A DNA stretch of 64,000 nucleotides from Pseudomonadota bacterium. Lineage in GTDB: Bacteria; Pseudomonadota; Gammaproteobacteria; Burkholderiales; Rhodocyclaceae. A program made the translations under genes and the position numbers. Location of the stretch: positions 1 to 64,000 of the forward strand of contig JAGTRU010000005.1 in the NCBI GenBank assembly GCA_018261905.1. The letters are read 5' to 3'. Under the pieces are notes generated by a model. It was not told where the DNA came from, did not search any database, and saw only the letters and a program-made list of their open reading frames with translations. How positions within the stretch are numbered: the stretch's first letter is position 1; every line of letters starts with the position of its first letter. Below are positions 1-64,000 of this stretch, piece by piece.

Positions 1-45
1 GGCACCCCGTTCTTCAGCACCCAGGTGGTTGTAGGTAGTCGTCAT
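1..45 (-). CDS. IS30-like transposase, N-terminal fragment (runs off the left edge)
   Basis: Fifteen residues are visible, MTTTYNHLGAEERGA. They resemble the start of IS30 transposases, where a histidine-leucine-x-x-glutamate-glutamate-arginine stretch opens the N-terminal helix-turn-helix region. The DDE catalytic core would lie outside the window. With so few residues the family call rests on this motif and on the terminal-repeat-like sequence just upstream. Confidence 0.45.
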   Translation of the reverse strand, partial: MTTTYNHLGAEERGA

Positions 46-100
46 TGCTCTGCACTCTCGGTAATCAAGGAGTGTTGCACTTCACTCTTGAGACCGCCCC
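1..100 (-). mobile_element. Edge of an IS30-family insertion sequence (partial)
   Basis: The window opens inside what looks like the 5' end of an IS30-type element read on the minus strand. A start codon at 43-45 begins a reading frame that leaves the window. Just upstream of it, near 72-100, is a stretch containing GTGTTGCACTTCA, which resembles the terminal inverted repeats I associate with IS30 elements. Only one end is visible, so neither the second repeat nor the target duplication can be checked. The outer boundary at about 100 is an estimate. Confidence 0.45.
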
Positions 101-104
101 CTGT

Positions 105-374
105 TTTTTCGGACTATCGCTTCCCTCGAAGCCTGGCCGGCCGCCCTGTTATCGGAGTCGTTTTGCAAATCAACGGGCGCCGTGCCCGATGACTCTGACA
201 TCAATCGGTGAAATTGGCCACTGCCGCAGGTTGCGGGAGAGCGCTTCGGCCTGCCGGTTCGGCGAAATATCCGGAATCCGGCGGACTTTCCGGTTCGGCC
301 GGCCCGTCCTGCTACAATCAAATTCATCTCAACACCGAAGTGGCGCGCCTGACGGGCGAAGGGCCGCTTCCCCC
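105..374. other. Spacer between the IS30-like edge and the CorC gene
   Basis: About 270 bases without a convincing gene. The frame of the downstream gene stays open through this stretch up to position 45, but the translated residues are low-complexity, charged and arginine-rich, and do not resemble the CorC family. I treat the stretch as leader sequence. No clear promoter or terminator is visible. Confidence 0.4.
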
Positions 375-1700
375 ATGGATCTAGCGTTAATTTTCGTCCT
401 CATACTGGTGAACGGCTTGTTCGCCATGTCCGAGATTGCCGTCGTCTCCTCGCGCAAGTCGAGGCTGCAGAATCTGGCCGATGACGGCAGCCTGGGCGCC
501 CAGGCGGCGCTTTCCCTGCACCAGGAACCGGCCAGTTTCTTTTCCACCATCCAGGTCGGCATCACCGTCGTCGGCATTCTGAGCGGCGCCATCGGCGAAT
601 CTGCGGTGGCCGATCCGCTGGCCGCCTGGCTGGCCGGCGTGCCGCTGCTGGCGCCCTATGCCAAGCAGGTGGCGCTGACCATCACGGTGGTCGGCCTGAC
701 CTATTTTTCGGTGGTGGTCGGCGAACTGGTCCCGAAACGGCTGGCCATGCTTGCCCCGGAAGGTATCGCCTCGCTGATCGCCCGGCCGATGATCGTCCTG
801 GCCCGGGTCTCGCATCCGCTGGTGGTCATTCTTTCCGGTTCCTGCTCGGCCATCCTCCGCCTTCTCGGGGCGCGCCCCAAGGAGGAGCAGCCGGTGACCA
901 ACGACGAGATCAAGGTCTTGATGGAGCAGGGGGCGGAGGCCGGCGTCTTCCACGAGAGCGAGCAGGAAATCGTCTCCAACGTGCTGCGTCTCGACGAGCA
1001 GCGCATCGCCGCGATCATGACACCGCGCCGCGAGATGTTCGTCATCGACCTCGACGAGGACGAGGAAAGCGTCCGCCAGCGCATCGTCGATTCGGAATAT
1101 TCCCGGCTGGTGGTGTGCCGCGACGGTCTGGACCATATCCTCGGCATCCTGCAAACCGGCGACTTGCTGAAGAAGGCGCTGCCCGGTCATTGCATCGGTT
1201 CGGCCGATGTCGAGGCGGTGCTGCATCCGCCGCTTTACGTGCCGGAAAGCGTAACCACCACCCAGCTATTGGAAAGTTTCCGGCGGGCCCGCCTGCAGTT
1301 CGCGCTGATCGTCGATGAGTACGGCGACATCCAGGGGCTGGTGACGCTGACCGATGTCCTGGCTGCCATCGTCGGCGAACTGTCGGTGCCGGAAGCGCCG
1401 GAGGATCGCGACATGGCGCAGCGCGAGGACGGCTCCTGGCTGGTCGACGGCGATGTCGGGATCGAACGCCTGAAATCGGTGCTCGATATCGATAACGAGC
1501 TGCCGGGCGAAGAGCGCCAGAGTTTTCATACCCTGGGTGGTTTCATCATGCACGTGCTCGGCCGCATTCCTTCGCCGACCGATCATTTCGAAGCGGCCGG
1601 CTGGCGTTTCGAGGTCATGGACATGGACGGCAACCGGGTCGACAAGGTGCTGATCAGCCTCCTCGCGCCGCCCGCCGCGGCACCCGGCGAAGAGGGCTAG
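375..1700 (+). CDS. CorC/HlyC-family membrane protein (CNNM plus CBS domains)
   Basis: A 441-residue inner-membrane protein of the CNNM/CorC group, linked to Mg2+ or Co2+ homeostasis and often mislabelled hemolysin. The chosen ATG starts the hydrophobic DUF21/CNNM segment (MDLALIFVLILVNGLFAMSE); longer frames add arginine-rich residues unlike the family. Order: CNNM membrane domain (about 1-190), paired CBS domains (about 210-335) with the family motif IMTPR, and a C-terminal CorC_HlyC domain (about 355-435). It is convergent with the CorA-like gene, their stops lying 8 bp apart. A paralogue occurs at 31976-33277. Transport activity is inferred from family only. Confidence 0.85.
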   Translation: MDLALIFVLILVNGLFAMSEIAVVSSRKSRLQNLADDGSLGAQAALSLHQEPASFFSTIQVGITVVGILSGAIGESAVADPLAAWLAGVPLLAPYAKQVALTITVVGLTYFSVVVGELVPKRLAMLAPEGIASLIARPMIVLARVSHPLVVILSGSCSAILRLLGARPKEEQPVTNDEIKVLMEQGAEAGVFHESEQEIVSNVLRLDEQRIAAIMTPRREMFVIDLDEDEESVRQRIVDSEYSRLVVCRDGLDHILGILQTGDLLKKALPGHCIGSADVEAVLHPPLYVPESVTTTQLLESFRRARLQFALIVDEYGDIQGLVTLTDVLAAIVGELSVPEAPEDRDMAQREDGSWLVDGDVGIERLKSVLDIDNELPGEERQSFHTLGGFIMHVLGRIPSPTDHFEAAGWRFEVMDMDGNRVDKVLISLLAPPAAAPGEEG

Positions 1701-1708
1701 GCCGGCCT

Positions 1709-3367
1709 TCAGCGTTCCTTGCCGGCCAACACTACCCACAAGGCCTTGAGTTTGCCACCCAGGCCGAGGCGCTCGTCGGAGAGCGCCTCGAGGAAGTCCG
1801 ACAGGCGTTTCGAGCGGGCGACAGCAAACAGTACCAGGCCGATGAAGGCGAGGGTGGCGATCAGGCCGTGTACGGCCCGTTCGAGGATGGAGCCCTCGCC
1901 GAAGGGGATGATGTTCATGCCGAAATAGCCGGTGGTCACGGTGGCGATCAGGCCGAGGATGGTGATCACGGTCAGGCGGACGACGGTGTTGGATTGCCGG
2001 CGCTGCGAGTCGCTGTCCAGGTAGTGGCTCATTTCCTTGATTTCGTCGCGTACCTCGTCGTAAAGGTCGTCGTTGCGCAGGTGGTTGGAGCAGAGCCGGT
2101 AGATGGCCTGCACGTGCGGCCGCTCGGACAGTTCGTGGAACCAGTAGCGGTGGGTGAAGCGCAGGAAGGTCTCGAAATTGGCCCGGATGCGGCGCTTGAA
2201 ACGGCGTACCGAAATGTCGTTGCGGATGTCGAGATCGTTGACCGCATCGACCAGCACTTCGGAAAAGACCAGCAGCGAGGCGCGGTGCAGGTGGGCGATC
2301 AGGAAGACGAGGAAATACTGGTGACGGAATTGCGCCAGCACGCCGCGTTCGCCGTCGACGAAAAAGGGAAAGGCGGCGTCGCCGACCACGGTCAGTACAT
2401 TGCCGGTACACATGAAGCGGGTGTTCGGGCCGGCCACGCTGTCGGTCCAGAAACGGTCGTGGCAGAAGCGCGGCTCGAATTCGATGACCATCGGCTCGTT
2501 GATCGGCAAGGTTTCGTCCGGGTGCAGCATGGTGGCCAGGCCGATCCGCACCCAGTCTTCACGCTGCAGCAGGCGCGGCTGGTCGACGGCGAGAAAGGCC
2601 ATGACCGGCATGCGCTGGTATTCGATCAGACGGTAACGCAGGTCGCCGGCTTCGTCGGAATGGGTCAGGACCAGCGGCCGCAGCACGCTGGCCCAGTGTT
2701 CGGAAACGCAGGGGCTGCGGTGCTCGCAGACATAGCCGAGATACTTGCTGCGGCGCTCGGTGTCGGAGCGCGCCACGACCTCGCCGGTTTGGCCGATCCA
2801 CTCGGCCAGGTAGACGTTGTGCAGGCCTTCGCCGCCTTCCTCCCAGCCCGAGGGGTAGGCGCGGCCGAAGCGGAAGAGGATGTCGCGGGCGCTGTCGAGG
2901 GTCAGGTCGTTGCCGCGAACCTCGAGGTTGAGCTGGACCAGATCGAGGTCGTGGAAAAAATAGAGATCGAGATGCACGACCTGCAGTTCGATCGGCACCT
3001 GTCCCTTGCGCAGGGTCAGGCGTAGGCGGACGATATCGTCGCGGCGAAAGACATGCATCGGCGAGTTGCCGGGCGGATCGTCCGGCGAACAGTGGCGGGA
3101 ACGTCCCTCGCCGTAGAGGAAGCGCTGGACATAGGGCAGGAAGGAAACGAATTCCCGGTAATGGCGTTCCTTGAATTCATCCGTGTCGGCGGTGAACTCG
3201 TCGTCGATGCGCCGCCACGGGTGAGTGTCCTGGCGGGCCTCGAATATTTCCCAGTGCCGTCCCTCGTCGTCGGGATTGGCCAGCGGTTCGAGTTGCAGGG
3301 GCCAGACCAGGCTGGCATGGAACAGTCGGACGCGACTGGCGTATTCGGTAATCGAGGGTTCAGACAC
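1709..3367 (-). CDS. Divergent CorA-like protein with a GMN motif
   Basis: A 552-residue protein with a long soluble N-terminal part and two membrane helices close to the C terminus (about 463-482 and 500-518). The first helix ends in YFGMN (GMN at 483-485), the pore signature of CorA-type divalent cation channels. The short loop and second helix that follow also fit that family. The N-terminal domain is longer than in ordinary CorA and I do not recognise it from classical members. About 67 residues follow the GMN, more than usual, giving a cytoplasmic tail. Function as an ion channel is inferred from the motif and topology. Confidence 0.65.
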   Translation of the reverse strand: MSEPSITEYASRVRLFHASLVWPLQLEPLANPDDEGRHWEIFEARQDTHPWRRIDDEFTADTDEFKERHYREFVSFLPYVQRFLYGEGRSRHCSPDDPPGNSPMHVFRRDDIVRLRLTLRKGQVPIELQVVHLDLYFFHDLDLVQLNLEVRGNDLTLDSARDILFRFGRAYPSGWEEGGEGLHNVYLAEWIGQTGEVVARSDTERRSKYLGYVCEHRSPCVSEHWASVLRPLVLTHSDEAGDLRYRLIEYQRMPVMAFLAVDQPRLLQREDWVRIGLATMLHPDETLPINEPMVIEFEPRFCHDRFWTDSVAGPNTRFMCTGNVLTVVGDAAFPFFVDGERGVLAQFRHQYFLVFLIAHLHRASLLVFSEVLVDAVNDLDIRNDISVRRFKRRIRANFETFLRFTHRYWFHELSERPHVQAIYRLCSNHLRNDDLYDEVRDEIKEMSHYLDSDSQRRQSNTVVRLTVITILGLIATVTTGYFGMNIIPFGEGSILERAVHGLIATLAFIGLVLFAVARSKRLSDFLEALSDERLGLGGKLKALWVVLAGKER

Positions 3368-3423
3368 AAAATTTTCCCGGATGGATAGGCGCCACCCGCG
3401 ATTCTAGTGCGTCTGCGGCGGAC

Positions 3424-3439
3424 TGTCGCAAAGCCGACA
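3424..3439 (+). promoter_or_regulatory. Putative NifA upstream activator sequence
   Basis: TGT, ten bases, ACA: an exact match to the TGT-N10-ACA half-site pattern bound by the nitrogen-fixation activator NifA. It ends 62 bases upstream of the -24 element below, within the usual 60-150 base range for an enhancer working through DNA looping. Alone the pattern is short and could arise by chance; its pairing with a -24/-12 promoter and nif-associated gene families makes it credible. Confidence 0.65.
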
Positions 3440-3501
3440 AGGCCGCAACGCGTTTTTCGGCCAATTCCCGGCCAGCCTTGCGGTGGGCGGGATCGGGTTT
3501 C

Positions 3502-3517
3502 TGGCATTCGTCTTGCA
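3502..3517 (+). promoter_or_regulatory. Sigma-54 (-24/-12) promoter
   Basis: TGGCATTCGTCTTGCA matches the RpoN consensus TGGCAC-G-N4-TTGCA at 14 of the specified positions' key bases, with the invariant GG and GC at the required spacing. Transcription would start about 10-12 bases downstream, leaving a short leader before the rhodanese start codon at 3546. Together with the NifA-like site upstream this indicates control by nitrogen-fixation conditions. Confidence 0.7.
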
Positions 3518-3545
3518 TCAGACGAAATGTCTGATAAATCCGCCA

Positions 3546-3875
3546 ATGCCCATGACTGTTGCCCAACCCTACCGCTGCATCAGCGCCGACGAAGCCGTCG
3601 CCTTGCTCGCCAGCGAAGAAAATGTCAGCGTTTTCGATGTCCGCGACCTGACCAGCTATCGCCTCGGCCACCTCGCCGAGGCCGCCCACCTGACCGAAGA
3701 CCGCCTGCCGGCTTGGTTCCGTCGCCTGGCCAGGGATCAGCCGGTGCTGATCTACTGCTACAAGGGCCACGCCAGCCGGACCTATGCCCAGATGTTCAGC
3801 GACTTCCACTTTACCCGCGTCTTCAGTGTCGATGGCGGTTACGAGCCGCTGGCCGCGGCGCTGGCGGCCGCATGA
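3546..3875 (+). CDS. Single-domain rhodanese (nif-associated, RhdN-like)
   Basis: A 109-residue single-domain rhodanese (sulfurtransferase), predicted to carry a persulfide on the catalytic cysteine C71 within the loop CYKGHAS. The family features DVRD (near 31-34) and a C-terminal GGYEPL element are present. The length is that of GlpE-type proteins. In Azotobacter a rhodanese gene (rhdN) lies in the nifB operon, so a nif-related sulfur role is plausible here given the promoter. ATG 3546 is used; ATG 3552 is equally possible, and no strong ribosome-binding site distinguishes them. Its stop overlaps the next start (ATGA). Confidence 0.85.
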   Translation: MPMTVAQPYRCISADEAVALLASEENVSVFDVRDLTSYRLGHLAEAAHLTEDRLPAWFRRLARDQPVLIYCYKGHASRTYAQMFSDFHFTRVFSVDGGYEPLAAALAAA

Positions 3876-4021
3876 GGCCGGAGTTTCCGCTGTACCTGGC
3901 GGTCGCCAGCAAGGAAGGCATCTCGATCAGCCAACACTTCGGGCACGCCAAGGCCTTTCGCATCTACGAGGTGACGCCGGCCGAATGCCGCTTCCCGGAA
4001 AACCGCGAGGTCGTGGCATGA
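3872..4021 (+). CDS. 49-residue NifX/NifB C-domain-like mini-protein
   Basis: A very short gene whose product contains LAVASKEG and, further on, QHFGHAKAFRIYEV. This is the cofactor-contacting signature of the dinitrogenase iron-molybdenum cofactor domain found in NifX, NafY and the NifB C terminus. That domain is normally about 100 residues, so only its first half (first strands and the HFGHA loop) is present. It does not look like random debris: its ATG overlaps the rhodanese stop and its stop overlaps the start of the transferase gene, so all three genes are coupled. Whether the half-domain folds or binds a metal cluster is unknown. Confidence 0.7.
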   Translation: MRPEFPLYLAVASKEGISISQHFGHAKAFRIYEVTPAECRFPENREVVA

Positions 4022-4650
4022 CCAAGAAGTTCTACATGACGCCAGGTTCCTGTTCGACTGGCATCCACATCCTGCTCGAGGAATGCGGCCTGGTTTTCGA
4101 GGCCTACATCGTCAACCTGCTGGCCGGCGACCAGTACAAGAAGGACTACCTGGCGATCAATCCCAAGGGCAGCGTGCCGGCCCTGGTGCTCGACGACGGC
4201 AGCGCGCTCACCGAATTCTCGGCCATCGCCTGGTGGCTGGCCCGCAGTTACCCGAAACGCAACTTGCTGCCGGGCAGCATCGAAGGCGAAGTGCGCGTCC
4301 TCGGGATCATGAACTACGCCGTGCATACTTTGCATACTCAGGGTTTCGCCCGGATTTTCACGACCGAGCGCTTTTCGCCGAACACCGCCGAGCACGAGAC
4401 GGTCAAGGCACAGGGCCGGCAGATCATCGACCAGGGTTTTGCCATCGTCAATCGCGAACTGGCCGGGCGGGAGTATGTCGCCGAGCAGTTCGGCATCGCC
4501 GATGCGGCGCTGTTTTATGTCGAGTTCTGGGCCGAACGCACCGGCATTCCGCTGCCCGAAAACTGCCTGGCCCATTATCGCCGGATGCTGACCCGACCGG
4601 CGGTGCGCCAGGTGCTGGCCGAAGAGGGCTACGCCTCGGCGCTGCGCTGA
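4018..4650 (+). CDS. Glutathione S-transferase family protein (nif-associated type)
   Basis: A 210-residue soluble GST-fold protein. The N-terminal thioredoxin-like domain (about 1-80) carries TPGSCSTGIHILLEE and the cis-proline region SVPALVLDDGSALTEFSAI, which forms the glutathione site. A helical C-terminal domain follows (about 90-205). The ATG overlaps the previous stop. GSTs of this kind recur beside nifB and nifX-like genes in nitrogen-fixing proteobacteria, consistent with the promoter found here. The substrate is unknown; protection or handling of labile metallocofactors is only a hypothesis. Confidence 0.8.
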   Translation: MTKKFYMTPGSCSTGIHILLEECGLVFEAYIVNLLAGDQYKKDYLAINPKGSVPALVLDDGSALTEFSAIAWWLARSYPKRNLLPGSIEGEVRVLGIMNYAVHTLHTQGFARIFTTERFSPNTAEHETVKAQGRQIIDQGFAIVNRELAGREYVAEQFGIADAALFYVEFWAERTGIPLPENCLAHYRRMLTRPAVRQVLAEEGYASALR

Positions 4651-4654
4651 GGGC

Positions 4655-5074
4655 TTATTTGGCCGGCACGTCGATGCCGTGCTGGGCCAGCCACTCGCGG
4701 TCGAGTTCCCATTGCACGTCCTTGATGCCGGGTTGGGCCAGCACGATGGCGCGCGCTTCCGACTGGACCCGGCCGAGATGCTGCTCCTCGGCGATGAAGG
4801 CCGGGTTGTTGTTGTCCTTGGTGTTGATTTGGGGATAGAGCACGGCCAGCATCTTGAAGGCCGGGACCTCGAAATTGCGCGGCGTGCTGACATAGGCCGT
4901 GTCGCCACTGACTTTCAATACCTTGAACTGATACGGGTAGCTTTTTAGCTCGGCGCTACCCTGCCTCTCGATAGCCCCGGTCAACTGGCGCGAACGGCCG
5001 TCCGGGGCGCGGATGTACCAGTCGAGGCCGACCAGGAAAAGGATGACGAGAATGATCCAGTAGGTTTTCTTCAT
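4655..5074 (-). CDS. Membrane-anchored protein of unknown function
   Basis: A 139-residue protein with one N-terminal hydrophobic helix (about 5-20) followed by a soluble domain presumably outside the cytoplasm. I do not recognise the soluble part. It begins 4 bp inside the end of the SRPBCC gene upstream, so the two are translationally coupled and probably act together. Its stop lies 5 bp from the convergent transferase gene. Confidence 0.65.
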   Translation of the reverse strand: MKKTYWIILVILFLVGLDWYIRAPDGRSRQLTGAIERQGSAELKSYPYQFKVLKVSGDTAYVSTPRNFEVPAFKMLAVLYPQINTKDNNNPAFIAEEQHLGRVQSEARAIVLAQPGIKDVQWELDREWLAQHGIDVPAK

Positions 5075-5598
5075 GGCGCCTCCACCACGGCTTTCAGCTT
5101 GGCCAGGCCTTTGGCGAAATCCTCGCCGACCATTTTGTCGACGTTGAAAAACAGGCCCATCAATTTACCGAAATACGGCTGTGGGCCGTACATCGCCCAG
5201 CGCACCCGCGTTGCTTCGCCCTCCGGCAGGAAGGTGAATTCGGCGTGGTTGTGGGCGGCGAAGGGCTTGATGAAATCGAGCTGGAGGGTGATTTTGGCGT
5301 CGGGCTGGACGGCCGTGATTTGGATCATGCCCTTGCCGACCTGCGGGTTGCCTTCCCATTCGTAAATCGCGCCAACCCCGCTGCTGGCGCCGCTGAACAG
5401 CTTGGTCATCGCCGGGTCCTTGTCGTAGGGGGTCCAGGCGCTCCACTGGTGGAAGTCGTTCACCCGCGGAAAGATCTTCCCGGCCGGTGCCCGGATGACG
5501 ATGTCGCGCTCGACGCGGAAACTGTCGGCCTTGGTCGCCGCATAGAGCAGCGTTGCCGCGCAGAGGGCAGTGACGATTAAAATGGTGATCAGCAACAT
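5071..5598 (-). CDS. SRPBCC-family (polyketide cyclase-like) protein with N-terminal membrane helix
   Basis: A 175-residue protein. An N-terminal hydrophobic segment (about 1-22) looks like a membrane anchor or signal. The remainder fits the START/SRPBCC fold, with RDIVIRAPAGKIFPRVNDFHQWSAW marking the typical first strand and helices, and GVGAIYEWEGN the middle strands. Such domains bind hydrophobic ligands. It overlaps the downstream gene by 4 bp. No ligand or pathway can be assigned from the context. Confidence 0.75.
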   Translation of the reverse strand: MLLITILIVTALCAATLLYAATKADSFRVERDIVIRAPAGKIFPRVNDFHQWSAWTPYDKDPAMTKLFSGASSGVGAIYEWEGNPQVGKGMIQITAVQPDAKITLQLDFIKPFAAHNHAEFTFLPEGEATRVRWAMYGPQPYFGKLMGLFFNVDKMVGEDFAKGLAKLKAVVEAP

Positions 5599-5723
5599 TG
5601 TGGTCTACCCCGTGGTCTGCCGGCTATGCCGAACGGGCCTATTGTCGGCCACGATGGCTGGCTCCGGCAATATATTTGGCACACCTCGCTTCGCCCAGAG
5701 TTGCGCCGGGCTTGGTTCGAACG

Positions 5724-5765
5724 GAGGGGATGACTCTGGTTTTCCCTAGCCGAAATCATCCCCTC
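5724..5765 (-). terminator. Possible stem-loop beyond the garR-like gene
   Basis: A perfect 10-bp inverted repeat (GAGGGGATGA and its complement) separated by about 22 bases lies 29 bases beyond the stop of the reductase gene on the minus strand. There is no T-run after the stem, so it is not a canonical intrinsic terminator; it may stabilise the transcript end. Confidence 0.3.
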
Positions 5766-5793
5766 GGGCGGCTGCCCTCCGATGCTCGCCGCT

Positions 5794-6669
5794 TCATTCC
5801 GGCATCGTTAGCATTTCCAGCAGTTTCAGCGCGGCGATCGAATCGTCGCCGCCCATGCCGCTGCCGACCAGCGCATTGAACAACTGGGTGGTAGCCGCCG
5901 CCGAGGGCAGCATCAGGCCGAGGCGGTGGGCCTCTTCCATGACGATGCGCAGGTCCTTCTGGTGCATCCAGGCCTTGAAGCCGGGCTTGAAGTTGCGGTC
6001 GAGCATGCGCTGGCCGTGGTTTTCGAGGATGCGCGAATAGGCGAAGCCGCCCAGCAATGCCTCGCGCACCCGCCCGGCATCGACGCCGCTGCGCGTCGCG
6101 AAATTGAAGGCTTCGGCCACCGCCAGGATGCCGACGCCGGTCAGGATCTGGTTGCAGGCCTTGGCGACCTGGCCGGCCCCGACCCCGCCGATCAGGGTGA
6201 TCGACTTGCCCATCTTCTCGAACAGCGGTTTCAGCTTTTCGAAGACCTCCGGCTTGCCGCCGACCATGATGGTCAGCGTCGCGTTGATGGCGCCGACTTC
6301 GCCGCCCGAGACCGGCGCATCGAGGAACTCGATGCCGCGGTCGGCCAGTTCGCCGCCGATCTGGCGGGCGGCATTGGGATTGATCGTGCTCATGTCGACG
6401 ACGATCAGGCCGGGGCGGGCGCCGGCCGCGATGCCGTTGGCGCCGAGAATGACTGCGCGGACGTCGGGCGCATCGGCGACCATCGTGATGACGATCTCGG
6501 CGTGCCGGGCGACTTCGGCCGCCGAGGCATGGCATTGCACCGCCATGTCCTTGAAGGCTTCGAGCGCGGCCGGGCGGCGCGCCCAGAGATGCAGGCTGTG
6601 CCCGGCATTGGCCAGGTGGCCGGCGAGCGGCCGGCCCATCAGGCCGAGGCCGATAAATCCGATATCCAT
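5794..6669 (-). CDS. 2-hydroxy-3-oxopropionate (tartronate semialdehyde) reductase-like
   Basis: A 291-residue beta-hydroxyacid dehydrogenase. The N-terminal Rossmann motif GFIGLGLMG binds NAD(P)H, DAPVSGGEVGA forms the substrate loop, and the conserved lysine lies in GAGQVAKACNQ. The C-terminal stretch GFKAWMHQKDL resembles GarR/GlxR more than 3-hydroxyisobutyrate dehydrogenase (MmsB). However, the MmsA-type gene in the same locus keeps MmsB activity possible. The gene is last in a run with the TRAP transporter genes, 45 bp behind dctM, suggesting that it reduces an imported or derived 3-carbon semialdehyde. Confidence 0.75.
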   Translation of the reverse strand: MDIGFIGLGLMGRPLAGHLANAGHSLHLWARRPAALEAFKDMAVQCHASAAEVARHAEIVITMVADAPDVRAVILGANGIAAGARPGLIVVDMSTINPNAARQIGGELADRGIEFLDAPVSGGEVGAINATLTIMVGGKPEVFEKLKPLFEKMGKSITLIGGVGAGQVAKACNQILTGVGILAVAEAFNFATRSGVDAGRVREALLGGFAYSRILENHGQRMLDRNFKPGFKAWMHQKDLRIVMEEAHRLGLMLPSAAATTQLFNALVGSGMGGDDSIAALKLLEMLTMPE

Positions 6670-6714
6670 AATGTCAGTCTCCTTCTGGGTAAGGTGGATG
6701 GGCGCCGGCCTTGC

Positions 6715-8640
6715 CTACTTGTAAAGCACCTGCGGCAACCAGAGGCCGATCTGCGGGAAGATGTAGAGCAGGGCCAGGGCGAAAACCTGGATGCCCATGA
6801 AGGGCAGCATGCCGAGAAAAATCTGATTCAAGGTGACATGCGGCGGCGACACCCCCTTCAGGTAGAAGGCCGCCATGGCGACCGGCGGCGAGAGGAAGGC
6901 GGTCTGCAGGTTGAGCGCGACGAGCAGGCCGAAGAACAGCGGGTCGATGTTGAAGTGGGCGAGCAGCGGGATGAAGATCGGCATGAAGATGACGATGATC
7001 TCCGTCCATTCCAGCGGCCAGCCGAGGATGAAGATGATGAACTGGGCGAGCAGCATGAACTGCACCGGCGTCATGTCCAGCGACAGGACCCATTGCTCGA
7101 CCAGCGATTGCCCGCCGAGCAGGGCGAAGGCCGCCGAGAAGATCGACGAGCCGACGAACAGCCAGCAGACCATGGCCGAGGTCTTGGCGGTAAGGAAGAC
7201 TGATTCCTTGATCACGCTCAGCGTCAGCCGCCGATAGGCCGCGGCCAGCACGAAGCCGCCGAGGGCGCCGACGGCCGCCGCCTCGGTGGGGGTGGCGAGG
7301 CCGAAGACGATGCTGCCGAGCACGGCGAGAATCATGATCGCCAGCGGGAAGAACGAGGTCAGCAACATCTTGAAGACTTCCAGGCGCACGAAGCTGAGCA
7401 GCAGGTAGAGCAGCGCCGCGCCGACCGCCGCGCCCGCGGCGATGCCGTAGAACCAGCCGGGTGTCGGCAAACGCTCGGCGGCGACCGCGGGAGCGGCTTC
7501 GTCAAGCCCGCTTTTGGCCGTCGTCTCGGGCCTGGCGGCGCGGCCCGGGGGCTCCTTCACCTCATCGGCCGGCGGCTCCTTCAGGCCGCTTTCCTCGGCC
7601 GGCGGTTCGGCCAGGCCGCCGCTCATCTCGGCGGTATCACTTTCGGCCAGCCCCATGGCGACCAGGCCCTGGGTATCTTCCACCGGCGCCGGGCGGGTCG
7701 CGAGATGCCAGGTGCCGGCCAGCAGGGCGAGCAGAGCCAGCAGGGGGAGCACGGCGAGGACCAGTTCGCGTAGCGCGTAGCGGCGTCTGACGCCGGGTAC
7801 CGGGGCCACAATCGCCCGTGCCAGTGACGACAGCGCGCGATGGCCCAGTCGGTCGTTGAGGATTTTGGCTGCGGCCGGCAGCTCGACATGCCGCTCCGCC
7901 ATCGGTAGCGGCGGCGCCAGGTGCGGCTTCAACTTGGCGATGACAATCACGTAGGCGATGTACAGGCCGGCCAGCATCAGGCCGGGGAAAAATGCCCCGG
8001 CATAGAGCTGGACGACGGAGACACCGGCCGTTGCGCCATAGACGATGAGCATCACCGAGGGCGGGATCAGGATGCCCAGGCAGCCGCCGGCGGTGATCGC
8101 CCCGGCCGACAGCGAGACGTTGTAGCCGGATTTGAGCATCGCCGGGAAGGCCAGCAGGCCCATCAGGGTGACGACGGCGCCGACGATGCCGGTCGCCGTC
8201 GCGAAGATGGTGCAGGTGACCAGCGTCGCCACGGCCAACGCCCCGGGCAGGCGGGCCAAGGTAAGTTCCAGCGAACGGAAGAGCTTGGCGATCAGGTTGG
8301 CGCGTTCGACCAGATAGCCCATGAAGACGAACAGGGGAATGGAGATCAACACGTCGTTGCTCATCACCGAATAGGCGCGCTGCACCATCAGGTCCAGCGT
8401 CTGGCGCGTCGCCAGTGCGGGATTGCCGCTGCGGTAGGCGAGCCAGGCGAAGAAGACGCCCATGCCCATCAGGGTAAAGGCGGTCGGAAAACCCAGCATG
8501 ATGGCGACCACCACCAGCGACAGCATGAGCAGGCCGAGGTGGCCGTTGCTCATGTTGCTCCACGGCATGAAGCTCACCGTCACGGCGAGGATCACCGCCA
8601 TCAGGGCGAGACCGAACCAGAGTTCGCGCTTGATCTTCAT
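6715..8640 (-). CDS. dctM: TRAP transporter large permease (DctM-like) with a roughly 180-residue insertion
   Basis: A 641-residue inner-membrane protein, the sodium-coupled transport subunit of a TRAP system; typical DctM proteins have about 430 residues. The usual family halves are present (about 1-240 and 425-641, with many membrane helices). Between them lies an extra block (about 245-425) with two predicted helices (292-312 and 396-417) around a proline/glutamate-rich linker with repeated EPP units (about 315-393). The reading frame is intact and family-like on both sides, so this is an insertion rather than a frameshift. The start overlaps the small-permease stop by 4 bp. Confidence 0.85.
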   Translation of the reverse strand: MKIKRELWFGLALMAVILAVTVSFMPWSNMSNGHLGLLMLSLVVVAIMLGFPTAFTLMGMGVFFAWLAYRSGNPALATRQTLDLMVQRAYSVMSNDVLISIPLFVFMGYLVERANLIAKLFRSLELTLARLPGALAVATLVTCTIFATATGIVGAVVTLMGLLAFPAMLKSGYNVSLSAGAITAGGCLGILIPPSVMLIVYGATAGVSVVQLYAGAFFPGLMLAGLYIAYVIVIAKLKPHLAPPLPMAERHVELPAAAKILNDRLGHRALSSLARAIVAPVPGVRRRYALRELVLAVLPLLALLALLAGTWHLATRPAPVEDTQGLVAMGLAESDTAEMSGGLAEPPAEESGLKEPPADEVKEPPGRAARPETTAKSGLDEAAPAVAAERLPTPGWFYGIAAGAAVGAALLYLLLSFVRLEVFKMLLTSFFPLAIMILAVLGSIVFGLATPTEAAAVGALGGFVLAAAYRRLTLSVIKESVFLTAKTSAMVCWLFVGSSIFSAAFALLGGQSLVEQWVLSLDMTPVQFMLLAQFIIFILGWPLEWTEIIVIFMPIFIPLLAHFNIDPLFFGLLVALNLQTAFLSPPVAMAAFYLKGVSPPHVTLNQIFLGMLPFMGIQVFALALLYIFPQIGLWLPQVLYK

Positions 8641-9287
8641 TGGCCCGCCCCCCGGTTGCCAGGCCGATGGCCTTCTCCCTGTGCCACGACGTACTTGTCG
8701 AGGGCGGCGATCTCCTCGTCCTTGACTTTCACCATGGCCTTGAGCTTGTCGACATCGACCTCCTCGACGTCCTCGACGCGCGATGGCCAGGCGCCGTCGC
8801 GAATGCACAGGAGGCAACGGATCATTTCGGCCGCCCCCTGCAGCAGCAGGAAAGCCCCGGCCAGCGGGATCGCTGTCTTGAACGGATAGACCGGCGGCCC
8901 GTCGGCCGTCACGTTGGAGTGTTCGTTGATCGCCCAGGCCTCGGCCGCGAAGTTGTAACCGGCCCAGGCCAGCGCAAAGACCCCGGGGATGAAAAACAGG
9001 AGGTAGAGCAGCAGATCGAACATCGCCTGCGTGCGCGGCTTGAAGAAGCCGTAGAGCACGTCGCCACGGACATGCCCGCTGGCGGCCAGGGTGTAGGCGC
9101 CGGCCATCATGACCAGCGTGCCGTACATCATGATCATGACGTCGAAGGCCCAGGGGTGCGGGTGGTTGAAGACGTAGCGGGAAAACACTTCCCAGGAGAT
9201 CATGAAGGTCAGCGCCACGATCAGCCAGGCGAAGAAATGGCCGACCAAGGTGCTGATCCGGTCGATGCCCAGCAACAGCTTTTGCAT
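8637..9287 (-). CDS. dctQ: TRAP transporter small permease (DctQ-like)
   Basis: A 216-residue four-helix membrane protein matching DctQ, the small TRAP subunit that pairs with DctM. ISWEVFSRYVFNHPHPW is the characteristic first-helix motif. The start at 9287 was chosen because a GGGGG ribosome-binding stretch lies just upstream and the family similarity begins there. The C terminus (about 175-216) is a charged cytoplasmic tail. It overlaps dctM by 4 bp. Confidence 0.85.
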   Translation of the reverse strand: MQKLLLGIDRISTLVGHFFAWLIVALTFMISWEVFSRYVFNHPHPWAFDVMIMMYGTLVMMAGAYTLAASGHVRGDVLYGFFKPRTQAMFDLLLYLLFFIPGVFALAWAGYNFAAEAWAINEHSNVTADGPPVYPFKTAIPLAGAFLLLQGAAEMIRCLLCIRDGAWPSRVEDVEEVDVDKLKAMVKVKDEEIAALDKYVVAQGEGHRPGNRGAGQ

Positions 9288-9361
9288 TTGCTTGCCCCCG
9301 TTGGTGATGGAAGGCCACCCGGCGGCTGCCGGGTGGTCCAAGCAGGCCGACCGGGCTTTCG

Positions 9362-10516
9362 CTAAGCCTTCTTGGCCCCGAAGAAGTGGTTTACGGCCAT
9401 CCGGCGATTGACTAGGGTGTCCGTTTCCCACTTCACGACGCGCTCGGCAAAGGCCCGCTGCGAGGCGATGATTTCCTTGAACAACGGGTTCTCGGCCGAT
9501 TTCTTGGCGACGATCTCGTCCCATAGCTTGAGCTGGGTCTGGAGGACGGCATCGGGGGTCTTGTAGAACTTGACCTTGTCCTTGGTCTGCAACTCGATAT
9601 AGTCCTTGGAGTAGCGATCGAATGCCTTCCAGGACATATCGGCCGAGGCCGCCTCGACCGCCCCGGCGATCACGGCCTTGAGCTTGGGCGACAGCGCATC
9701 GTACTTGGCCTTGTTGAACATGATCTCGAAGGTCTCGGCGCTCTGGTGGAAGCTCTGCAGCATGCAGACCTTGGAGACATCGGGGAAGCCGAGGATACGG
9801 TCCGAGGTGGCGTTGTTGAACTCGGCGCCGTCGAGCAGGCCGCGGTCCAGGGCGGGGACGATTTCGCCGCCGGGCAGCGCATTGACGGCGGCGCCCATGG
9901 CGGTAAACATGTCGATGGCCAGGCCGTTGGTGCGGAACTTGAGGCCCTTGAAATCCTCGGCCTTGGTGATCGGCTTCTTGAACCAGCCCAGCGGCTGGGT
10001 CGGCATCGGACCGTAGATGAAGGACTCGACGTTGGCGCCGATCGAGTTGTAGAGCTTGGCCAGCAACTCCTTGCCGCCGCCGTACTTGTGCCAGGCGAGG
10101 ACCATGTTGGCATCCATGCCGAAGGCCGGTCCGGTATTCCAGATGGCCAGGGCGTTCTGCTTGCCGTAGTGGTAGCCGAGCACGCCGTGGCCGCCGTCGA
10201 GGGTGCCCTTGCTGACCGCTTCCAGCAGGCCGAAGGCGGGTACGACGGCGCCGGCCGGCAGGACCTCGATCTTGAGATCGCCGCCGGACATGTCATTGAC
10301 CTTCTTGGCGAAGTCGAGGGCGAACTCGTGGAAGATGTCCTTGGCCGGCCAGGTGGACTGCCAGCGCATGCTGACCGGCGACTGGGCCGCCGCGATCATC
10401 GGGAAGCCGCCGGCGACGACACCGGCCGCCCCGGTCGTGGCCGCGGCAAGGAACTTCCGCCGGGACGCTTGCTTCGTCGGTTCGGCCGGAGCCGCTTTGA
10501 TTTTGGTTTTCATCAT
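9362..10516 (-). CDS. dctP: TRAP transporter substrate-binding protein (DctP-like, Tat signal)
   Basis: A 384-residue periplasmic solute receptor. SRRKFLAAA near residues 18-27 followed by a hydrophobic stretch and AAAQ is a twin-arginine signal peptide, implying export in folded form. The mature part resembles the TRAP receptors grouped as mannitol/chloroaromatic or 2-oxoacid type. The conserved arginine-asparagine in LKFRTNGLAIDMF is where such receptors grip a carboxylate. The ligand is unknown; the neighbouring dehydrogenases suggest a hydroxy- or oxo-acid. Confidence 0.85.
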   Translation of the reverse strand: MMKTKIKAAPAEPTKQASRRKFLAAATTGAAGVVAGGFPMIAAAQSPVSMRWQSTWPAKDIFHEFALDFAKKVNDMSGGDLKIEVLPAGAVVPAFGLLEAVSKGTLDGGHGVLGYHYGKQNALAIWNTGPAFGMDANMVLAWHKYGGGKELLAKLYNSIGANVESFIYGPMPTQPLGWFKKPITKAEDFKGLKFRTNGLAIDMFTAMGAAVNALPGGEIVPALDRGLLDGAEFNNATSDRILGFPDVSKVCMLQSFHQSAETFEIMFNKAKYDALSPKLKAVIAGAVEAASADMSWKAFDRYSKDYIELQTKDKVKFYKTPDAVLQTQLKLWDEIVAKKSAENPLFKEIIASQRAFAERVVKWETDTLVNRRMAVNHFFGAKKA

Positions 10517-10617
10517 GATGTCTCCGTTATGTAGTGCTGCGGTGGTGTAGTTGCTACTTCAATCGGCCCTGTTCATGCCAACCCGGAGCCGCTTGATCCT
10601 GATTTCAGATAGTGGTG

Positions 10618-11409
10618 TCAGCGCAGCATCTTCAGGCGATGCAGCAGCATCTGCGCCAGCGCCTTCAATGTCGCGACGGCCTGCTCCCGCTTGCCCTCCG
10701 TATCCGTGCCCTTGATCATGCTGACGGCCACGGCGGCGATGGCCGGGCCGTCCACCGGCGCGCCGATCGGCACGCCGATGCAGCACATGCCGTCGCGGGT
10801 TTCCTCGTTGTCCGTGGCAAAACCCCGCTGGCGCACGGTGCGCAATTCGTCGAGCAGGGCGCCGACGGTGGTGCAGCTATTGGTCGTGAGTTGCGGCAGG
10901 TGCTTGCCGCGGTACAGCGCCCTGACTTCGCCGTCGCTCAGCGTGCTGATCAGGGCCTTGCCGGTCGCTGTACAACTGGCCGGCAGCCGCATCCCGATGC
11001 GATAGCTGACGCCGACCGGCCGGTTGCCGTTGCGGCAGGCCATGTAGACGACATCGGTGCCGTCGCGCACGGCGAGCACGGCGCCTTCCTCGTCGAAGAC
11101 CTTGAGGGCGTCGAGCGCCTGGGCGAACTCGTTGGCGACATCGGTGCGAACCAGATAGGCATGGGCGAGGTCAACCACGCGGGTGCCCAGATGGTAAGTG
11201 CCGTCCTCGTAACGTTTCAGCAGCCCGCATACGGTCAGGCTGGTGCACAGGGCCAGGGTCGAACTCTTCGGCAGTCCGAGGCGGGCGGAAAGTTCGCCGA
11301 GCGCCAGCGCATCGCGCGAAGCCGCCACCTGATCAAGCAGGCGGGCGGCCTTGAGGACCGATGGCACGGTGGCCTTGGGCAAGTCTTGCAACGCAGTTTG
11401 GACGGTCAC
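10618..11409 (-). CDS. IclR-family transcriptional regulator
   Basis: A 263-residue regulator with an N-terminal winged helix-turn-helix (about 15-75; LALGELSARLGLPKSSTLALC is the recognition region) and a C-terminal IclR effector domain (about 90-255) with TGKALISTLSDGEV. It lies upstream of the TRAP genes on the same strand and divergently from the MmsA-type gene, so it is the likely local regulator of both. A perfect palindrome in the divergent spacer (11488-11503) is a candidate operator. Confidence 0.85.
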   Translation of the reverse strand: MTVQTALQDLPKATVPSVLKAARLLDQVAASRDALALGELSARLGLPKSSTLALCTSLTVCGLLKRYEDGTYHLGTRVVDLAHAYLVRTDVANEFAQALDALKVFDEEGAVLAVRDGTDVVYMACRNGNRPVGVSYRIGMRLPASCTATGKALISTLSDGEVRALYRGKHLPQLTTNSCTTVGALLDELRTVRQRGFATDNEETRDGMCCIGVPIGAPVDGPAIAAVAVSMIKGTDTEGKREQAVATLKALAQMLLHRLKMLR

Positions 11410-11487
11410 GATTACCTCGCTTGGGTCGATAGCAACGAAATCGATACCCCGGAAAACGTAAGTTCATGATGGTTCGTCAAAATTCAT

Positions 11488-11503
11488 AATCTTGGACAAG
11501 ATT
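11488..11503. promoter_or_regulatory. Candidate operator palindrome upstream of the mmsA-type gene
   Basis: AATCTTGGACAAGATT is a perfect palindrome (7-2-7) ending 7 bases before the mmsA start codon. It is flanked by three similar TTCAtaAT-like boxes starting at 11463, 11483 and 11502, about two helical turns apart. The position in an IclR-controlled divergent spacer suggests repressor binding over the translation start region. Assignment to the adjacent IclR protein is inference. Confidence 0.5.
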
Positions 11504-11510
11504 CACATAT

Positions 11511-13010
<1,500 letters not shown>

Positions 13011-13224
13011 CGTTCTTCTCGGCTCCCGGTTGGTTGATCGCCCGCAGATTGGCCATCGCCCCTTCTGTGTGCTGGCAGACAGAACAAGTGGCGGGCCCGA
13101 CTGACTATGGTTTTTCCGTCGGGTGGAGCGGGGCGTCCGCTCCGCTCGACGAGTAAGGTCGGCCAGATCCTAGCGTTGTCGAAGATCGGTGGCCGCTCGT
13201 CGCAACGATTCCTAGGGGCTACAA

Positions 13225-14118
13225 ATGAAAAATCAGATTAGTTTTGCACTATTGCTGGTGGCCAGCACGGCCGTTCCGGCCGCTGCGCAGAATGCTTTGG
13301 CCAAGTGCGGAAGCACCAATTTCGATGAAATCCGCAAGATCTTCACGGTCGTCAATCCCGCTCCCGGGACGGTGAATCAGCAGTGTCTCTTTACCGTGCA
13401 CAAAAAGAGCGAGATGCCCAAGCGCGGGGGCTTTACGTCGACCTCGATGCTGCCCGAAGGGAACTACGCCATCGAACTCAGTGGCGGGGGCGGCGGTGGT
13501 GGTGGCGGAGCGGTCCGGGATCAGGGCGGCGGGGGCGGTGGTGCCGGTGCTGCGCCATCGCACGTCATCCGTTATCTGGCCCCCGGGACCTACAAGATGA
13601 CCATCGGAACCGGCGGTTCCGGTGGCAGTGCCAACGGCGGCGGTACCGAATCGGGGAATCCGACCAGTTTGACCAATGTCGATAGCGGATTGCTGGTCGC
13701 CGGATTCCAGGGCGCCGATACCTGGCAACAGCATATTACCAAGGGGGCCGAAATGGGCTTCGGTGCGGGCGCTCCGGTAGCGGGTAGCCGGGGTGGGGCG
13801 GGAGGCGATAGCGGCTCGAGCCGCGAAGGTCTTGCCCAAGCCGGTGGCGTCTCTGGAACTCCCGGTTACGCCGGCCAGCCCGGGGCGGCCGGGGCCGATC
13901 GCGGTCGTCCGGTGCAGGCCAATGCCGGCGGCGGAGGCGGTGCCGGCGTTGGCCGCGGCGGCGCCGGCGGCGAGACCGGTGGCAACAATAATGTGGCCCG
14001 CGCCGGTGAGCTGGGTGGCGGCGGGGGCGGTGGCAGCGGCGGGCTGAATACCGCCGATCGCGGCGCCCGGGGCGGTGACGGATTTATCCGCCTTTCCGTG
14101 CTGGCCCCTATTTTTTGA
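13225..14118 (+). CDS. Secreted glycine-rich repeat protein
   Basis: A 297-residue protein with a clear Sec signal peptide (about 1-21, ending AAAQ). Two cysteines follow soon after (in LAKCGS and VNQQCLF) and could form a disulfide. From about residue 85 on it is dominated by glycine, in runs of up to nine, broken by short hydrophobic strands such as HVIRYLAPGTYKMTIGTGG. It ends in GDGFIRLSVLAPIF. The pattern resembles polyglycine-sandwich tips of phage tail fibres and adhesins. No catalytic motif is visible; a structural or binding role is a guess. Confidence 0.7.
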   Translation: MKNQISFALLLVASTAVPAAAQNALAKCGSTNFDEIRKIFTVVNPAPGTVNQQCLFTVHKKSEMPKRGGFTSTSMLPEGNYAIELSGGGGGGGGGAVRDQGGGGGGAGAAPSHVIRYLAPGTYKMTIGTGGSGGSANGGGTESGNPTSLTNVDSGLLVAGFQGADTWQQHITKGAEMGFGAGAPVAGSRGGAGGDSGSSREGLAQAGGVSGTPGYAGQPGAAGADRGRPVQANAGGGGGAGVGRGGAGGETGGNNNVARAGELGGGGGGGSGGLNTADRGARGGDGFIRLSVLAPIF

Positions 14119-14269
14119 CGGGCGCCGGGCTCGCTACCCGGTAATCCGCCAACGGGACGGGGCGACCTTTCCCGCGGCGGTGCTCTGTTGGCCAGCCCAG
14201 CGAGCCCGCCGGCAGTGACCAGTATTTTGCCTATTTGTGCGATAGCCCCCGAACTGGAGAAAACGAACC

Positions 14270-15004
14270 ATGCTCAACAGCCGCGAAGGTCTGCACGTCC
14301 CCAATGTCACATTCCCGATCCGGGTCGATGATCAATGGCAGAAGATCGACAGCGATGCCTTGTTCAAGGGCAAGACGGTCGTCCTGTTCGCGCTGCCCGG
14401 CGCTTTCACGCCGACCTGTTCGAGCACCCACCTGCCGCGTTATCAGGAGCTGGCCGGAGTGCTCAAGGAAAATGGCATCGACAGCGTGATCTGTCTGGCG
14501 GTCAACGATCCCTTCGTGATGGAAACCTGGAAAGTCGAGCAGAGCGCCGAAGGGATCTATTTCCTGCCCGATGGCAACGGCGAATTCACCAATGGTATGG
14601 GCATGTTGGTGGACAAGGCGGCGATCGGCCTGGGCCAGCGGAGCTGGCGCTATTCCATGCTGGTCAAGAATGGCCTGATCGACAAGATGTTCATCGAGCC
14701 GGAAGAGCCGGGTGATCCATTCAAGGTCTCGGACGCCGATACCATGCTCAAATACATCAATCCGCTGGCCAGCCCGCCGCCGCGCATCACTTTTTTCAGC
14801 AAGCCGGGCTGCCCGCATTGCACCCGGGCCCGCCAGATGCTGCGGGAAGTCGACTATCGCTTCGAGGAAATCGAACTGGGCAGCCATGGCGTCAGCTACA
14901 GTTCCCTGCAGGCGGTGAGCGGACGCGGCACCACACCGCAGGTCTATATCGACGGCCGCCACATTGGCGGTGCCGACGATCTGGCCAAATGGCTGGCCCA
15001 ATGA
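14270..15004 (+). CDS. Peroxiredoxin-glutaredoxin fusion (Prx5/Grx hybrid peroxidase)
   Basis: A 244-residue hybrid. The N-terminal Prx5-type domain (about 1-160) has the peroxidatic cysteine C50 in PGAFTPTCSSTH. The C-terminal glutaredoxin domain (about 170-244) has the redox pair C181 and C184 in CPHC plus TTPQVYIDGRHIGG for thiol binding. Such fusions reduce peroxides with glutathione directly, as in Haemophilus PGdx and the Chromatium glutathione-amide peroxidase. A flavin disulfide reductase gene follows after 49 bp and is the probable electron donor or partner. Confidence 0.9.
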   Translation: MLNSREGLHVPNVTFPIRVDDQWQKIDSDALFKGKTVVLFALPGAFTPTCSSTHLPRYQELAGVLKENGIDSVICLAVNDPFVMETWKVEQSAEGIYFLPDGNGEFTNGMGMLVDKAAIGLGQRSWRYSMLVKNGLIDKMFIEPEEPGDPFKVSDADTMLKYINPLASPPPRITFFSKPGCPHCTRARQMLREVDYRFEEIELGSHGVSYSSLQAVSGRGTTPQVYIDGRHIGGADDLAKWLAQ

Positions 15005-15053
15005 GCCGCCTTTGGCGATCGGCGATAGCGGCCCGTACCGGGAGTGGTCCGCG

Positions 15054-16496
15054 GTGACCCCGATTCATGTCGAGGTTGCCATCATCGGCTCCGGCACCGC
15101 CGGCATGGGCGCCTACCGCAGTGCCCGGGCCCATACCAACTCGATCGTGCTGATCGAAGGCGGCGATTACGGGACGACCTGTGCCCGCGTCGGCTGCATG
15201 CCCAGCAAATTGCTGATTGCCGCCGCCGATGCGGCGCAGCAGGCGCGGCTGGGCGCGCCCTTCGGCGTCCGGATCGGTACCCTGAGCATTGACGGCGCGG
15301 CGGTGATGGCACGCGTCCGGCGCGAGCGGGACCGCTTCGTCGGCTTCGTGCTCGAGGCGGTGGATGCCATGCCGCCCGGCGAACGCTTGACGGCAAGCGT
15401 CAGTTTTGTCGATGCCAACACCCTGGTCAGCGAGCAGGGACAATTGATTCACGCCCGCCGTATCGTTATCGCCAGCGGCAGCATTCCCGTCTTGCCGAAG
15501 CTTTTGCAGGGCCTCGGAGAGCGTCTGTTGGACAATGAAAGCCTCTTCGAATTGCCCAGCTTGCCGCAGCGCGTCGCCGTCTTCGGCTGCGGGCCGCTGG
15601 GGATCGAACTGGGCCAGGCGCTGAGTCGCCTGGGGGTGACGGTCAAGATGTTCGGCATCGGTGGTGGGCTGGCCGGTATTCACGACCCGGAAATTCGTGA
15701 CTACGCGAAGCAAGTCTTCAATGAAGAGTTTTACCTTGATCTGGCGGCCGAGGTCGAGTCGGTCCGCGTTGCCGCCGCCGGGGTCGAGGTCCGTTACCGG
15801 CTGGGCGATGGCAGTTGGCAAAGCGAAGCATTCGATTATGTGCTGGCGGCGACCGGGCGGGCTCCGAACGTGGCCCGCCTGGCCCTGGAAAAAACCGGCT
15901 TGGCGCTCGATAAACGCGGCGTGCCGCTGTTCGATCGCACGACCCTGCAGTGCGGCAATAGCCCGATTTTTATCGCCGGCGATGCCAGCAACGAAATTCC
16001 CCTGTTGCACGAAGCGGCCGATCAGGGCCGTATCGCCGGCGACAACGCCGGGCGTTATCCGGCGCGCCAGGCCGGCTTGCGGCGCACGCCGCTGGCCATC
16101 GTGTTTACCGAGCCGCAAGTGGCGGCGCTGGGGTTCAACCTGGCGCAACTCGAACAGCAGTTCGCCGGGCGCTATGCCGTCGGCGTCGTCTCATTCGAGG
16201 ACCAGGGACGCAGTCGGGTGATGTTGCGCAACAAGGGCTTGCTGAAGGTTTATGGCGAGCGCGGCAGCGATCGCTTTCTCGGCGCGGAAATGTTCGGCCC
16301 GGCCGCCGAGCACCTGGCGCACCTGCTGGCCTGGGCGGCGCAGCAGCGAATGACGGTGGGCGAAATGCTCGACATGCCGTTCTATCACCCCGTCATCGAG
16401 GAGGGCGTGCGGACGGCGTTGCGCGATCTCAACCAGCAATTGCACAGCGCTGCGCCGGTGATCGAGCACAGCCTGGATTGCGGGCCGGGCGCTTAG
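15054..16496 (+). CDS. Dihydrolipoamide dehydrogenase-like flavin disulfide reductase
   Basis: A 480-residue FAD/NAD(P)H disulfide oxidoreductase. It has an FAD Rossmann motif (IIGSGTAGMGAY), the redox-active pair C43 and C48 in TTCARVGC, a second nucleotide motif (FGCGPLGIELGQAL), the FAD ribityl-binding IFIAGDAS and a C-terminal FYHPVIEEGV carrying the His-Glu catalytic pair. I start it at GTG 15054, where family similarity begins after a GGAG sequence. No lipoyl enzyme complex genes are nearby. Its position after the Prx-Grx gene suggests it regenerates a low-molecular-weight thiol, similar to the Chromatium garA/garB pairing. Confidence 0.82.
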   Translation: MTPIHVEVAIIGSGTAGMGAYRSARAHTNSIVLIEGGDYGTTCARVGCMPSKLLIAAADAAQQARLGAPFGVRIGTLSIDGAAVMARVRRERDRFVGFVLEAVDAMPPGERLTASVSFVDANTLVSEQGQLIHARRIVIASGSIPVLPKLLQGLGERLLDNESLFELPSLPQRVAVFGCGPLGIELGQALSRLGVTVKMFGIGGGLAGIHDPEIRDYAKQVFNEEFYLDLAAEVESVRVAAAGVEVRYRLGDGSWQSEAFDYVLAATGRAPNVARLALEKTGLALDKRGVPLFDRTTLQCGNSPIFIAGDASNEIPLLHEAADQGRIAGDNAGRYPARQAGLRRTPLAIVFTEPQVAALGFNLAQLEQQFAGRYAVGVVSFEDQGRSRVMLRNKGLLKVYGERGSDRFLGAEMFGPAAEHLAHLLAWAAQQRMTVGEMLDMPFYHPVIEEGVRTALRDLNQQLHSAAPVIEHSLDCGPGA

Positions 16497-16529
16497 CGCG
16501 GTTTTCGCCGGGGCGATGAGGTCCGGCGT

Positions 16530-17981
16530 TTAGCTGTCGGCCGCCCAGTCCTGCAAAAAGCGTATCCCCCAGGCGACGCCGAAACCGGTCTGGTCGGTGG
16601 CTATGGCGCCCAGCCCATCCTCGCAACTGGCGCTCGAGAGATCGACGTGCAGCCACGGCAGGTCGCCGACGAAACGCTGCAGGAAGAGCGCGGCGTGGAT
16701 GTGGTCCGGGGCGTCGTCGTCCAGGCTGCATTGGCAGACATCGGCCACCTCGCTGTCGAGGGCAACGTCGTAATCGGCATCCATGGGAAAAGTGTTGACC
16801 CGTTCGCCGCTGGCGGCGCCCGCTTTGACGGCCAGCCGACCGAGCGCTTCAGTGCTGGCGAAAACGCCGGAATAGCGGCAGCCCAGCGCCTGGATCATGG
16901 TGTAGGTGAGGGTGCCGAAATCGATCATCAGGTCGGGTTCGTCACGGCCAGCCAGGGCCAGGGTGTCGGCCAGCACCAGGCGACCTTCGGCATCGGTATG
17001 GACGATCTCGATGGTGGTACCGTCGAGGGCGGTGATGATGTCGCCCTGGCGGCTGGCGTGCGGCGAAATGTCGTTGCTGGCCAGGGCCAGCCAGGCGTCG
17101 ATGTGCAGCGGCAGTTGCAGTCGGGTGGCGGCGAGCAGGATGCCGAGCACGGTAGCCGAGCCGGCCATGTCCTCGTGCATGCCGATCATCGAATCGGCGG
17201 CTTTCAGGTTGTGGCCGCCGCTATCGAAGCAGATGCCCTTGCCGACCAGGGCCAGCCGGGCCTGCGCCGCGGCCGGACGATAACCGAGGCGGACGATGGC
17301 GGCATCCCCGGTATCGCTGCCCTGGGCGACCGCGACAAAGGCGCCGGCGCCCATGGCGCGCAGTCGGGGGAGGTCGAATTCTTCGTGCTCCCAGTCGAGT
17401 TGCTGCGCCAGTTCGGCAACCCGCCGTCGGTAGGCGGCCGGCGTCAGTTCGTTGGCCGGCAGCACGGTCAGGGTGCGCGCCAGCAGATTGCCTTCGGCCA
17501 GGCCCGCGGCCGCTAACGTGGCCGAGCCGGCGCCCCAGAGGTGGAGGGTAGAGAGCGGCTGCGGCGCATCTTTTTGCTTGCGATTGGGCAGCGGGGTGCC
17601 GTTGGCCAGACCGACATAAGCGGCCAGCTCAGCCATGCCGCCGGTGTTGCCGGTGAACAGGAGGTCGATGCTGGCCGGTTCCTCGGCGAGCAGTATGGCC
17701 AGTCCCTGACGGAGCAGCGTCTGCTTGGCGAAGGTCGATTTTTCGGCGTCGAGCATCAGCCACACCCGCAAGGCGCCGCTCGCCGTATTGGCCGAGACCG
17801 GCGTCTCGCCCAGTTCCTCTGCGCCGAGCCGGCGGCGGGCCAGGGTTGCCTGCAATAGCGGGCGGTCCGGGCAGTCGGCGGGGACCGTCTCGGCGGTCGG
17901 CAAGACGACCAGGACATGGGACAGGGCGGCGAGTCCGGCGGCATCGGGAAGGGCGAGAGTGCTTTGCAGGGTGGCGAGCAT
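16530..17981 (-). CDS. M17 leucyl aminopeptidase
   Basis: A 483-residue cytosolic metallo-exopeptidase of the PepA family. The C-terminal catalytic domain holds LVGKGICFDSGG and the metal-binding block containing TDAEGRL, plus MHEDMAGSA. The usual asparagine-threonine-aspartate is histidine-threonine-aspartate here (IVHTDAEGRLVL), a variant seen in some divergent M17 subgroups. The N-terminal domain (about 1-160) is weakly conserved. The start at 17981 is where the protein begins to look family-like; a longer open frame upstream reads through the spacer and is not credible. Confidence 0.85.
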   Translation of the reverse strand: MLATLQSTLALPDAAGLAALSHVLVVLPTAETVPADCPDRPLLQATLARRRLGAEELGETPVSANTASGALRVWLMLDAEKSTFAKQTLLRQGLAILLAEEPASIDLLFTGNTGGMAELAAYVGLANGTPLPNRKQKDAPQPLSTLHLWGAGSATLAAAGLAEGNLLARTLTVLPANELTPAAYRRRVAELAQQLDWEHEEFDLPRLRAMGAGAFVAVAQGSDTGDAAIVRLGYRPAAAQARLALVGKGICFDSGGHNLKAADSMIGMHEDMAGSATVLGILLAATRLQLPLHIDAWLALASNDISPHASRQGDIITALDGTTIEIVHTDAEGRLVLADTLALAGRDEPDLMIDFGTLTYTMIQALGCRYSGVFASTEALGRLAVKAGAASGERVNTFPMDADYDVALDSEVADVCQCSLDDDAPDHIHAALFLQRFVGDLPWLHVDLSSASCEDGLGAIATDQTGFGVAWGIRFLQDWAADS

Positions 17982-18072
17982 CGGAAGAACCTCGGGTGAT
18001 TCAGGGCATGAGATGCCGGAATGGCGGTTGGCGGAAAGAGTTCCCGGCCACTCTTGGCCGGGGGGCTTCGTG

Positions 18073-19188
18073 TTACTTGCCGAGCAGTTTGCCGAAGGTT
18101 TCGCCGAGCCCGCGGACGACATTGCCGCCGGCCCCGCCGACCCCCTTGGTGAGTCCCTCCAGACTGATTCCCAGGGCATCGGCGAGGCCGGCACCGAGAC
18201 GGCCGAGGAGCTGTTCGTTGAGGGAAAAGCGCGGGTCGTCGATGTCGCCGTCGAGGGTGAATTTGACCTCGATTGCGCCATCCCGGCTCTTCATCAGGGC
18301 TACCGCCGCCGCTTGCGGCACGCCCATGAAGGAGCCGCTGCTGGCCAGTTGCAGGTCGTGCAGGGTCAGGGTGCCGGGGGCGTGCAGGCGACCCCGGCGG
18401 ACGACGGAGTGGATGTCGAGGTCCATGCGTCCGCGCTTGACCCCGGTGTCGGCGGCGCGGATCAGGTAGGGCTTGAGCGTCAGCAGGTCGACGCCCGTCA
18501 AGCGGGCTCGGATATCCGATTCCTTGCTGGCGAATTCACTGCGCCCGCTGATTTCTAGCTGGCCATCGTGATGCGCGCCCTTGATCACGCCGCTCAGCAT
18601 GATCTGGCTCTGGCCCAGCAAATCCGGCAAGCGCAGGTCGTCGAGCCTGAGCTGGATCTGCTCCAGACGGATTTTCAGGGGCGGGCGACTGATGCTGGCA
18701 TCGAAATACTCGACCGCGCTATCGACCAGTTCAAGGCGGCCGATGCTGATTTCCGGCCCGCCATTGCTTTCCGGCTGGCCGGCCGGCGGCGAGCGGTCGG
18801 TCAAGCCGGGCAGGACGCGCAGTTTCTGCTCGGCGCTGCGCACCATCGACAGATAGGCCCCTTCGATACGGATGCTGCGCAGCACGACGCGGGCACTGAA
18901 CAGGTCGGCCAGCGAGGGCACGACGATCACCCGTTCGGCCCGCAGCAGGTCGGCGGCCGGCCAGCTCGGCTGACCGATGGCCGGCGGCGCCGGGATGCGC
19001 AGGCCGAGGATCTCGACGCTATGCAGGCCGAGACGGATGGCCCGAACTTGGCCGGCCGGCCCCAACGCCTGTTCGACCTGGCCTTTGAGCACCCGCACGG
19101 CGACCTGGAAAGCCACAACGGCCGACAACAGCAGGACACTCACGCTGACCAGCAGGATTCTGGGCCAGCGTCGGTTTTGAGGATTCAT
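18073..19188 (-). CDS. DUF748/AsmA-like membrane-anchored protein
   Basis: A 371-residue protein with an N-terminal membrane helix (about 12-33) and a long periplasmic part rich in beta-strand. PEISIGRLELVDSAVEYFDASISRP resembles the DUF748 repeat, a relative of AsmA-type bridge proteins of the cell envelope. The C-terminal 60 residues are glycine-rich. The start at 19188 follows the sequence of a 150-bp repeat copy whose end lies only 13 bases upstream, so the promoter must lie in or beyond the repeat. Confidence 0.7.
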   Translation of the reverse strand: MNPQNRRWPRILLVSVSVLLLSAVVAFQVAVRVLKGQVEQALGPAGQVRAIRLGLHSVEILGLRIPAPPAIGQPSWPAADLLRAERVIVVPSLADLFSARVVLRSIRIEGAYLSMVRSAEQKLRVLPGLTDRSPPAGQPESNGGPEISIGRLELVDSAVEYFDASISRPPLKIRLEQIQLRLDDLRLPDLLGQSQIMLSGVIKGAHHDGQLEISGRSEFASKESDIRARLTGVDLLTLKPYLIRAADTGVKRGRMDLDIHSVVRRGRLHAPGTLTLHDLQLASSGSFMGVPQAAAVALMKSRDGAIEVKFTLDGDIDDPRFSLNEQLLGRLGAGLADALGISLEGLTKGVGGAGGNVVRGLGETFGKLLGK

Positions 19189-19201
19189 TCTAGAAAACGC
19201 T

Positions 19202-19351
19202 ATTGAACCGCGGCGACGCGGAGATGCAGAGGAAAAACAAAGGCTTGCCTGGATAATTCGGCACATCTTCTAGGTGAGCCGAAAAAAACTTTCGAGCCAC
19301 TGTTTTCCTGTTCTTCTCTGCTCCTTGGCGACTCTGCGGTAAGGTTTTTAG
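19202..19351 (-). repeat. 150-bp intergenic repeat, copy A
   Basis: Full-length copy of a repeat also present at 35162-35304, 50151-50300 and 50331-50470. The ends are imperfect inverted repeats (one end ACCGCAG...GCAGAG, the other AACCGCGG...GCAGAGG). The middle holds a conserved GAATTATCCAGGCAAGCC-type core when read on the minus strand. No open reading frame fits within it, so it is non-autonomous. It fills most of the spacer between the DUF748-like gene and the histidine kinase gene. Confidence 0.85.
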
Positions 19352-19466
19352 TGTTCATGGTGAATGGCGACGATTTGTCTAAGGGGCGAATGTTACCTAA
19401 ATCGGCCCCGTTGCCGTGCGCTATGTGGCCGGGGCGATGCCGATCGGCCAGTCTTTGGCACGGTTA

Positions 19467-21809
19467 TTAGGTCGTTGCCTCCAACCATTTGAGCAATGTT
19501 TGATAGAGCACCGCGGGATCGACCGGTTTGCCGATGTGGTCGTTCATGCCGGCGGCCAGGCAGCGCTGGCGGTCGTCGTCGAAGGCGTTGGCGGTCATGG
19601 CCAGGATCGGGGTCGATTCTCTTCCTGGTAAGCGGCGGATGGCCCGGGCGGCTTCGAGGCCGTTCATGCCGGGCATTTGCACGTCGAGCAGGATCAGCCG
19701 GTAGGCGTTGCGTCCGGCCAGGGCGACGGCTTGTTGGCCGTCTTCCGCCAGATCTACCCGGAGGCCGACTTCCTGCAATAACTCGCGGGATACTTCCTGG
19801 TTGATCGGTTCGTCCTCGGCGAGCAGGATCAGGCTGCCGGCATAGCCGGCTTGCAGGCGCTTTTCAGTTGCCGATGGTGCGAGTTCGGGGCTCGCTGTCG
19901 GCCCGGCAGCGGACTTGCTCAGCCGGGCGGTGAACCAGAAGGTGCTGCCGACGCCGGTCTGGCTGTCGACGCCAATCCGGCCGCCCATCATTTCCGCCAG
20001 GCGCTTGCAGATCGCCAGCCCCAGCCCGGTTCCGCCGTATTGGCGGGTCATTGAGCTGTCGGCCTGTTCGAAGGGCCGGAAAAGCCGCTCCTGGTCCTTG
20101 GCGGCGATACCGATGCCGGTGTCGCGCACGGCGAAACGCAGCAGGACATGGTCGGGATGCTCTTCGGCGACTTCGATGCTGACGGTGATGCGGCCGGCGG
20201 CGGTGAACTTGATGGCGTTGCTGGTCAGGTTGAGAAGTATCTGTCCCAGGCGCATGGGGTCGCCGCGCAATGGCAGTTTGGCCAACCCGGCGGGCAGTTC
20301 GATCTGCAACGGCAAGCCTTTTTCGGCTGACGGCTGGCCGGACAGGCTGCGCAGATTTTCCAGCACGCTGCCCAACTGAAAATCGATTTGTTCGAGATGG
20401 AGGCGGTCGGCCTCGATTTTTGAGATGTCGAGAATGTCGTTGATGATGGCCAGGAGGTGCTGCGAGGCCTGGCTGACCTTGGCCAGATCGTCGATCTGCT
20501 TGGCATCGCTGGCCCGGCGGCGGGCCAGTTCGGTCATGCCCATGATGGCATTCATCGGCGTCCGCAGTTCGTGGCTCATGTTGGCGAGGAAGGTGCTCTT
20601 CGCCCGGCTGGCCGCCTCGGCCGCCTCCTTGGCGACGGAAAGGGCGGCGGTGCGCTCTTCGACCATTTTTTCCAGGTGCTGACGATAGCTTTCGAGTTCG
20701 CTTTCCGATTGTTTGCGCTGCGTGATGTCTACGACGTGCGAGATGAAATGCATCGGTTGCCCGTCGCTGTTGCGGACCAGCGAACTGGAGACCCGGCCCC
20801 AGACGAGATGGCCCTGCTTATGGATGTATTCCTTCTCGAATTCGGTGTGGTCGGCGGCGCCGCTGGCGGTGCTTTCCGCCTTGCGGATGAAAGTCGTGCT
20901 GAGCTGCTGGAAATCCGGATGGGCAATGTCGTTGACGTGCATGCCTTCCAGTTCGTCCTTGCGGTAACCGAAAATTTCGCACATCTGCCGATTGACCTTG
21001 AATATCCGGCCTTCGAGATCGACCAGGCACATCCCGATATTGGCGTTCTCGAAGCCCAGGCGGAAACGGTTCTCGCTTTCCCGCAGTTCTTCCTGTTGTT
21101 GCGCCAGGGTGTCCAGCATGTCGTTGAAACGGCAGGCCAGTTGCGCCGCTTCGTCGGTGCCGCGCAATGCTGCCCGCAGCTTGGTATCGCCGGCCTGCAC
21201 GGCATTGGCAACATTCTGGATGGTATTGAGCCGACGGGTCAGATAGCGCCCGGCCAGCGTCGCCAGGGCGATGCTGAGCAGGGTGGCGAGCACGGTATAG
21301 AGGATGCCGTCCCGTCTGATTTTGCTTAGTTCCGCCTGCAGCGTGGCCTGGCCGAGACCGATGCGGACCCAGCCGACCTGGCTGGCGCCGAGCATGACCG
21401 GGCAGGCGACGTCGATCAGCGTCGATGTTCGCTGCATAACGTCAAGCACCGGTTTCTCCGGCAGATCAAGCAGATACTGGCCGCGGCGAGCGCTGTCGCT
21501 GTGGGCCAGCACCTGGCCGCGGAGGTCGAGGACCATGGCATGCCGGAGATCGGGATAGCGGGCCAGGCCGCGGACGATTTCCTGCTGACCGCTGACGTCA
21601 CGCGCCGCTACCCAGACGGCGACCGAGGTGGCGATGCTGTGGGCGAGGGCGACGGCATGGGCGGTTTGTTGTTCCATGACCAGGGCTTGCTGGCGGCGGG
21701 TCTGGTCCCAGGTGAGCAGGGACATCATCGAGATGACGATCAGGCTCAGACCGACGACCAGTTGGCGGCGCAGGGTGCCGCTTAGCAGTTGTTTCAGGCG
21801 GCGCATCAT
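19467..21809 (-). CDS. Hybrid sensor histidine kinase (HAMP-PAS-HisKA-HATPase-REC)
   Basis: A 780-residue inner-membrane sensor. Order: membrane helix (about 17-35), periplasmic sensor region (36-170), second helix (172-190), HAMP (190-245), PAS (250-365), coiled linker, HisKA with the phospho-histidine in SHELRTPMN, HATPase with DTGIGI and GGTGLGLAI, and a C-terminal receiver domain (about 660-780) with LLLDVQMPGMNG. Its start overlaps the stop of a PhnD-like lipoprotein gene by 4 bp, so that binding protein probably delivers its signal. No separate output regulator is adjacent; phosphotransfer to a distant partner is likely. Confidence 0.9.
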   Translation of the reverse strand: MMRRLKQLLSGTLRRQLVVGLSLIVISMMSLLTWDQTRRQQALVMEQQTAHAVALAHSIATSVAVWVAARDVSGQQEIVRGLARYPDLRHAMVLDLRGQVLAHSDSARRGQYLLDLPEKPVLDVMQRTSTLIDVACPVMLGASQVGWVRIGLGQATLQAELSKIRRDGILYTVLATLLSIALATLAGRYLTRRLNTIQNVANAVQAGDTKLRAALRGTDEAAQLACRFNDMLDTLAQQQEELRESENRFRLGFENANIGMCLVDLEGRIFKVNRQMCEIFGYRKDELEGMHVNDIAHPDFQQLSTTFIRKAESTASGAADHTEFEKEYIHKQGHLVWGRVSSSLVRNSDGQPMHFISHVVDITQRKQSESELESYRQHLEKMVEERTAALSVAKEAAEAASRAKSTFLANMSHELRTPMNAIMGMTELARRRASDAKQIDDLAKVSQASQHLLAIINDILDISKIEADRLHLEQIDFQLGSVLENLRSLSGQPSAEKGLPLQIELPAGLAKLPLRGDPMRLGQILLNLTSNAIKFTAAGRITVSIEVAEEHPDHVLLRFAVRDTGIGIAAKDQERLFRPFEQADSSMTRQYGGTGLGLAICKRLAEMMGGRIGVDSQTGVGSTFWFTARLSKSAAGPTASPELAPSATEKRLQAGYAGSLILLAEDEPINQEVSRELLQEVGLRVDLAEDGQQAVALAGRNAYRLILLDVQMPGMNGLEAARAIRRLPGRESTPILAMTANAFDDDRQRCLAAGMNDHIGKPVDPAVLYQTLLKWLEATT

Positions 21810-22720
21810 TCCTTGCTTTCGACCGGGCGAACCTGCTTTTCGAAGCGCTCAATGTAGGTCGCGACGACGTCGTAACTGCGGTCGTTGGCGGCGTAGAAGC
21901 GGGTCGTTTCCATGGCGGCAAGAATCGCGTTGTCCGATTCCCGTTGCCCGAGTTGGTACAGCAATTTGGCTACCTGGTCGCGAACATTGTCCGGGACATC
22001 GTCGCGGACCATCAGCGAATTGTTTACGAGCGGCGGGGTCTGCCAGATCACCTTGAGGGCCGCGGCCTCTTGCGGATATTCCTTCTGGAACAGCCGCCAG
22101 GGCGGCGGCCAGGTGGCGCCGGCGGCCGATTTGCCGAGATAGACGTTCATGATCGAGGACTCCTGCGAGCCGACATAGACATTGTCGATGTCGCGCTGGA
22201 TATCGAGGCCCCGGGTATGCAGGAAGTATTGCGGCATGATGGCCGCCGCCAGCGCCGTCGGCGACGGGTAACTGACCGTCTTGCCCTTGAGATCGGCCGG
22301 TTTGCGGATGCCGCCATCCTGGCGGACGAGAATAATTCCCTTGAAGTCGGAGGCATCGCCGGCCATGGCGATGACATGGTAGCCGGCCTTGATGGCCTGT
22401 AATGTCTGCCAGGGGTTGGGAAGCAGGAAAGCCGGTTGGCGCGCCGCGATTTTCTGTTCGAAGGCGGCGTAGTCGCGGGAAGCTTCGAGTTCCAGTTGTC
22501 CGTCCGCCAACTGGCGATTGAGATGATCGATCAGTGGCTGGTACATGGTGCCCAGCTTTTCCGGGTTGTACGAGGGATGGATGGCCAGCCGATAGATCGC
22601 CAGCCGGGCAGGCGGCGCCGCGTTGCTATAGGGCAATGGCTTTTCCGTCGGCGGCGGTTCACAGGCCGCGAGTAGTTGGGTGGTGATCAGCAAGCAGGCG
22701 AGGCGGACTAACTTGTTCAT
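21806..22720 (-). CDS. PhnD-like phosphate/phosphonate-type binding lipoprotein
   Basis: A 304-residue lipoprotein: signal peptide with lipobox LLAAC (cysteine about residue 19), then a periplasmic binding domain of the PhnD/SsuA-like family (LAIHPSYNPEKLGTMYQPLIDHLNRQL is the usual opening). It contains QPAFLLPNPWQTLQAIKAGY and VGSQESSIMNVYLGK, typical ligand-pocket segments. No ABC permease or ATPase is nearby; instead the stop overlaps the hybrid kinase start, so a sensing rather than transport role is likely. Ligand unknown. Confidence 0.8.
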   Translation of the reverse strand: MNKLVRLACLLITTQLLAACEPPPTEKPLPYSNAAPPARLAIYRLAIHPSYNPEKLGTMYQPLIDHLNRQLADGQLELEASRDYAAFEQKIAARQPAFLLPNPWQTLQAIKAGYHVIAMAGDASDFKGIILVRQDGGIRKPADLKGKTVSYPSPTALAAAIMPQYFLHTRGLDIQRDIDNVYVGSQESSIMNVYLGKSAAGATWPPPWRLFQKEYPQEAAALKVIWQTPPLVNNSLMVRDDVPDNVRDQVAKLLYQLGQRESDNAILAAMETTRFYAANDRSYDVVATYIERFEKQVRPVESKE

Positions 22721-23046
22721 GCTTTTTATCCATTGGTTTACCGGATGACGAGCACTGCTTTGGCGATTGAAGATGACTCTAACACGTTCCCCGGGCCCGC
22801 TAAACCGTGTTGTCGGGCGCCGGCCGGGGGCCAGGATTTACTTTCCCGGGCCTGCTGTTTGTTTCGGCGAGACGACTATGTGGGCTTGCGCACATGCCGC
22901 TCGATGGTTGCGTGTCACTGTTCGTGGGGCGTTCTTCACTAGCGGCAGCCCGGCCGGTGATCTGGGCGGATATTCCCGCCGTCGGGCGGGGGAACCATTC
23001 CAAATCTGCCGTTGTCATAATAGAGGAAACTGTTTCCGGAGGCATT
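22721..23046. other. Gene-free spacer with several short stem-loops
   Basis: About 326 bases between the PhnD-like gene (minus) and the small lipoprotein gene (plus), presumably carrying divergent promoters. It is GC-rich in the middle. A short perfect hairpin, CCCGCC-GTCG-GGCGGG, lies near 22974-22992, about 60 bases before the downstream start. No RNA family is recognised. Confidence 0.4.
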
Positions 23047-23235
23047 ATGAAAAAAATTGTGATCTTGCTACTGGCGGCCGGAGCACTGCTCTCAGGTTGC
23101 GTTGTCTACGATACCCCGCACCGGGATTCCGGCATGCATCGGGGAGATCGCGACGGTGAGCGCGATCACGACCGTGGGCGCAACCGCGACCGTGATCATG
23201 ACGGCTTTCCCGACCGTATCGAACGGCGTCCATAA
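23047..23235 (+). CDS. Small Asp/Arg/His-rich lipoprotein
   Basis: A 62-residue protein with a signal peptide and lipobox LLSGC (cysteine at about residue 18). The mature part consists almost entirely of aspartate, arginine, glycine and histidine. The start follows TTTCCGGAGGC, a good ribosome-binding site. The alternating charged residues (DRD, RDHDR) suggest a flexible or cation-binding surface tail; no family is recognised. Confidence 0.65.
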   Translation: MKKIVILLLAAGALLSGCVVYDTPHRDSGMHRGDRDGERDHDRGRNRDRDHDGFPDRIERRP

Positions 23236-23276
23236 GCCATTCCGGAACAGTCGGCACGGCGGCCCCCCTTTTTGCG

Positions 23277-23669
23277 GTGAAGGCGCTGATTATGGCGGTG
23301 GCCAGCGTTCTGCAATTTCTCGGCCTGCTTACGGCCGGCGTTGCCTTGCCGCTGTTTTTCGGGCTGGTCGGGCCGAATCGGTGGTTCGGTATCCGGCTCG
23401 CCGCCGCTTTCGTCTCTGAAGAAAACTGGTACGCCATCAACAGTTACGGCGGCCTCTGCTTCCTGCGCTTCGGCGTGGCCGTCGCGATCGGCGGCTTCCT
23501 GCTCGGGCGCTATCCGGCCTTACCCTTTTGGGTTCCCATCGCCGCTCTTTGGGCAACGCTCGGCCTGCTTCTGCTGAGCCTTCGTCGAATCAAGCGGTTT
23601 GCCCGCGAGCTGCCGCAAATGGCCGCCGACAACGCGCACCGAGACAGCGGCTGCGGCGGCCGGCCATAG
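23277..23669 (+). CDS. SdpI-like small membrane protein
   Basis: A 130-residue protein with three predicted membrane helices. GPNRWFGIRLAAAFVSEENWYAIN matches the signature loop of the SdpI/YhfL family, named after the Bacillus immunity protein against the SdpC toxin. No SdpC-like toxin or SdpR-like regulator is adjacent, so an immunity role cannot be claimed. GTG 23277 is used; ATG 23292 is an alternative start. It lies 41 bp after the small lipoprotein gene. Confidence 0.7.
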   Translation: MKALIMAVASVLQFLGLLTAGVALPLFFGLVGPNRWFGIRLAAAFVSEENWYAINSYGGLCFLRFGVAVAIGGFLLGRYPALPFWVPIAALWATLGLLLLSLRRIKRFARELPQMAADNAHRDSGCGGRP

Positions 23670-23798
23670 TCTCGGCCTTGGCCCGACCTCGAAGGCCCGA
23701 ACTTTGTACTGCCGGAATCGTCGGCTGTCCTTTATCATGCGCTCGCTCAGGCCGTCCCGAACGGCCCTTGTTTTCCCGGTTGATCGAGACTTGCCACC

Positions 23799-24596
23799 AT
23801 GCCCGCCAGAACTGTCCGCGTTCATCATTACCCCGCTGTCGTCGCCCGCCCGACGCCACCGTTACTCTTCGTGCACGGCGGCTATAGCCACGCCGGCTGC
23901 TGGAATGTCCGCTTCATTCCCTATTTCCAGGGGCTCGGTTACGACTGCTACGCCGTCGATCTATCCGGCCATGGCGCCAGTCCGGGCCGGGAGCGTCTCG
24001 ACGACTTCGGCCTGGAGGACTATGTGGCCGATCTTGCCGATGCCGTTGCCGGCATGGCCGAGCCGCCCGTGTTGATCGGCCATTCGATGGGCTGCCTGGT
24101 CAGCCAGCGTTTTCTTGAGCGGGGAACGGCCCGCGCCGTCGCCTTCCTGGCGCCGGTGCCGCCGACCGGCACGGCTGGCAGTGCCAGCCGACTGGCGCTG
24201 ACCATCCCGGATTTCTTTACCGAACTGCCCAATGCGGTGAACGGTACGGCCAGTGCCCAGACCCTGCGGACGATGGCCAAAGTCTATTTTTCACCGAGCC
24301 TGCCAGCTGCCGAAATCGCTGATTATCTGCCGCTGATCCAGCCCGAATCGGCCCGCGCCGTGGCCGAAATGCTCACCGCTCCGCTGCGCCAGGCGAGGCG
24401 CCGGGCGAATCTCCCGGCCCTGGTCATGGGGGGGTCGGAAGACCAGGTTTTCCCGGCGTCGATGCTCTATTTCACCGTCGCTGCCTGGTTGGCCAAAACC
24501 GTGGTGATCCGCGGTGCCGGCCATATGCTGATGCTTGATCCGCAATGGCCGGAAGCTGCCGCCGGTTTGCGGGACTGGCTGGATAGCCTGGCTTAG
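23799..24596 (+). CDS. Alpha/beta-hydrolase
   Basis: A 265-residue serine hydrolase. The oxyanion region LLFVHGGYSHAGCW, the nucleophile elbow GHSMG (about residue 91) and late aspartate and histidine residues (in GSEDQVFPASM and GAGHMLML) give a full catalytic triad. The size and lack of a signal peptide fit a cytoplasmic esterase, lipase or C-C hydrolase. The physiological substrate cannot be read from the sequence. It stands alone, with more than 125 bp on either side. Confidence 0.82.
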   Translation: MPARTVRVHHYPAVVARPTPPLLFVHGGYSHAGCWNVRFIPYFQGLGYDCYAVDLSGHGASPGRERLDDFGLEDYVADLADAVAGMAEPPVLIGHSMGCLVSQRFLERGTARAVAFLAPVPPTGTAGSASRLALTIPDFFTELPNAVNGTASAQTLRTMAKVYFSPSLPAAEIADYLPLIQPESARAVAEMLTAPLRQARRRANLPALVMGGSEDQVFPASMLYFTVAAWLAKTVVIRGAGHMLMLDPQWPEAAAGLRDWLDSLA

Positions 24597-24769
24597 GCTG
24601 CCAGCGCCGGCTGTGTACGCTGGCGCGCAGAAGCGCGTCGGACTAACGTGGACAATTGCCCAGGCTGCCGGGATGCGCCGGTACAGCCGGGAAAACGGGG
24701 ACTGGTTGGCGTCCGCGGCAACAAACCAACGGAGTGACCCAGGGCGCGAGCGCCGGATCGACGACTGCA

Positions 24770-26746
24770 ATGACATGGTCTCGGATACTGAAATGGATCG
24801 CCGGCATCAGTTTCGCGTTGCTCCTGCTGCCGGTGCTCGGCGTCGCCCTGGTCGGCTGGAACTGGCTGCGCGCACCGATCGAGCGCCTGACCCTGGAAAA
24901 GACCGGGCGCGCGCTGAGCATTGCCGGCGACTTCACCGTCGACTTCGCCTGGCCGCAGTCGCGCCTGCGGGCCACCGCGGTGACTTTCGCCAATCCGGCC
25001 TGGGCCCGGGAAAAGCACATGGTCGCCGCCGAGGCGGTCGAAGTCGTCATCGACTTGCCGCAACTGCTCGACCGAAACATCGTTTTCCCCGAATTGCGCC
25101 TGCAGCGCCCGGTGATTTTCCTGGAGCAGGCCAGCGGCGGGCGCAAGAACTGGCTGCTTGATCTCGAGCAGCAGGACGAAGAAGCGCGCATCACGATCGG
25201 TCGCCTGATGCTCGATCAGGGGCTGCTCGGTTATGACGATCTCCCGGGAAAAACCAGCATTCGTGCCGAATTGTCGACGCCGCAAGGCGCCGCGGCCGGC
25301 TCCGGGCTGAACTTCACGGCGCATGGGAATTACCGCGGCCAGCCCCTGCTGGCGCATGGCAATGGCGGGCCGGTACTCGCCTTGCGCGACGAAAGCGCGC
25401 CCTACCCGCTGCAAGTTGAACTGAGCATGGGCCGGACCACGGTCAAGGCGGCCGGTAACGTGACCAGCCTGCTCAAGCTTTCGGCCCTGGATATCCGTTT
25501 GGCGCTGCGCGGGGCCAGCCTGGACCAGCTTTTTCCGCTGCTCGGCATGGTCTTTCCAAAGACCGGCGCCTATGCCACGGAAGGGCATCTGGTGCACAGC
25601 GGGCAGCGCTGGCGCTACGAAAAGTTCTCCGGCCGCATCGGCCAGAGCGATATTGCCGGAACGCTGGCCGTCGAGACCGGCGGCAAACGCCCGGCTCTGA
25701 CGGCCGCCCTGGTTTCCCGGCGGCTCGATCTGGCCGATCTCGGCCCCCTGATCGGTGTCCAGCCCGGCCGTCTGCAAACGGCCCAGGAGGCCGCCCTGCC
25801 GGCCGACAGCGCGGCGCCGACCCCGCGCCGGGCCCGCGTCCTGCCCGACCTGCCGTTTTCTACCGGGCGCTGGGCCAGCGTCGATGCTGACGTCAGCCTG
25901 AAGGCGGCCAGCCTCCATTCCGAAAGCCTGCCGCTGGAAAATCTCGACACCCGTCTCAGGCTGCGCGATTCCGTGCTGACCCTCGATCCGCTCGACTTCG
26001 GCATCGCCGGCGGCCACTTGGGTGCGGTCATTACCCTGGATGGCAGCAAGGAGCCGCTGCAGGCGCATGCCAAACTGCGCGCCCGAAAAGTCCTGATCGC
26101 CAAGCTTTTCCCCCAGGCCGAACTGAGCGAACGCAGCATCGGCCAGATCAACGGCGAGTTCGACCTGAGCGGCACGGGCAGTTCGGTTGGGCGCATGCTG
26201 GCGACCTCGAATGGCAAGCTCGGACTGGTCATCGTCGGCGGCGAGATCAGCCGCTTGATGATGGAGAAAGCCGGCCTGCACCTTTGGGAAATCCTCCAAC
26301 TCAATATCACCGGCGACAAATTGGTCAAACTGCGTTGCGCGGTGGCCGATTTCGCCGTCCAGGACGGCACCATGCAGAGCCGGGCGCTGGTCTTCGATAC
26401 TTCGGTGACGACCATACTGGGGACCGGCAGCATCGACCTAGCGCAGGAAAAACTCGATCTGACGCTCAATCAAAAGACCAAGAGCACCAGTCCGCTTGCC
26501 CTGCGCAGCCCGATCCACGTCCGTGGCACGCTGGCCCAGCCCGAGGTTGGGGTCGATAAGCGCCTGGTCGCGGCCCGCGCCCTTGGGGCCATTGCTCTCG
26601 GCATGGTCAACCCGCTGCTCGCGCTGATCCCGCTGGTCGATGCCGGACCCGGTGCCGACAGCGATTGCCGGCAACTGGTCAGCGCGGCCCGGGCCTTGCC
26701 GCGGACCGGCCAACGGCCAGGCCGGGGAACGGCGCCCGGCCGTTAG
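24770..26746 (+). CDS. AsmA-family envelope protein
   Basis: A 658-residue protein with an N-terminal membrane helix (about 8-30) followed by an AsmA N-terminal domain (PIERLTLEKTGRALSIAGDFTVDF is the family hallmark) and a C-terminal AsmA-like region (about 480-610) with GTGSIDLAQEKLDLTLN. AsmA-type proteins span the periplasm and affect outer-membrane lipid traffic. The first ATG that directly precedes the membrane helix is used; the open frame upstream lacks family similarity. It converges with the alcohol dehydrogenase gene, their stops lying 10 bp apart. Confidence 0.85.
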   Translation: MTWSRILKWIAGISFALLLLPVLGVALVGWNWLRAPIERLTLEKTGRALSIAGDFTVDFAWPQSRLRATAVTFANPAWAREKHMVAAEAVEVVIDLPQLLDRNIVFPELRLQRPVIFLEQASGGRKNWLLDLEQQDEEARITIGRLMLDQGLLGYDDLPGKTSIRAELSTPQGAAAGSGLNFTAHGNYRGQPLLAHGNGGPVLALRDESAPYPLQVELSMGRTTVKAAGNVTSLLKLSALDIRLALRGASLDQLFPLLGMVFPKTGAYATEGHLVHSGQRWRYEKFSGRIGQSDIAGTLAVETGGKRPALTAALVSRRLDLADLGPLIGVQPGRLQTAQEAALPADSAAPTPRRARVLPDLPFSTGRWASVDADVSLKAASLHSESLPLENLDTRLRLRDSVLTLDPLDFGIAGGHLGAVITLDGSKEPLQAHAKLRARKVLIAKLFPQAELSERSIGQINGEFDLSGTGSSVGRMLATSNGKLGLVIVGGEISRLMMEKAGLHLWEILQLNITGDKLVKLRCAVADFAVQDGTMQSRALVFDTSVTTILGTGSIDLAQEKLDLTLNQKTKSTSPLALRSPIHVRGTLAQPEVGVDKRLVAARALGAIALGMVNPLLALIPLVDAGPGADSDCRQLVSAARALPRTGQRPGRGTAPGR

Positions 26747-26756
26747 CGCGATTGCC

Positions 26757-27857
26757 CTAATGCGGCTTGATGGCGATTTTCAGCACGCCGTCGCGCTGGT
26801 TGGCGAACAGTTCGTAGGCGGCAACGATGTCGTCGAGCTTGAAGTGGTGGGTGACCAGGACCCCGAGATCGACACGGCCCGACTGCACGACATTGAGCAG
26901 GCGGCGCATGCGTTCCTTGCCGCCCGGGCAGAGGGCGGTGTTGATCTGGTGATCGCCGAGCCCGGCGGCAAAGGCGGCCAGCGGAATCTTCAGGTCGCTG
27001 GAATAGACGCCGAGGCTGGACAAGGTGCCGCCCGGCTTCAATACCCGCAATGCCGATTCGAAGGTGCCCTGCGTGCCGAGCGCCTCGATTGATGCATCAA
27101 CGCCGCGCCCGCCGGTGAGTTTCATGATTTCATCGATCACGTCGCAATTCTGGAAATTGAGCGAGACATCGGCCCCCATGGCCTTGGCAATTTCCAGTCG
27201 ATGATCGTTGCCATCCACTGCAATGATGGTCGTCGCTCCCATCAGCCGCGCGCCGGCCGTGGCGCACAGGCCGATCGGGCCCTGGGCGAAAATGGCAACG
27301 GTGTCGCCGATCCGGATATTGGCGTTCTCGGCGCCCTTGAAGCCGGTGGACATGATGTCCGGGCACATCAACACCTGCTCGTCGCTCAGCCCGTCGGGAA
27401 CCGGGGCCAGGTTGGCCTGGGCGTCGGGTACCAGAACGTATTCGGCCTGGGTGCCATCGATCAGGTTGCCGAAGCGCCAGCCGGCGGTGGCCTTGTAACC
27501 GTGGCAACCGCACTGCCCGGTGTGGATCAGGTAGCTGCCATCCTGCGACGGGTAGCCGTCCTGGCTGGCATAGGAGGTGAAGGTCGGGCAGATCGCGCCG
27601 GCGATGACGCGCTGGCCTTCCGTGTAGCCGCGCACCGCGCTGCCCAGTTTTTCGATGATGCCGACCGGTTCGTGGCCAATGGTCAGGCCCTTGGCGACGG
27701 GATATTCGCCTTTCAGGATATGCACGTCGGTACCGCAAATGGTGGTCGTGGTAATCCGCAGCAGGGCGTCGTTCGGACCGACATCGGGGATGGGCTTGTC
27801 GGCCAGTTCGATGCGACCGGGCTGAATGAAGATTGCTGCTTTCATCATGCTGCTCAT
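26757..27857 (-). CDS. Zinc-dependent NAD(P)+ alcohol dehydrogenase
   Basis: A 366-residue medium-chain dehydrogenase. ICGTDVHILKGEYPV holds the catalytic zinc cysteine and GHEPVGIIEKLGS the histidine and glutamate. A nucleotide-binding fold occurs in the middle (GDTVAIFAQGPIGLCATAGARLMG). The structural-zinc cluster of four cysteines seen in yeast-type enzymes is not evident. This arrangement resembles secondary alcohol dehydrogenases. The start at 27857 follows a strong GGAGGAG site. It is likely monocistronic. Confidence 0.85.
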   Translation of the reverse strand: MSSMMKAAIFIQPGRIELADKPIPDVGPNDALLRITTTTICGTDVHILKGEYPVAKGLTIGHEPVGIIEKLGSAVRGYTEGQRVIAGAICPTFTSYASQDGYPSQDGSYLIHTGQCGCHGYKATAGWRFGNLIDGTQAEYVLVPDAQANLAPVPDGLSDEQVLMCPDIMSTGFKGAENANIRIGDTVAIFAQGPIGLCATAGARLMGATTIIAVDGNDHRLEIAKAMGADVSLNFQNCDVIDEIMKLTGGRGVDASIEALGTQGTFESALRVLKPGGTLSSLGVYSSDLKIPLAAFAAGLGDHQINTALCPGGKERMRRLLNVVQSGRVDLGVLVTHHFKLDDIVAAYELFANQRDGVLKIAIKPH

Positions 27858-28006
27858 GAGTGTCTCCTCCGCTGAATGGTGGGGCTCTGAAAGTCGATGG
27901 ATTGACCGGCCGTCGGGACCGGGTGAGCCATGGGGCAAGGTGTTGGATTAGACCGATGGCATCACGCCGGCTGATTATGCACCCACTTGGTCCAGATCGG
28001 CGGGCC

Positions 28007-28159
28007 TCAAAGTTTCAGGTTACCGGAGCCGAACAGTCCGATCAGGCCGATCACGATCAGGTAGATGGCCACGATATAGTTGAGCAGTCGCGGAACGGCC
28101 AGGATGAGAATCCCGGCGATCAGTGAAACGAGTGGCGCTAGGCTGAGGTGGATATTCAT
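28007..28159 (-). CDS. DUF3096-type 50-residue membrane protein
   Basis: A 50-residue, almost wholly hydrophobic protein. Residues 10-45 form one or two membrane helices, with the family-like core GILILAVPRLLNYIVAIYLI. This matches the small DUF3096 proteins found widely in proteobacteria. Their function is unknown. The gene is isolated between the alcohol dehydrogenase and the Cys-motif protein. Confidence 0.75.
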   Translation of the reverse strand: MNIHLSLAPLVSLIAGILILAVPRLLNYIVAIYLIVIGLIGLFGSGNLKL

Positions 28160-28472
28160 CGGGAGACCTTTTCCTTTCGGTGGGCCGGGGGCAATGTCCG
28201 TAACGCCAAGCTAGGCGTGAAAGCCGGACGCTTCTGTTCGCCACCGCACAGAGGCGGAGAAGACAGTGCCCGGCTGCTTCGGGGGCCCCGGCAGGCAGCG
28301 GGAACAACCGGCGCGGGGCTCAGCTTGTGGGCCAGCGGAATGCCGGCGAGGCCGCTGCCGGCGGCCGGGCGCAGGCCTCCCTCAGAGAGCGCCTGGAAAA
28401 AAGCCCGATAGATCGACAGCGCCGTTCTCCCCGGCTATCCTCCGCGTTTTAGCGAATCTTTCGGGGAATCTG
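28160..28472. other. Gene-free spacer with a nested hairpin
   Basis: About 313 bases without a gene. At 28196-28229 an outer GTCCG/CGGAC pair encloses an inner ACGCC/GGCGT stem with a six-base loop. It lies 40 bases upstream of the DUF3096 gene (minus strand) and 244 bases upstream of the next plus-strand gene. I could not match it to a known riboswitch. Confidence 0.35.
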
Positions 28473-28787
28473 ATGGGACAGGCAAAGCAACGCGGGACGC
28501 AGGCCGAGCGCATGGCGCAGGCGAGGGCCAAGATCGAGGCGGGGCGCCCGGAAAAACTGATCTGCAACGGCTGCAAAGCCGATGTGACGGATATTCATCC
28601 GGTCGATACGCGCGGTTTGCGCGGTATCGAGGCGATCTGGGTCGGGCAGTGCGAATGCGGCCAGACCACCTTTGCCGCTTCCGGCGAGCCGAAAGCCGTC
28701 GAGGCCTTCTTCTTTGCGCTCAGTGAAAATACCGAACTGACTCTGGGCAGCCAGAGCAAGGACGGCGAGACGCACGAAACGGCGTAA
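28473..28787 (+). CDS. Small protein with a CxxC/CxC motif, unknown function
   Basis: A 104-residue soluble protein. The basic N terminus (about 1-27) is followed by C31-x-x-C34 and C60-x-C62, an arrangement suggesting a small zinc-ribbon-like or other metal site. No family is recognised with confidence. It stands alone, and its stop lies 25 bp from the convergent DUF4124-like gene. Confidence 0.6.
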   Translation: MGQAKQRGTQAERMAQARAKIEAGRPEKLICNGCKADVTDIHPVDTRGLRGIEAIWVGQCECGQTTFAASGEPKAVEAFFFALSENTELTLGSQSKDGETHETA

Positions 28788-28812
28788 GCCCTTTCGCTCC
28801 AGTCGGCGACGG

Positions 28813-29502
28813 CTAGCGGCGCAGGCAATTGGTACCCGGCAGGCAGGGCGGCGGCGCCGGCCCGATGGCTTTGCTCGGCGCTGGCGCCGGGGGCGTCGGT
28901 GGCGGCAAGGGTTTGGCGGGCGGGGTCGGGGGGAGGTAAGACCCGGCGCACTGCCGGAGCAGCCGATCGCGTTCCGCCGGCGAGACGTTCATGTGTTCGA
29001 CATTCTGCCGGCAACTGCCGGCTGGATTGCCGCCGAAGCCGCCGCCATAGACGGGGACGGGCACCGGAACATAGGTCGGTGGCGATGATGGATTGCTGCG
29101 ACAGGCCGATTCCATTTGCGCCCGCTGCATCGCAGGCAGGGCCTGGCGATCCAGTTCGCGCAGGCAATCTTCAGTACTGCGGGAAGCGGCCGGGGAATTC
29201 CCGGCGCCGGTCGCCGCCTGGCGTTGCGGGCTCTCGCGTTCGGCGGCAGCATCGGCCCGCTGCGCGGCTTCGCGTTTCTCGACATAGTCGCGCATCCGTT
29301 CCACCTCGCGTTCAGCCTGTAAGCGGTTGGCTTCGGGAATCTTTTCTTCGCTCACGGTTTTCAGGGTGTTGGCCCCGGCCGGGCAGGGAATGTTGGCAAT
29401 TTCGACGCGCCCGTCGGCGGTGCGGCACTTGTATGCCTCGGCCCCGGCCGGGCTGGCCGAACTCAGGGCGGCGAGGGCGAGCAAGGATATCCAGTAGTTC
29501 AT
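28813..29502 (-). CDS. Secreted DUF4124-like protein with proline-rich tail
   Basis: A 229-residue exported protein: Sec signal peptide (about 1-21) and an N-terminal DUF4124-like segment (AYKCRTADGRVEIANIPCP), where two cysteines bracket a short beta hairpin. A charged helical region follows (about 50-100), and the tail is rich in proline and ends with closely spaced cysteines (PPCLPGTNCLRR). The function of DUF4124 proteins is unknown. It is divergent from the chemoreceptor gene. Confidence 0.65.
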   Translation of the reverse strand: MNYWISLLALAALSSASPAGAEAYKCRTADGRVEIANIPCPAGANTLKTVSEEKIPEANRLQAEREVERMRDYVEKREAAQRADAAAERESPQRQAATGAGNSPAASRSTEDCLRELDRQALPAMQRAQMESACRSNPSSPPTYVPVPVPVYGGGFGGNPAGSCRQNVEHMNVSPAERDRLLRQCAGSYLPPTPPAKPLPPPTPPAPAPSKAIGPAPPPCLPGTNCLRR

Positions 29503-29715
29503 GAGGCAGACCTTTACGCAGCGGCGGGTTACGGCCGGGATGGGTGAACTGTAGATGTCCGCGCCATCTTGAGCAACGTGTCAGGCGCCGGAGTCTTGCC
29601 CCTGCGCTGTGAATGCCGGAAATCATGGGCACCATATTGGTGCTGATTTTGTTGCTCGAAAATCGATACCCCTGCCGGCAGCCTGGTTATTTCCAGAATT
29701 GGTGCGTTTATTGCC

Positions 29716-29729
29716 TTGATTTGTATCAA
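29716..29729. promoter_or_regulatory. FNR/Anr box upstream of the chemoreceptor gene
   Basis: TTGATTTGTATCAA is a perfect match to the FNR consensus TTGAT-N4-ATCAA. It lies 81 bases upstream of the chemoreceptor start at 29811, in an AT-rich pocket of a GC-rich genome. This suggests oxygen-dependent expression, either activation at low oxygen or repression depending on the true start site. It could also affect the divergent secreted-protein gene 214 bases away. Confidence 0.75.
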
Positions 29730-29810
29730 TAAATTTTAAATGCATCCCCGGTTTGGTGCGCCGGTATGCTTATTGCGATGCAGTACGTATTGTTCGTATG
29801 GGAGTGCAGC

Positions 29811-31952
29811 ATGTTGAAAAGTCAAAAAATGGCCTTGTCGGCGAGCGAACGGCGTTGGTTGCCGTGGTTCGGCAAAACCGGTCGGCTGGCCATGGGCTGG
29901 GCAACGGCCCGTAATGCCGGGCGTTATCCGGCGATCGAGCAGACTTTCGAGTCGTTTGCCCGGACCCGGGTGCGCATCCTGATCAACTGGAGCGAGCAGC
30001 AATGGGGTTACCTCGACGGCCTGGCGCGGGAACTGGCCGGGAGTTGGCCGACGCCGCAGCGCTCCATATTGGTGCATTGTGCGCAGCGGGCAGAAGATTT
30101 TTCCGAACTGTTCGTACTCGATATTAACGGCCGGGTGCTGCTTTCTTCGCAAGCCGGGCGCGAAGGGGCGTCGGCCGCTTCGCCGCAGGCCGTCGCCATG
30201 GCCCTCAAAGCGCCTTTCCTGCATGGACCTTATCGCGATCCGGTGACTCTCGGTCTGCCGCCGTCGAGCTCGCGTTTCCACGATGCCGTGACGCTGATGT
30301 TCTACCAGCCGATCCGCCTCGATGGCCAGGTGGTCGGCATCGTCTGCGGCCGGGTGCCGAACGATGTGCTCGGCGACCTGATCCAGCGCGAGGCCGGGCA
30401 CATTTTCCATGAGTCGGGCGACAACTACCTGTTCATGGTCAATTCCGCTTTCGATCCGACGATCCGCCAGGGCACCGCGCTCTCCCGCTCGCGTTTCGAG
30501 GACAATACCTTCAGTCACGGCGATAACCTCAAGGACGGCGTGCGCACCGCCTACGGCACGGTGCGGGTCAAGGAGCATACCGAGCTGGAACTGGTCTTCA
30601 ACGACCCGGCGACCGGCCGGTTGCACCCCGGCGTCCGCGAAACCATCCGGCAGGGCGAAAACCTCTTCGTCACCTATCCCGGCTACGCCGATTACCGCCA
30701 TATTCCGGTCATCGGCAAGGGGGTCACTTTCCAGCTACCGGGCTCGCCCGACACCTGGGGCATGATGTGCGAGGCCGACCTGGAAGAGGTCTATCGCTAT
30801 CGCAGCATCGCCTACCGCCTGCAGCGGCTGTACCTGGTCAGCACGCTCGGCGCCTGGGGCGCGGCGATTGCGCTGGCGGTGCTGTTCGGGGTCGACAGCG
30901 GCCAGGCGATGCTGGTCGGCGGCTTGCTCCAGGTCGCTGGCGCCTTCGTTTTCCAGTATCTCGGCTGCAAGCCGATCAGTAGCCGCTTGCGCGAAGCAAC
31001 CCGGATCCTGCGCAGTACCGCCGAAGGCGGCGGCAACCTGTCGCAGCGCCTGCCGCGGGCGAGCAGCAAGATCGACGAAGCGGCGGTGCTGGCGCAATGG
31101 ACCAACAGTTTCATCGACAACCTGGAACAGATGATCCACCTGGTGGCCAAGACTTCCGGCGAAATCAGCGAAACCAGCGGCACGCTGCAGAAGAAAAATG
31201 TGCATGCCGGCCAGGTGTCGGCCGACATGCAGGGCGCCGTCGCCGACATCCTCGGTGCCATCCGCCTGCAGATGAATGAAATCGACGCCGCAACGGACAA
31301 CGCCCAAGCCATGCGCGATGTCGTGCAACGGGTCAGCGACCAGGCGAAAGCCCAGTTCGCCCTGATCGGCGAGCGCAGCCAGAGCATCCGCGACTCGGTC
31401 AAGCTGTCGGCCAACACCATCCGCCAGCTCGAACAGCGGACCCTGGACATCGGTGGCATCGTTACCCTGATCAAGGAAATCGCCGACCAGACCAATCTCC
31501 TCGCCCTGAACGCGGCGATCGAGGCGGCGCGGGCCGGCGAGACCGGGCGCGGTTTTGCCGTGGTGGCCGACGAGGTGCGCAAGCTGGCGGAACGGACACG
31601 CAAGGCGACGGCCGACATCGGCGGCATGATCGACGGCGTGCAGAGTCAGGCCGAACAGGCCGTGCGCACCATGGAAAGCGGCATGACGGAGATGGAGGAC
31701 GGCCTGCGCCTGGCCAGCGAAGCGGCGTCCGACAAGCGCGAGATCGAGGAAGTGGTCGAGCGCCTGTTCGTCACCATCAGCCAGATCGCCGCCTCGACGC
31801 ACGCCTACGGCGACCGGGTCGAAGCGATTTCCGGGGCCGTCGAAGCGATGCGCGAAGCGACGCTCGAATCGGCGCGCAGTGCCGAGCTGACCGGTTTTGC
31901 CGGCGGCAAGCTGGAACAGACGATGGCCCAGTTCCGCACCGCCCGGGCCTGA
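29811..31952 (+). CDS. Methyl-accepting chemotaxis protein with an apparently cytoplasmic N-terminal sensor
   Basis: A 713-residue chemoreceptor. ATG 29811 is chosen because GGAG lies 10 bases upstream; an earlier ATG at 29766 has no such site. The first 330 residues form a cache-like sensor-sized region but contain no membrane helix. The only hydrophobic segments (about 350-370 and 378-398) make a hairpin in the middle. HAMP-like sequence follows, then the MCP signalling domain with the hairpin tip [22 protein letters not shown]. This topology places the sensor inside the cell, as in Aer-type receptors. The signal is unknown; the FNR box points to redox or respiration. Confidence 0.85.
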
Positions 31953-31975
31953 GTTGCCGCCCCGCAATGCCGCCC

Positions 31976-33277
31976 TCACGCGGTGTTGCGGGGCGGCAGC
32001 CGGGTCACCAGTAGCTGGTCGATCTTGTGGTTATCGACGTCCATGACCTCGAACTTGAAGCCGGCGTGCTCGACGCTATCGGTCGGCCGCGGCACCTTGC
32101 GCAGGCTGTACATCATGAAGCCGGCGATGGTCTCGAACTGGTCGTCGTCGGGGAAGGGTTCGATGTTGAGGACGCTTTCCAGGTCGCCGACCGGCGTCAT
32201 GCCGTCCACCAGCCAGGAATCGACATCGCGCGGGATGATCTGTTCGTCGGCCGGGGCCAGCATGGTGTTGCCCATCAGCGTGCTGGTCACGTCGTTGAGG
32301 GTGATCAGGCCGACGATCAGCGCGTACTCGTTGATGATCAGCGCGAAGTCCTCGCGCTGCGCCTTGAACTGCTCGATGATCTCGGCCAAGGTCAGGGTTT
32401 CCGGCAGGATCAGCATGTTGCGCAGCAGTCCCTCGCTGCGCAGCCCCAGCGGCTTGCCGTCGAGCAGGCGGCTGAGGATGTCCTTGGAATCGACATAGCC
32501 GATGACGTGGTCGATGCCGCCATCGCACACCGGGAACTTGGCGTGCGGCTGAGCGCTGATGGTCGCCCGGATCTTCTCCTCGCTATCGGCCTGTTCCAGC
32601 CAGACGATGCTTTCGCGGGCGGTCATGGTCGATGGCGCGGTACGGATTTCCAGCTCGAAGACATTTTCGATCATCTGCCGTTCCTGGCGGGCGACGACGC
32701 CGGCTTCGGCGCCGGCATTGGCCATTGCCATGATGTCTTCCGGCGTGATGTCTTCCGGTCGGGTGGCCGGCAGGCCGAGTGAGGTCATGACCCGGCTGGC
32801 GATGCCGTTCAGCGCCCAGATCAACGGCGTCAGCAGGCGCAGGCAAAACAGCATGGGGGCGGCGATGCGCAGGGCGATGGCTTCCGGAGCGACGATGGCG
32901 ATGCGCTTCGGGATCAGGTCGGCGATCAGCACGAAGGCGACGGTGACGAGCAGGAAGGAACTGAGCGAGCCCAGTGCGGCGGCGGTTTCCGGACTGCTGA
33001 AAGGCTCGAAAAACCGGGAAAAGTAGGGGGCATAGGCGCCTTCGCCGAGCACGCCGGCCAGGATCGCCACGGCGTTGAGGCCGATCTGGACGGCGGTGAA
33101 GAAGTGTCCCGGTTGACGCTGCAAGTCGAGGACCCGGGCGGCCCGCGTCTCGCCCTCGTCGCGCAGTTGTTCCAGTTTGAGTTTGCGGGCCGCCGCCAGC
33201 GAGATTTCCGAAACGGCGAAAAAGGCGCTGGTAGCGATCAAGAGCAGGATGATCAAGGTGTTTTCGAGCAGGCTCAT
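31976..33277 (-). CDS. CorC/HlyC-family membrane protein (CNNM plus CBS domains), second copy
   Basis: A 433-residue paralogue of the protein at 375-1700. An N-terminal CNNM domain with membrane helices (about 1-190), two CBS domains (about 205-330) and a C-terminal CorC_HlyC domain (about 345-425) are present. The start at 33277 begins directly at the first membrane helix (MSLLENTLIILLLIATSAFF). Divergent from the paaX-like gene, it is probably an independent unit involved in divalent cation homeostasis, by family inference. Confidence 0.85.
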   Translation of the reverse strand: MSLLENTLIILLLIATSAFFAVSEISLAAARKLKLEQLRDEGETRAARVLDLQRQPGHFFTAVQIGLNAVAILAGVLGEGAYAPYFSRFFEPFSSPETAAALGSLSSFLLVTVAFVLIADLIPKRIAIVAPEAIALRIAAPMLFCLRLLTPLIWALNGIASRVMTSLGLPATRPEDITPEDIMAMANAGAEAGVVARQERQMIENVFELEIRTAPSTMTARESIVWLEQADSEEKIRATISAQPHAKFPVCDGGIDHVIGYVDSKDILSRLLDGKPLGLRSEGLLRNMLILPETLTLAEIIEQFKAQREDFALIINEYALIVGLITLNDVTSTLMGNTMLAPADEQIIPRDVDSWLVDGMTPVGDLESVLNIEPFPDDDQFETIAGFMMYSLRKVPRPTDSVEHAGFKFEVMDVDNHKIDQLLVTRLPPRNTA

Positions 33278-33583
33278 GGCAGTGTCGTTGGTATATTCCG
33301 GGCCGCCGGAAGGATAGGCAGACTGTAGCCGGGGCCGCCCGGCGGGGCAATGCCGGATTTTTCGGCCGTTTTTGCTACAAAGCACTACAAAATATTCGTG
33401 TTGTTCTAATGTTTGGTATCGAATTCTGTCTGGCAAGATGGAGCTTTCACCGAATCCGGCTGTGCTGCTGCTATCATTCCGACTTCTTAAAAATGATACG
33501 CCGATAGGCGCCTGTTTTCCTGTTCGTTGCCTGTCGGGCTGCCGAACATTCGAGATCAGGAGCCAAAACGGTCAGCCAAATTC
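33278..33583. other. Spacer between the CorC gene and paaX
   Basis: About 306 bases without a gene. The part near 33360-33420 is AT-rich compared with the surroundings and holds two copies of CTACAAA ten bases apart, so promoters of one or both divergent genes are likely here. No terminator or recognised RNA is seen. Confidence 0.35.
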
Positions 33584-34531
33584 GTGAGCACAGCCATTCA
33601 AAGCCGCCTGGATCAATTCCGGCAACAGCGTCGCGTCCAGGCGGGGTCGCTGATCATTTCCGTCTTCGGCGATGCCATCCTGCCGCGCGGCGGCAGGATC
33701 TGGCTGGGCAGCCTGATCCGCCTGCTCGAACCCCTCGAACTCAACGAGCGCCTGGTGCGTACCTCGGTTTTCCGGCTGGTCAAGGAAGAATGGCTGCGCA
33801 CCGAAACCTGCGGCCGCCGCGCCGACTATGTGCTGACTTCGTCGGGGCGGCGGCGGTTTGAAGAGGCGGCGCGGCATATTTACGCGTCGCATGCGCCGCT
33901 CTGGGATCGGCGCTGGCGTCTCATTCTGGTCGTCGGCGAACTGGACAGCAAGGTCCGCGAGCAGGTCAAGCGGGCGCTGTTCTGGCAAGGCTTTGGTGCC
34001 CTGGGGGCGGATTGCTTCGTGCATCCCAGCGCCGAACTGTCGAGCGTTCTCGACGCCCTGATCGCCGAAGGCCTGTCCGCCGCGCTCGGCGCCTTGTTGC
34101 CCCTGTTTGCCGCCGACTCCCGTTCGGCCCTGTCCGCCAGCGATGCCGACCTGGTACGCCGTTCCTGGGATCTGGGCGGACTGGCCGAGGCCTATAGCGC
34201 TTTCGTCGCCGTCTACCAGCCGATGCTGGCCGACCTGCAAAGCAACCAGGCCGCCGAGGTGAGCGAACAGGATGCCTTCCTGCTGCGCACTTTGCTGATT
34301 CACGACTATCGCCGCCTGCTGTTGCGTGATCCGGAACTGCCGGAGGTGCTGCTGCCCACCGACTGGCCGGGGCAACAGGCGCGCCTCTTGTGCAAGGGCC
34401 TGTACAAGCGCCTGGAAGGTCCGTCCAACCGTCATCTCGACAAGGCCTTGTGTCTCGCCGACGGCACTGTGCCGGCCGAAGATGCCACGTTGGGCGAACG
34501 TTTTCCGCAATACGATCCGCTCAACCGCTAG
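33584..34531 (+). CDS. paaX: PaaX-family phenylacetyl-CoA-responsive repressor
   Basis: A 315-residue regulator. It has an N-terminal winged helix region (about 15-100; SLIISVFGDAILPRGGRIWLGSLIRLL is typical of PaaX), a central PaaX domain and a C-terminal PaaX domain (about 190-290). PaaX represses paa genes and releases DNA on binding phenylacetyl-CoA. The start is GTG 33584; no strong ribosome-binding site is visible and an upstream start is possible. The gene lies about 17 kb from the paa cluster in this window. Confidence 0.88.
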   Translation: MSTAIQSRLDQFRQQRRVQAGSLIISVFGDAILPRGGRIWLGSLIRLLEPLELNERLVRTSVFRLVKEEWLRTETCGRRADYVLTSSGRRRFEEAARHIYASHAPLWDRRWRLILVVGELDSKVREQVKRALFWQGFGALGADCFVHPSAELSSVLDALIAEGLSAALGALLPLFAADSRSALSASDADLVRRSWDLGGLAEAYSAFVAVYQPMLADLQSNQAAEVSEQDAFLLRTLLIHDYRRLLLRDPELPEVLLPTDWPGQQARLLCKGLYKRLEGPSNRHLDKALCLADGTVPAEDATLGERFPQYDPLNR

Positions 34532-34673
34532 TTGGAGACGCCGGGCCCGCCTTGACAGGAGATAGCGGCCTGTTTAACCTGGAATCCCGATAAGATTTGT
34601 CGGGTATTGCTGCCGATCCGGCGCCTTCGGCAGCCTTCTTTGGTGCCGGCTCGCCACAGCAAAGGATGGTTTC

Positions 34674-35111
34674 ATGTCAGCGGATCGCCAACAGATCGTC
34701 ATCAAGCTCCGCCAGGATCATGCCTACATCGTCGATTTGATGCAGCGGATAACAGCCTTGTGCACGCAGCGCGAAAATGCCGAGAATTGCGAAGGCTGCG
34801 AATCCGGGCAACGCAATATCTGCCATGAAAACATCGGGCAACTGGTCCGCACCTTCGTCGAAGTTACCTTGCGGCACAATCTCATCGAGTCGGCCTATAT
34901 GGCCGAACTGGTGCCCGTTGCCCATCGCGTGGCGCATAACCGGGCGCACATGGCGATCGCCGAACAATTGCAGGCGATCCGCGTCATCTATGCGGCAAAC
35001 GGCAACGGCGTGCTCGCCATTGCCGCGGTGGAAAGAATCATCGGCACCATTGCGGCGCATTTGGCCGAGCACGACCGCGAACTGGAGGCCTATCTTCTGG
35101 CTCCGGTTTGA
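34674..35111 (+). CDS. Hemerythrin-like di-iron protein with a four-cysteine insertion
   Basis: A 145-residue helical-bundle protein. The hemerythrin ligand pattern can be followed: H16, H68-x3-E72, H88-x3-H92, H129-x4-D134. This suggests a di-iron site for oxygen or nitric oxide binding. Between the first two helices lie C30, C39, C42, C50 and H51, not part of the classical fold and suggestive of a second metal or redox site. A monocistronic gene. Confidence 0.75.
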   Translation: MSADRQQIVIKLRQDHAYIVDLMQRITALCTQRENAENCEGCESGQRNICHENIGQLVRTFVEVTLRHNLIESAYMAELVPVAHRVAHNRAHMAIAEQLQAIRVIYAANGNGVLAIAAVERIIGTIAAHLAEHDRELEAYLLAPV

Positions 35112-35161
35112 GCGGTCTGGCTCAGCCGGCGGCCGGCGCGCTCGGTGAGCGACCCCTGCGA

Positions 35162-35304
35162 CTAAAAACTTGCCGCCGAGGCGCAGAGTAGCAGAGAGAA
35201 TCTTGAAAACAGTCGCTTACATCGTTGTCGGGGCCGACCCGGGAGGTCTGCCGAACAATCCGGGTAAATCCCTGTTTTTCCTCTGCGTCTCAGCGGTTCG
35301 ATTT
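35162..35304 (+). repeat. 150-bp intergenic repeat, copy C
   Basis: Same family as copies A and B1/B2, in the same orientation as B1. It starts with CTAAAAACTTGCCGCCGAGG, keeps the core GAACAATCCGGGTAAATCC and ends with CCTCTGCGTCTCAGCGGTTCG. It is slightly shorter than the other copies. It lies in the long gene-free spacer 3' of the hemerythrin gene. Confidence 0.8.
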
Positions 35305-35620
35305 TGCTTCTCGCCGTCTGTCCCGCCGATTGCCGCCCAGGTGCAACATCCCCTTACAAATTGCCGTCGGTCGTCAACCGGCCTGATGCGTTGTTCAGCT
35401 AGGCAATACTCGGCTTGCGGTCGGGCGGGGAATTATCTCGGCAGCGCTCCCCAAAGCTGGGGAGTCCCCAGTGCTGGTCCCCGATTCCACCCCCGGCCGC
35501 AACGATCCCCCGCGCAGCGGTGAGGAGTACCGCGCTGAGCAGATACCGGGACGAATGGCATGGCTTATGCAAGTTGTCGTTCCAGAGGCCGGTAAAGCGG
35601 TTTGGCCAGAGGAGAAAGAA
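35305..35620. other. Gene-free leader region before the EAL gene
   Basis: About 316 bases remaining between repeat copy C and the EAL protein. It contains a perfect hairpin CTCCCCA-AAGC-TGGGGAG at 35447-35464 followed by a second TCCCCA, which would allow alternative pairing. It ends in a good ribosome-binding site (AGGAGAAAG). I see no match to a known riboswitch class. Confidence 0.4.
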
Positions 35621-36226
35621 ATGAAGGCGAATAAAGACAAGGTATATCTCGGCCGGCAGCCGATTTTCGATCGTCAGCAAAATCTGGTCGCCTATGAACT
35701 GCTGTACCGTTCCGGCGACGTCGCCGAGGCCCGGGTCACCAACGACGCGGCCGCCACCGCCGAGGTCATTCGCCGCAGCTTCAAACGCTTTGGTATCGAG
35801 ACGGTCCTCGGGGACTGTGCCGGCTTCTTCAATGTCGATGCCGAAATGCTGTTCAGCCGGCGGATCGACGCCTTGCCGACGGCTCGCGTCGTGCTTGAAC
35901 TGCTCGAAACCGTGGTCATCACCCCGGCCCTTGTGGCCCGTTGTCGGGAACTGAAAGAGCGCGGCTTTCGCCTGGCGCTCGACGACTTTTCCGCTTATCA
36001 CGACTGCTACGAGCCCCTGCTCGAAATCGTCGATATCATCAAGATCGATCTCCCCCTGCTCGACCAGGCGGCGCTTGCTACCCTCGTTCGGCGCCTCAAG
36101 CCGTATCCCGGGAAACTGCTGGCCGAGAAGGTCGAGACCTGGGCGCGGGTCAACGAATGCATGGCTCTCGGCTTCGAGTTCTTTCAGGGATTCGTTCTCG
36201 CCCGCCCCAGTGTGCTGATTTCCTGA
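35621..36226 (+). CDS. EAL-domain protein of the YuxH type lacking its HDOD half
   Basis: A 201-residue protein resembling the N-terminal EAL domain of YuxH-like signalling proteins (YLGRQPIFDRQQNLVAYELLYR). The EAL signature is degenerate (ELL), as in that group, which generally does not hydrolyse cyclic di-GMP. Family members have about 400 residues with a C-terminal HDOD domain; here the frame stops after RPSVLIS, and no HDOD-like sequence is seen in any frame downstream. The AGGAG site fixes the start. It is probably a stand-alone adaptor. Confidence 0.75.
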   Translation: MKANKDKVYLGRQPIFDRQQNLVAYELLYRSGDVAEARVTNDAAATAEVIRRSFKRFGIETVLGDCAGFFNVDAEMLFSRRIDALPTARVVLELLETVVITPALVARCRELKERGFRLALDDFSAYHDCYEPLLEIVDIIKIDLPLLDQAALATLVRRLKPYPGKLLAEKVETWARVNECMALGFEFFQGFVLARPSVLIS

Positions 36227-36322
36227 GGCCAAGCGGCGCCGCCAAATCATCCGGCCAACCAAGGCCGGGCCATCAACCCGATGGCAAAGACTCGGTAGTT
36301 GCAAACTAAGGAAAGCCGGATA

Positions 36323-36352
36323 CAGAAAGTAATCACTTTCTGGTAGTCTTTT
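36323..36352 (+). terminator. Possible terminator after the EAL gene
   Basis: A perfect 8-bp inverted repeat CAGAAAGT-AATC-ACTTTCTG followed by a T-rich stretch (GTAGTCTTTTCC). It lies 97 bases beyond the EAL stop. The stem is not GC-rich and the T-run is interrupted, so termination may be weak. Confidence 0.45.
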
Positions 36353-36434
36353 CCTTGCCTGGGTGTGACGTTTTTCGGTAAATAGTCCAGGTCGCTCCGG
36401 GATCTCCTGGATTCGTTCCAATCAGCCTTGATTC

Positions 36435-38771
36435 ATGGACCATCCCACCCGCCTCTATCTGAACCTTCCGGCCTGGGTAAGATATCTGCTCGCCGCAGTG
36501 ATCCTGCTTGCCATGTTGGCCATTCGCCTCGCGGTCCTGCCGCCGGAGGCGGATTTGCCTTACCTGACCTTCTATCCCGGTATTGTGATCAGCATGTTGC
36601 TGTGTGGTGTCGGGCCGGCCCTGCTGTACACCCTGGCGGCTACTTTTGTCGCCGACTACGTGCTTTTCCCTCCCTACTGGACTTTCAAGCTGCACCCCTC
36701 GGCTTTCGCCGGAAGCTCGGTATTTGTTGTTTTTGGGCTGTTGATACTGGGGGTTATGCATCTCTTTCAACGGCGGACGGAACAGCAGCGTCTGTTGCTG
36801 TTGAACGAAGTCGCCGAGCGCCGGCAGTTGCAGAAAGAGTCGACGGAAAGCGCGACCAGGCTGGCCAGCATCATCAACTCGGCGATGGATGGCATTATTT
36901 CGGTCGATGCCCGGCAGCGCATCCTGCTGTTCAACCCCGCCGCCGAACAAATTTTCGGTTATGCGGCCAGCGAGATGATCGGTACCTCGATCGAGCGCTT
37001 GATCCCGGAGCGCTTTCGTCAGGCCCATGCCAAGAATTTTAAGCGCTTTGGCAAGAGCGGCGCGCCGCACCGGACCATCGCGACGCAAAGCAAACTCAAG
37101 GGCGTGCGGCGCGATGGCAGCGAATTTGCCATCGAAGCCTCGATCTCCGGTTGCATGGGCGCGGGCAAGCCGATTTTCACCATCATCCTGCGCGACATCA
37201 GCGAACGCCTGCGTAACGAACAGGAACTGATCAGAAGCCGACAACAGCTATCGACGCTGATCGAGCAGGCGCCGCTTGCCATTGCCATGCTCGATCGGGA
37301 GATGAACTACATTGCGACCAGCCGGCGCTGGCTGGCCGATTACGGTCGCGGCTATGACGACCTGGCCGGCCACAATCACTATGTGCTCAATCCGGATATT
37401 TCCGAGGAGTGGAAACAGGCGTGCCGCGCCGGCCTGGCCGGAATCGACACGATGAACGACCAGGATCTCTGGATCAAGGCTGACGGCAGCAGCCAATGGT
37501 TGCGGTGGACCGTGCATCCGTGGTCCGACGAAGCCGGGGGGGTTGGCGGCATCATCATCTCGGCCGAGGACATCACGCAGCACATCCTTACCGAAAAAGC
37601 CCTGCGCGCCAGTAAGGATGATCTCAATCGCGCCCAGGCCGTCGGCAATATCGGTAGCTGGCGCCTCGATGTCCGCCGCAACGAGCTGACCTGGTCGGCC
37701 GAGAATCACCGCATTTTCGGTATTCCGGAAGGAACGCCGATGAGCTACGAGACTTTCCTTTCCCGGGTACACCCCGATGACCGGAACTACGTCGATCGCA
37801 CCTGGCATGCCGCGCTGGCCGGGCACAATTATGTCATCGAGCATCGCCTGCTGGTCAATGGTCGGGTCAAGTGGGTCCTGGAGAAGGCGGAGCTGGAATT
37901 CGACGAACGCGGAAAACTGGTCGGCGGTTTCGGTATTACCCAGGACATTACGCAACGCCAGTTGATCAAGAACCAACTGAAAAATGCCAACAACCGGATT
38001 GCCGCCATCGCCGACGAACAGGCGGCCCATCTCCGCGAGTTGTCGGGAGACTTGACCCTGGCCGAACAGCGGGAGCGGGAGCGCCTCTACGAATTACTCC
38101 ACGATCACGTGCAGCCGGTTCTGGTCGCGGCTCGACTGGGCTTGAGCGGCTTGAGCGAGTGGACGCCGCAGGAAGACATGCTGCGGGCGGTCAACAAGGC
38201 CAAGGAGCAAATATCGCTGGTGATCCAGACGGCCCGGACCCTGAGCGTCGAGTTGAATCCGCCGCTGGTCCGGGATCTCGGCTTGATTCCCGGCCTCGAA
38301 TCCCTTTGTCGCTGGGTACGCTCGAATCACGGCCTTGAGGTCGACATGAGCAGTGCGCCGAACGCCGAGCCGGCCAGCATGACGGTACGACTGCTCTGCT
38401 TCAAGGTGGTACGGGAATTACTGATGAATGTGGTCAAATATGCCGGGACGGACCATGCCATCCTCAATCTGGAACCGCAAGCCGATGATATGCTGCGGAT
38501 CACGGTGCTCGATAACGGTGTTGGCTTTGATCTGGCCGAGAACTACAGTGGTTCGGGCTTGACGAATAGCCAACGAAGGCTGGGCATGGTCGGCGGGAGT
38601 CTGACCCTGATCAGTGCGCCGAACGCGGGGACCGTGGCCACCATCATGGCGCCGCTCGGCCTGGTGATTGACCAGAAAAGCCAGCACCGGCCGGAGTCGC
38701 CGGAAGAAATTCCGGATGACAGGCCAAACGACAGCGCTCACGAAACAGAAAATTCCAAAACAACAACTTAA
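36435..38771 (+). CDS. Multi-PAS sensor histidine kinase (NarX/DegS-type)
   Basis: A 778-residue inner-membrane kinase. The N terminus has about four membrane helices in a DUF4118-like arrangement (1-115). Three PAS domains follow (about 140-260, 270-390, 395-515), then a HisKA_3 dimerisation domain with the phospho-histidine in LLHDHVQPVL, and HATPase_c (about 650-745) with DNGVGFD and GLTNSQRRL. This kinase class pairs with NarL-type regulators, and one starts 4 bp downstream. The signal is unknown; membrane-embedded N-terminal domains plus PAS suggest a small molecule or redox cue. Confidence 0.88.
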   Translation: MDHPTRLYLNLPAWVRYLLAAVILLAMLAIRLAVLPPEADLPYLTFYPGIVISMLLCGVGPALLYTLAATFVADYVLFPPYWTFKLHPSAFAGSSVFVVFGLLILGVMHLFQRRTEQQRLLLLNEVAERRQLQKESTESATRLASIINSAMDGIISVDARQRILLFNPAAEQIFGYAASEMIGTSIERLIPERFRQAHAKNFKRFGKSGAPHRTIATQSKLKGVRRDGSEFAIEASISGCMGAGKPIFTIILRDISERLRNEQELIRSRQQLSTLIEQAPLAIAMLDREMNYIATSRRWLADYGRGYDDLAGHNHYVLNPDISEEWKQACRAGLAGIDTMNDQDLWIKADGSSQWLRWTVHPWSDEAGGVGGIIISAEDITQHILTEKALRASKDDLNRAQAVGNIGSWRLDVRRNELTWSAENHRIFGIPEGTPMSYETFLSRVHPDDRNYVDRTWHAALAGHNYVIEHRLLVNGRVKWVLEKAELEFDERGKLVGGFGITQDITQRQLIKNQLKNANNRIAAIADEQAAHLRELSGDLTLAEQRERERLYELLHDHVQPVLVAARLGLSGLSEWTPQEDMLRAVNKAKEQISLVIQTARTLSVELNPPLVRDLGLIPGLESLCRWVRSNHGLEVDMSSAPNAEPASMTVRLLCFKVVRELLMNVVKYAGTDHAILNLEPQADDMLRITVLDNGVGFDLAENYSGSGLTNSQRRLGMVGGSLTLISAPNAGTVATIMAPLGLVIDQKSQHRPESPEEIPDDRPNDSAHETENSKTTT

Positions 38772-38775
38772 AAAT

Positions 38776-39420
38776 ATGATCAAGATACTTTTGGTGGATG
38801 ACCATGCCATCGTCGGCGGCGGCCTGAAGCAGTTCCTGGGCAATGTCGGGGGATTCGAGGTGGCCGGGCAGGCGCACAACGGGGCCGAGGCGCTGGCCAT
38901 GGTCAGCGTTGGCTCCTGGGATCTGCTACTACTCGACATCGGTTTGCCCGACATGAACGGCATCGAGGTACTCAAAGTCGTCAAGCGGCGCAAGCCCAAG
39001 TTGCCGGTCCTCGTCTTCAGCATGTACGCCGAAGACGATTACGCCATGACCGCCATGGAGGCCGGCGCCATCGGCTACCTGCCGAAGGACAGCGCGCCGG
39101 AGGAAATTCTTTCGGCGATCCGGCGGGCCAGTTCGGGGGAGCGTTACTTGAGCCCGATGCTGGCTGACAAACTGCTTAACGGTTCGGTCGGGCAGCCCAG
39201 GAAATTGCCGCATGATTCCCTCTCGCCCCGCGAACTGGATGTCATGCGGATGTTGAGCCAGGGGTTGGCCCTGACGACGATTGCCGAGCGTCTCCACCTC
39301 AGCCCGAAGACGGTCAGCACCTATCGGGCGAGGGTTCTGGAGAAGCTGGGGATTTCCAATAACAGCGAAATCACCCGTTATGTTCTGACCAATAAACTGG
39401 GTCAGGATATCCCTACATGA
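38776..39420 (+). CDS. NarL/FixJ-family response regulator
   Basis: A 214-residue regulator: receiver domain (about 1-120) with acidic residues DD at 8-9 and the phospho-acceptor D54 in LLLDIGLPDMNG, then a LuxR-type helix-turn-helix (about 145-205; LSPRELDVMRMLSQGLALTTIAERL shows the recognition fold). It is the partner of the kinase 4 bp upstream. Targets are unknown; the small-protein islet just downstream is a candidate. Confidence 0.9.
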   Translation: MIKILLVDDHAIVGGGLKQFLGNVGGFEVAGQAHNGAEALAMVSVGSWDLLLLDIGLPDMNGIEVLKVVKRRKPKLPVLVFSMYAEDDYAMTAMEAGAIGYLPKDSAPEEILSAIRRASSGERYLSPMLADKLLNGSVGQPRKLPHDSLSPRELDVMRMLSQGLALTTIAERLHLSPKTVSTYRARVLEKLGISNNSEITRYVLTNKLGQDIPT

Positions 39421-39555
39421 TTTGCAGGATTGCCTGACATCGATTGTCGAGTCTGCTGATATTGCTTGAGCATTGGAAGTGTGAAGATTAGTCCAACGTC
39501 AATTACAAAAATTTACCTAAGACGTGTCACTTTCAACAACCGGCAGCGAGACGAT

Positions 39556-39969
39556 ATGACCACGCAATTTGATCCTATTTCCAGCAACATCAATTTTTTT
39601 CGTAATTTGAGCCGCAGCCTGCTTGACAGTTCGGAGGAGTTTTTGTCCTGGCAAATCGACAGTGCGCAAGCCTTCATTACTCGAAACAGCAAGCAATTGA
39701 AGAGCGCCCTGGCCGAGGCGAGCGATCTGTCCGAGCCGGAACAGTGGCCGGCGACGATGCAGAATACGCTGCTCAACGCATTCAAGCTGAGTCAGGACTA
39801 TCTGCTGGCGAGCACGGAGTATCAACTGGAGTCGATGCGCCAGTTGCAGGAACAAAGCGTTGAAACGCAAAAGACCATCGCCGCGGCCTTGACTGAACAG
39901 TTCGCGCTGGGCGAGACGCTCGTGACAGCCGATCAGGGGCAAGCTCAGAAACGTCGCCTGGCTGCTTGA
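39556..39969 (+). CDS. Phasin-like small protein
   Basis: A 137-residue protein, helical throughout, with heptad-like spacing of hydrophobic residues (about 15-120) and no cysteine or membrane helix. The size and the amphipathic helix pattern (ALTEQFALGETLVTADQ near the end) resemble phasins that coat polyhydroxyalkanoate granules. Similarity is weak and no PHA genes are nearby. It starts an islet of small genes. Confidence 0.5.
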   Translation: MTTQFDPISSNINFFRNLSRSLLDSSEEFLSWQIDSAQAFITRNSKQLKSALAEASDLSEPEQWPATMQNTLLNAFKLSQDYLLASTEYQLESMRQLQEQSVETQKTIAAALTEQFALGETLVTADQGQAQKRRLAA

Positions 39970-40051
39970 CAGCCCGTGTCAACAAAACCCGTATTTGTCG
40001 CACCACCCCGACCCCAACAGGGTTTGTAGCAAGTAATCATAATAATAAGCA

Positions 40052-40098
40052 CACTTCCAAGCCCGGCAACGGGCTTGGAAGTGGCAGTTTACTGCCAC
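40052..40098 (+). promoter_or_regulatory. Two overlapping RNA hairpins before the HD gene
   Basis: A 14-bp perfect stem (CACTTCCAAGCCCG and its complement) closes a GCAA tetraloop of the stable GNRA type at 40052-40083. A second 8-bp stem (GTGGCAGT/ACTGCCAC) covers 40081-40098 and shares three bases with the first, so both cannot be complete at once. The ribosome-binding site of the HD gene (AAAGGAG) follows within ten bases. There is no T-run. It could terminate the upstream gene or regulate the downstream one. Confidence 0.5.
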
Positions 40099-40114
40099 AG
40101 CAAAGGAGATTCGT

Positions 40115-40822
40115 ATGGTTTTGCTCGACTCCAGTCCGCTCGATGAGCGTTGCCTCGTGACCTATAGCGGCAAACAGCTCAGCCTGTTGGATCCAGACCC
40201 GACGCAAATCGAACCCGCCGACATTGCGCATGGTCTGGCCTATCAATGTTGCTTTAACGGACAGACCCGTTACTTCTACTCCATCGCCCAACACAGCATG
40301 CTGGTCGCCCAGTTGGTGGCGCCGCAATACCGGCTGGCGGCCTTGCTCCACGATGGCGCCGCTGCCTATCTCGGTGAATTGCCGCAGAGCCTGCGGCAAT
40401 TAGTGCTGGAGTTTCAGTTCGTCGAGAAAAGGCTGATGGCGGCGCTCGGCGCCAGATTTGCCATTGCCGATTTTGCCGCTCCGGCCATTCGCCGGGCGCA
40501 TCAGGTTGCCCTGGCCACCGAGCAGCGCGATTTGCTTGCCCATACGGGCGGAGCGTTTGCCGGGGCCGAGCACTCGGCACCGGTTCCGCGGCGCATCGAG
40601 GCGCTCCCGCCGGAAGAAGCGAAGTACCAGTTTACCGAGCTGCTGGCCGAACTGCTGCACAAGGCAGCCCCGAGTTCGTCCTCTGGCGAGTCGAAGAGCA
40701 AGCGGGTAGTCGCTGAAAAGCCGCGGGTAGCCGTTGGCAAGACGCAGAGCAAGGGTGGCCAGGTATTGGCACTGGCCAGCCACAATCGTGAGTGGCCGGC
40801 GACATCGCCAATTTCCGGCTAG
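40115..40822 (+). CDS. HD-domain phosphohydrolase
   Basis: A 235-residue protein. YFYSIAQHSMLVAQL gives the first metal-binding histidine (H60), and the pair HD at 79-80 in ALLHDGAAAYLGELP defines the HD superfamily of metal-dependent phosphohydrolases, similar to the YfbR-like nucleotidases. The C-terminal 60 residues are low-complexity, serine/lysine-rich and probably disordered. A strong AAAGGAG site precedes the ATG. Substrate unknown. Confidence 0.8.
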   Translation: MVLLDSSPLDERCLVTYSGKQLSLLDPDPTQIEPADIAHGLAYQCCFNGQTRYFYSIAQHSMLVAQLVAPQYRLAALLHDGAAAYLGELPQSLRQLVLEFQFVEKRLMAALGARFAIADFAAPAIRRAHQVALATEQRDLLAHTGGAFAGAEHSAPVPRRIEALPPEEAKYQFTELLAELLHKAAPSSSSGESKSKRVVAEKPRVAVGKTQSKGGQVLALASHNREWPATSPISG

Positions 40823-40850
40823 TGCAGCAAACCAATCGACGGAGGCAACT

Positions 40851-41165
40851 ATGAACTCCATGCATGCTGAGAGCGCATCTCCTTTTCGTCTGAAACTCGA
40901 ATGTCCGATGACTTTCGATTGTCGACAGGAACTGGAACAATCGATCATCTACGCCATGCGCTGCCACCAGAATCTGGAAGCAGATCTTTCCGCGGTTCAG
41001 GAAATCGATCTTTACGGTGTTCATCTGCTCGGCCTGTTGCGCAGCGTCGGGGCGGTGACCGCGATTTCCCCGGTTATCGAAGAAGCCGCCAAGCGGTTGT
41101 TGACCTCCTATCGCGGGGCAAGTCTGGGCCGCGTGGCACGGGACAGGAATCAGCTCGACAGTTGA
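40851..41165 (+). CDS. STAS-like small protein
   Basis: A 104-residue protein resembling a STAS (anti-sigma factor antagonist) domain: EADLSAVQEIDLYGVHLLGLLRSVG matches the conserved strand-loop-helix in which a serine or threonine is phosphorylated. Here the expected phospho-residue position holds tyrosine or valine, so classical partner switching is uncertain. Strong GGAGG ribosome site. It follows the HD gene by 28 bp. Confidence 0.55.
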   Translation: MNSMHAESASPFRLKLECPMTFDCRQELEQSIIYAMRCHQNLEADLSAVQEIDLYGVHLLGLLRSVGAVTAISPVIEEAAKRLLTSYRGASLGRVARDRNQLDS

Positions 41166-41260
41166 TGAATTTTTTCCTCTGAGTAGTGTCCCATCCTCTG
41201 TCGTGCCAGCCAGCGATGCGGCAGGCTGGCGACGGCACTGGAAACCACAGGAGGTCCCGT

Positions 41261-41644
41261 ATGAATATTACGCGGCGTAAGACTGAACGGATTTCCCTGA
41301 AATCCTCGTCGTTGTCGGCAACTTGGCTGAGTGACTGGGACAAGGTCAGCGAGACCGGTAGCCTGCTCAATATTTCGGCCGGCGGCTTCGGTGCCCGCAT
41401 GGCCAAGGCGCCGGTCAACGGGCGCTTGTTCCATGCCCGTCTGTCCCTGCGGACGCCGCATGGCGAAACCATCAGCCAGCCCATCGAAGTTGATGCCCGG
41501 GTTTGCGGGCGCGTGCACAGCACGGATGCGGCAGGCGATGGCAAGATGTGGATCGTCCATTGCGCCATCGAATCGATCCGCCCGGTCGACGAAGATCTGA
41601 TGCGGCAGGCGATCGGAGCGCCAGTCCCGCCTGGGCAGCCATAA
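41261..41644 (+). CDS. PilZ-like domain protein
   Basis: A 127-residue soluble protein. RRKTERISL near the N terminus and LNISAGGFGARM in the middle correspond to the two cyclic di-GMP contact motifs of PilZ domains (RxxxR and the (D/N)xSxxG box). A strong AGGAGG site precedes the ATG. It would bind cyclic di-GMP and control a partner; none is identified. It sits in the same islet as the STAS-like and HD proteins. Confidence 0.6.
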   Translation: MNITRRKTERISLKSSSLSATWLSDWDKVSETGSLLNISAGGFGARMAKAPVNGRLFHARLSLRTPHGETISQPIEVDARVCGRVHSTDAAGDGKMWIVHCAIESIRPVDEDLMRQAIGAPVPPGQP

Positions 41645-41847
41645 AGCCGGCGCCGCCCGGCTGATACCCGCCGATCGGCGTGCCGCGAGGTTTTCTCGAT
41701 GTTCCTCCGCGGTTTTGCCCCGCCCAATGCTCGGGGATTGCCTTCTGCTATCGAGCCAGGGCCGAGCGCGATTGCCTTTGTCTCGGCACACTACGAAAAC
41801 GGCGGGGTGGCGCCAAGTCCGTGTAATGCAATTGCCGGAGATAAATC

Positions 41848-42270
41848 ATGTACCAAACCATTGCTCCCCTGATCAATCTTGCCAACCACAATCTGCGAGC
41901 CGTCAGCCAGACGGTGTTTGCTGGGAAGCCGCCCGACCCGGGCATGCTCAGCGATTTGTGGCGCTCGACCATGGCCAACCAGGCGCGTTTTATCAATGAA
42001 TATACCGACGGCGTTCTCATCGAATTGGTGCGTAATCGCCTGCTGATGGCCAAGCAGATGGAAAAGCTGTCTGCCCACGCCGAGTATCTGACGACCCAGA
42101 TGGCGCATGCCGCCGTCCGCGCCGTAGCGATTGCCGCGCAAGTCCGCGGCGCGAGGCGGGACCGTCGTGTCCTGCCTTTGCCCCTGCCGGGCGAGCGGCG
42201 CCTGGCGGTGCAGACCGATCGCCGGAAAAGCCTGAAGGGCGGCGGGCGGGAAACGCTATTACAAAGTTGA
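41848..42270 (+). CDS. Small helical protein, phasin-like, unknown function
   Basis: A 140-residue protein. The N-terminal two thirds are helical, with amphipathic repeats and regular spacing of leucines and alanines (about 20-100). The C-terminal 35 residues are very basic. No catalytic motif or membrane helix is seen. The helix pattern resembles that of the protein at 39556-39969. A phasin or nucleoid-type role is only a guess. Confidence 0.45.
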   Translation: MYQTIAPLINLANHNLRAVSQTVFAGKPPDPGMLSDLWRSTMANQARFINEYTDGVLIELVRNRLLMAKQMEKLSAHAEYLTTQMAHAAVRAVAIAAQVRGARRDRRVLPLPLPGERRLAVQTDRRKSLKGGGRETLLQS

Positions 42271-42334
42271 TGCGCATTCCGGCGGAAAGCCTGGCCCCGA
42301 TTTCCGCCGGAAACGCCGTCGCCGAGGAGTAACG

Positions 42335-42604
42335 ATGGTCCCGGCCAACGAAAAATCCCTGCTCACCCTGCACGAGGCGGCTCAACTGCTGGTCGCCACC
42401 GGCACTTCCGCACACGGTGCGGAAATGATGCTGGCCCGCGCCATTGAACTCGGCGAACTGCAGGCCACCTTGAAGCGCTGGACGACCGAGCAATGGTCCG
42501 GCGAAAAAATCCCCGGCCATCTGCGCCGTGCGGAAACCTTCATCATCCGGAACGACCTGCGGTCCTGGCTGACGGTAAAAGGTTTGGCGATTTCCGCCAG
42601 TTGA
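42335..42604 (+). CDS. 89-residue protein of unknown function
   Basis: A small soluble protein starting after a GAGG ribosome site. LTLHEAAQLLVATGTS has the look of a short helix-turn-helix opening, and RRAETFIIRNDLRSWL resembles the end of small DNA-binding excisionase-like domains. Similarity is too low for an assignment. It is the last small gene before the SUF operon, 150 bp upstream of sufB. Confidence 0.5.
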   Translation: MVPANEKSLLTLHEAAQLLVATGTSAHGAEMMLARAIELGELQATLKRWTTEQWSGEKIPGHLRRAETFIIRNDLRSWLTVKGLAISAS

Positions 42605-42754
42605 CCGCGCCGCCTTCGCCGGCGCCAGCCCCCCCGAGGAACTATTGCGCCGGTCATCGGTCTTCTTGGATGAACGGAACGGATTGCCGGAGGCATACCT
42701 TGCCAGGCAAAGCCCGATCCGGGCGGGTCGTCAGACCCGAGAAGGAGGCAATTC

Positions 42755-44203
42755 ATGGCCACCGAAAGTATGCAGCTCGAAGCCCTGATCAGTCGCGAAT
42801 ACCAGCACGGCTTTTCTACCACCCTGGAAACGGATAGCGTTCCGATCGGTTTGAGCGAGGGTGTCATTCGACTGATTTCAGCCAAGAAGGAAGAGCCGGA
42901 GTTCATGCTCGAATGGCGGCTGCAAGCCTATCGCCATTGGCTGACGATGAGCGAGCCCGAGTGGTCCACCGTTCATCACCCGGCCATCGACTACCAGGCG
43001 ATCAGCTATTACTCGGCGCCCAAGGCGCGGCGCGACGGGCCGTCCTCGCTGGCCGACGTCGATCCCGAACTGTTGCGGACCTACGAGAAACTCGGCGTGC
43101 CGCTCGAAGAGCGGGAAATCCTGTCCGGTGTCGCGGTCGATGCGGTATTCGACAGTATTTCGGTGGCCACCACCTTCAAGGAAAAACTCGGCGAACTGGG
43201 CATCATTTTCTGCTCATTCTCCGAAGCCGTCCGCGAACAACCAGAACTGCTCAAGCACTACCTCGGTTCGGTCGTGCCCTATACCGACAACTATTTCGCC
43301 AGCCTCAATTCGGCGGTCTTTTCTGATGGCTCCTTCTGCTACATCCCGCCCGGCGTGCACTGCCCGATGGAGTTGTCGACCTATTTCCGGATCAATGCCA
43401 TCAACACCGGCCAGTTCGAGCGCACCTTGATCATTGCCGACCGCGACAGCTACGTCAGCTACCTCGAAGGCTGCACGGCGCCGATGCGCGACGAGAACCA
43501 GTTGCACGCCGCGGTGGTCGAACTGATTGCCCTGGACAACGCCCAGATCCGCTACGCCACGGTGCAGAACTGGTATCCCGGCGACAAGGAGGGCAAGGGC
43601 GGCATCTACAATTTCGTCACCAAGCGCGGCGAATGCCGGGGCGATAACTCGAAGATTTCCTGGACCCAGGTCGAGACCGGCTCGGCCATTACCTGGAAGT
43701 ATCCGAGCGTCATTCTCAAGGGCGACAATTCCCAGGGCGAATTTCACTCGGTGGCCCTGACCAATCATTACCAGCAGGCCGACACCGGCACCAAAATGAT
43801 CCATCTGGGGAAGAATACGCGCAGCAATATCGTCGCCAAGGGCATCTCGGCCGGCCACGGCCACAATGCCTACCGCGGCCTGGTCAAGATGGCCAAAAGC
43901 GCGGTCGGCGCCCGCAATTACAGCCAGTGCGATTCGCTGCTGCTGGGCGATAAATGCGCTGCCCATACCTTTCCCTATATCGAGGTCAAGCATCCCTCGG
44001 CCCGCGTCGAGCACGAGGCCACCACCTCGCGCATCGGCCAGGAACAGTTGTTCTACTGCCAGAGCCGTGGCCTGTCGGCGGAAGACGCGGTGTCGATCAT
44101 CGTCAATGGCTTCTGCAAGGAAGTGTTCCAGGAACTGCCCATGGAATTTGCCGTCGAAGCGCAGAAGCTGCTCGGCGTCAGCCTGGAAGGCAGCATCGGC
44201 TAA
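42755..44203 (+). CDS. sufB: SUF iron-sulfur scaffold subunit SufB
   Basis: A 482-residue cytosolic protein. It forms the SufBC2D scaffold on which Fe-S clusters are assembled. The beta-helix core holds [19 protein letters not shown], with [20 protein letters not shown] and the C-terminal [22 protein letters not shown] typical of SufB. No intein is present. It follows a GGAGG site and heads a seven-gene operon. Confidence 0.95.
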
Positions 44204-44216
44204 GGAGATCGGCAAC

Positions 44217-44987
44217 ATGCTCGACATCCGCAATCTGCAGGTCAGCGTCGATGGCAAAGCCATCCTCAAGGGGATCGACTTGCAGGTCAAGGCCGGCGAA
44301 GTGCATGCCATCATGGGGCCGAACGGCTCCGGCAAGAGTACGCTGGTCCAGCTCCTGGCCGGTCGCGAGGGCTACGCGGCGAGGGCCGACGCCGTCCTCT
44401 ACCAGGGCGCCGAACTGCTCGGGATGGCGGCCGAGGAAAGGGCGCGGCAAGGGATATTCCTGGCCTTTCAGTACCCGGTCGAAATTCCCGGCGTCGCCAA
44501 TGTCTATTTTCTCAAGGCGGCCTGCAATGCCATCCGCCGTCACCGCAACTTGCCGGAACTCGATGCCATCGATTTCCTGGCCCTGATCCGCAGCCGGCTC
44601 AAATTGCTCGGCATGGATGAAAGTCTGCTCTATCGTCCGGTCAATGCGGGCTTTTCCGGCGGTGAAAAGAAACGCAACGAGATCCTCCAGATGGCGGTCC
44701 TCGAACCGACCCTGGCCCTGCTCGACGAGAGCGATTCCGGTCTCGACATCGATGCCCTGAAAGTCGTCGCCGGCGGCATCAACGCCTTGCGCAGCCCGCA
44801 GCGGGCGATCGTTCTGGTCACCCATTACCAGCGCTTGCTCGACTACGTCGTGCCGGACCGGGTGCATGTCCTGGCCGATGGCCGGATCGCCCGTTCCGGC
44901 GATCGGCAACTGGCGATCGAGCTGGAACGTACCGGTTACGCCGATACGCCGGCTGGACACCCCGCGCCGCCAGCGAGCCGAGCATGA
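44217..44987 (+). CDS. sufC: SUF ATPase SufC
   Basis: A 256-residue ABC-type ATPase that powers the SufBC2D scaffold. Walker A GPNGSGKST (about 34-42), the signature FSGGEKKRNE and Walker B LALLDESDSGLD are intact; the aspartate-glutamate-serine after Walker B is typical of SufC. ATG 44217 follows a TAAGGAG site. It overlaps sufD by 4 bp. Confidence 0.95.
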   Translation: MLDIRNLQVSVDGKAILKGIDLQVKAGEVHAIMGPNGSGKSTLVQLLAGREGYAARADAVLYQGAELLGMAAEERARQGIFLAFQYPVEIPGVANVYFLKAACNAIRRHRNLPELDAIDFLALIRSRLKLLGMDESLLYRPVNAGFSGGEKKRNEILQMAVLEPTLALLDESDSGLDIDALKVVAGGINALRSPQRAIVLVTHYQRLLDYVVPDRVHVLADGRIARSGDRQLAIELERTGYADTPAGHPAPPASRA

Positions 44988-46297
44988 ATACCCCGCAAGC
45001 CAGTTCCGCCAGCTACTACGCCGCGGCCTACCAGCGCCTTTCGCCACTCTTGCCGGGCGGCGGGCTGGGCTGGTTGACTCAGGCCCGCCGCGCGGCATTG
45101 GCGCGCTTCGCCCGGCATGGCTTTCCGACCCAGCGCGACGAGGACTGGAAATACACCAGCCTTGCCGCCATCGCAGCCGCCCGTTATGACCTGTGGCCGG
45201 CGGCCTGCGTCGATCCGTTGGCCGGGGTGGTCAGCCAACGGGCGCTGGCCGGCGCGCATCTGCTGGTTTTCGTCAATGGCCGGCTGCACCCCGGCCTGTC
45301 GCGGCCGGGCGATCTGCCGCCCGGGGTGCGGCTGAACTCGCTGGCCTATTGCCTTGAAGAACAGCCGGCCAGCGTCGATCCGTTGCTGCTCCTCGGCGCT
45401 GCCGCGGCCGCCTTTGCCGATCTCAACCTGGCCTTCATGGCCGATGGCGCCTATCTCCACCTGGCGGCGGATTGCCACCTGGCGGCACCGATCCAGTTGC
45501 TCTTCATCGCCAGCCAAGCCAATCTCGCCATCCAGCAGCGTAACGTTCTGTGGGCGGCGGCCGGCAGTTCGGCCTGCATCATCGAACAGCATGTTGCTCT
45601 CGGCGAGGGCAGCTATTTGACCAATGCCTTGAGCAACGTCGTTCTCGAAGCCGGGGCCAGCATCGAACATTATTTGCTGCAGCAGGAGAGCCCGGCGGCC
45701 AGCCATATCGCCACCATCGATGTCCGGCAGCAGGCAAACAGCAGCTATTCCTCCGCCTCCTTCGCCTTCGGAGCACACTTGGCCCGCACTGGCATCACCG
45801 TCGCCCTGCAGGGCGAGGCGGCCCGTTGCAGCCTGGACGGCCTGTATCTGACGGCGGGGCGGCAGCATGTCGATCACCACACCTGCATCGACCACCGGCA
45901 AGCGGGCGGCACCAGCCGGCAACTGTATAAAGGCGTCTTGAGCGGCGCCTCGCGCGCCGTCTTCAACGGCCGGGTCGTCGTCCATCCCGATGCCCAGCGC
46001 AGCGATGCCGAGCAGTCCAACCGCAACCTGCTGCTCTCCGACAAGGCCGAAATCGACACCAAGCCGCAACTGGAAATCTGGGCCGACGACGTCAAGTGCA
46101 GCCACGCCGCGACGGTCGCCCAACTCGACGAAGAACAGGTCTTCTATCTGCGCTCCCGCGGTATCGAGCAAGCCAAGGCCCGCACCATGCTGAGCCGCGC
46201 CTTTGCCCGCGAAATGATCGACCGGGTGGCCTGCTCGCCCTTGCAGGAAGCGCTCGACGAAGCCCTGCGGGAAAAACTGCGGGTGATGTCATGCTGA
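44984..46297 (+). CDS. sufD: SUF scaffold subunit SufD
   Basis: A 437-residue partner of SufB. PTQRDEDWKYTSLAAI near the N terminus and the C-terminal core (KCSHAATVAQLDEEQVFYLRSRGI) are the SufD hallmarks, including the histidine that contacts iron. It is coupled to sufC and sufS by short overlaps (4 and 7 bp). Confidence 0.93.
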   Translation: MNTPQASSASYYAAAYQRLSPLLPGGGLGWLTQARRAALARFARHGFPTQRDEDWKYTSLAAIAAARYDLWPAACVDPLAGVVSQRALAGAHLLVFVNGRLHPGLSRPGDLPPGVRLNSLAYCLEEQPASVDPLLLLGAAAAAFADLNLAFMADGAYLHLAADCHLAAPIQLLFIASQANLAIQQRNVLWAAAGSSACIIEQHVALGEGSYLTNALSNVVLEAGASIEHYLLQQESPAASHIATIDVRQQANSSYSSASFAFGAHLARTGITVALQGEAARCSLDGLYLTAGRQHVDHHTCIDHRQAGGTSRQLYKGVLSGASRAVFNGRVVVHPDAQRSDAEQSNRNLLLSDKAEIDTKPQLEIWADDVKCSHAATVAQLDEEQVFYLRSRGIEQAKARTMLSRAFAREMIDRVACSPLQEALDEALREKLRVMSC

Positions 46298-47541
46298 GCA
46301 CGGCCAATGAGATGAAGTCGCTGCAGGCGCTCGACGTCGCTAGCCGGCGGGCCGATTTTCCCATCCTCCAGCGCCTGGTGAACGGCCAGCCCCTGGTCTA
46401 TCTCGATAATGCCGCGACCAGCCAGAAGCCGCTGGTGGTGATCGAGGCCGAACGCCACTATTACGCCCACTACAACGCCAATATCCATCGTGGCGTACAC
46501 CGCCTGAGCCAGGAGGCGACCGATGCCTACGAGGCGGCGCGCGACCAGGTGCGCGATTTGCTCCATGCCGCCCAGCGCGAGGAAATCGTCTTCACCCGTG
46601 GCACCACGGAAGCGATCAACCTGGTGGCCAGCAGCTACGGCCAGACTCTGCAGGCCGGCGACGAAATCCTCATCAGCGAGATGGAGCACCACTCCAATAT
46701 CGTTCCCTGGCAACTGCTGGCCCAGCGCAGCGGTGCCATCCTGCGCGTCGCCCCGATCGACGACGCCGGCCAACTGCGTGTCCCGCGCTTCGCCAGCCTG
46801 CTCAATCGGCGGACCAGGCTGGTTGCCGTCACTCATATGTCGAACGCGCTGGGCAGCATCAATCCGCTCCATACCCTGATCGAACTGGCGCATGGCGTCG
46901 GCGCCGTGGTCCTGATCGATGGCGCGCAGGCCATTGCCCACCTGCCGGTCGACGTGACAGCGCTCGACTGCGATTTCTATGCCTTCTCCGGCCACAAACT
47001 CTACGGCCCGACCGGCACCGGCGTTCTCTACGGCCGCCGCGCCCTGCTCGACGCCATGCCCCCCTACCAGGGCGGCGGCGACATGATCCGCCAGGTCAGC
47101 TTTGCCGGCTCGACCTGGAACGATCTGCCTTACAAGTTCGAAGCCGGCACGCCGAATATCGCCGGCGGCATCGGCCTCGGCGCCGCCGTCGCCTATGTCC
47201 GCCACATCGGTCTGCCCGCCATCGCCGCCCACGAAGCCGGCCTGCTCGCCTACGCCACGACCCGGGCCAAGACCTGCCCCGGCCTCCGGCTGGTCGGCAC
47301 GGCGCAGCACAAGGGCGCCATCCTGTCCTTCACGGTGGACGGCATCCATCCCCACGATGTCGGCACCATCCTCGACGCCCAGGGCATTGCGGTGCGCACC
47401 GGCCACCATTGCGCCATGCCGGTCATGGAACGGTTCGCCATTCCGGCCACGGTGCGTGCCTCCTTCGCCCTCTACAACACCCGCCCCGAAGTCGATGCCC
47501 TGTTCGACGGCCTGGCCCGGGTCCGCGAGGTATTCGCATGA
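46291..47541 (+). CDS. sufS: SUF cysteine desulfurase SufS
   Basis: A 416-residue PLP enzyme that takes sulfur from cysteine. The PLP lysine is K236 in SGHKLYGP, and the persulfide cysteine is C374 in RTGHHCAMP. The short cysteine loop marks a group II (SufS-type) enzyme, which needs a sulfur acceptor such as SufE or SufU. SufU is encoded next and overlaps it by 4 bp. Confidence 0.95.
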   Translation: MLSTANEMKSLQALDVASRRADFPILQRLVNGQPLVYLDNAATSQKPLVVIEAERHYYAHYNANIHRGVHRLSQEATDAYEAARDQVRDLLHAAQREEIVFTRGTTEAINLVASSYGQTLQAGDEILISEMEHHSNIVPWQLLAQRSGAILRVAPIDDAGQLRVPRFASLLNRRTRLVAVTHMSNALGSINPLHTLIELAHGVGAVVLIDGAQAIAHLPVDVTALDCDFYAFSGHKLYGPTGTGVLYGRRALLDAMPPYQGGGDMIRQVSFAGSTWNDLPYKFEAGTPNIAGGIGLGAAVAYVRHIGLPAIAAHEAGLLAYATTRAKTCPGLRLVGTAQHKGAILSFTVDGIHPHDVGTILDAQGIAVRTGHHCAMPVMERFAIPATVRASFALYNTRPEVDALFDGLARVREVFA

Positions 47542-47987
47542 TCGCCGAACTGCGCAATCTCTATCAGGAAGTCATCGTCGACCACAGTCGGCGGCCGCGC
47601 AATTTCGGTCCCTTGCCCGCCGCCAATCGCCAGGCCGAAGGATTCAATCCGCTTTGCGGCGACCGCCTGAACCTGCATCTGCAGGTCGTCGGCGAGATCA
47701 TCCGGGAAGCCCGCTTCGAAGGCGTCGGCTGTGCCATTTCGACGGCGTCGGCCTCGCTGCTGACCGAGGCCCTGAAAAATTGCCGGGTGGCCGATGCCGA
47801 AGCGCTGTTCGCCAGTTTTCACGCCATGCTGACCGGTGAGCACCAGGCCAGCGACGCCCCGCTGGGAAAACTCGAAGTCCTGGCCGGGGTGCGCGAATTT
47901 CCCGGTCGCATCAAGTGCGCCATGCTCGCCTGGCATACCTTGCGCGCCGCCCTGCAGCAAGCCGAGCAGCCGGTCAGTACGGAGTAA
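47538..47987 (+). CDS. sufU: SufU-type sulfur acceptor
   Basis: A 149-residue SufU/IscU-fold protein. LCGDRL, VGCAIST and IKCAML provide the three cysteines and the aspartate that bind zinc and accept sulfur from SufS. The insertion between the second and third motif is that of SufU rather than IscU. It replaces SufE in this operon, which contains no SufE. Confidence 0.88.
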   Translation: MIAELRNLYQEVIVDHSRRPRNFGPLPAANRQAEGFNPLCGDRLNLHLQVVGEIIREARFEGVGCAISTASASLLTEALKNCRVADAEALFASFHAMLTGEHQASDAPLGKLEVLAGVREFPGRIKCAMLAWHTLRAALQQAEQPVSTE

Positions 47988-47991
47988 TGCC

Positions 47992-48330
47992 ATGGACTCG
48001 CCGCACCAATTAGCCGACCCGCGCAAGGCCATGGAAACGGCTGTCATCGCCGTCCTGCGCACCATCTACGACCCGGAAATCCCGGTCAATATCTACGATC
48101 TCGGGCTGATCTACGGGCTGCAAGTCGATCCGGCCAGCGGCCAGGTCGATATCCGGATGACCCTGACCGCTCCCGGCTGCCCGGTCGCCCATACCTTTCC
48201 CGGCAAGGTGGCCGAAACGGTCGGCCAGCTCGCCGATGTCCAGGTCGTCGAAGTCGAACTGGTGTGGCAGCCCGCCTGGTCTAAGCAGATGATGAGCGAG
48301 GCGGCTCGCCTTGAACTGGGTCTGGTTTAG
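47992..48330 (+). CDS. sufT: SufT/MIP18-family iron-sulfur carrier
   Basis: A 112-residue MIP18/DUF59 protein. DPEIPVNIYDLGLIYG is the family signature, and the cysteine in LTAPGCPVAH is the reactive residue. Homologues include SufT and PaaD; its place in the suf operon, directly behind sufU, argues for SufT. It would help to mature Fe-S proteins. Confidence 0.88.
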   Translation: MDSPHQLADPRKAMETAVIAVLRTIYDPEIPVNIYDLGLIYGLQVDPASGQVDIRMTLTAPGCPVAHTFPGKVAETVGQLADVQVVEVELVWQPAWSKQMMSEAARLELGLV

Positions 48331-48346
48331 ACGGGGAGACGCGGCG

Positions 48347-48667
48347 ATGAGCGAGTGGAACGATGTGGCGGCGGCCGACGAATTGCCGCCCGGTGCCTGC
48401 CGACGCCTGCGGGTGGACGGCGTGGCGATTGCCGTCTTTAACGTCGATGGCCGCTACTACGCCATCGAGGACCGCTGCAGTCACGAGGACGAAACCCTTT
48501 CCAACGGCCCGCGCCAGGGGCTGGAAATTACCTGTCCGCGCCATGCCGCCCGTTTTTCGCTGCTCACCGGCGAAGCCCTGTCGCCACCGGCCTACGAGCC
48601 GATCGCCATCTTTCCGCTACGCCTGGAGAACGGGCGGCTGCAGGTGCGCGACGATCGTTTCGACTAG
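48347..48667 (+). CDS. Rieske-type [2Fe-2S] ferredoxin
   Basis: A 106-residue Rieske protein. The ligand motifs are C-x-H in DRCSHED and C-x2-H in ITCPRHAARF, both complete. It resembles the ferredoxin components of non-haem iron dioxygenases. At the end of a suf operon, as in actinobacteria, it may serve as an electron donor or client. Start at ATG 48347 behind GGGGAG. Confidence 0.88.
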   Translation: MSEWNDVAAADELPPGACRRLRVDGVAIAVFNVDGRYYAIEDRCSHEDETLSNGPRQGLEITCPRHAARFSLLTGEALSPPAYEPIAIFPLRLENGRLQVRDDRFD

Positions 48668-48691
48668 CCGCGCGGCGCCTGCCGGCCCGCC

Positions 48692-48949
48692 TCAGCCGCC
48701 ACTCAGGGCCTGGACGATGAGCAGTTCGGTCGCGGCCCGGAGCGGCTGGCCCAGCGACCTGAGCTGAGTGCCGTCGACAAAAAAACGGATGTGCGGACGA
48801 ATCCGCCCCTGCTCGTCGATCATCCGAAAGCGGATGCCCGGATAGCGCCGCTCGAGATCGGCCAGCACCGCCGCCAGCGTCTCGCCCGTGGCGTCGACTC
48901 GGCTGTCCGTGGTGTACGAGCGCAGGGCGCTGGGGATCAGGACTTTCAC
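48692..48949 (-). CDS. MoaD/ThiS-family ubiquitin-like protein
   Basis: An 85-residue beta-grasp protein beginning with GTG and ending in a glycine-glycine dipeptide (ALSGG), the site that carries sulfur or forms a conjugate in MoaD and ThiS. No moa, thi or E1-like gene is in the window. It follows the BNR-repeat gene after 13 bp and they form a two-gene unit facing the SUF operon. Confidence 0.8.
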   Translation of the reverse strand: MKVLIPSALRSYTTDSRVDATGETLAAVLADLERRYPGIRFRMIDEQGRIRPHIRFFVDGTQLRSLGQPLRAATELLIVQALSGG

Positions 48950-48962
48950 GGCGCGGGCTCGG

Positions 48963-50132
48963 TTAATCGAGTTCGGCGGCTTCGACGGCGTAGATTTCCG
49001 GCAGGTGCGCTGCCAGGCATTGCCAATTCCGGCCCTCGTCGCGGCTCTGCCAGAGTTCGCCGCTGGTCGTGCCGAAATAGAGCCCGACCGGGTCGTGGCT
49101 GTCCGCCGTCATCGCCTGGCGCTTGACCGTCCACCAGGCCTGCTCGCCGGGCAGGCCGGCCGCCAGACGGTGCCAGGTGGCGCCGCCATCGTGCGTCGTA
49201 TAGACAGCCGGCTTGCCGTCCGGGCTGGTGCGCGGCCAGACGCTGCTGCCATCCATCGGAAACACCCAGACGGTGTCGGCATCGCGCGGATGCACCACGA
49301 TCGGAAAGCCGATGTCGCCGATCGCCGCCGGCAGGCTGTGGCCGATGCGTTGCCAACGGTCGTCCGGTTTGTCGAGACGGTAGATGCCGCAGTGGTTCTG
49401 CTGATAGAGGCGATCCGGCCGGCTCGGGCAGAGGCGCAGACAATGCGGATCGTGAAACGTCGGGTCGTTCGGCTCGAAACCTTCGACCACTTGCAGCCCC
49501 TCGAGCAGCGGAGTGAAGCTCAGCCCGCCGTCGGCCGACTCATGCACGCCGCCGCCCGACATCGCCAGGTACATATGGGCGGCATCGCGCGGATCGACGA
49601 TGATCGAATGCAGCTTGGGTCCGTCCGGCGTGCCGTCCTGCACCGAACCCATCCATTTGCGGTATTGCGCATCGTCGTTGAGGCCGGAGTAGGGGGCCCA
49701 ACTGAGGCCGCTGTCCTCGGAACGGAACAGTCCTTGCGGCGAGGTGCCGGCAAACCAGACGCCGGGCTGGTCGGCATGGCCGGCCGTCAGCCAGAAGGTG
49801 TGATCGACGCTACGCCCGAAACCACCGTCGGTGGCCGGGGCGAAGGCGGGCGGTCGGGCGGCTTCCTGCCAGTGCCGGCCGAAGTCGGTCGAGCGGAAGA
49901 TGGTCGGTCCGAGATGCCCGGTTTTCGCCGCCGCCAGCAAGGTCCGGCCATCGCGCCGGTCGAGCTGGAGATGATTGACGATATGGCCAAGAAAATGCGG
50001 CCCGTCGGTTTGCCAGGTCCGGCGCTCCTGGTCGCCGTAATAGAGCCAGGCGCCTTTGCGGGTGGCCACCAGCAGCAAGGTCTGGCCGGTGGCCGGGCCT
50101 GCTCCGGCCTGCTTTTCGATAGGAAGTGTCAT
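48963..50132 (-). CDS. BNR-repeat beta-propeller protein
   Basis: A 389-residue soluble protein. Repeated Asp-box motifs (STDFGRHW, SEDSGLSW, SADGGLSF, THDGGATW, SRDEGRNW) indicate a beta-propeller related to sialidase and sortilin folds. Sialidase catalytic residues are not apparent, and there is no signal peptide. It is usually annotated as exo-alpha-sialidase or glycosyl hydrolase, which I doubt. It is paired with the MoaD/ThiS-like gene; the function is unknown. Confidence 0.8.
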   Translation of the reverse strand: MTLPIEKQAGAGPATGQTLLLVATRKGAWLYYGDQERRTWQTDGPHFLGHIVNHLQLDRRDGRTLLAAAKTGHLGPTIFRSTDFGRHWQEAARPPAFAPATDGGFGRSVDHTFWLTAGHADQPGVWFAGTSPQGLFRSEDSGLSWAPYSGLNDDAQYRKWMGSVQDGTPDGPKLHSIIVDPRDAAHMYLAMSGGGVHESADGGLSFTPLLEGLQVVEGFEPNDPTFHDPHCLRLCPSRPDRLYQQNHCGIYRLDKPDDRWQRIGHSLPAAIGDIGFPIVVHPRDADTVWVFPMDGSSVWPRTSPDGKPAVYTTHDGGATWHRLAAGLPGEQAWWTVKRQAMTADSHDPVGLYFGTTSGELWQSRDEGRNWQCLAAHLPEIYAVEAAELD

Positions 50133-50150
50133 GACTCTCTCCTGATCAAC

Positions 50151-50300
50151 CTAAAAACCTTACCGCAGCGGCGCAAAGGAGCAGAGAAAAACGTAAAAAC
50201 AGTGGCCTGCAATGTTTTGCGGTTCACCCAGAAGGGGGGCCGAATAATCCTGGCAAGCCTTCGTTTTACCTCTGCATCTCTGCGTCTCCGCGGTTCAATT
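50151..50300 (+). repeat. 150-bp intergenic repeat, copy B1
   Basis: Full-length copy in the orientation opposite to copy A. It starts TAAAAACCTTACCGCAGCGG, has the core GAATAATCCTGGCAAGCC and ends CTGCGTCTCCGCGGTTCAAT. Aligned with copy A it is similar along its whole length. It lies 18 bp from the start codon of the BNR gene, so the promoter of that gene must be inside or beyond it. Confidence 0.85.
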
Positions 50301-50330
50301 GGGTTTGCTAGGATCAATCCAGAAACTGCC

Positions 50331-50470
50331 ATTGAGCCGCGGCGGCGCGGTGAGAGCGGGGAAAACAGAGGCTTGCCGGGATCGTTCGGCCCCCCTGGCG
50401 GGGGCGAGAGGCGAGGCAAGTGCCGGTTTTCGCGATTTTCTCTGCTGCCCTGCGTCCAGGTTTCGCGGGA
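50331..50470 (-). repeat. 150-bp intergenic repeat, copy B2 (inverted relative to B1)
   Basis: A more diverged copy in the same orientation as copy A. It keeps ATTGAGCCGCGGCGGCGCGG, the core GGCTTGCCGGGATCGTTCGG and the far-end TCTGCTGCCCTGCG. B1 and B2 are separated by about 30 bp and form an inverted pair. Confidence 0.75.
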
Positions 50471-50724
50471 CAACCATCCTCAGCATTCCCCATCGGTCCC
50501 GGTGCGTTGGGCCTCGTGCCCGCTTCGTCGGCAGCGATGTCGCTCGCCACTGGGGGCGGGGGAATATGGTGCTTCGATCATTGGCCGGGCGCAAAGTTGC
50601 ATGCTCGGAATGGCGCCGTGGGGCGCCCCGGGTTTTGCCGGGGGCGCGTTGCGCCCCGGATCTAGCCGGCCGGTGGGCGCAGGGCGCTGGCCAGGGCGCT
50701 AAAGGCGCCGTCGGCGCCGCCGGC
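50471..50724. other. GC-rich gene-free spacer after the paaY gene
   Basis: About 254 bases between repeat B2 and the PaaY stop. A strong GC-rich hairpin (GCGCCCCGG, loop, CCGGGGGCGC with one bulged G) lies at 50623-50647 and a GGCGCC/GGCGCC stem with three T's at about 50702-50718 on the minus strand. Both could end the paaY transcript, but neither has a good T-run. Confidence 0.4.
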
Positions 50725-51342
50725 TCAACTTTCCCGGTTCTTCAGTTCGGCCAAGGGCACGACTTCCGGCATCTCGATGCGCTGGCGCTCGGCCTCGACG
50801 GCGGTCAGCGGTGCGCATTCAACCATCGTCGCCAGGCAGCGCCGGGTCAGTTCCTGATAGGTGCGCGTGCCGTCGGTTTTCCAGGCCATTTCCTGCTCGC
50901 TGAGCGGGCGCACGATTTTGGCCGGGACGCCGGCCGCCAGCATGCGCGCCGGAATTTCCTGGCCGGCCTTGACGAAAGCCGAGGCGGCGACGATGCTGGC
51001 TTCGCCAATCACGGCGTTATCCATGATCACGGCGTTCATGCCGACCAGCGCATTCTTGCCGATGCGGCAGCCGTGCAGCACGGCGCCGTGGCCGATGTGG
51101 CCGTTTTCTTCGACGACGGTGTCGGTGCCGGGAAAACCGTGCATGACGCAGGTGTCCTGCAGGTTGGCGCCGGCGGCCAGGATCAGCCGGCCGAAATCGC
51201 CGCGCAGGCTGGCGCAGGGGCCGACGTAGCAGCCCGGGCCGACGATCACATCGCCGATCAGCACGGCGCTCGGATGGACGTAGGCGGTGGGATCGACGAC
51301 CGGAACGATGCCGTCGATGGCATAGACGCGTAGTGGGGGCAT
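50725..51342 (-). CDS. paaY: PaaY-type gamma-carbonic-anhydrase-fold thioesterase
   Basis: A 205-residue left-handed beta-helix hexapeptide protein. [25 protein letters not shown] and the metal-binding histidines in THVMHG-like (CVMHGF) and [11 protein letters not shown] identify the gamma-carbonic-anhydrase group. The long C-terminal helix region (about 165-205) is that of PaaY, which hydrolyses CoA esters formed in error during phenylacetate breakdown. It is divergent from the IclR regulator gene. Confidence 0.85.
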
Positions 51343-51415
51343 GGGCGGGCTCTTGGCGTTTGTTAGTTGTGCTGTATTATAGAATTTGTTTCGGATAATG
51401 GAATTTCTGGGGGCA

Positions 51416-52219
51416 ATGATGACTGAAGATCTGGAAGGCAAGCACGGCGTCCAGTCGCTGGAAATCGGCATGGGTATCCTGCGCGTCATGGCCAACGGCC
51501 AGCGCTCGATGATGCTCAAGGATATCGCCGCGGCTGCCGAGATGCCGGCGTCCAAGGCGCACCGTTACCTGGTAAGCCTGATCCGGGCCGGCCTGGTCGA
51601 TCAGGACCCGATGACCTCGCGCTACGACCTTGGTACTTTCGCCCTCAATCTCGGCCTCGTCGCGCTCGACCGGCTGGACCGGGTGCGCCTCGGCCTCAGT
51701 GCCATCACCGAAATGCGCGACGAAATCAACCAGACCACGGCGCTCGCCGTGTGGGCCGAAAACGGGCCGGTCGTCGTGCGCTGGGAGCGACCGCGCCGGC
51801 CGATCACGGTCAATGTCATCACCGGGTCGACACTGGATTTGCTGATGTCGGCCGCCGGCCGCGTTTTTGCGGCGTGGATGCCGAAGAAGATCATCGCCCC
51901 GATGCTCGCCGTGGAATTGAAAAATCCCCGATTGCCGCCGGCCTTGAAGAGCAAGGCGGCGGTCGACGCCCTGCTGGCCGCGGTGCGCGCCCAGGGCTAC
52001 GCGGCGACCAACGGACAGCACAAGGTGGCGGGGGTCGAGGCGCTGGCGGCGCCGGTGTTCAATTTCAAGAACGAAATCACCATGGCCGTGCTGGTCGTCG
52101 GCGTGCAAGGCATGCTCGACATCCGTCCCGAGGGGGCGGTGGTCGATTGCCTGAAGCGGCATGCCGCGGCGCTCTCGCTACGGCTCGGCGCCACCGGGGA
52201 AGCGAAAGTGCCGGCCTAA
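51416..52219 (+). CDS. IclR-family regulator next to the paa genes
   Basis: A 267-residue regulator: winged helix-turn-helix (about 10-75; [24 protein letters not shown]) and IclR effector domain (about 90-255). The start is ATG 51416 or 51419, both behind a GGGGG stretch. It is divergent from paaY with a 73-bp AT-rich spacer, so it probably controls paaY or nearby aromatic catabolism in addition to PaaX. Two GAATTT boxes 19 bp apart in the spacer are possible half-sites. Confidence 0.82.
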
Positions 52220-52276
52220 CAGCCCGGCGTCCGGCTTGCCTTGTTGGCGGCGGGGGCGGCCGGCCAAGCCGAATCC

Positions 52277-52522
52277 TCAGTTGAGGAAGCGATTGATCTC
52301 GTGTTGCTCGCGGACCACCACGGCTTCGCCTTCAATCACATTGCTCTCGGCTCGGGCTTGTGCCATGGCCTTTCTCAGAGCCCGCGTCCGCCAGTAGACA
52401 TAGCCCAACGCCAGCGCGCCGGTAACGACGATGACTGGAATGACGATGACCGAAAACATGATGCCGAGGACGACCAGAGCAATGCCCAGCAGGCTGGTCA
52501 GGACTTTTTGCACGGGATTCAT
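52277..52522 (-). CDS. Small two-helix membrane protein
   Basis: An 81-residue protein. Hydrophobic residues about 7-42 form one long or two short membrane helices, followed by a basic segment and a charged cytoplasmic tail. The first methionine at 52546 adds 8 residues and is also possible. No family is recognised; the C-terminal tail (EAVVVREQHEINRF) is distinctive. Confidence 0.5.
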   Translation of the reverse strand: MNPVQKVLTSLLGIALVVLGIMFSVIVIPVIVVTGALALGYVYWRTRALRKAMAQARAESNVIEGEAVVVREQHEINRFLN

Positions 52523-52914
52523 GGACTGGGTTTGGAGGTGGATCATGGCTACCTGATGGGCGCTGACACGCGACAGTCAGCACCAGGGGTTAAGAGGGAA
52601 GAATACCCGGCCGGGGTGGGCGGGTCATTCTGACGGCCGTGAATTGGTGCGGGAAGCCTGACCGTCGGGCCGATGTCTGTTCGACCACGGATGGAAGATA
52701 GGGGCGGGGGCCGCCGTTTTCAAGTAACGGATTGCAACAGGAGGTGGCGACTTGTCGCTGCAGCCAATACTTGCGGATCGCACGCGAGCGATCTTGGCTA
52801 AGTTCATACGGTGGCGCTGACGGTTTTTTGAGTACGTCGGGCCTGGTCAGAACCGAATTGACCGGTCGCCTGTCCAACCGCCAACGGTACCGCTACCGCT
52901 TGAGAGGAGAGGCT
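52523..52914. other. Gene-free spacer between two small membrane-protein genes
   Basis: About 390 bases with no credible gene, repeat or structured RNA. A fairly good ribosome-binding sequence (GAGAGGAGAGG) occurs at its right end for the following small gene. Confidence 0.35.
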
Positions 52915-53076
52915 GTGCTCGATGTCATTCTCAATAACCACCTGTTGCTGGCCGCCATCATCCTGGTATTTTTGGTGGCGGTGCCGCTGCTCGTCATGCG
53001 GGGCTACAAGTTGAGAAATCCATCCCATGTCGACCGCCGGAAACAGCCGCGGGGTGGTGTCGATCGGCGGGCTTGA
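52915..53076 (+). CDS. 53-residue membrane protein (GTG start)
   Basis: A single-helix protein: residues 8-28 are strongly hydrophobic (LLLAAIILVFLVAVPLLVM), and the rest is basic and ends in RRA. The GTG at 52915 follows GGAGAG. The longer open frame upstream is not hydrophobic or family-like. No function can be assigned. Confidence 0.5.
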   Translation: MLDVILNNHLLLAAIILVFLVAVPLLVMRGYKLRNPSHVDRRKQPRGGVDRRA

Positions 53077-53127
53077 GGCAGCTCGTCAGCGCCTGCCGAA
53101 AATATTTTACTGCCCGGGATGCTTGGC

Positions 53128-53550
53128 CTAAGCTGCTTTCCTTGCCGTTTCCGGGCGGGAAAACTCGTCGTTGGCGCGCTGTTGTCGGGCGCTGGCCATG
53201 GCTTTGGTCAGCCGGCGACGGTCCTCCCGGCAGATGTCAAGGCAGGCCTGATTGAAGCTGGCGCGCACCAAGTCCAGTTCGGCTTCGGCCGCCGCCGTGC
53301 CATGGGCCAGCGTTTCGAGAACCGCTAAGGCCCGCTCGTAGTTCGCCGTCTGCTGCGTTGGCGGCGAAAGAGCGGCGAGGGCAATGGCAATGTCGAAGAA
53401 TCCGATCACCGACCGCAAATAGTCCGTGTTCCGCTGTCTGGCCAAGATCAAATCGAGGTGCACACGCGGCGCGATCAACAACTCCACCTGTTCTTCCGGC
53501 GTGAGCCGTCCGGCCTTGGCGCTTTCCTTGCGCCGGCTACGTTTACGCAA
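53128..53550 (-). CDS. 140-residue helical protein of unknown function
   Basis: A soluble, probably all-helical protein with basic ends and a hydrophobic middle (about 40-115). Two cysteines lie near the C terminus (CLDIC). No domain is recognised. It is preceded 44 bp upstream by another small gene on the same strand, which suggests a two-gene unit. Confidence 0.5.
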   Translation of the reverse strand: MRKRSRRKESAKAGRLTPEEQVELLIAPRVHLDLILARQRNTDYLRSVIGFFDIAIALAALSPPTQQTANYERALAVLETLAHGTAAAEAELDLVRASFNQACLDICREDRRRLTKAMASARQQRANDEFSRPETARKAA

Positions 53551-53594
53551 TTTCTATCCTTGTCGGCAAGGGGCGAGACAACGGGCTGGCGTAC

Positions 53595-53825
53595 TCAAAT
53601 CGCCCGGCCGGCAAAGGCATCCCTGAAATAGACCTCGACTTCATTTTGCACCGGTCGCAGACCCGGCAGGAAATTGCGCGCCGGGGTGGTATTGGCGAGC
53701 GGTGTATCTGCGGCAGCACGGGCGATGTTGCCATCGCTCGTGCTGGGGGACGGTACGCCGACGAGGGCGGCGATGGTCTGCTTGAGGGACATGGCTGACA
53801 CTGTTGGTACGTGAGCGAATTTCAT
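53595..53825 (-). CDS. 76-residue protein of unknown function
   Basis: A small protein with no cysteine. The middle (about 25-55) is rich in alanine, threonine and serine, and the C terminus (NEVEVYFRDAFAGRAI) is more conserved-looking. No signal peptide, membrane helix or domain is evident. Translation may start at ATG 53825 or at the internal methionine twelve codons later. It leads the two-gene unit with the 140-residue protein. Confidence 0.4.
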   Translation of the reverse strand: MKFAHVPTVSAMSLKQTIAALVGVPSPSTSDGNIARAAADTPLANTTPARNFLPGLRPVQNEVEVYFRDAFAGRAI

Positions 53826-54051
53826 GCTCTGAATATTAGTGTCGTCGCGGCCGCGGGCAAACGATGCTTTTTTAGCCAATGCGTTAGCTGAACTTAATCG
53901 TGCGCGCCGGTTCGAATTCCGGTGTGGCCTCGTGTCGGTTTCCCGAAGCGCCGGCCAGTCGCCGGGAAGCCGGCGTTGAGCGGCGTTTTGCCCTAGCCAG
54001 GCAGGCCTTGATGCGCGACACTGGTGGCCAGTCCGCGTGAAAGGAAACGCC

Positions 54052-55335
54052 ATGAACCTCCCCCTATTGCCTTCCTATATTTCCAAGGAAAACATCGGTC
54101 CCTGGCATATCTTCCTGCAGCAGGTCGAGCAGGTCGCGCCACTGCTCGACAAGAGCCTGCAGCCCTGGGTGGAAACCCTGCGGCGACCGAAACGGTCGCT
54201 GATCGTCGATGTGCCGATCCGCCTGGATAACGGCGAGATCGTCCATTTCGAAGGCTACCGGGTGCATCACAACACCTCGCGCGGGCCGGGCAAGGGTGGC
54301 GTGCGCTTCCACCAGGATGTCACCTTGTCGGAAGTGATGGCCCTGTCGGGCTGGATGACCATCAAGAACGCCGTGGTCAATGTGCCGTTTGGCGGCGCCA
54401 AGGGCGGCATCCGGGTCGATCCGCGGCTGTTGTCGCAGTCCGAACTGGAGCGCCTGACGCGGCGCTACACCAGTGAGATCAGCTCGATGATCGGGCCGGA
54501 CAAGGATATTCCGGCGCCGGACATGAATACCAACGCCCAGGTCATGGCCTGGATGATGGATACCTACTCGATGGGCGAGGGCCGCACGGTGACCGGCGTG
54601 GTGACCGGCAAGCCGCTGTCGCTGGGCGGCTCGCTCGGGCGCCAGGATGCCACCGGGCGTGGCGTCTTCGTCACGGCCCGCGAGGCGGCGAGCAAGATGA
54701 ACCTGCCGATTGCCGGCGCCCGCGTCGCCATCCAGGGCTTCGGCAATGTTGGCGAGGCGACTGCCCGGATGTTCGTCCAGGCCGGCGCCCGGGTGGTGGC
54801 GATCCAGGATGTCAGCGGCACGGTAGTCAACGCCGCCGGACTCGATCTGGCGGCCCTCAAGCGCTACCAGCTGGAAAACCGGACCCTCAGCGGCGCGCCG
54901 GATTGCGAGCTGGTCGCCAACGAGGATTTCTGGTCGGTGCCCTGTGAGTTCATGGTGCCGGCCGCCCTCGAATCGCAAATCAACCGCTTCAATGCCGACC
55001 GGATCACCGCCCGCATCGTCGTCGAAGGGGCCAACGGCCCGACCACCCCGGAGGCCGACAGCATCCTCGCCGAGCGCGGCATCGTCGTCGTTCCCGACGT
55101 CATCGCCAATGCCGGCGGGGTGACGGTCAGCTACTTCGAATGGGTGCAGGATTTCTCCAATTTCTTCTGGAGCGAGGAAGAGATCAACGCCCGCCTCGAA
55201 CGGATCATGTCCGACGCCTTCAACGCCATCTGGCAAATGTCGCAGGCCCGCAGCATGCCGCTCCGCTCGGCGGCTTTCGTCATCGGCTGCAGCCGGGTGC
55301 TGGAAGCGCGGGCGATCCGCGGCCTGTATCCGTAA
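54052..55335 (+). CDS. gdhA: Glutamate dehydrogenase (Glu/Leu/Phe/Val family)
   Basis: A 427-residue enzyme converting glutamate to 2-oxoglutarate and ammonia. The substrate lysine lies in [13 protein letters not shown], the catalytic region in [17 protein letters not shown] and the nucleotide-binding fold in [14 protein letters not shown]. The size and sequence match hexameric NAD-type enzymes. ATG 54052 follows GAAAGGA; an upstream GTG at 54037 lacks support. The gene is not part of the paa operon, which converges on it. Confidence 0.9.
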
Positions 55336-55389
55336 ACCGCCAGGCGCCGGTGAAGCCGGGCCGCTTCACCGGTCGCCTTGCCCTGGCGC

Positions 55390-56172
55390 TCAGTCCAGCC
55401 AGGCCGGCGGGCGCTTGTCGAGGAAGGCGGCGATGCCGTCCCGCGCTTCGGCCGTGGCCCGCTGGCGGGCGATGCGCTGGGCGGTTTCCTCGCTGAGCGC
55501 CGCATCGATCGGCTGACCGGCGACCGCCCCGATCAATTCCTTGGCCGCTTTTTGCGCCTGCGGCCCGCCTTGCAGCAAGGCGTCGGCGAGTTGGGCGACG
55601 GCGGCGTCCAGTTCGTCGAGCGGCACCACCTCGCCGACCAGGCCGATGGCCAGCGCCCGTTCGGCGCCGATCCGTTCGGCGCTCTGGAAATAGCGCAGGG
55701 CATGGCGCGGGCCGATGGCGCGCAGCACGTAGGGGCTGATCGCCGAGGGGATGATGCCGAACTTGACTTCCGAGGTGGAGAAGGTCGCCGTGGTGTCGGC
55801 GATCGCCATGTCGCAGGCCGCCGTCAGGCCGGTGCCGCCGCCCAGCGCGGCGCCCTGGACGCGGGCGATGGTCGGTTTGCCCATCTGCGCCAGGGCGCGC
55901 AGCATGTCGGCGAACCGGCGGGCGTCGTCGAGGTTCTGTTGCGGCGTGAATTGCGCGGCGCGCTTCATCCAGTTGAGATCGGCGCCCGCCGAGAAATGCT
56001 TGCCACGGCCACCGAGAACGACGACGCGCACCGTCGGGTCGGCGTCGAGTTCGCCGCAGGCCGCAGCCAGTTCGGCGATCAGTTGTTCGTCGAAGGCGTT
56101 GAAGACGGCCGGGCGGTTCATCCAGATGGTCGCGATCTTGCCGCTACGTTCGATTTCCAGGGTTTGGTACAT
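55390..56172 (-). CDS. Enoyl-CoA hydratase/isomerase, methylglutaconyl-CoA hydratase-like
   Basis: A 260-residue crotonase. The oxyanion-hole elements are GKHFSAGADLNWM and VQGAALGGGTGLTAACD. The central section SEVKFGIIPSAISPYVLRAIG is more like LiuC-type 3-methylglutaconyl-CoA hydratases than PaaF or PaaG. Its role may be beta-oxidation of phenylacetate intermediates or a leucine/terpene-type acid. It follows paaF with an 8-bp gap and probably shares its transcript. Confidence 0.8.
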   Translation of the reverse strand: MYQTLEIERSGKIATIWMNRPAVFNAFDEQLIAELAAACGELDADPTVRVVVLGGRGKHFSAGADLNWMKRAAQFTPQQNLDDARRFADMLRALAQMGKPTIARVQGAALGGGTGLTAACDMAIADTTATFSTSEVKFGIIPSAISPYVLRAIGPRHALRYFQSAERIGAERALAIGLVGEVVPLDELDAAVAQLADALLQGGPQAQKAAKELIGAVAGQPIDAALSEETAQRIARQRATAEARDGIAAFLDKRPPAWLD

Positions 56173-56180
56173 GGCGGGCC

Positions 56181-56954
56181 TCAGCGGTTCTTGAAGCTCG
56201 GCTTGCGCTTCTCGGCGAAGGCGGCCATGCCTTCCTTCTGGTCTTCGAGGGCGAAAGTGGCGTGGAAGACGCGGCGCTCGAAGAGCAGGCCTTCGTTCAA
56301 CGACGATTCGAAGGCGCGATTGACCGATTCCTTGATCATCATGATCACCGGCAGCGAGAAACCGGCGATGGTCTGGGCTGCCTTGAGCGTTTCTTCGAGC
56401 AAGGTGTCGGCCGGGAAGATGCGGGCGACCAGGCCGGCGCGCTCGGCTTCGGCGGCGTCCATCATGCGGGCCGAGAGGCACATGTCCATCGCCTTGGCCT
56501 TGCCGACGGCGCGCGGCAGGCGCTGCGAACCACCGAGGCCGGGCATGGTGCCGAGCTTGATTTCCGGCTGGCCGAATTTGGCGGTATCGGCGGCATAGAT
56601 CATGTCGCACATCATTGCCATCTCGCAGCCGCCGCCCAGCGCGAAACCGGCCACTGCAGCGATGACCGGCTTCCTGGTGGTCTTGATGCGCTCCCAGTTG
56701 CGGGTGATGAAATCCGTCTGGTAGGCGTGCATGTAGTCGAAATCCTTCATGAAGCCGATATCGGCGCCGGCGGCGAAGGCCTTCTCATTGCCGGTGATGA
56801 CCATGCAGCCGATATTCGCGTCGGCCTCAAAGGCATCGATGGCGGCGCCGATGCCGTCGACGATGTCGTTGTTCAGCGCATTCATCGCTTCCGGCCGGTT
56901 GATGCGGATCAGGCCGACCTTGCCGTGGGTTTCGGTGAGGACTACTTGGGTCAT
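56181..56954 (-). CDS. paaF: Enoyl-CoA hydratase, PaaF-like
   Basis: A 257-residue crotonase with both catalytic glutamates in place (GGGCEMAMMCD and FGQPEIKLGTMPG). It matches 2,3-dehydroadipyl-CoA hydratases and related short-chain hydratases. It is read from the paa strand after an intrinsic terminator that separates it from the binding-protein gene; a GGAG ribosome site lies between the terminator and the ATG. Phenylacetate assignment rests on context. Confidence 0.78.
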   Translation of the reverse strand: MTQVVLTETHGKVGLIRINRPEAMNALNNDIVDGIGAAIDAFEADANIGCMVITGNEKAFAAGADIGFMKDFDYMHAYQTDFITRNWERIKTTRKPVIAAVAGFALGGGCEMAMMCDMIYAADTAKFGQPEIKLGTMPGLGGSQRLPRAVGKAKAMDMCLSARMMDAAEAERAGLVARIFPADTLLEETLKAAQTIAGFSLPVIMMIKESVNRAFESSLNEGLLFERRVFHATFALEDQKEGMAAFAEKRKPSFKNR

Positions 56955-56964
56955 TGCAATGCTC

Positions 56965-57000
56965 CAAAAAATGGCCGCCGGGCATGAACCCGGGCGGCCC
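56965..57000 (-). terminator. Intrinsic terminator between the binding-protein gene and paaF
   Basis: On the minus strand a GC-rich stem (GGCCGCCCGGG, six-base loop, CCCGGCGGCC with one unpaired G) is followed by six T's. This is a classical rho-independent terminator 28 bases beyond the binding-protein stop. Partial read-through would lower expression of paaF and the gene after it. Confidence 0.85.
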
Positions 57001-57028
57001 AAAGTGCAGTGTTCTTATCGTTGCCCGC

Positions 57029-58174
57029 TTACTGGGCGATGGTCCATTCGCCGTTCTTGACTTCGAGCAGGCGGAAGGCCGAGAGGTCGAGGCCCATGTG
57101 GTCGCTCGGCGACATGTTGAAAGTGCCGCTGGTGGCGACGAAGCCCCTGGTTGCTTCGAGGGCGTCGCGGACCTTGGCCTTGTCGGTGGAGCCGGCGCGC
57201 TTGATGGCATCGACGGCGAGCATCAGACCATCGTAGGCATAGCCGCCGAAGGTCGAGACATCGGCCTTGTACTGGCTCTTATAGGCTTGTTCATAGGCGG
57301 TGACGATGGGCTTCTGCGGGTCCTTGGTGGCAAGCTTTTCCGGGATCAGCTGGGCCGGCGAGGGCAGGCGAACGCCTTCGGCGGCCGGACCGGCCAGCTT
57401 CAGGAATTCGTCGGACGCGACGCCGTGCGACTGGTAGAGCGGCAGCGTGATGCCCAGTTGCTTGTAGTTCTTGGTGACGATGGCCGGACCCTGGCCGAGA
57501 CCGAACACGAAGACTGCCTGGACGCCGGCGGTGTTCCTGATCTTGGTCAGTTGCGGGCTGATGTCGGTATCCTTCGGACCGTAGGTTTCGTTGGCGACCA
57601 GCGTGATGCCGTACTTGCCGGCGACGCCCTCGGTTTCCTTCTTGCCGGACTGGCCGAAACCGGAAGTTTCGGACAACAGCGCCACCTTGGTCAGGCCGCG
57701 CTTTTTCATGTCCTCGAAGACTTTTTCGGCGGCCATGCGATCGGTGTGCGGCGTCTTGAAGACGAATTTCTTGACCGGCTCGACGATGACCACGGCGCCG
57801 GCCAGCGAGATGAACGGAATGCCCGCCTTGTCGACCAGCGGCGCGGCCGACATGGTGGCGCCGGTGGTCGTGCCGCCGACCAGGATATCGACCTTGTCGT
57901 CCTCGATCAGGCGCTTGGTGAAGCCGTTGGCCTTGCCGGCATCGCTGCCGTCGTCGTAATGCACGAGTTCGAGCTGGCGACCGAGGACGCCGCCTTTCTT
58001 GTTGATGTCGGCAACGTAGAGTTGCAGCGTCTTCAGCTCCGGATCGCCGAGAAAGGCGGCCGGGCCGGTGACGGAAAGGACCGAACCGATCTTGATCGGC
58101 TCGGCAGCGAAGGCACTGAATGCGCCAAGAATCAGGACGGCGCCGGCAGCAAGCTTTTTGATGCTCTTATTCAT
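57029..58174 (-). CDS. Branched-chain-type ABC transporter substrate-binding protein
   Basis: A 381-residue periplasmic protein with a Sec signal peptide (about 1-23, cleavage after AFA). The mature part is a LivK-type Venus-flytrap domain (PIKIGSVLSVTGPAAFLGDPELKTLQ). Genes of this type in aromatic-degradation clusters bind aromatic acids. No matching permease or ATPase genes are in the window, so the partner transporter lies elsewhere. It is placed inside the paa cluster and may bind phenylacetate. Confidence 0.85.
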   Translation of the reverse strand: MNKSIKKLAAGAVLILGAFSAFAAEPIKIGSVLSVTGPAAFLGDPELKTLQLYVADINKKGGVLGRQLELVHYDDGSDAGKANGFTKRLIEDDKVDILVGGTTTGATMSAAPLVDKAGIPFISLAGAVVIVEPVKKFVFKTPHTDRMAAEKVFEDMKKRGLTKVALLSETSGFGQSGKKETEGVAGKYGITLVANETYGPKDTDISPQLTKIRNTAGVQAVFVFGLGQGPAIVTKNYKQLGITLPLYQSHGVASDEFLKLAGPAAEGVRLPSPAQLIPEKLATKDPQKPIVTAYEQAYKSQYKADVSTFGGYAYDGLMLAVDAIKRAGSTDKAKVRDALEATRGFVATSGTFNMSPSDHMGLDLSAFRLLEVKNGEWTIAQ

Positions 58175-58207
58175 GGTTTTGTCTCCTCGAGGGTTGGTCT
58201 TGCTCGT

Positions 58208-58249
58208 AACTAACAGCTAATGACTAATAACTAACGACTGACAACTAAA
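58208..58249. repeat. Heptamer repeat array 1 (six units)
   Basis: Six consecutive 7-bp units following RRCTRAY (AACTAAC, AGCTAAT, GACTAAT, AACTAAC, GACTGAC, AACTAAA) fill the spacer just after the thiolase stop codon. On the other strand the unit reads like GTTAGTC, as in arrays 2 and 3. Confidence 0.85.
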
Positions 58250-59455
58250 TCAAACACGCTCGATGACCATGGCGATGCCTTGCCCGACGCCGATGCACAT
58301 GGTGCACAGGGCATAGCGGCCACCACGGCGTTTGAGTTCATAGGCGGCGGTGGTGACCAGCCGGGCGCCGCTCATGCCGAGCGGGTGGCCGAGGGCGATG
58401 GCGCCGCCGTTGGGATTCACCTGCGCCGCATCGTCGGCCAGGCCGAGATCGCGCAGCACCGCGAGGGCCTGGGCGGCGAAGGCTTCGTTGAGTTCGATGA
58501 CGTCCATCTGCGCCAAGCTCAGGCCGGTCTGGGCCAGTACCTTCCTGACGGCGGGGGCGGGGCCGAAACCCATGATGCGCGGCAGCACGCCGGCCGTCGC
58601 CATGCCGACGACGCGGGCCAGCGGCTTGAGCCCATATTTGCCGGCGGCGGCCTCGGAAGCGAGCAGCAGGGCGCAGGCGCCATCATTGACGCCCGAGGCA
58701 TTGCCGGCGGTGACGCTGAGGTCGGGGCCGTTTACGCCCTTCAGCTTGGCCAGCATGTCCAGCGTCGTTTCCGGGCGCGGATGTTCGTCGGTGTTGACGA
58801 CTTTCGCCTCGCCCTTCTTTTGCGGGATGACCACCGGCACCAGTTCGTCGGCAAAGCGGCCGGCGGCCTGGGCGGCGGCCCAGCGCTGCTGCGAGCGGAC
58901 GGCGAAGGCATCCTGGTCGGCGCGATTGACCGCGAAGTCGGCGGCGACGTTGTCGGCTGTCTGCGGCATCGAGTGCGTCTCATACAATTTCTTCATCGCC
59001 GGGTTGATGAAGCGCCAGCCGATGGTGGTATCGAAAATTGCGGCGTTCCGCGCGTAGGCCGATTCCGCCTTGCCCATGACGAAGGGCGCGCGCGACATGC
59101 TCTCGACGCCGCCGGCAATCATCAGCGAGGTTTCGCCCGACTTGATCGAGCGGGCGGCCAGGCCGACGGCGTCCATGCCCGAGCCGCACAGGCGGTTCAC
59201 CGTCGTGCCCGGCACGTCGACCGGCAGCCCGGCCAGCAGACCGGACATGCGGGCGACGTTGCGGTTGTCTTCGCCGGCCTGGTTGGCGCAGCCGTAGATG
59301 ATGTCATCGACGGCCGTCCAGTCGACCTGCGGATTGCGCTCCATCAGCGCCTTGAGCGGAATGGCACCGAGGTCGTCCGGGCGCACGCCAGCCAGCGCGC
59401 CGCCGTAGCGGCCGATGGGCGTGCGGATGGCATCGCAAATGAAAGCGTTAGTCAT
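58250..59455 (-). CDS. paaJ: Beta-ketoadipyl-CoA / oxo-dehydrosuberyl-CoA thiolase
   Basis: A 401-residue thiolase. The nucleophilic cysteine is in [12 protein letters not shown], the second in TMCIGVGQG and the histidine in [11 protein letters not shown]. The family subgroup is PaaJ/PcaF, which cleaves 3-oxoadipyl-CoA to succinyl-CoA and acetyl-CoA. In the phenylacetate pathway the same enzyme also acts on the C8 intermediate. Both flanking spacers carry heptamer arrays. Confidence 0.9.
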
Positions 59456-59462
59456 GAGGATC

Positions 59463-59537
59463 TAGTCCTTAGTCGTTAGTCGCTAGTCGCTAGCGGCTGT
59501 GGGTTTGGCTTTTGCTAATAACTAATTTCTAGCAACT
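59463..59537. repeat. Heptamer repeat array 2
   Basis: Five units TAGTCCT, TAGTCGT, TAGTCGC, TAGTCGC and TAGCGGC lie directly upstream of the thiolase start, followed by an inverted set (CTAATAACTAATTTC, CTAGCAACTAACTA) that reaches the paaK stop. The whole spacer between paaK and the thiolase gene is made of these repeats. Confidence 0.85.
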
Positions 59538-59539
59538 AA

Positions 59540-60865
59540 CTACTGCTGTTTGGGTCTCTCATCCAGCACCCTCTTCGCCTTGCCGACCTGGGTGCGGGGG
59601 ATGGCGTCGAATTCCATGACGGTGATCTTGGTCGAGACGCCGATGATGGTCTTGATGCGGTGCTGCAGTTCCTTGCTGATCTGCTGGATCTCGCTTGGCG
59701 GCAGCTTGCCGGACAGCTCGCGCTGCACTTCGCAGCGCACTTCCAGGTTGTCCATGTGGCCGTCGCGGCTGACGACGATCTGGTAATTGCCCGCCAGGCG
59801 CTGGTCGCGCAGGATCTGTTCCTCGATCTGGGTGGGGAAGACATTGACGCCGCGGATGATCAGCATGTCGTCGGAACGGCCGGTGATCTTGCCGATGCGG
59901 CGGAAGGAGCGGGCGGTCGGCGGCAGCAGGCGGGTCAGGTCGCGGGTGCGGTAGCGGATGACCGGGAAGGCTTCCTTGGTCAGCGAGGTGAACACCAGTT
60001 CGCCTTCCTCGCCGTCGGGCAGCACTTCGCCGGTTTCCGGGTCGATGATCTCGGGGTAGAAGTGGTCTTCCCAGATCACCGGGCCGTCCTTGGTCTCGAT
60101 GCATTCGCAGGCGACGCCGGGGCCCATGACTTCGGTCAGGCCGTAGATGTCGATGGCGTCGATGCCGAGCTTCCTCTCGATCTCGTGGCGCATGCCTTCG
60201 CCCCAGGGCTCGGCGCCGAAGATGCCGACCTTCAGCGAAATCTCTTCCGGCTTGATGCCCAGGCGCTCGAATTCCTCGGCAATCACCAGTGAGTAGGACG
60301 GCGTGACCATGATGATCTCGGGCTTGAAGTCCATGATCTGCTGCACCTGCTTCTCGGTCTGGCCACCCGACATCGGCACGGCGCAGCAGCCGAGGCGCTC
60401 GACGCCGTAGTGGGCGCCGAGGCCGCCGGTGAACATGCCGTAACCGTAGGCGACATGCACCATGTCACCGGCGCGGCCGCCGGCGGCGCGGATCGAGCGG
60501 GCGACGACGTCGGCCCAGTTGTTGAGGTCGTTCTGCGTGTAGCCGACCACCACCGACTTGCCGGTCGTGCCCGACGACGCGTGCAGGCGGGCAATCTTGT
60601 TGCGCGGCACGGCGAACAGGCCGAACGGATAGTTGTCGCGCAGGTCGAGCTTGGTCATGAAGGGGAATTTGCCGAGGTCGCTCAGCGTCTTCAGGTCGTC
60701 CGGATGCACTGCCTTTTCCAGGCATTTGCGGCGGTAGGGCTCCACGTTGTCGTAGGTGTGACGAACCGACCACTTCAGGCGGTCGAGTTGCAGGGCCGAA
60801 ATTTCGTCGCGGCTGGCGGTCTCGATAGCATCGAGTTCGCCGGGCAGGGGTTTCTTGGCGGTCAT
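59540..60865 (-). CDS. paaK: Phenylacetate-CoA ligase
   Basis: A 441-residue AMP-forming ligase that activates phenylacetate with CoA and ATP in the cytoplasm, the entry step of the pathway. The P-loop is LHASSGTTGKSVV (about 95-107), and DIYGLTEVMGPGVACEC and the C-terminal lid (GRSDDMLIIRGVNVFPTQIE) are typical. Length and sequence match PaaK. A fresh ribosome-binding site lies within the heptamer repeat region upstream (TGTCTCC on the plus strand). Confidence 0.95.
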   Translation of the reverse strand: MTAKKPLPGELDAIETASRDEISALQLDRLKWSVRHTYDNVEPYRRKCLEKAVHPDDLKTLSDLGKFPFMTKLDLRDNYPFGLFAVPRNKIARLHASSGTTGKSVVVGYTQNDLNNWADVVARSIRAAGGRAGDMVHVAYGYGMFTGGLGAHYGVERLGCCAVPMSGGQTEKQVQQIMDFKPEIIMVTPSYSLVIAEEFERLGIKPEEISLKVGIFGAEPWGEGMRHEIERKLGIDAIDIYGLTEVMGPGVACECIETKDGPVIWEDHFYPEIIDPETGEVLPDGEEGELVFTSLTKEAFPVIRYRTRDLTRLLPPTARSFRRIGKITGRSDDMLIIRGVNVFPTQIEEQILRDQRLAGNYQIVVSRDGHMDNLEVRCEVQRELSGKLPPSEIQQISKELQHRIKTIIGVSTKITVMEFDAIPRTQVGKAKRVLDERPKQQ

Positions 60866-60876
60866 GTTTGTCTCCT

Positions 60877-60967
60877 GTTAGTCGCTAGTTGTTAGTCGCT
60901 AGTCGTTAGTTGTTAGTAGCAAGGTGTCAGCAGGGTTTGCTAGCAACTCCCCTACTAACAACTCCCT
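60877..60967. repeat. Heptamer repeat array 3 with a 12-bp hairpin
   Basis: Six units (GTTAGTC, GCTAGTT, GTTAGTC, GCTAGTC, GTTAGTT, GTTAGTA) occupy 60877-60918. The last units, AGTTGTTAGTAG, are complementary over 12 bases to CTACTAACAACT at about 60951-60962, so the array folds back. The array fills the spacer between the paaI stop and the paaK start; the paaI stop codon lies in its edge. Confidence 0.85.
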
Positions 60968-61421
60968 ACTGCAATCCAGCAATTACTTCGCCGTTGATGC
61001 GATAGCTTTTGCCGCGGAACAGGGCGACGGTCTTGCCGCCGGCGATGCGCACGGTGATGTCGTAGACGCCGGTACGGCCGGCGGCGGAACGCTCGACGGC
61101 CTCGGCTTCGAGCGTTTCGCCTTCTTTGGCCGGGGCGAGGAAGTCGATATGGCAGGCGGAAGCCACCGTGTTCTTGTTGTAGCTGTTGCAGGCGTAGGCG
61201 AAAGCCGTGTCGGCCAGGCTGAAGATCATGCCGCCATGGCAGATGTGGTGGCCATTGACCATGTCGCCGCGCACCGGCATGGTGAGCAGCGCGGCGCCCG
61301 GCTGGACGCGGACGATTTTCATGCCCAGCGCCTGGGCGGCGCGGTCGCGCGCCCACATGGCTGCGGCGGTGGCTTCGGCCAGGGCTTGCGCCTCGGCCGG
61401 GGTCGGTTTGTGTTCAGTCAT
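60966..61421 (-). CDS. paaI: PaaI-type hotdog thioesterase
   Basis: A 151-residue hotdog-fold thioesterase that hydrolyses hydroxyphenylacetyl-CoA esters, freeing CoA. The motif [20 protein letters not shown] is the active-site helix of PaaI. The start at 61421 is used, overlapping the end of paaH by 8 bp; a longer form from 61439 is possible. Confidence 0.9.
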
Positions 61422-62943
61422 GGAGATTTCTTCCGGCAAATACTGCGCGTTGAATCAATGGTGAAATGCGATAACGGTCCTCGCCGTAGCTGGCGCCGAG
61501 ATTGGCCAGCACGTCGCGGATGGTCGCGACGCCGACGGCATCGGCCCAGGCCAGCGGGCCCAGCGGGTAATTGACGCCGAGGCGCATCGCCGAATCGGCG
61601 GCGGCGGCCGAGCAGACGCCCTGGTTTACTGCATCGGCGGCCTCGTTGGCGAGCATGGCGACGGTGCGCATGACGGCCAGACCGGGGATGTCGGCCAGTC
61701 GGCAGACGGTGAAGCCGACGGCTTGCAGCAGGCCGATGGCGGCCTGGGCAGCTGCCGGCTCGCACTGGTCGGCGACGGCGACGGCCAGCCAGCTCGCCGT
61801 GCTGTAGTCGCGCGCCAGATCGATCAGCACCGTGTTGGCGACGCCGGTGTCGGAGGCGCGTTGTGTCGCGCTGCGGCCGTCGGTGACATGGATCACGGCG
61901 CGGCCGATTTCGGCGATCCGGCCATCACTGGCGGGCATCCGGCTAAAGGAAAGGCTGCAGGTTTCCAGGCGTTCGGCCAGGGCTTCGGTAGGGGCCGATT
62001 CGCCATACAGTGTGATCTTGCCGACCGGGGCTTGCGCCGCTTCGATGCGCGGCGTCGGGCGGATGGCGCCTTCACGGTAATCGTAGAAGCCGCGGCCGCT
62101 CTTCCTGCCGTAGAAACCGGCATCGACCAGTTCCTGCTGGATGAGCGAAGGTAGAAAACGCGGGTCATGGTAGAAAGCGCGCCAGACCGAGTTGGTTACG
62201 GCGAAATTGACGTCGTGGCCGATCATGTCCATGAGCTCGAACGGCCCCATGCGGAAACCGCCGGCTTCGCGCATGATGGCGTCGATGGTGGCGTAGTCGG
62301 CGGCGCCTTCCTGCGCCAGGCGCAGCGCCTCGGCGTAGTAGGGGCGGGCAACGCGATTGACGATGAAGCCGGGTGTCGATTTGGCATGCACCGGCGTCTT
62401 GCCCCAGGCGGCGGCCATGGCGAACAGGGTGGCGGCGACGGCCGGGTCGGTGGCCAGGCCGGAGACGATCTCGACCAGGGCCATGAGCGGGGCGGGGTTG
62501 AAGAAATGCAGGCCGGCCAGGCGTTCCGGGCGCTTCAGGCCGGCGCCGATGGCGGTCACCGAGATCGACGAGGTATTGGTGCCGAAAAGGCAGTCGGGGC
62601 CGACAATGGCTTCCAGGTCGGCGAACAGTTTCTGCTTGGCTTCCAGGTTTTCGACGATGGCTTCGACGACCAGCGCGGCATCGGCCAGGTCGTTCAACTG
62701 CCCGGCGGCGCTCAATTGTGCGCTGGCAGCGGCGGCCGCGGCCGCCGACAGTTTGCCCTTGTCGGCCATTTTGGCGAACTGGGCGCGAATGCCGGCGACC
62801 GCCTGCGCGGCGGCGCCCGGCCGGCTGTCGAGCAGCTTGACCGGGTGGCCGGCAGCGGCTACCACCTGGGCGATGCCGGCGCCCATGGCTCCGGCGCCGA
62901 TGACGGCGATGACGGTAGTTGGAGGGAGGGAATGGCTGGTCAT
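61414..62943 (-). CDS. paaH: 3-hydroxyadipyl-CoA dehydrogenase
   Basis: A 509-residue NAD+-dependent 3-hydroxyacyl-CoA dehydrogenase. The N-terminal Rossmann motif is [15 protein letters not shown], with [16 protein letters not shown] around the catalytic histidine and [16 protein letters not shown] second, 3HCDH-C-like region near the C terminus (about 420-509) gives the long PaaH type. It oxidises 3-hydroxyadipyl-CoA in the phenylacetate pathway. A palindromic repeat lies directly upstream. Confidence 0.9.
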
Positions 62944-62960
62944 TTTTTGGCAGTCGATTT

Positions 62961-63045
62961 GAAACGCAGAGGCGCTGAGGCGCAGAGGAAAGCGCAAGGA
63001 AAAATTCGATCTTCTCTCGGCGCCTCCGCGCCTCTGCGTCTGATC
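62961..63045. repeat. Palindromic repeat D (between paaH and paaG)
   Basis: An 85-bp imperfect palindrome. The arms (AACGCAGAGGCGCTGAGGCG on the left and its near-complement on the right) share about 23 of 27 bases and would form a long hairpin. It fills nearly all of the 105-bp spacer between paaG and paaH. A sister copy lies at 63854-63934, and the arm sequence is related to the ends of the 150-bp repeat. Confidence 0.85.
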
Positions 63046-63048
63046 AAA

Positions 63049-63843
63049 TTATTCACCGGAAAACCTCGGCGCACGTTTTTCCATGAAGGCGGCGACGCCT
63101 TCGGCGTAATCCGGGCTCCAGCCCAGTTCGCGCATGAAGCCGCCTTCCATCGATAGCTGCTGCTCCAGCGTGTGGCCAGGGGCGGCATGCATGGCTTGGC
63201 GGGTACGGACCAGGGCCTTGGTCGGGGCGGCGGACAGTTGTTTGGTCAGGGCGTCGATGCGGGCGGGGAATTCGGTATCCTCGATGCATTCCCAGATCAG
63301 GCCCCAGGCGGCGGCCTTTTCGGCCGGCAGCTTGTCGGCGAGCAGGGCGAGGCCCATGGCGCGCGCCATGCCGATGCGCTGCGGCAGGAACCAGGTGCCG
63401 CCAGTGTCGGGGATCAGGCCGATTTTGGAGAAAGCCTGCAGGAAGGAGGCGGACTTCATGGCGACAACCAGGTCGCAGGCCAGCGCCAACGAGGCGCCGG
63501 CCCCGGCGGCGATGCCATTGACCGCGGCGATGGTCGGCACGCGCAGGTTCTGCAGGCGCAGGATCAGCGGCTTGTAGTTGGCTTCGACGATATTGCCGAT
63601 GTCCGGCATTTTGCCGTTGATGCTGGCCATGTCCGGGTCGGCCAGATCCTGGCCGGCACAGAAGGCGCGCCCGGCACCGGTCAATACCAGGACGCGGATG
63701 CTTTTGTCGGCCTGGACATGATCGAGCGCGCTGCGCAGTTCGCCGTGCATGGCGCCGGTGAAGCTGTTCAGCTTGTCGGGGCGGTTCAGGGTGAGGCGGG
63801 CGATGCCGGCTTCGACTTCAAAGATGATGTTTGCAAAGTTCAT
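63049..63843 (-). CDS. paaG: 2-(1,2-epoxy-1,2-dihydrophenyl)acetyl-CoA isomerase
   Basis: A 264-residue crotonase that turns the ring epoxide into the oxepin in phenylacetate degradation. AFCAGQDLADPD, NGIAAGAGASLALACDLVVA and FSKIGLIPDTGGTWFLP (with the catalytic aspartate) fit PaaG. Length equals the family norm. It is bracketed by repeats D and E. Confidence 0.9.
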   Translation of the reverse strand: MNFANIIFEVEAGIARLTLNRPDKLNSFTGAMHGELRSALDHVQADKSIRVLVLTGAGRAFCAGQDLADPDMASINGKMPDIGNIVEANYKPLILRLQNLRVPTIAAVNGIAAGAGASLALACDLVVAMKSASFLQAFSKIGLIPDTGGTWFLPQRIGMARAMGLALLADKLPAEKAAAWGLIWECIEDTEFPARIDALTKQLSAAPTKALVRTRQAMHAAPGHTLEQQLSMEGGFMRELGWSPDYAEGVAAFMEKRAPRFSGE

Positions 63844-63853
63844 AAATGCCTTT

Positions 63854-63934
63854 CGACGCAGAGGCGCTGAGACGCGGAGAAAATCGAAGGAAATGGTTTT
63901 GCTTTCCTCGGCGTCTCGGCGCCTCTGCGTTTCA
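63854..63934. repeat. Palindromic repeat E (upstream of paaG)
   Basis: An 81-bp palindrome related to repeat D: arms GACGCAGAGGCGCTGAGACG and the near-complement CGTCTCGGCGCCTCTGCGTT, loop about 25 bases. It fills the spacer between the partial gene at the right edge and paaG. Confidence 0.85.
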
Positions 63935-63941
63935 ATAACAG

Positions 63942-64000
63942 TTAAACGTGGTAGCGGCGCTGGACAACGACGAAGCGGTTGGCGACGAAGGCGGCATCGG
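63942..64000 (-). CDS. C-terminal end of a gene leaving the window (possibly paaN/paaZ)
   Basis: The last 19 codons of a minus-strand gene, ending DAAFVANRFVVVQRRYHV and a stop at 63942-63944. It is read in the same direction as the paa genes and lies 98 bp upstream of paaG, so a further paa gene is expected. The sequence is too short for a firm assignment; an aldehyde dehydrogenase-type ring-cleavage enzyme (PaaN or PaaZ) is a guess. Confidence 0.5.
   Translation of the reverse strand, partial: DAAFVANRFVVVQRRYHV

What the first reader, a model, noticed from the sequence alone, without database searches (positions are those of the whole stretch)
3424..4650. A nif-type (NifA/sigma-54) operon of rhodanese, cofactor mini-protein and glutathione transferase
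Seen: TGT-N10-ACA followed 62 bp later by a correctly spaced -24/-12 promoter, then three genes joined by ATGA-type overlaps. Known: NifA and RpoN control nif genes, and rhodanese and GST genes recur near nifB in diazotrophs. Inference: this is a dedicated accessory operon for FeMo-cofactor assembly or protection, outside any nif cluster visible here. The rhodanese could supply sulfur, the mini-protein could hold a cluster and the GST could handle thiols.
Basis: partly seen in the sequence, partly recalled or inferred. Interest (0 to 1): 0.8.

Follow-up and report, generated by a model that had tools for sequence, protein, structure and literature searches.

The report
Nitrogen-fixation accessory operon with gene remnant
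A small gene set outside the nitrogen-fixation clusters carries the control signals of nitrogen-fixation genes; two of its three genes are conserved enzymes, and the tiny middle gene is best explained as the stump left by a deletion that removed two genes still present in Azotobacter.

Summary
In detail: TGT-N10-ACA (3424-3439), a -24/-12 element 62 bp on (3502-3516) and three ATGA-overlapped genes. The pair is rarer than chance (0.01 expected) and precedes the same operon in the 26 best GST matches by E-value, 26 of 26. The genome holds nifH (two), nifA and rpoN over cut-off. GST orthologues track nifH (21 of 24 genomes with GST, 14 of 36 without). NifA/sigma-54 control is well supported by sequence; no transcript was measured.

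One correction: the 49-aa "cofactor mini-protein" is most likely a deletion scar. Azotobacter has nitroreductase-type gene - rhodanese/ankyrin - full-length NifX-domain protein - X - GST behind the same kind of box. The mini-protein matches the first 46 residues of that NifX-domain protein (72.7% over 44 residues) and stops at the X/GST overlap. X is a helical family with two invariant cysteines and no Pfam or NCBIfam match; it fills the middle slot in 18 of the 26. A copy here lies on another contig.

The function (thiol or sulfane-sulfur support of nitrogenase maturation or protection) is inference.

The parts
3424..3439 (+). NifA-type upstream activating sequence TGTCGCAAAGCCGACA
   Evidence: exact TGT-N10-ACA; its end triplets are invariant in 12 aligned upstream regions chosen by me
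3502..3516 (+). sigma-54 -24/-12 promoter TGGCATTCGTCTTGC
   Evidence: only exact TGGC-N7-TTGC of 6 in the window with a UAS within 250 bp upstream; TGG and TTGC invariant
3546..3875 (+). single-domain rhodanese, 109 aa, active-site-like loop CYKGHAS
   Evidence: PF00581 51.1 bits; protein P0002; below the GlpE equivalog cut-off (78.6 against 102)
3872..4021 (+). 49-aa frame: truncated 5' end of a NifX-domain gene (probable deletion scar), ATGA-overlapped on both sides
   Evidence: PF02579 positions 3-31 of 94; 72.7% over 44 residues to Azotobacter NifX-domain protein; alignment and junction; frame stops where 31 of 31 others continue
4018..4650 (+). beta-class-like glutathione transferase, 210 aa, Cys12 in PGSCS
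   Evidence: GST_N_2 59.3 bits, GST_C_2 27.4 bits; C12 invariant in 23 aligned orthologues; below the GstA equivalog cut-off (113.9 against 198)

Best explanation
This is a NifA/sigma-54-controlled accessory operon of a diazotroph of the Azonexus/Dechloromonas group, reduced by deletion. The longer form, seen in Azotobacter, is nitroreductase-type (SagB-like) gene - rhodanese/ankyrin - NifX-domain protein - X - GST. Here a deletion, most simply one event, joined codon ~46 of the NifX-domain gene to the last codons of X, leaving a 49-aa frame that keeps the ATGA couplings to rhodanese and GST. Under nitrogen limitation NifA bound at 3424-3439 would activate sigma-54 polymerase at 3502-3516 and switch on rhodanese and GST. 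I infer that rhodanese relays sulfane sulfur and that GST (Cys12) acts on glutathione mixed disulfides, persulfides or oxidised thiols, supporting maturation or protection of nitrogenase Fe-S/cofactor proteins. Shown by sequence: anatomy, conservation of the control elements, link to nif, resemblance and junction of the mini-protein. Inferred: NifA binding, transcription, the number of deletion events, enzyme activities, physiological role.
For: Box and promoter upstream in 26 of the 26 best GST matches, about 3.3 kb before GST in 3 of 3 Azotobacter loci and 2.9 kb in L179; 17 of 18 invariant columns in 12 aligned upstream regions lie in box or promoter. Genome-wide 7 pairs, 0 in control, one of them before nifB. 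nifH x2, nifA, rpoN over cut-off. GST with nifH 21 of 24 against 14 of 36, p 1.6e-4; X with nifH 32 of 36 against 15 of 40, p 3e-6; in the class, X in 10 of 369 genomes, 9 of the 10 with nifH, nifH in 32 of 369. Mini-protein: 72.7% to Azotobacter NifX-domain protein; 23 bases at the GST junction equal those of L154's X/GST junction.
Against: No expression data. Of the other 54 of the 80 best GST loci only L198 has the strict pair within 1.5 kb, so nif control is not a property of the whole GST family. No strict pair was found before the operon in 2 of 2 Azomonas loci. 14 nifH-bearing genomes of 60 lack the GST orthologue. X copies outside the operon also occur in genomes other than this one, so the X copy here may be a paralogue rather than the lost gene. 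No sister strain with the undeleted locus was seen, so the deletion is reconstructed from more distant relatives.
Confidence: 0.72

Rival explanations
1. The mini-protein is a functional short cofactor- or cluster-binding peptide.
For: It keeps a start, both ATGA couplings and host-like codon composition (GC3 0.86), and the retained part is the conserved HFGHA region.
Against: It covers positions 3-31 of 94 of the domain. None of 31 other loci examined stops there, and none of the 26 best operons has such a frame. Its end coincides with the X/GST junction.
Confidence: 0.1
2. The operon is under sigma-54 control by another enhancer-binding protein (for example a VnfA-like regulator) rather than NifA itself.
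For: The genome has a second, lower-scoring NifA-like protein at C14:136707 (481.5 bits, below the 528.85 cut-off) and more than 20 weaker matches to the NifA model.
Against: The TGT-N10-ACA box is the NifA-type site (recalled), and the same pair lies before nifB in this genome.
Confidence: 0.12
3. Rhodanese and GST serve general thiol or oxidative stress defence that is merely induced along with nitrogen fixation, with no role in nitrogenase maturation.
For: More distant GST relatives mostly lack the NifA pair, and five loci inspected showed no obvious nif genes.
Against: Co-occurrence with nifH, and neighbours with NifX domain or X in relatives.
Confidence: 0.3
4. The box and promoter are chance matches.
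For: Each half-pattern alone is at chance level in the window.
Against: The pair is rarer than chance and conserved upstream of these genes.
Confidence: 0.02

Closest known systems
Operon beside polyamine-type ABC transporter genes of Azotobacter vinelandii CA (NC_021149.1, in 4927961-4940581), also in A. chroococcum and A. beijerinckii
   Same: NifA-type box and -24/-12 element, rhodanese, NifX domain, GST in the same order
   Different: Azotobacter has in addition a nitroreductase-type gene, ankyrin repeats on rhodanese, the complete NifX-domain protein and X
Rhodanese-X-GST operon of Azonexus/Dechloromonas (18 of the 26 best loci)
   Same: Box, promoter, rhodanese and GST
   Different: X stands where the window has the NifX-domain remnant
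GlpE-type rhodanese
   Same: Single PF00581 domain, similar active-site loop
   Different: Below the GlpE equivalog cut-off (78.6 against 102 bits); NifA-type control
Beta-class glutathione transferase (GstA, PDB 1a0f)
   Same: Length, domains and PGSCS cysteine; class name recalled
   Different: Below the GstA equivalog cut-off (113.9 against 198 bits); NifA-type control
NifX / NifB C-terminal domain (PF02579)
   Same: N-terminal third of the domain
   Different: Most of the domain is missing; NifX and NifB equivalog cut-offs not reached
rhdN and grx genes of the A. vinelandii minor nif cluster (recalled)
   Same: Rhodanese and thiol chemistry under nif control
   Different: Different genes and place; not compared by sequence here

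Membership tests
NifA/sigma-54 regulon | TGT-N10-ACA box upstream of a TGG-N9/10-TGC -24/-12 element | tested here: met
   conserved in 26 of 26 loci
NifA/sigma-54 regulon | nifA and rpoN in the genome | tested here: met
   668.2 and 465.5 bits, both over cut-off
NifA/sigma-54 regulon | transcription depends on NifA, RpoN and nitrogen status | not testable with these tools
   no expression data for this genome
Rhodanese (PF00581) | domain over cut-off with active-site cysteine | tested here: met
   51.1 against 22.2 bits; CYKGHAS in P0002; activity not tested
GlpE equivalog | NF001195 cut-off 102 bits | tested here: not met
   78.6 bits
Glutathione transferase | GST_N and GST_C domains over cut-off | tested here: met
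   PF13409 59.3, PF13410 27.4 against 24.9
GstA equivalog | NF007831 cut-off 198 bits | tested here: not met
   113.9 bits
Nitro_FeMo-Co domain protein (PF02579) | complete domain | tested here: not met
   31.6 against 26.3 bits, but positions 3-31 of 94 only
Nitro_FeMo-Co domain protein (PF02579) | binds FeMo-co, NifB-co or an Fe-S cluster | not testable with these tools
   needs protein

The most novel reading that the evidence does not exclude
The nitroreductase-type protein, rhodanese, NifX-domain protein, X and GST form an undescribed NifA-driven thiol/persulfide module that builds, carries or repairs nitrogenase metal clusters, with X a new all-helical, two-cysteine carrier or adaptor family. 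This genome would run a pared-down version: rhodanese and GST here, and a separate X copy with its own NifA-type box on another contig.
Probability: 0.25. Interest if true: 0.7.

Novelty: new member of a known kind. Interest (0 to 1): 0.5.

Why it matters
It points to an operon of the NifA regulon, present also in the model diazotroph A. vinelandii, that I did not find described in ten full-text searches of the held open-access library. It gives a testable set of accessory factors, one of them (X) without a Pfam or NCBIfam match, that could matter for nitrogenase maturation or protection. It also shows that a first look at a short frame between conserved genes can mistake a deletion scar for a mini-protein.

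Tried and rejected
Rejected: a chance promoter; the mini-protein as a piece of this genome's NifB (23 of 48 aligned positions against 35 of 48 for the Azotobacter NifX-domain protein; both counts include the two terminal residues, which the alignment puts at the far end of the full-length proteins). A frameshift in the mini-protein was set aside because GST coding follows at once and the junction matches the X/GST junction of L154.

Mended while checking: I first took open-frame lengths as showing that other matches are long. Those frames are counted stop to stop (the mini-protein itself is listed at 210), so they show nothing. One search replaces them: 32 loci, 31 of them other genomes, and in 31 of 31 the frame runs 70 residues or more past the match.

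Without yield: X against Pfam and NCBIfam and PDB sequences (best E 0.17); fold search of the X model (switched off); plasmid records (57 with a GST relative, best 64.9%).

Literature: ten full-text searches. Eleven papers were opened by term only, none read in full: passages seen in PMC4465626, PMC12811062, PMC6606865, PMC5748707, PMC8907163, PMC10581106, PMC13382767, PMC3912193; no occurrence of the terms in PMC3916325, PMC8467165, PMC2820453. PMC12811062 says that a hypothetical gene next to the A. vinelandii pot operon, Avin_48770, has reduced fitness on sucrose and glycerol; I could not tell whether it belongs to this operon.

Full report
What is there. The window carries TGTCGCAAAGCCGACA at 3424-3439 and TGGCATTCGTCTTGC at 3502-3516, 62 bases apart. 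Rhodanese (3546-3875), a 49-aa frame (3872-4021) and GST (4018-4650) follow, each joined to the next by an ATGA overlap. Each half of the control pattern alone is not above chance in the window. The exact pair at 40-100 bp occurs once against a mean of 0.01 in 300 simulations. In the whole genome the pair at 55-85 bp gives 7 sites (on C11, C24, C34, C40, C43, C63, C67), with 0 for the reversed pattern. The C67 site lies before the nifB frame and the C34 site before a gene that I read as nifV. The genes behind the sites on C11, C40, C43 and C63 were not identified; C43 and C63 were not looked at. A looser pattern, for which I ran no chance control, gives 9 pairs in 12 stretches of this genome fetched for nifH, PF02579, NifA-model or box hits.

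The organism. nifH is present twice over cut-off, nifA scores 668 bits, rpoN 465 bits, and PF02579 has 12 matches, one of them the mini-protein. The window is on contig C24; the nifH, nifA and nifB loci lie on other contigs.

GST and nifH. A GST orthologue is in 24 of 60 genomes of the genus including this one, the others at 77-91% identity, one match partial (G053). Of the 24, 21 have nifH at E <= 1e-60; of the 36 without it, 14 do (Fisher p 1.6e-4). The exceptions G005, G012 and G021 have mini-protein matches in frames of 510-513 aa, which I take to be NifB.

Named relatives. A scan of the genome collection kept the best 80 of 423 loci. The 26 best by E-value (L153-L178, 72-91% identity) have box and promoter upstream in 26 of 26 cases: 18 are rhodanese-X-GST, 6 rhodanese-GST, 1 GST alone, 1 rhodanese-GST-NifX-domain gene. 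Of the other 54, one (L198) has the pair within 1.5 kb with that pattern. Among these 54, L184 lies beside nif-type genes (NafY, FdxN, NifT, NifK and NifE matches) and L210 beside NifE, NifN and NifX matches, while five loci inspected by eye (L193, L199, L205, L221, L222) showed no obvious nif genes. So nif control belongs to this clade and to Azotobacter, not to the whole GST family. These named loci and the genus genomes overlap and are not independent samples.

Azotobacter. A. vinelandii, A. chroococcum and A. beijerinckii have the box TGTCACAAAGCCGACA and a promoter 63-64 bp on, about 3.3 kb before GST; L179 has the pair 2.9 kb before GST. Behind it lie a 559-aa protein with PF00881 nitroreductase matches ('SagB-type' is my recalled label), rhodanese with ankyrin repeats, a NifX-domain protein matching PF02579 positions 2-92 of 94, X and GST. 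Two Azomonas loci (L192, L210) have the same genes but gave no strict pair before them. The search covered 13 loci and also found pairs elsewhere, in L181, L182, L184, L200 and L232, and in L210 behind GST. In an alignment of 12 upstream regions chosen by me, 17 of 18 invariant columns lie in the box or the promoter.

The mini-protein. It is 72.7% identical over 44 residues to the NifX-domain protein of the three Azotobacter loci, 70.5% and 61.4% in the Azomonas loci, and 53.7% in L176. On a multiple alignment it has 35 of 48 positions in common with A. vinelandii and A. chroococcum, against 23 of 48 with this genome's NifB end and 22-23 of 47 with standalone relatives. It ends after the residue that corresponds to 46 of that protein, plus VA. 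From GGCATGACC on, 23 bases equal the X/GST junction of L154. The simplest account is one deletion from inside the NifX-domain gene to the last codons of X; two events are not excluded. In 32 loci of P0001 matches the frame of the 31 others runs 70-95 residues past the match, while here it stops.

X. X is about 120 aa; D21, C22, D32, K34, C35, K36 and M37 are invariant in 33 aligned sequences. Four X proteins tried against Pfam and three against NCBIfam matched nothing. AlphaFold gives six helices, mean pLDDT 92.1, pTM 0.85. X is in 36 of 76 genus genomes, 32 of the 36 with nifH, against 15 of 40 without X (p 3e-6). In 369 genomes of the class it is in 10, of which 9 have nifH and G356 does not, while nifH is in 32 of 369. 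In G272, X lies between a NifX-like gene and nifE by my reading of the frames. Of seven genus genomes whose operon lacks X (G000, G005, G008, G010, G016, G045, G048), five have a copy elsewhere and two (G008, G048) none. The copy here, C26:262771-263094, has a stop inside the matched stretch, a -24/-12-like site 42 bp before its first possible start and a NifA-type box behind that site. It may be a paralogue rather than the gene lost from the operon.

How it likely works. NifA-driven expression under nitrogen limitation is the best-supported step. Rhodanese chemistry (sulfane sulfur) and GST chemistry (glutathione, Cys12) follow from the families. That they serve nitrogenase maturation or protection is inference from control and co-occurrence. 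GST was the search query, so its presence in all loci is by construction; rhodanese is in 25 of the 26 best.

Selection. Window against relatives: GST dN 0.046-0.119, dS 0.50-0.76 (4 comparisons); rhodanese dN 0.17-0.28, dS 0.64-1.05 (3); the mini-protein frame dN 0.25-0.28, dS 0.69-2.4 (4). For the last, most of the divergence should predate the deletion, so it does not show that the remnant is still under selection.

Noticed in passing
L154:5633-6001, L183:5627-5995; own copy G000:C26:262771-263094 (L137): X: about 120 aa, all-helical model, two invariant cysteines, no Pfam or NCBIfam match, 9 of 10 X-bearing genomes of the class have nifH.
   Followed up: partly
G000:C14:136707-146888 (L009, L010): A second nifH over cut-off, with a ferredoxin-like frame behind it, a lower-scoring NifA-like regulator before it and two PF02579 frames nearby; may be an alternative nitrogenase cluster, its D/G/K genes were not tested.
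   Followed up: no
L140:7095-9017 (G049:C75): A standalone 120-aa NifX-domain protein beside frames that I read as molybdate-binding Mop-type and ModE-like proteins.
   Followed up: no
L193:9600-11750 (also X relatives in L186, L190, L194): In Thiobacillus/Hydrogenophilales records a more distant X relative (38-41% identity) lies about 5 kb behind the GST relative; in L193 near Rieske-like and ankyrin frames.
   Followed up: no
L083, L087, L157 upstream of GST: NifA-type box and -24/-12 element stand directly before GST with no rhodanese between.
   Followed up: no
L041:5102-5570 (G000:C40): Box and promoter pair before a 137-aa frame of unknown kind, followed by a TonB-receptor-like frame.
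   Followed up: no
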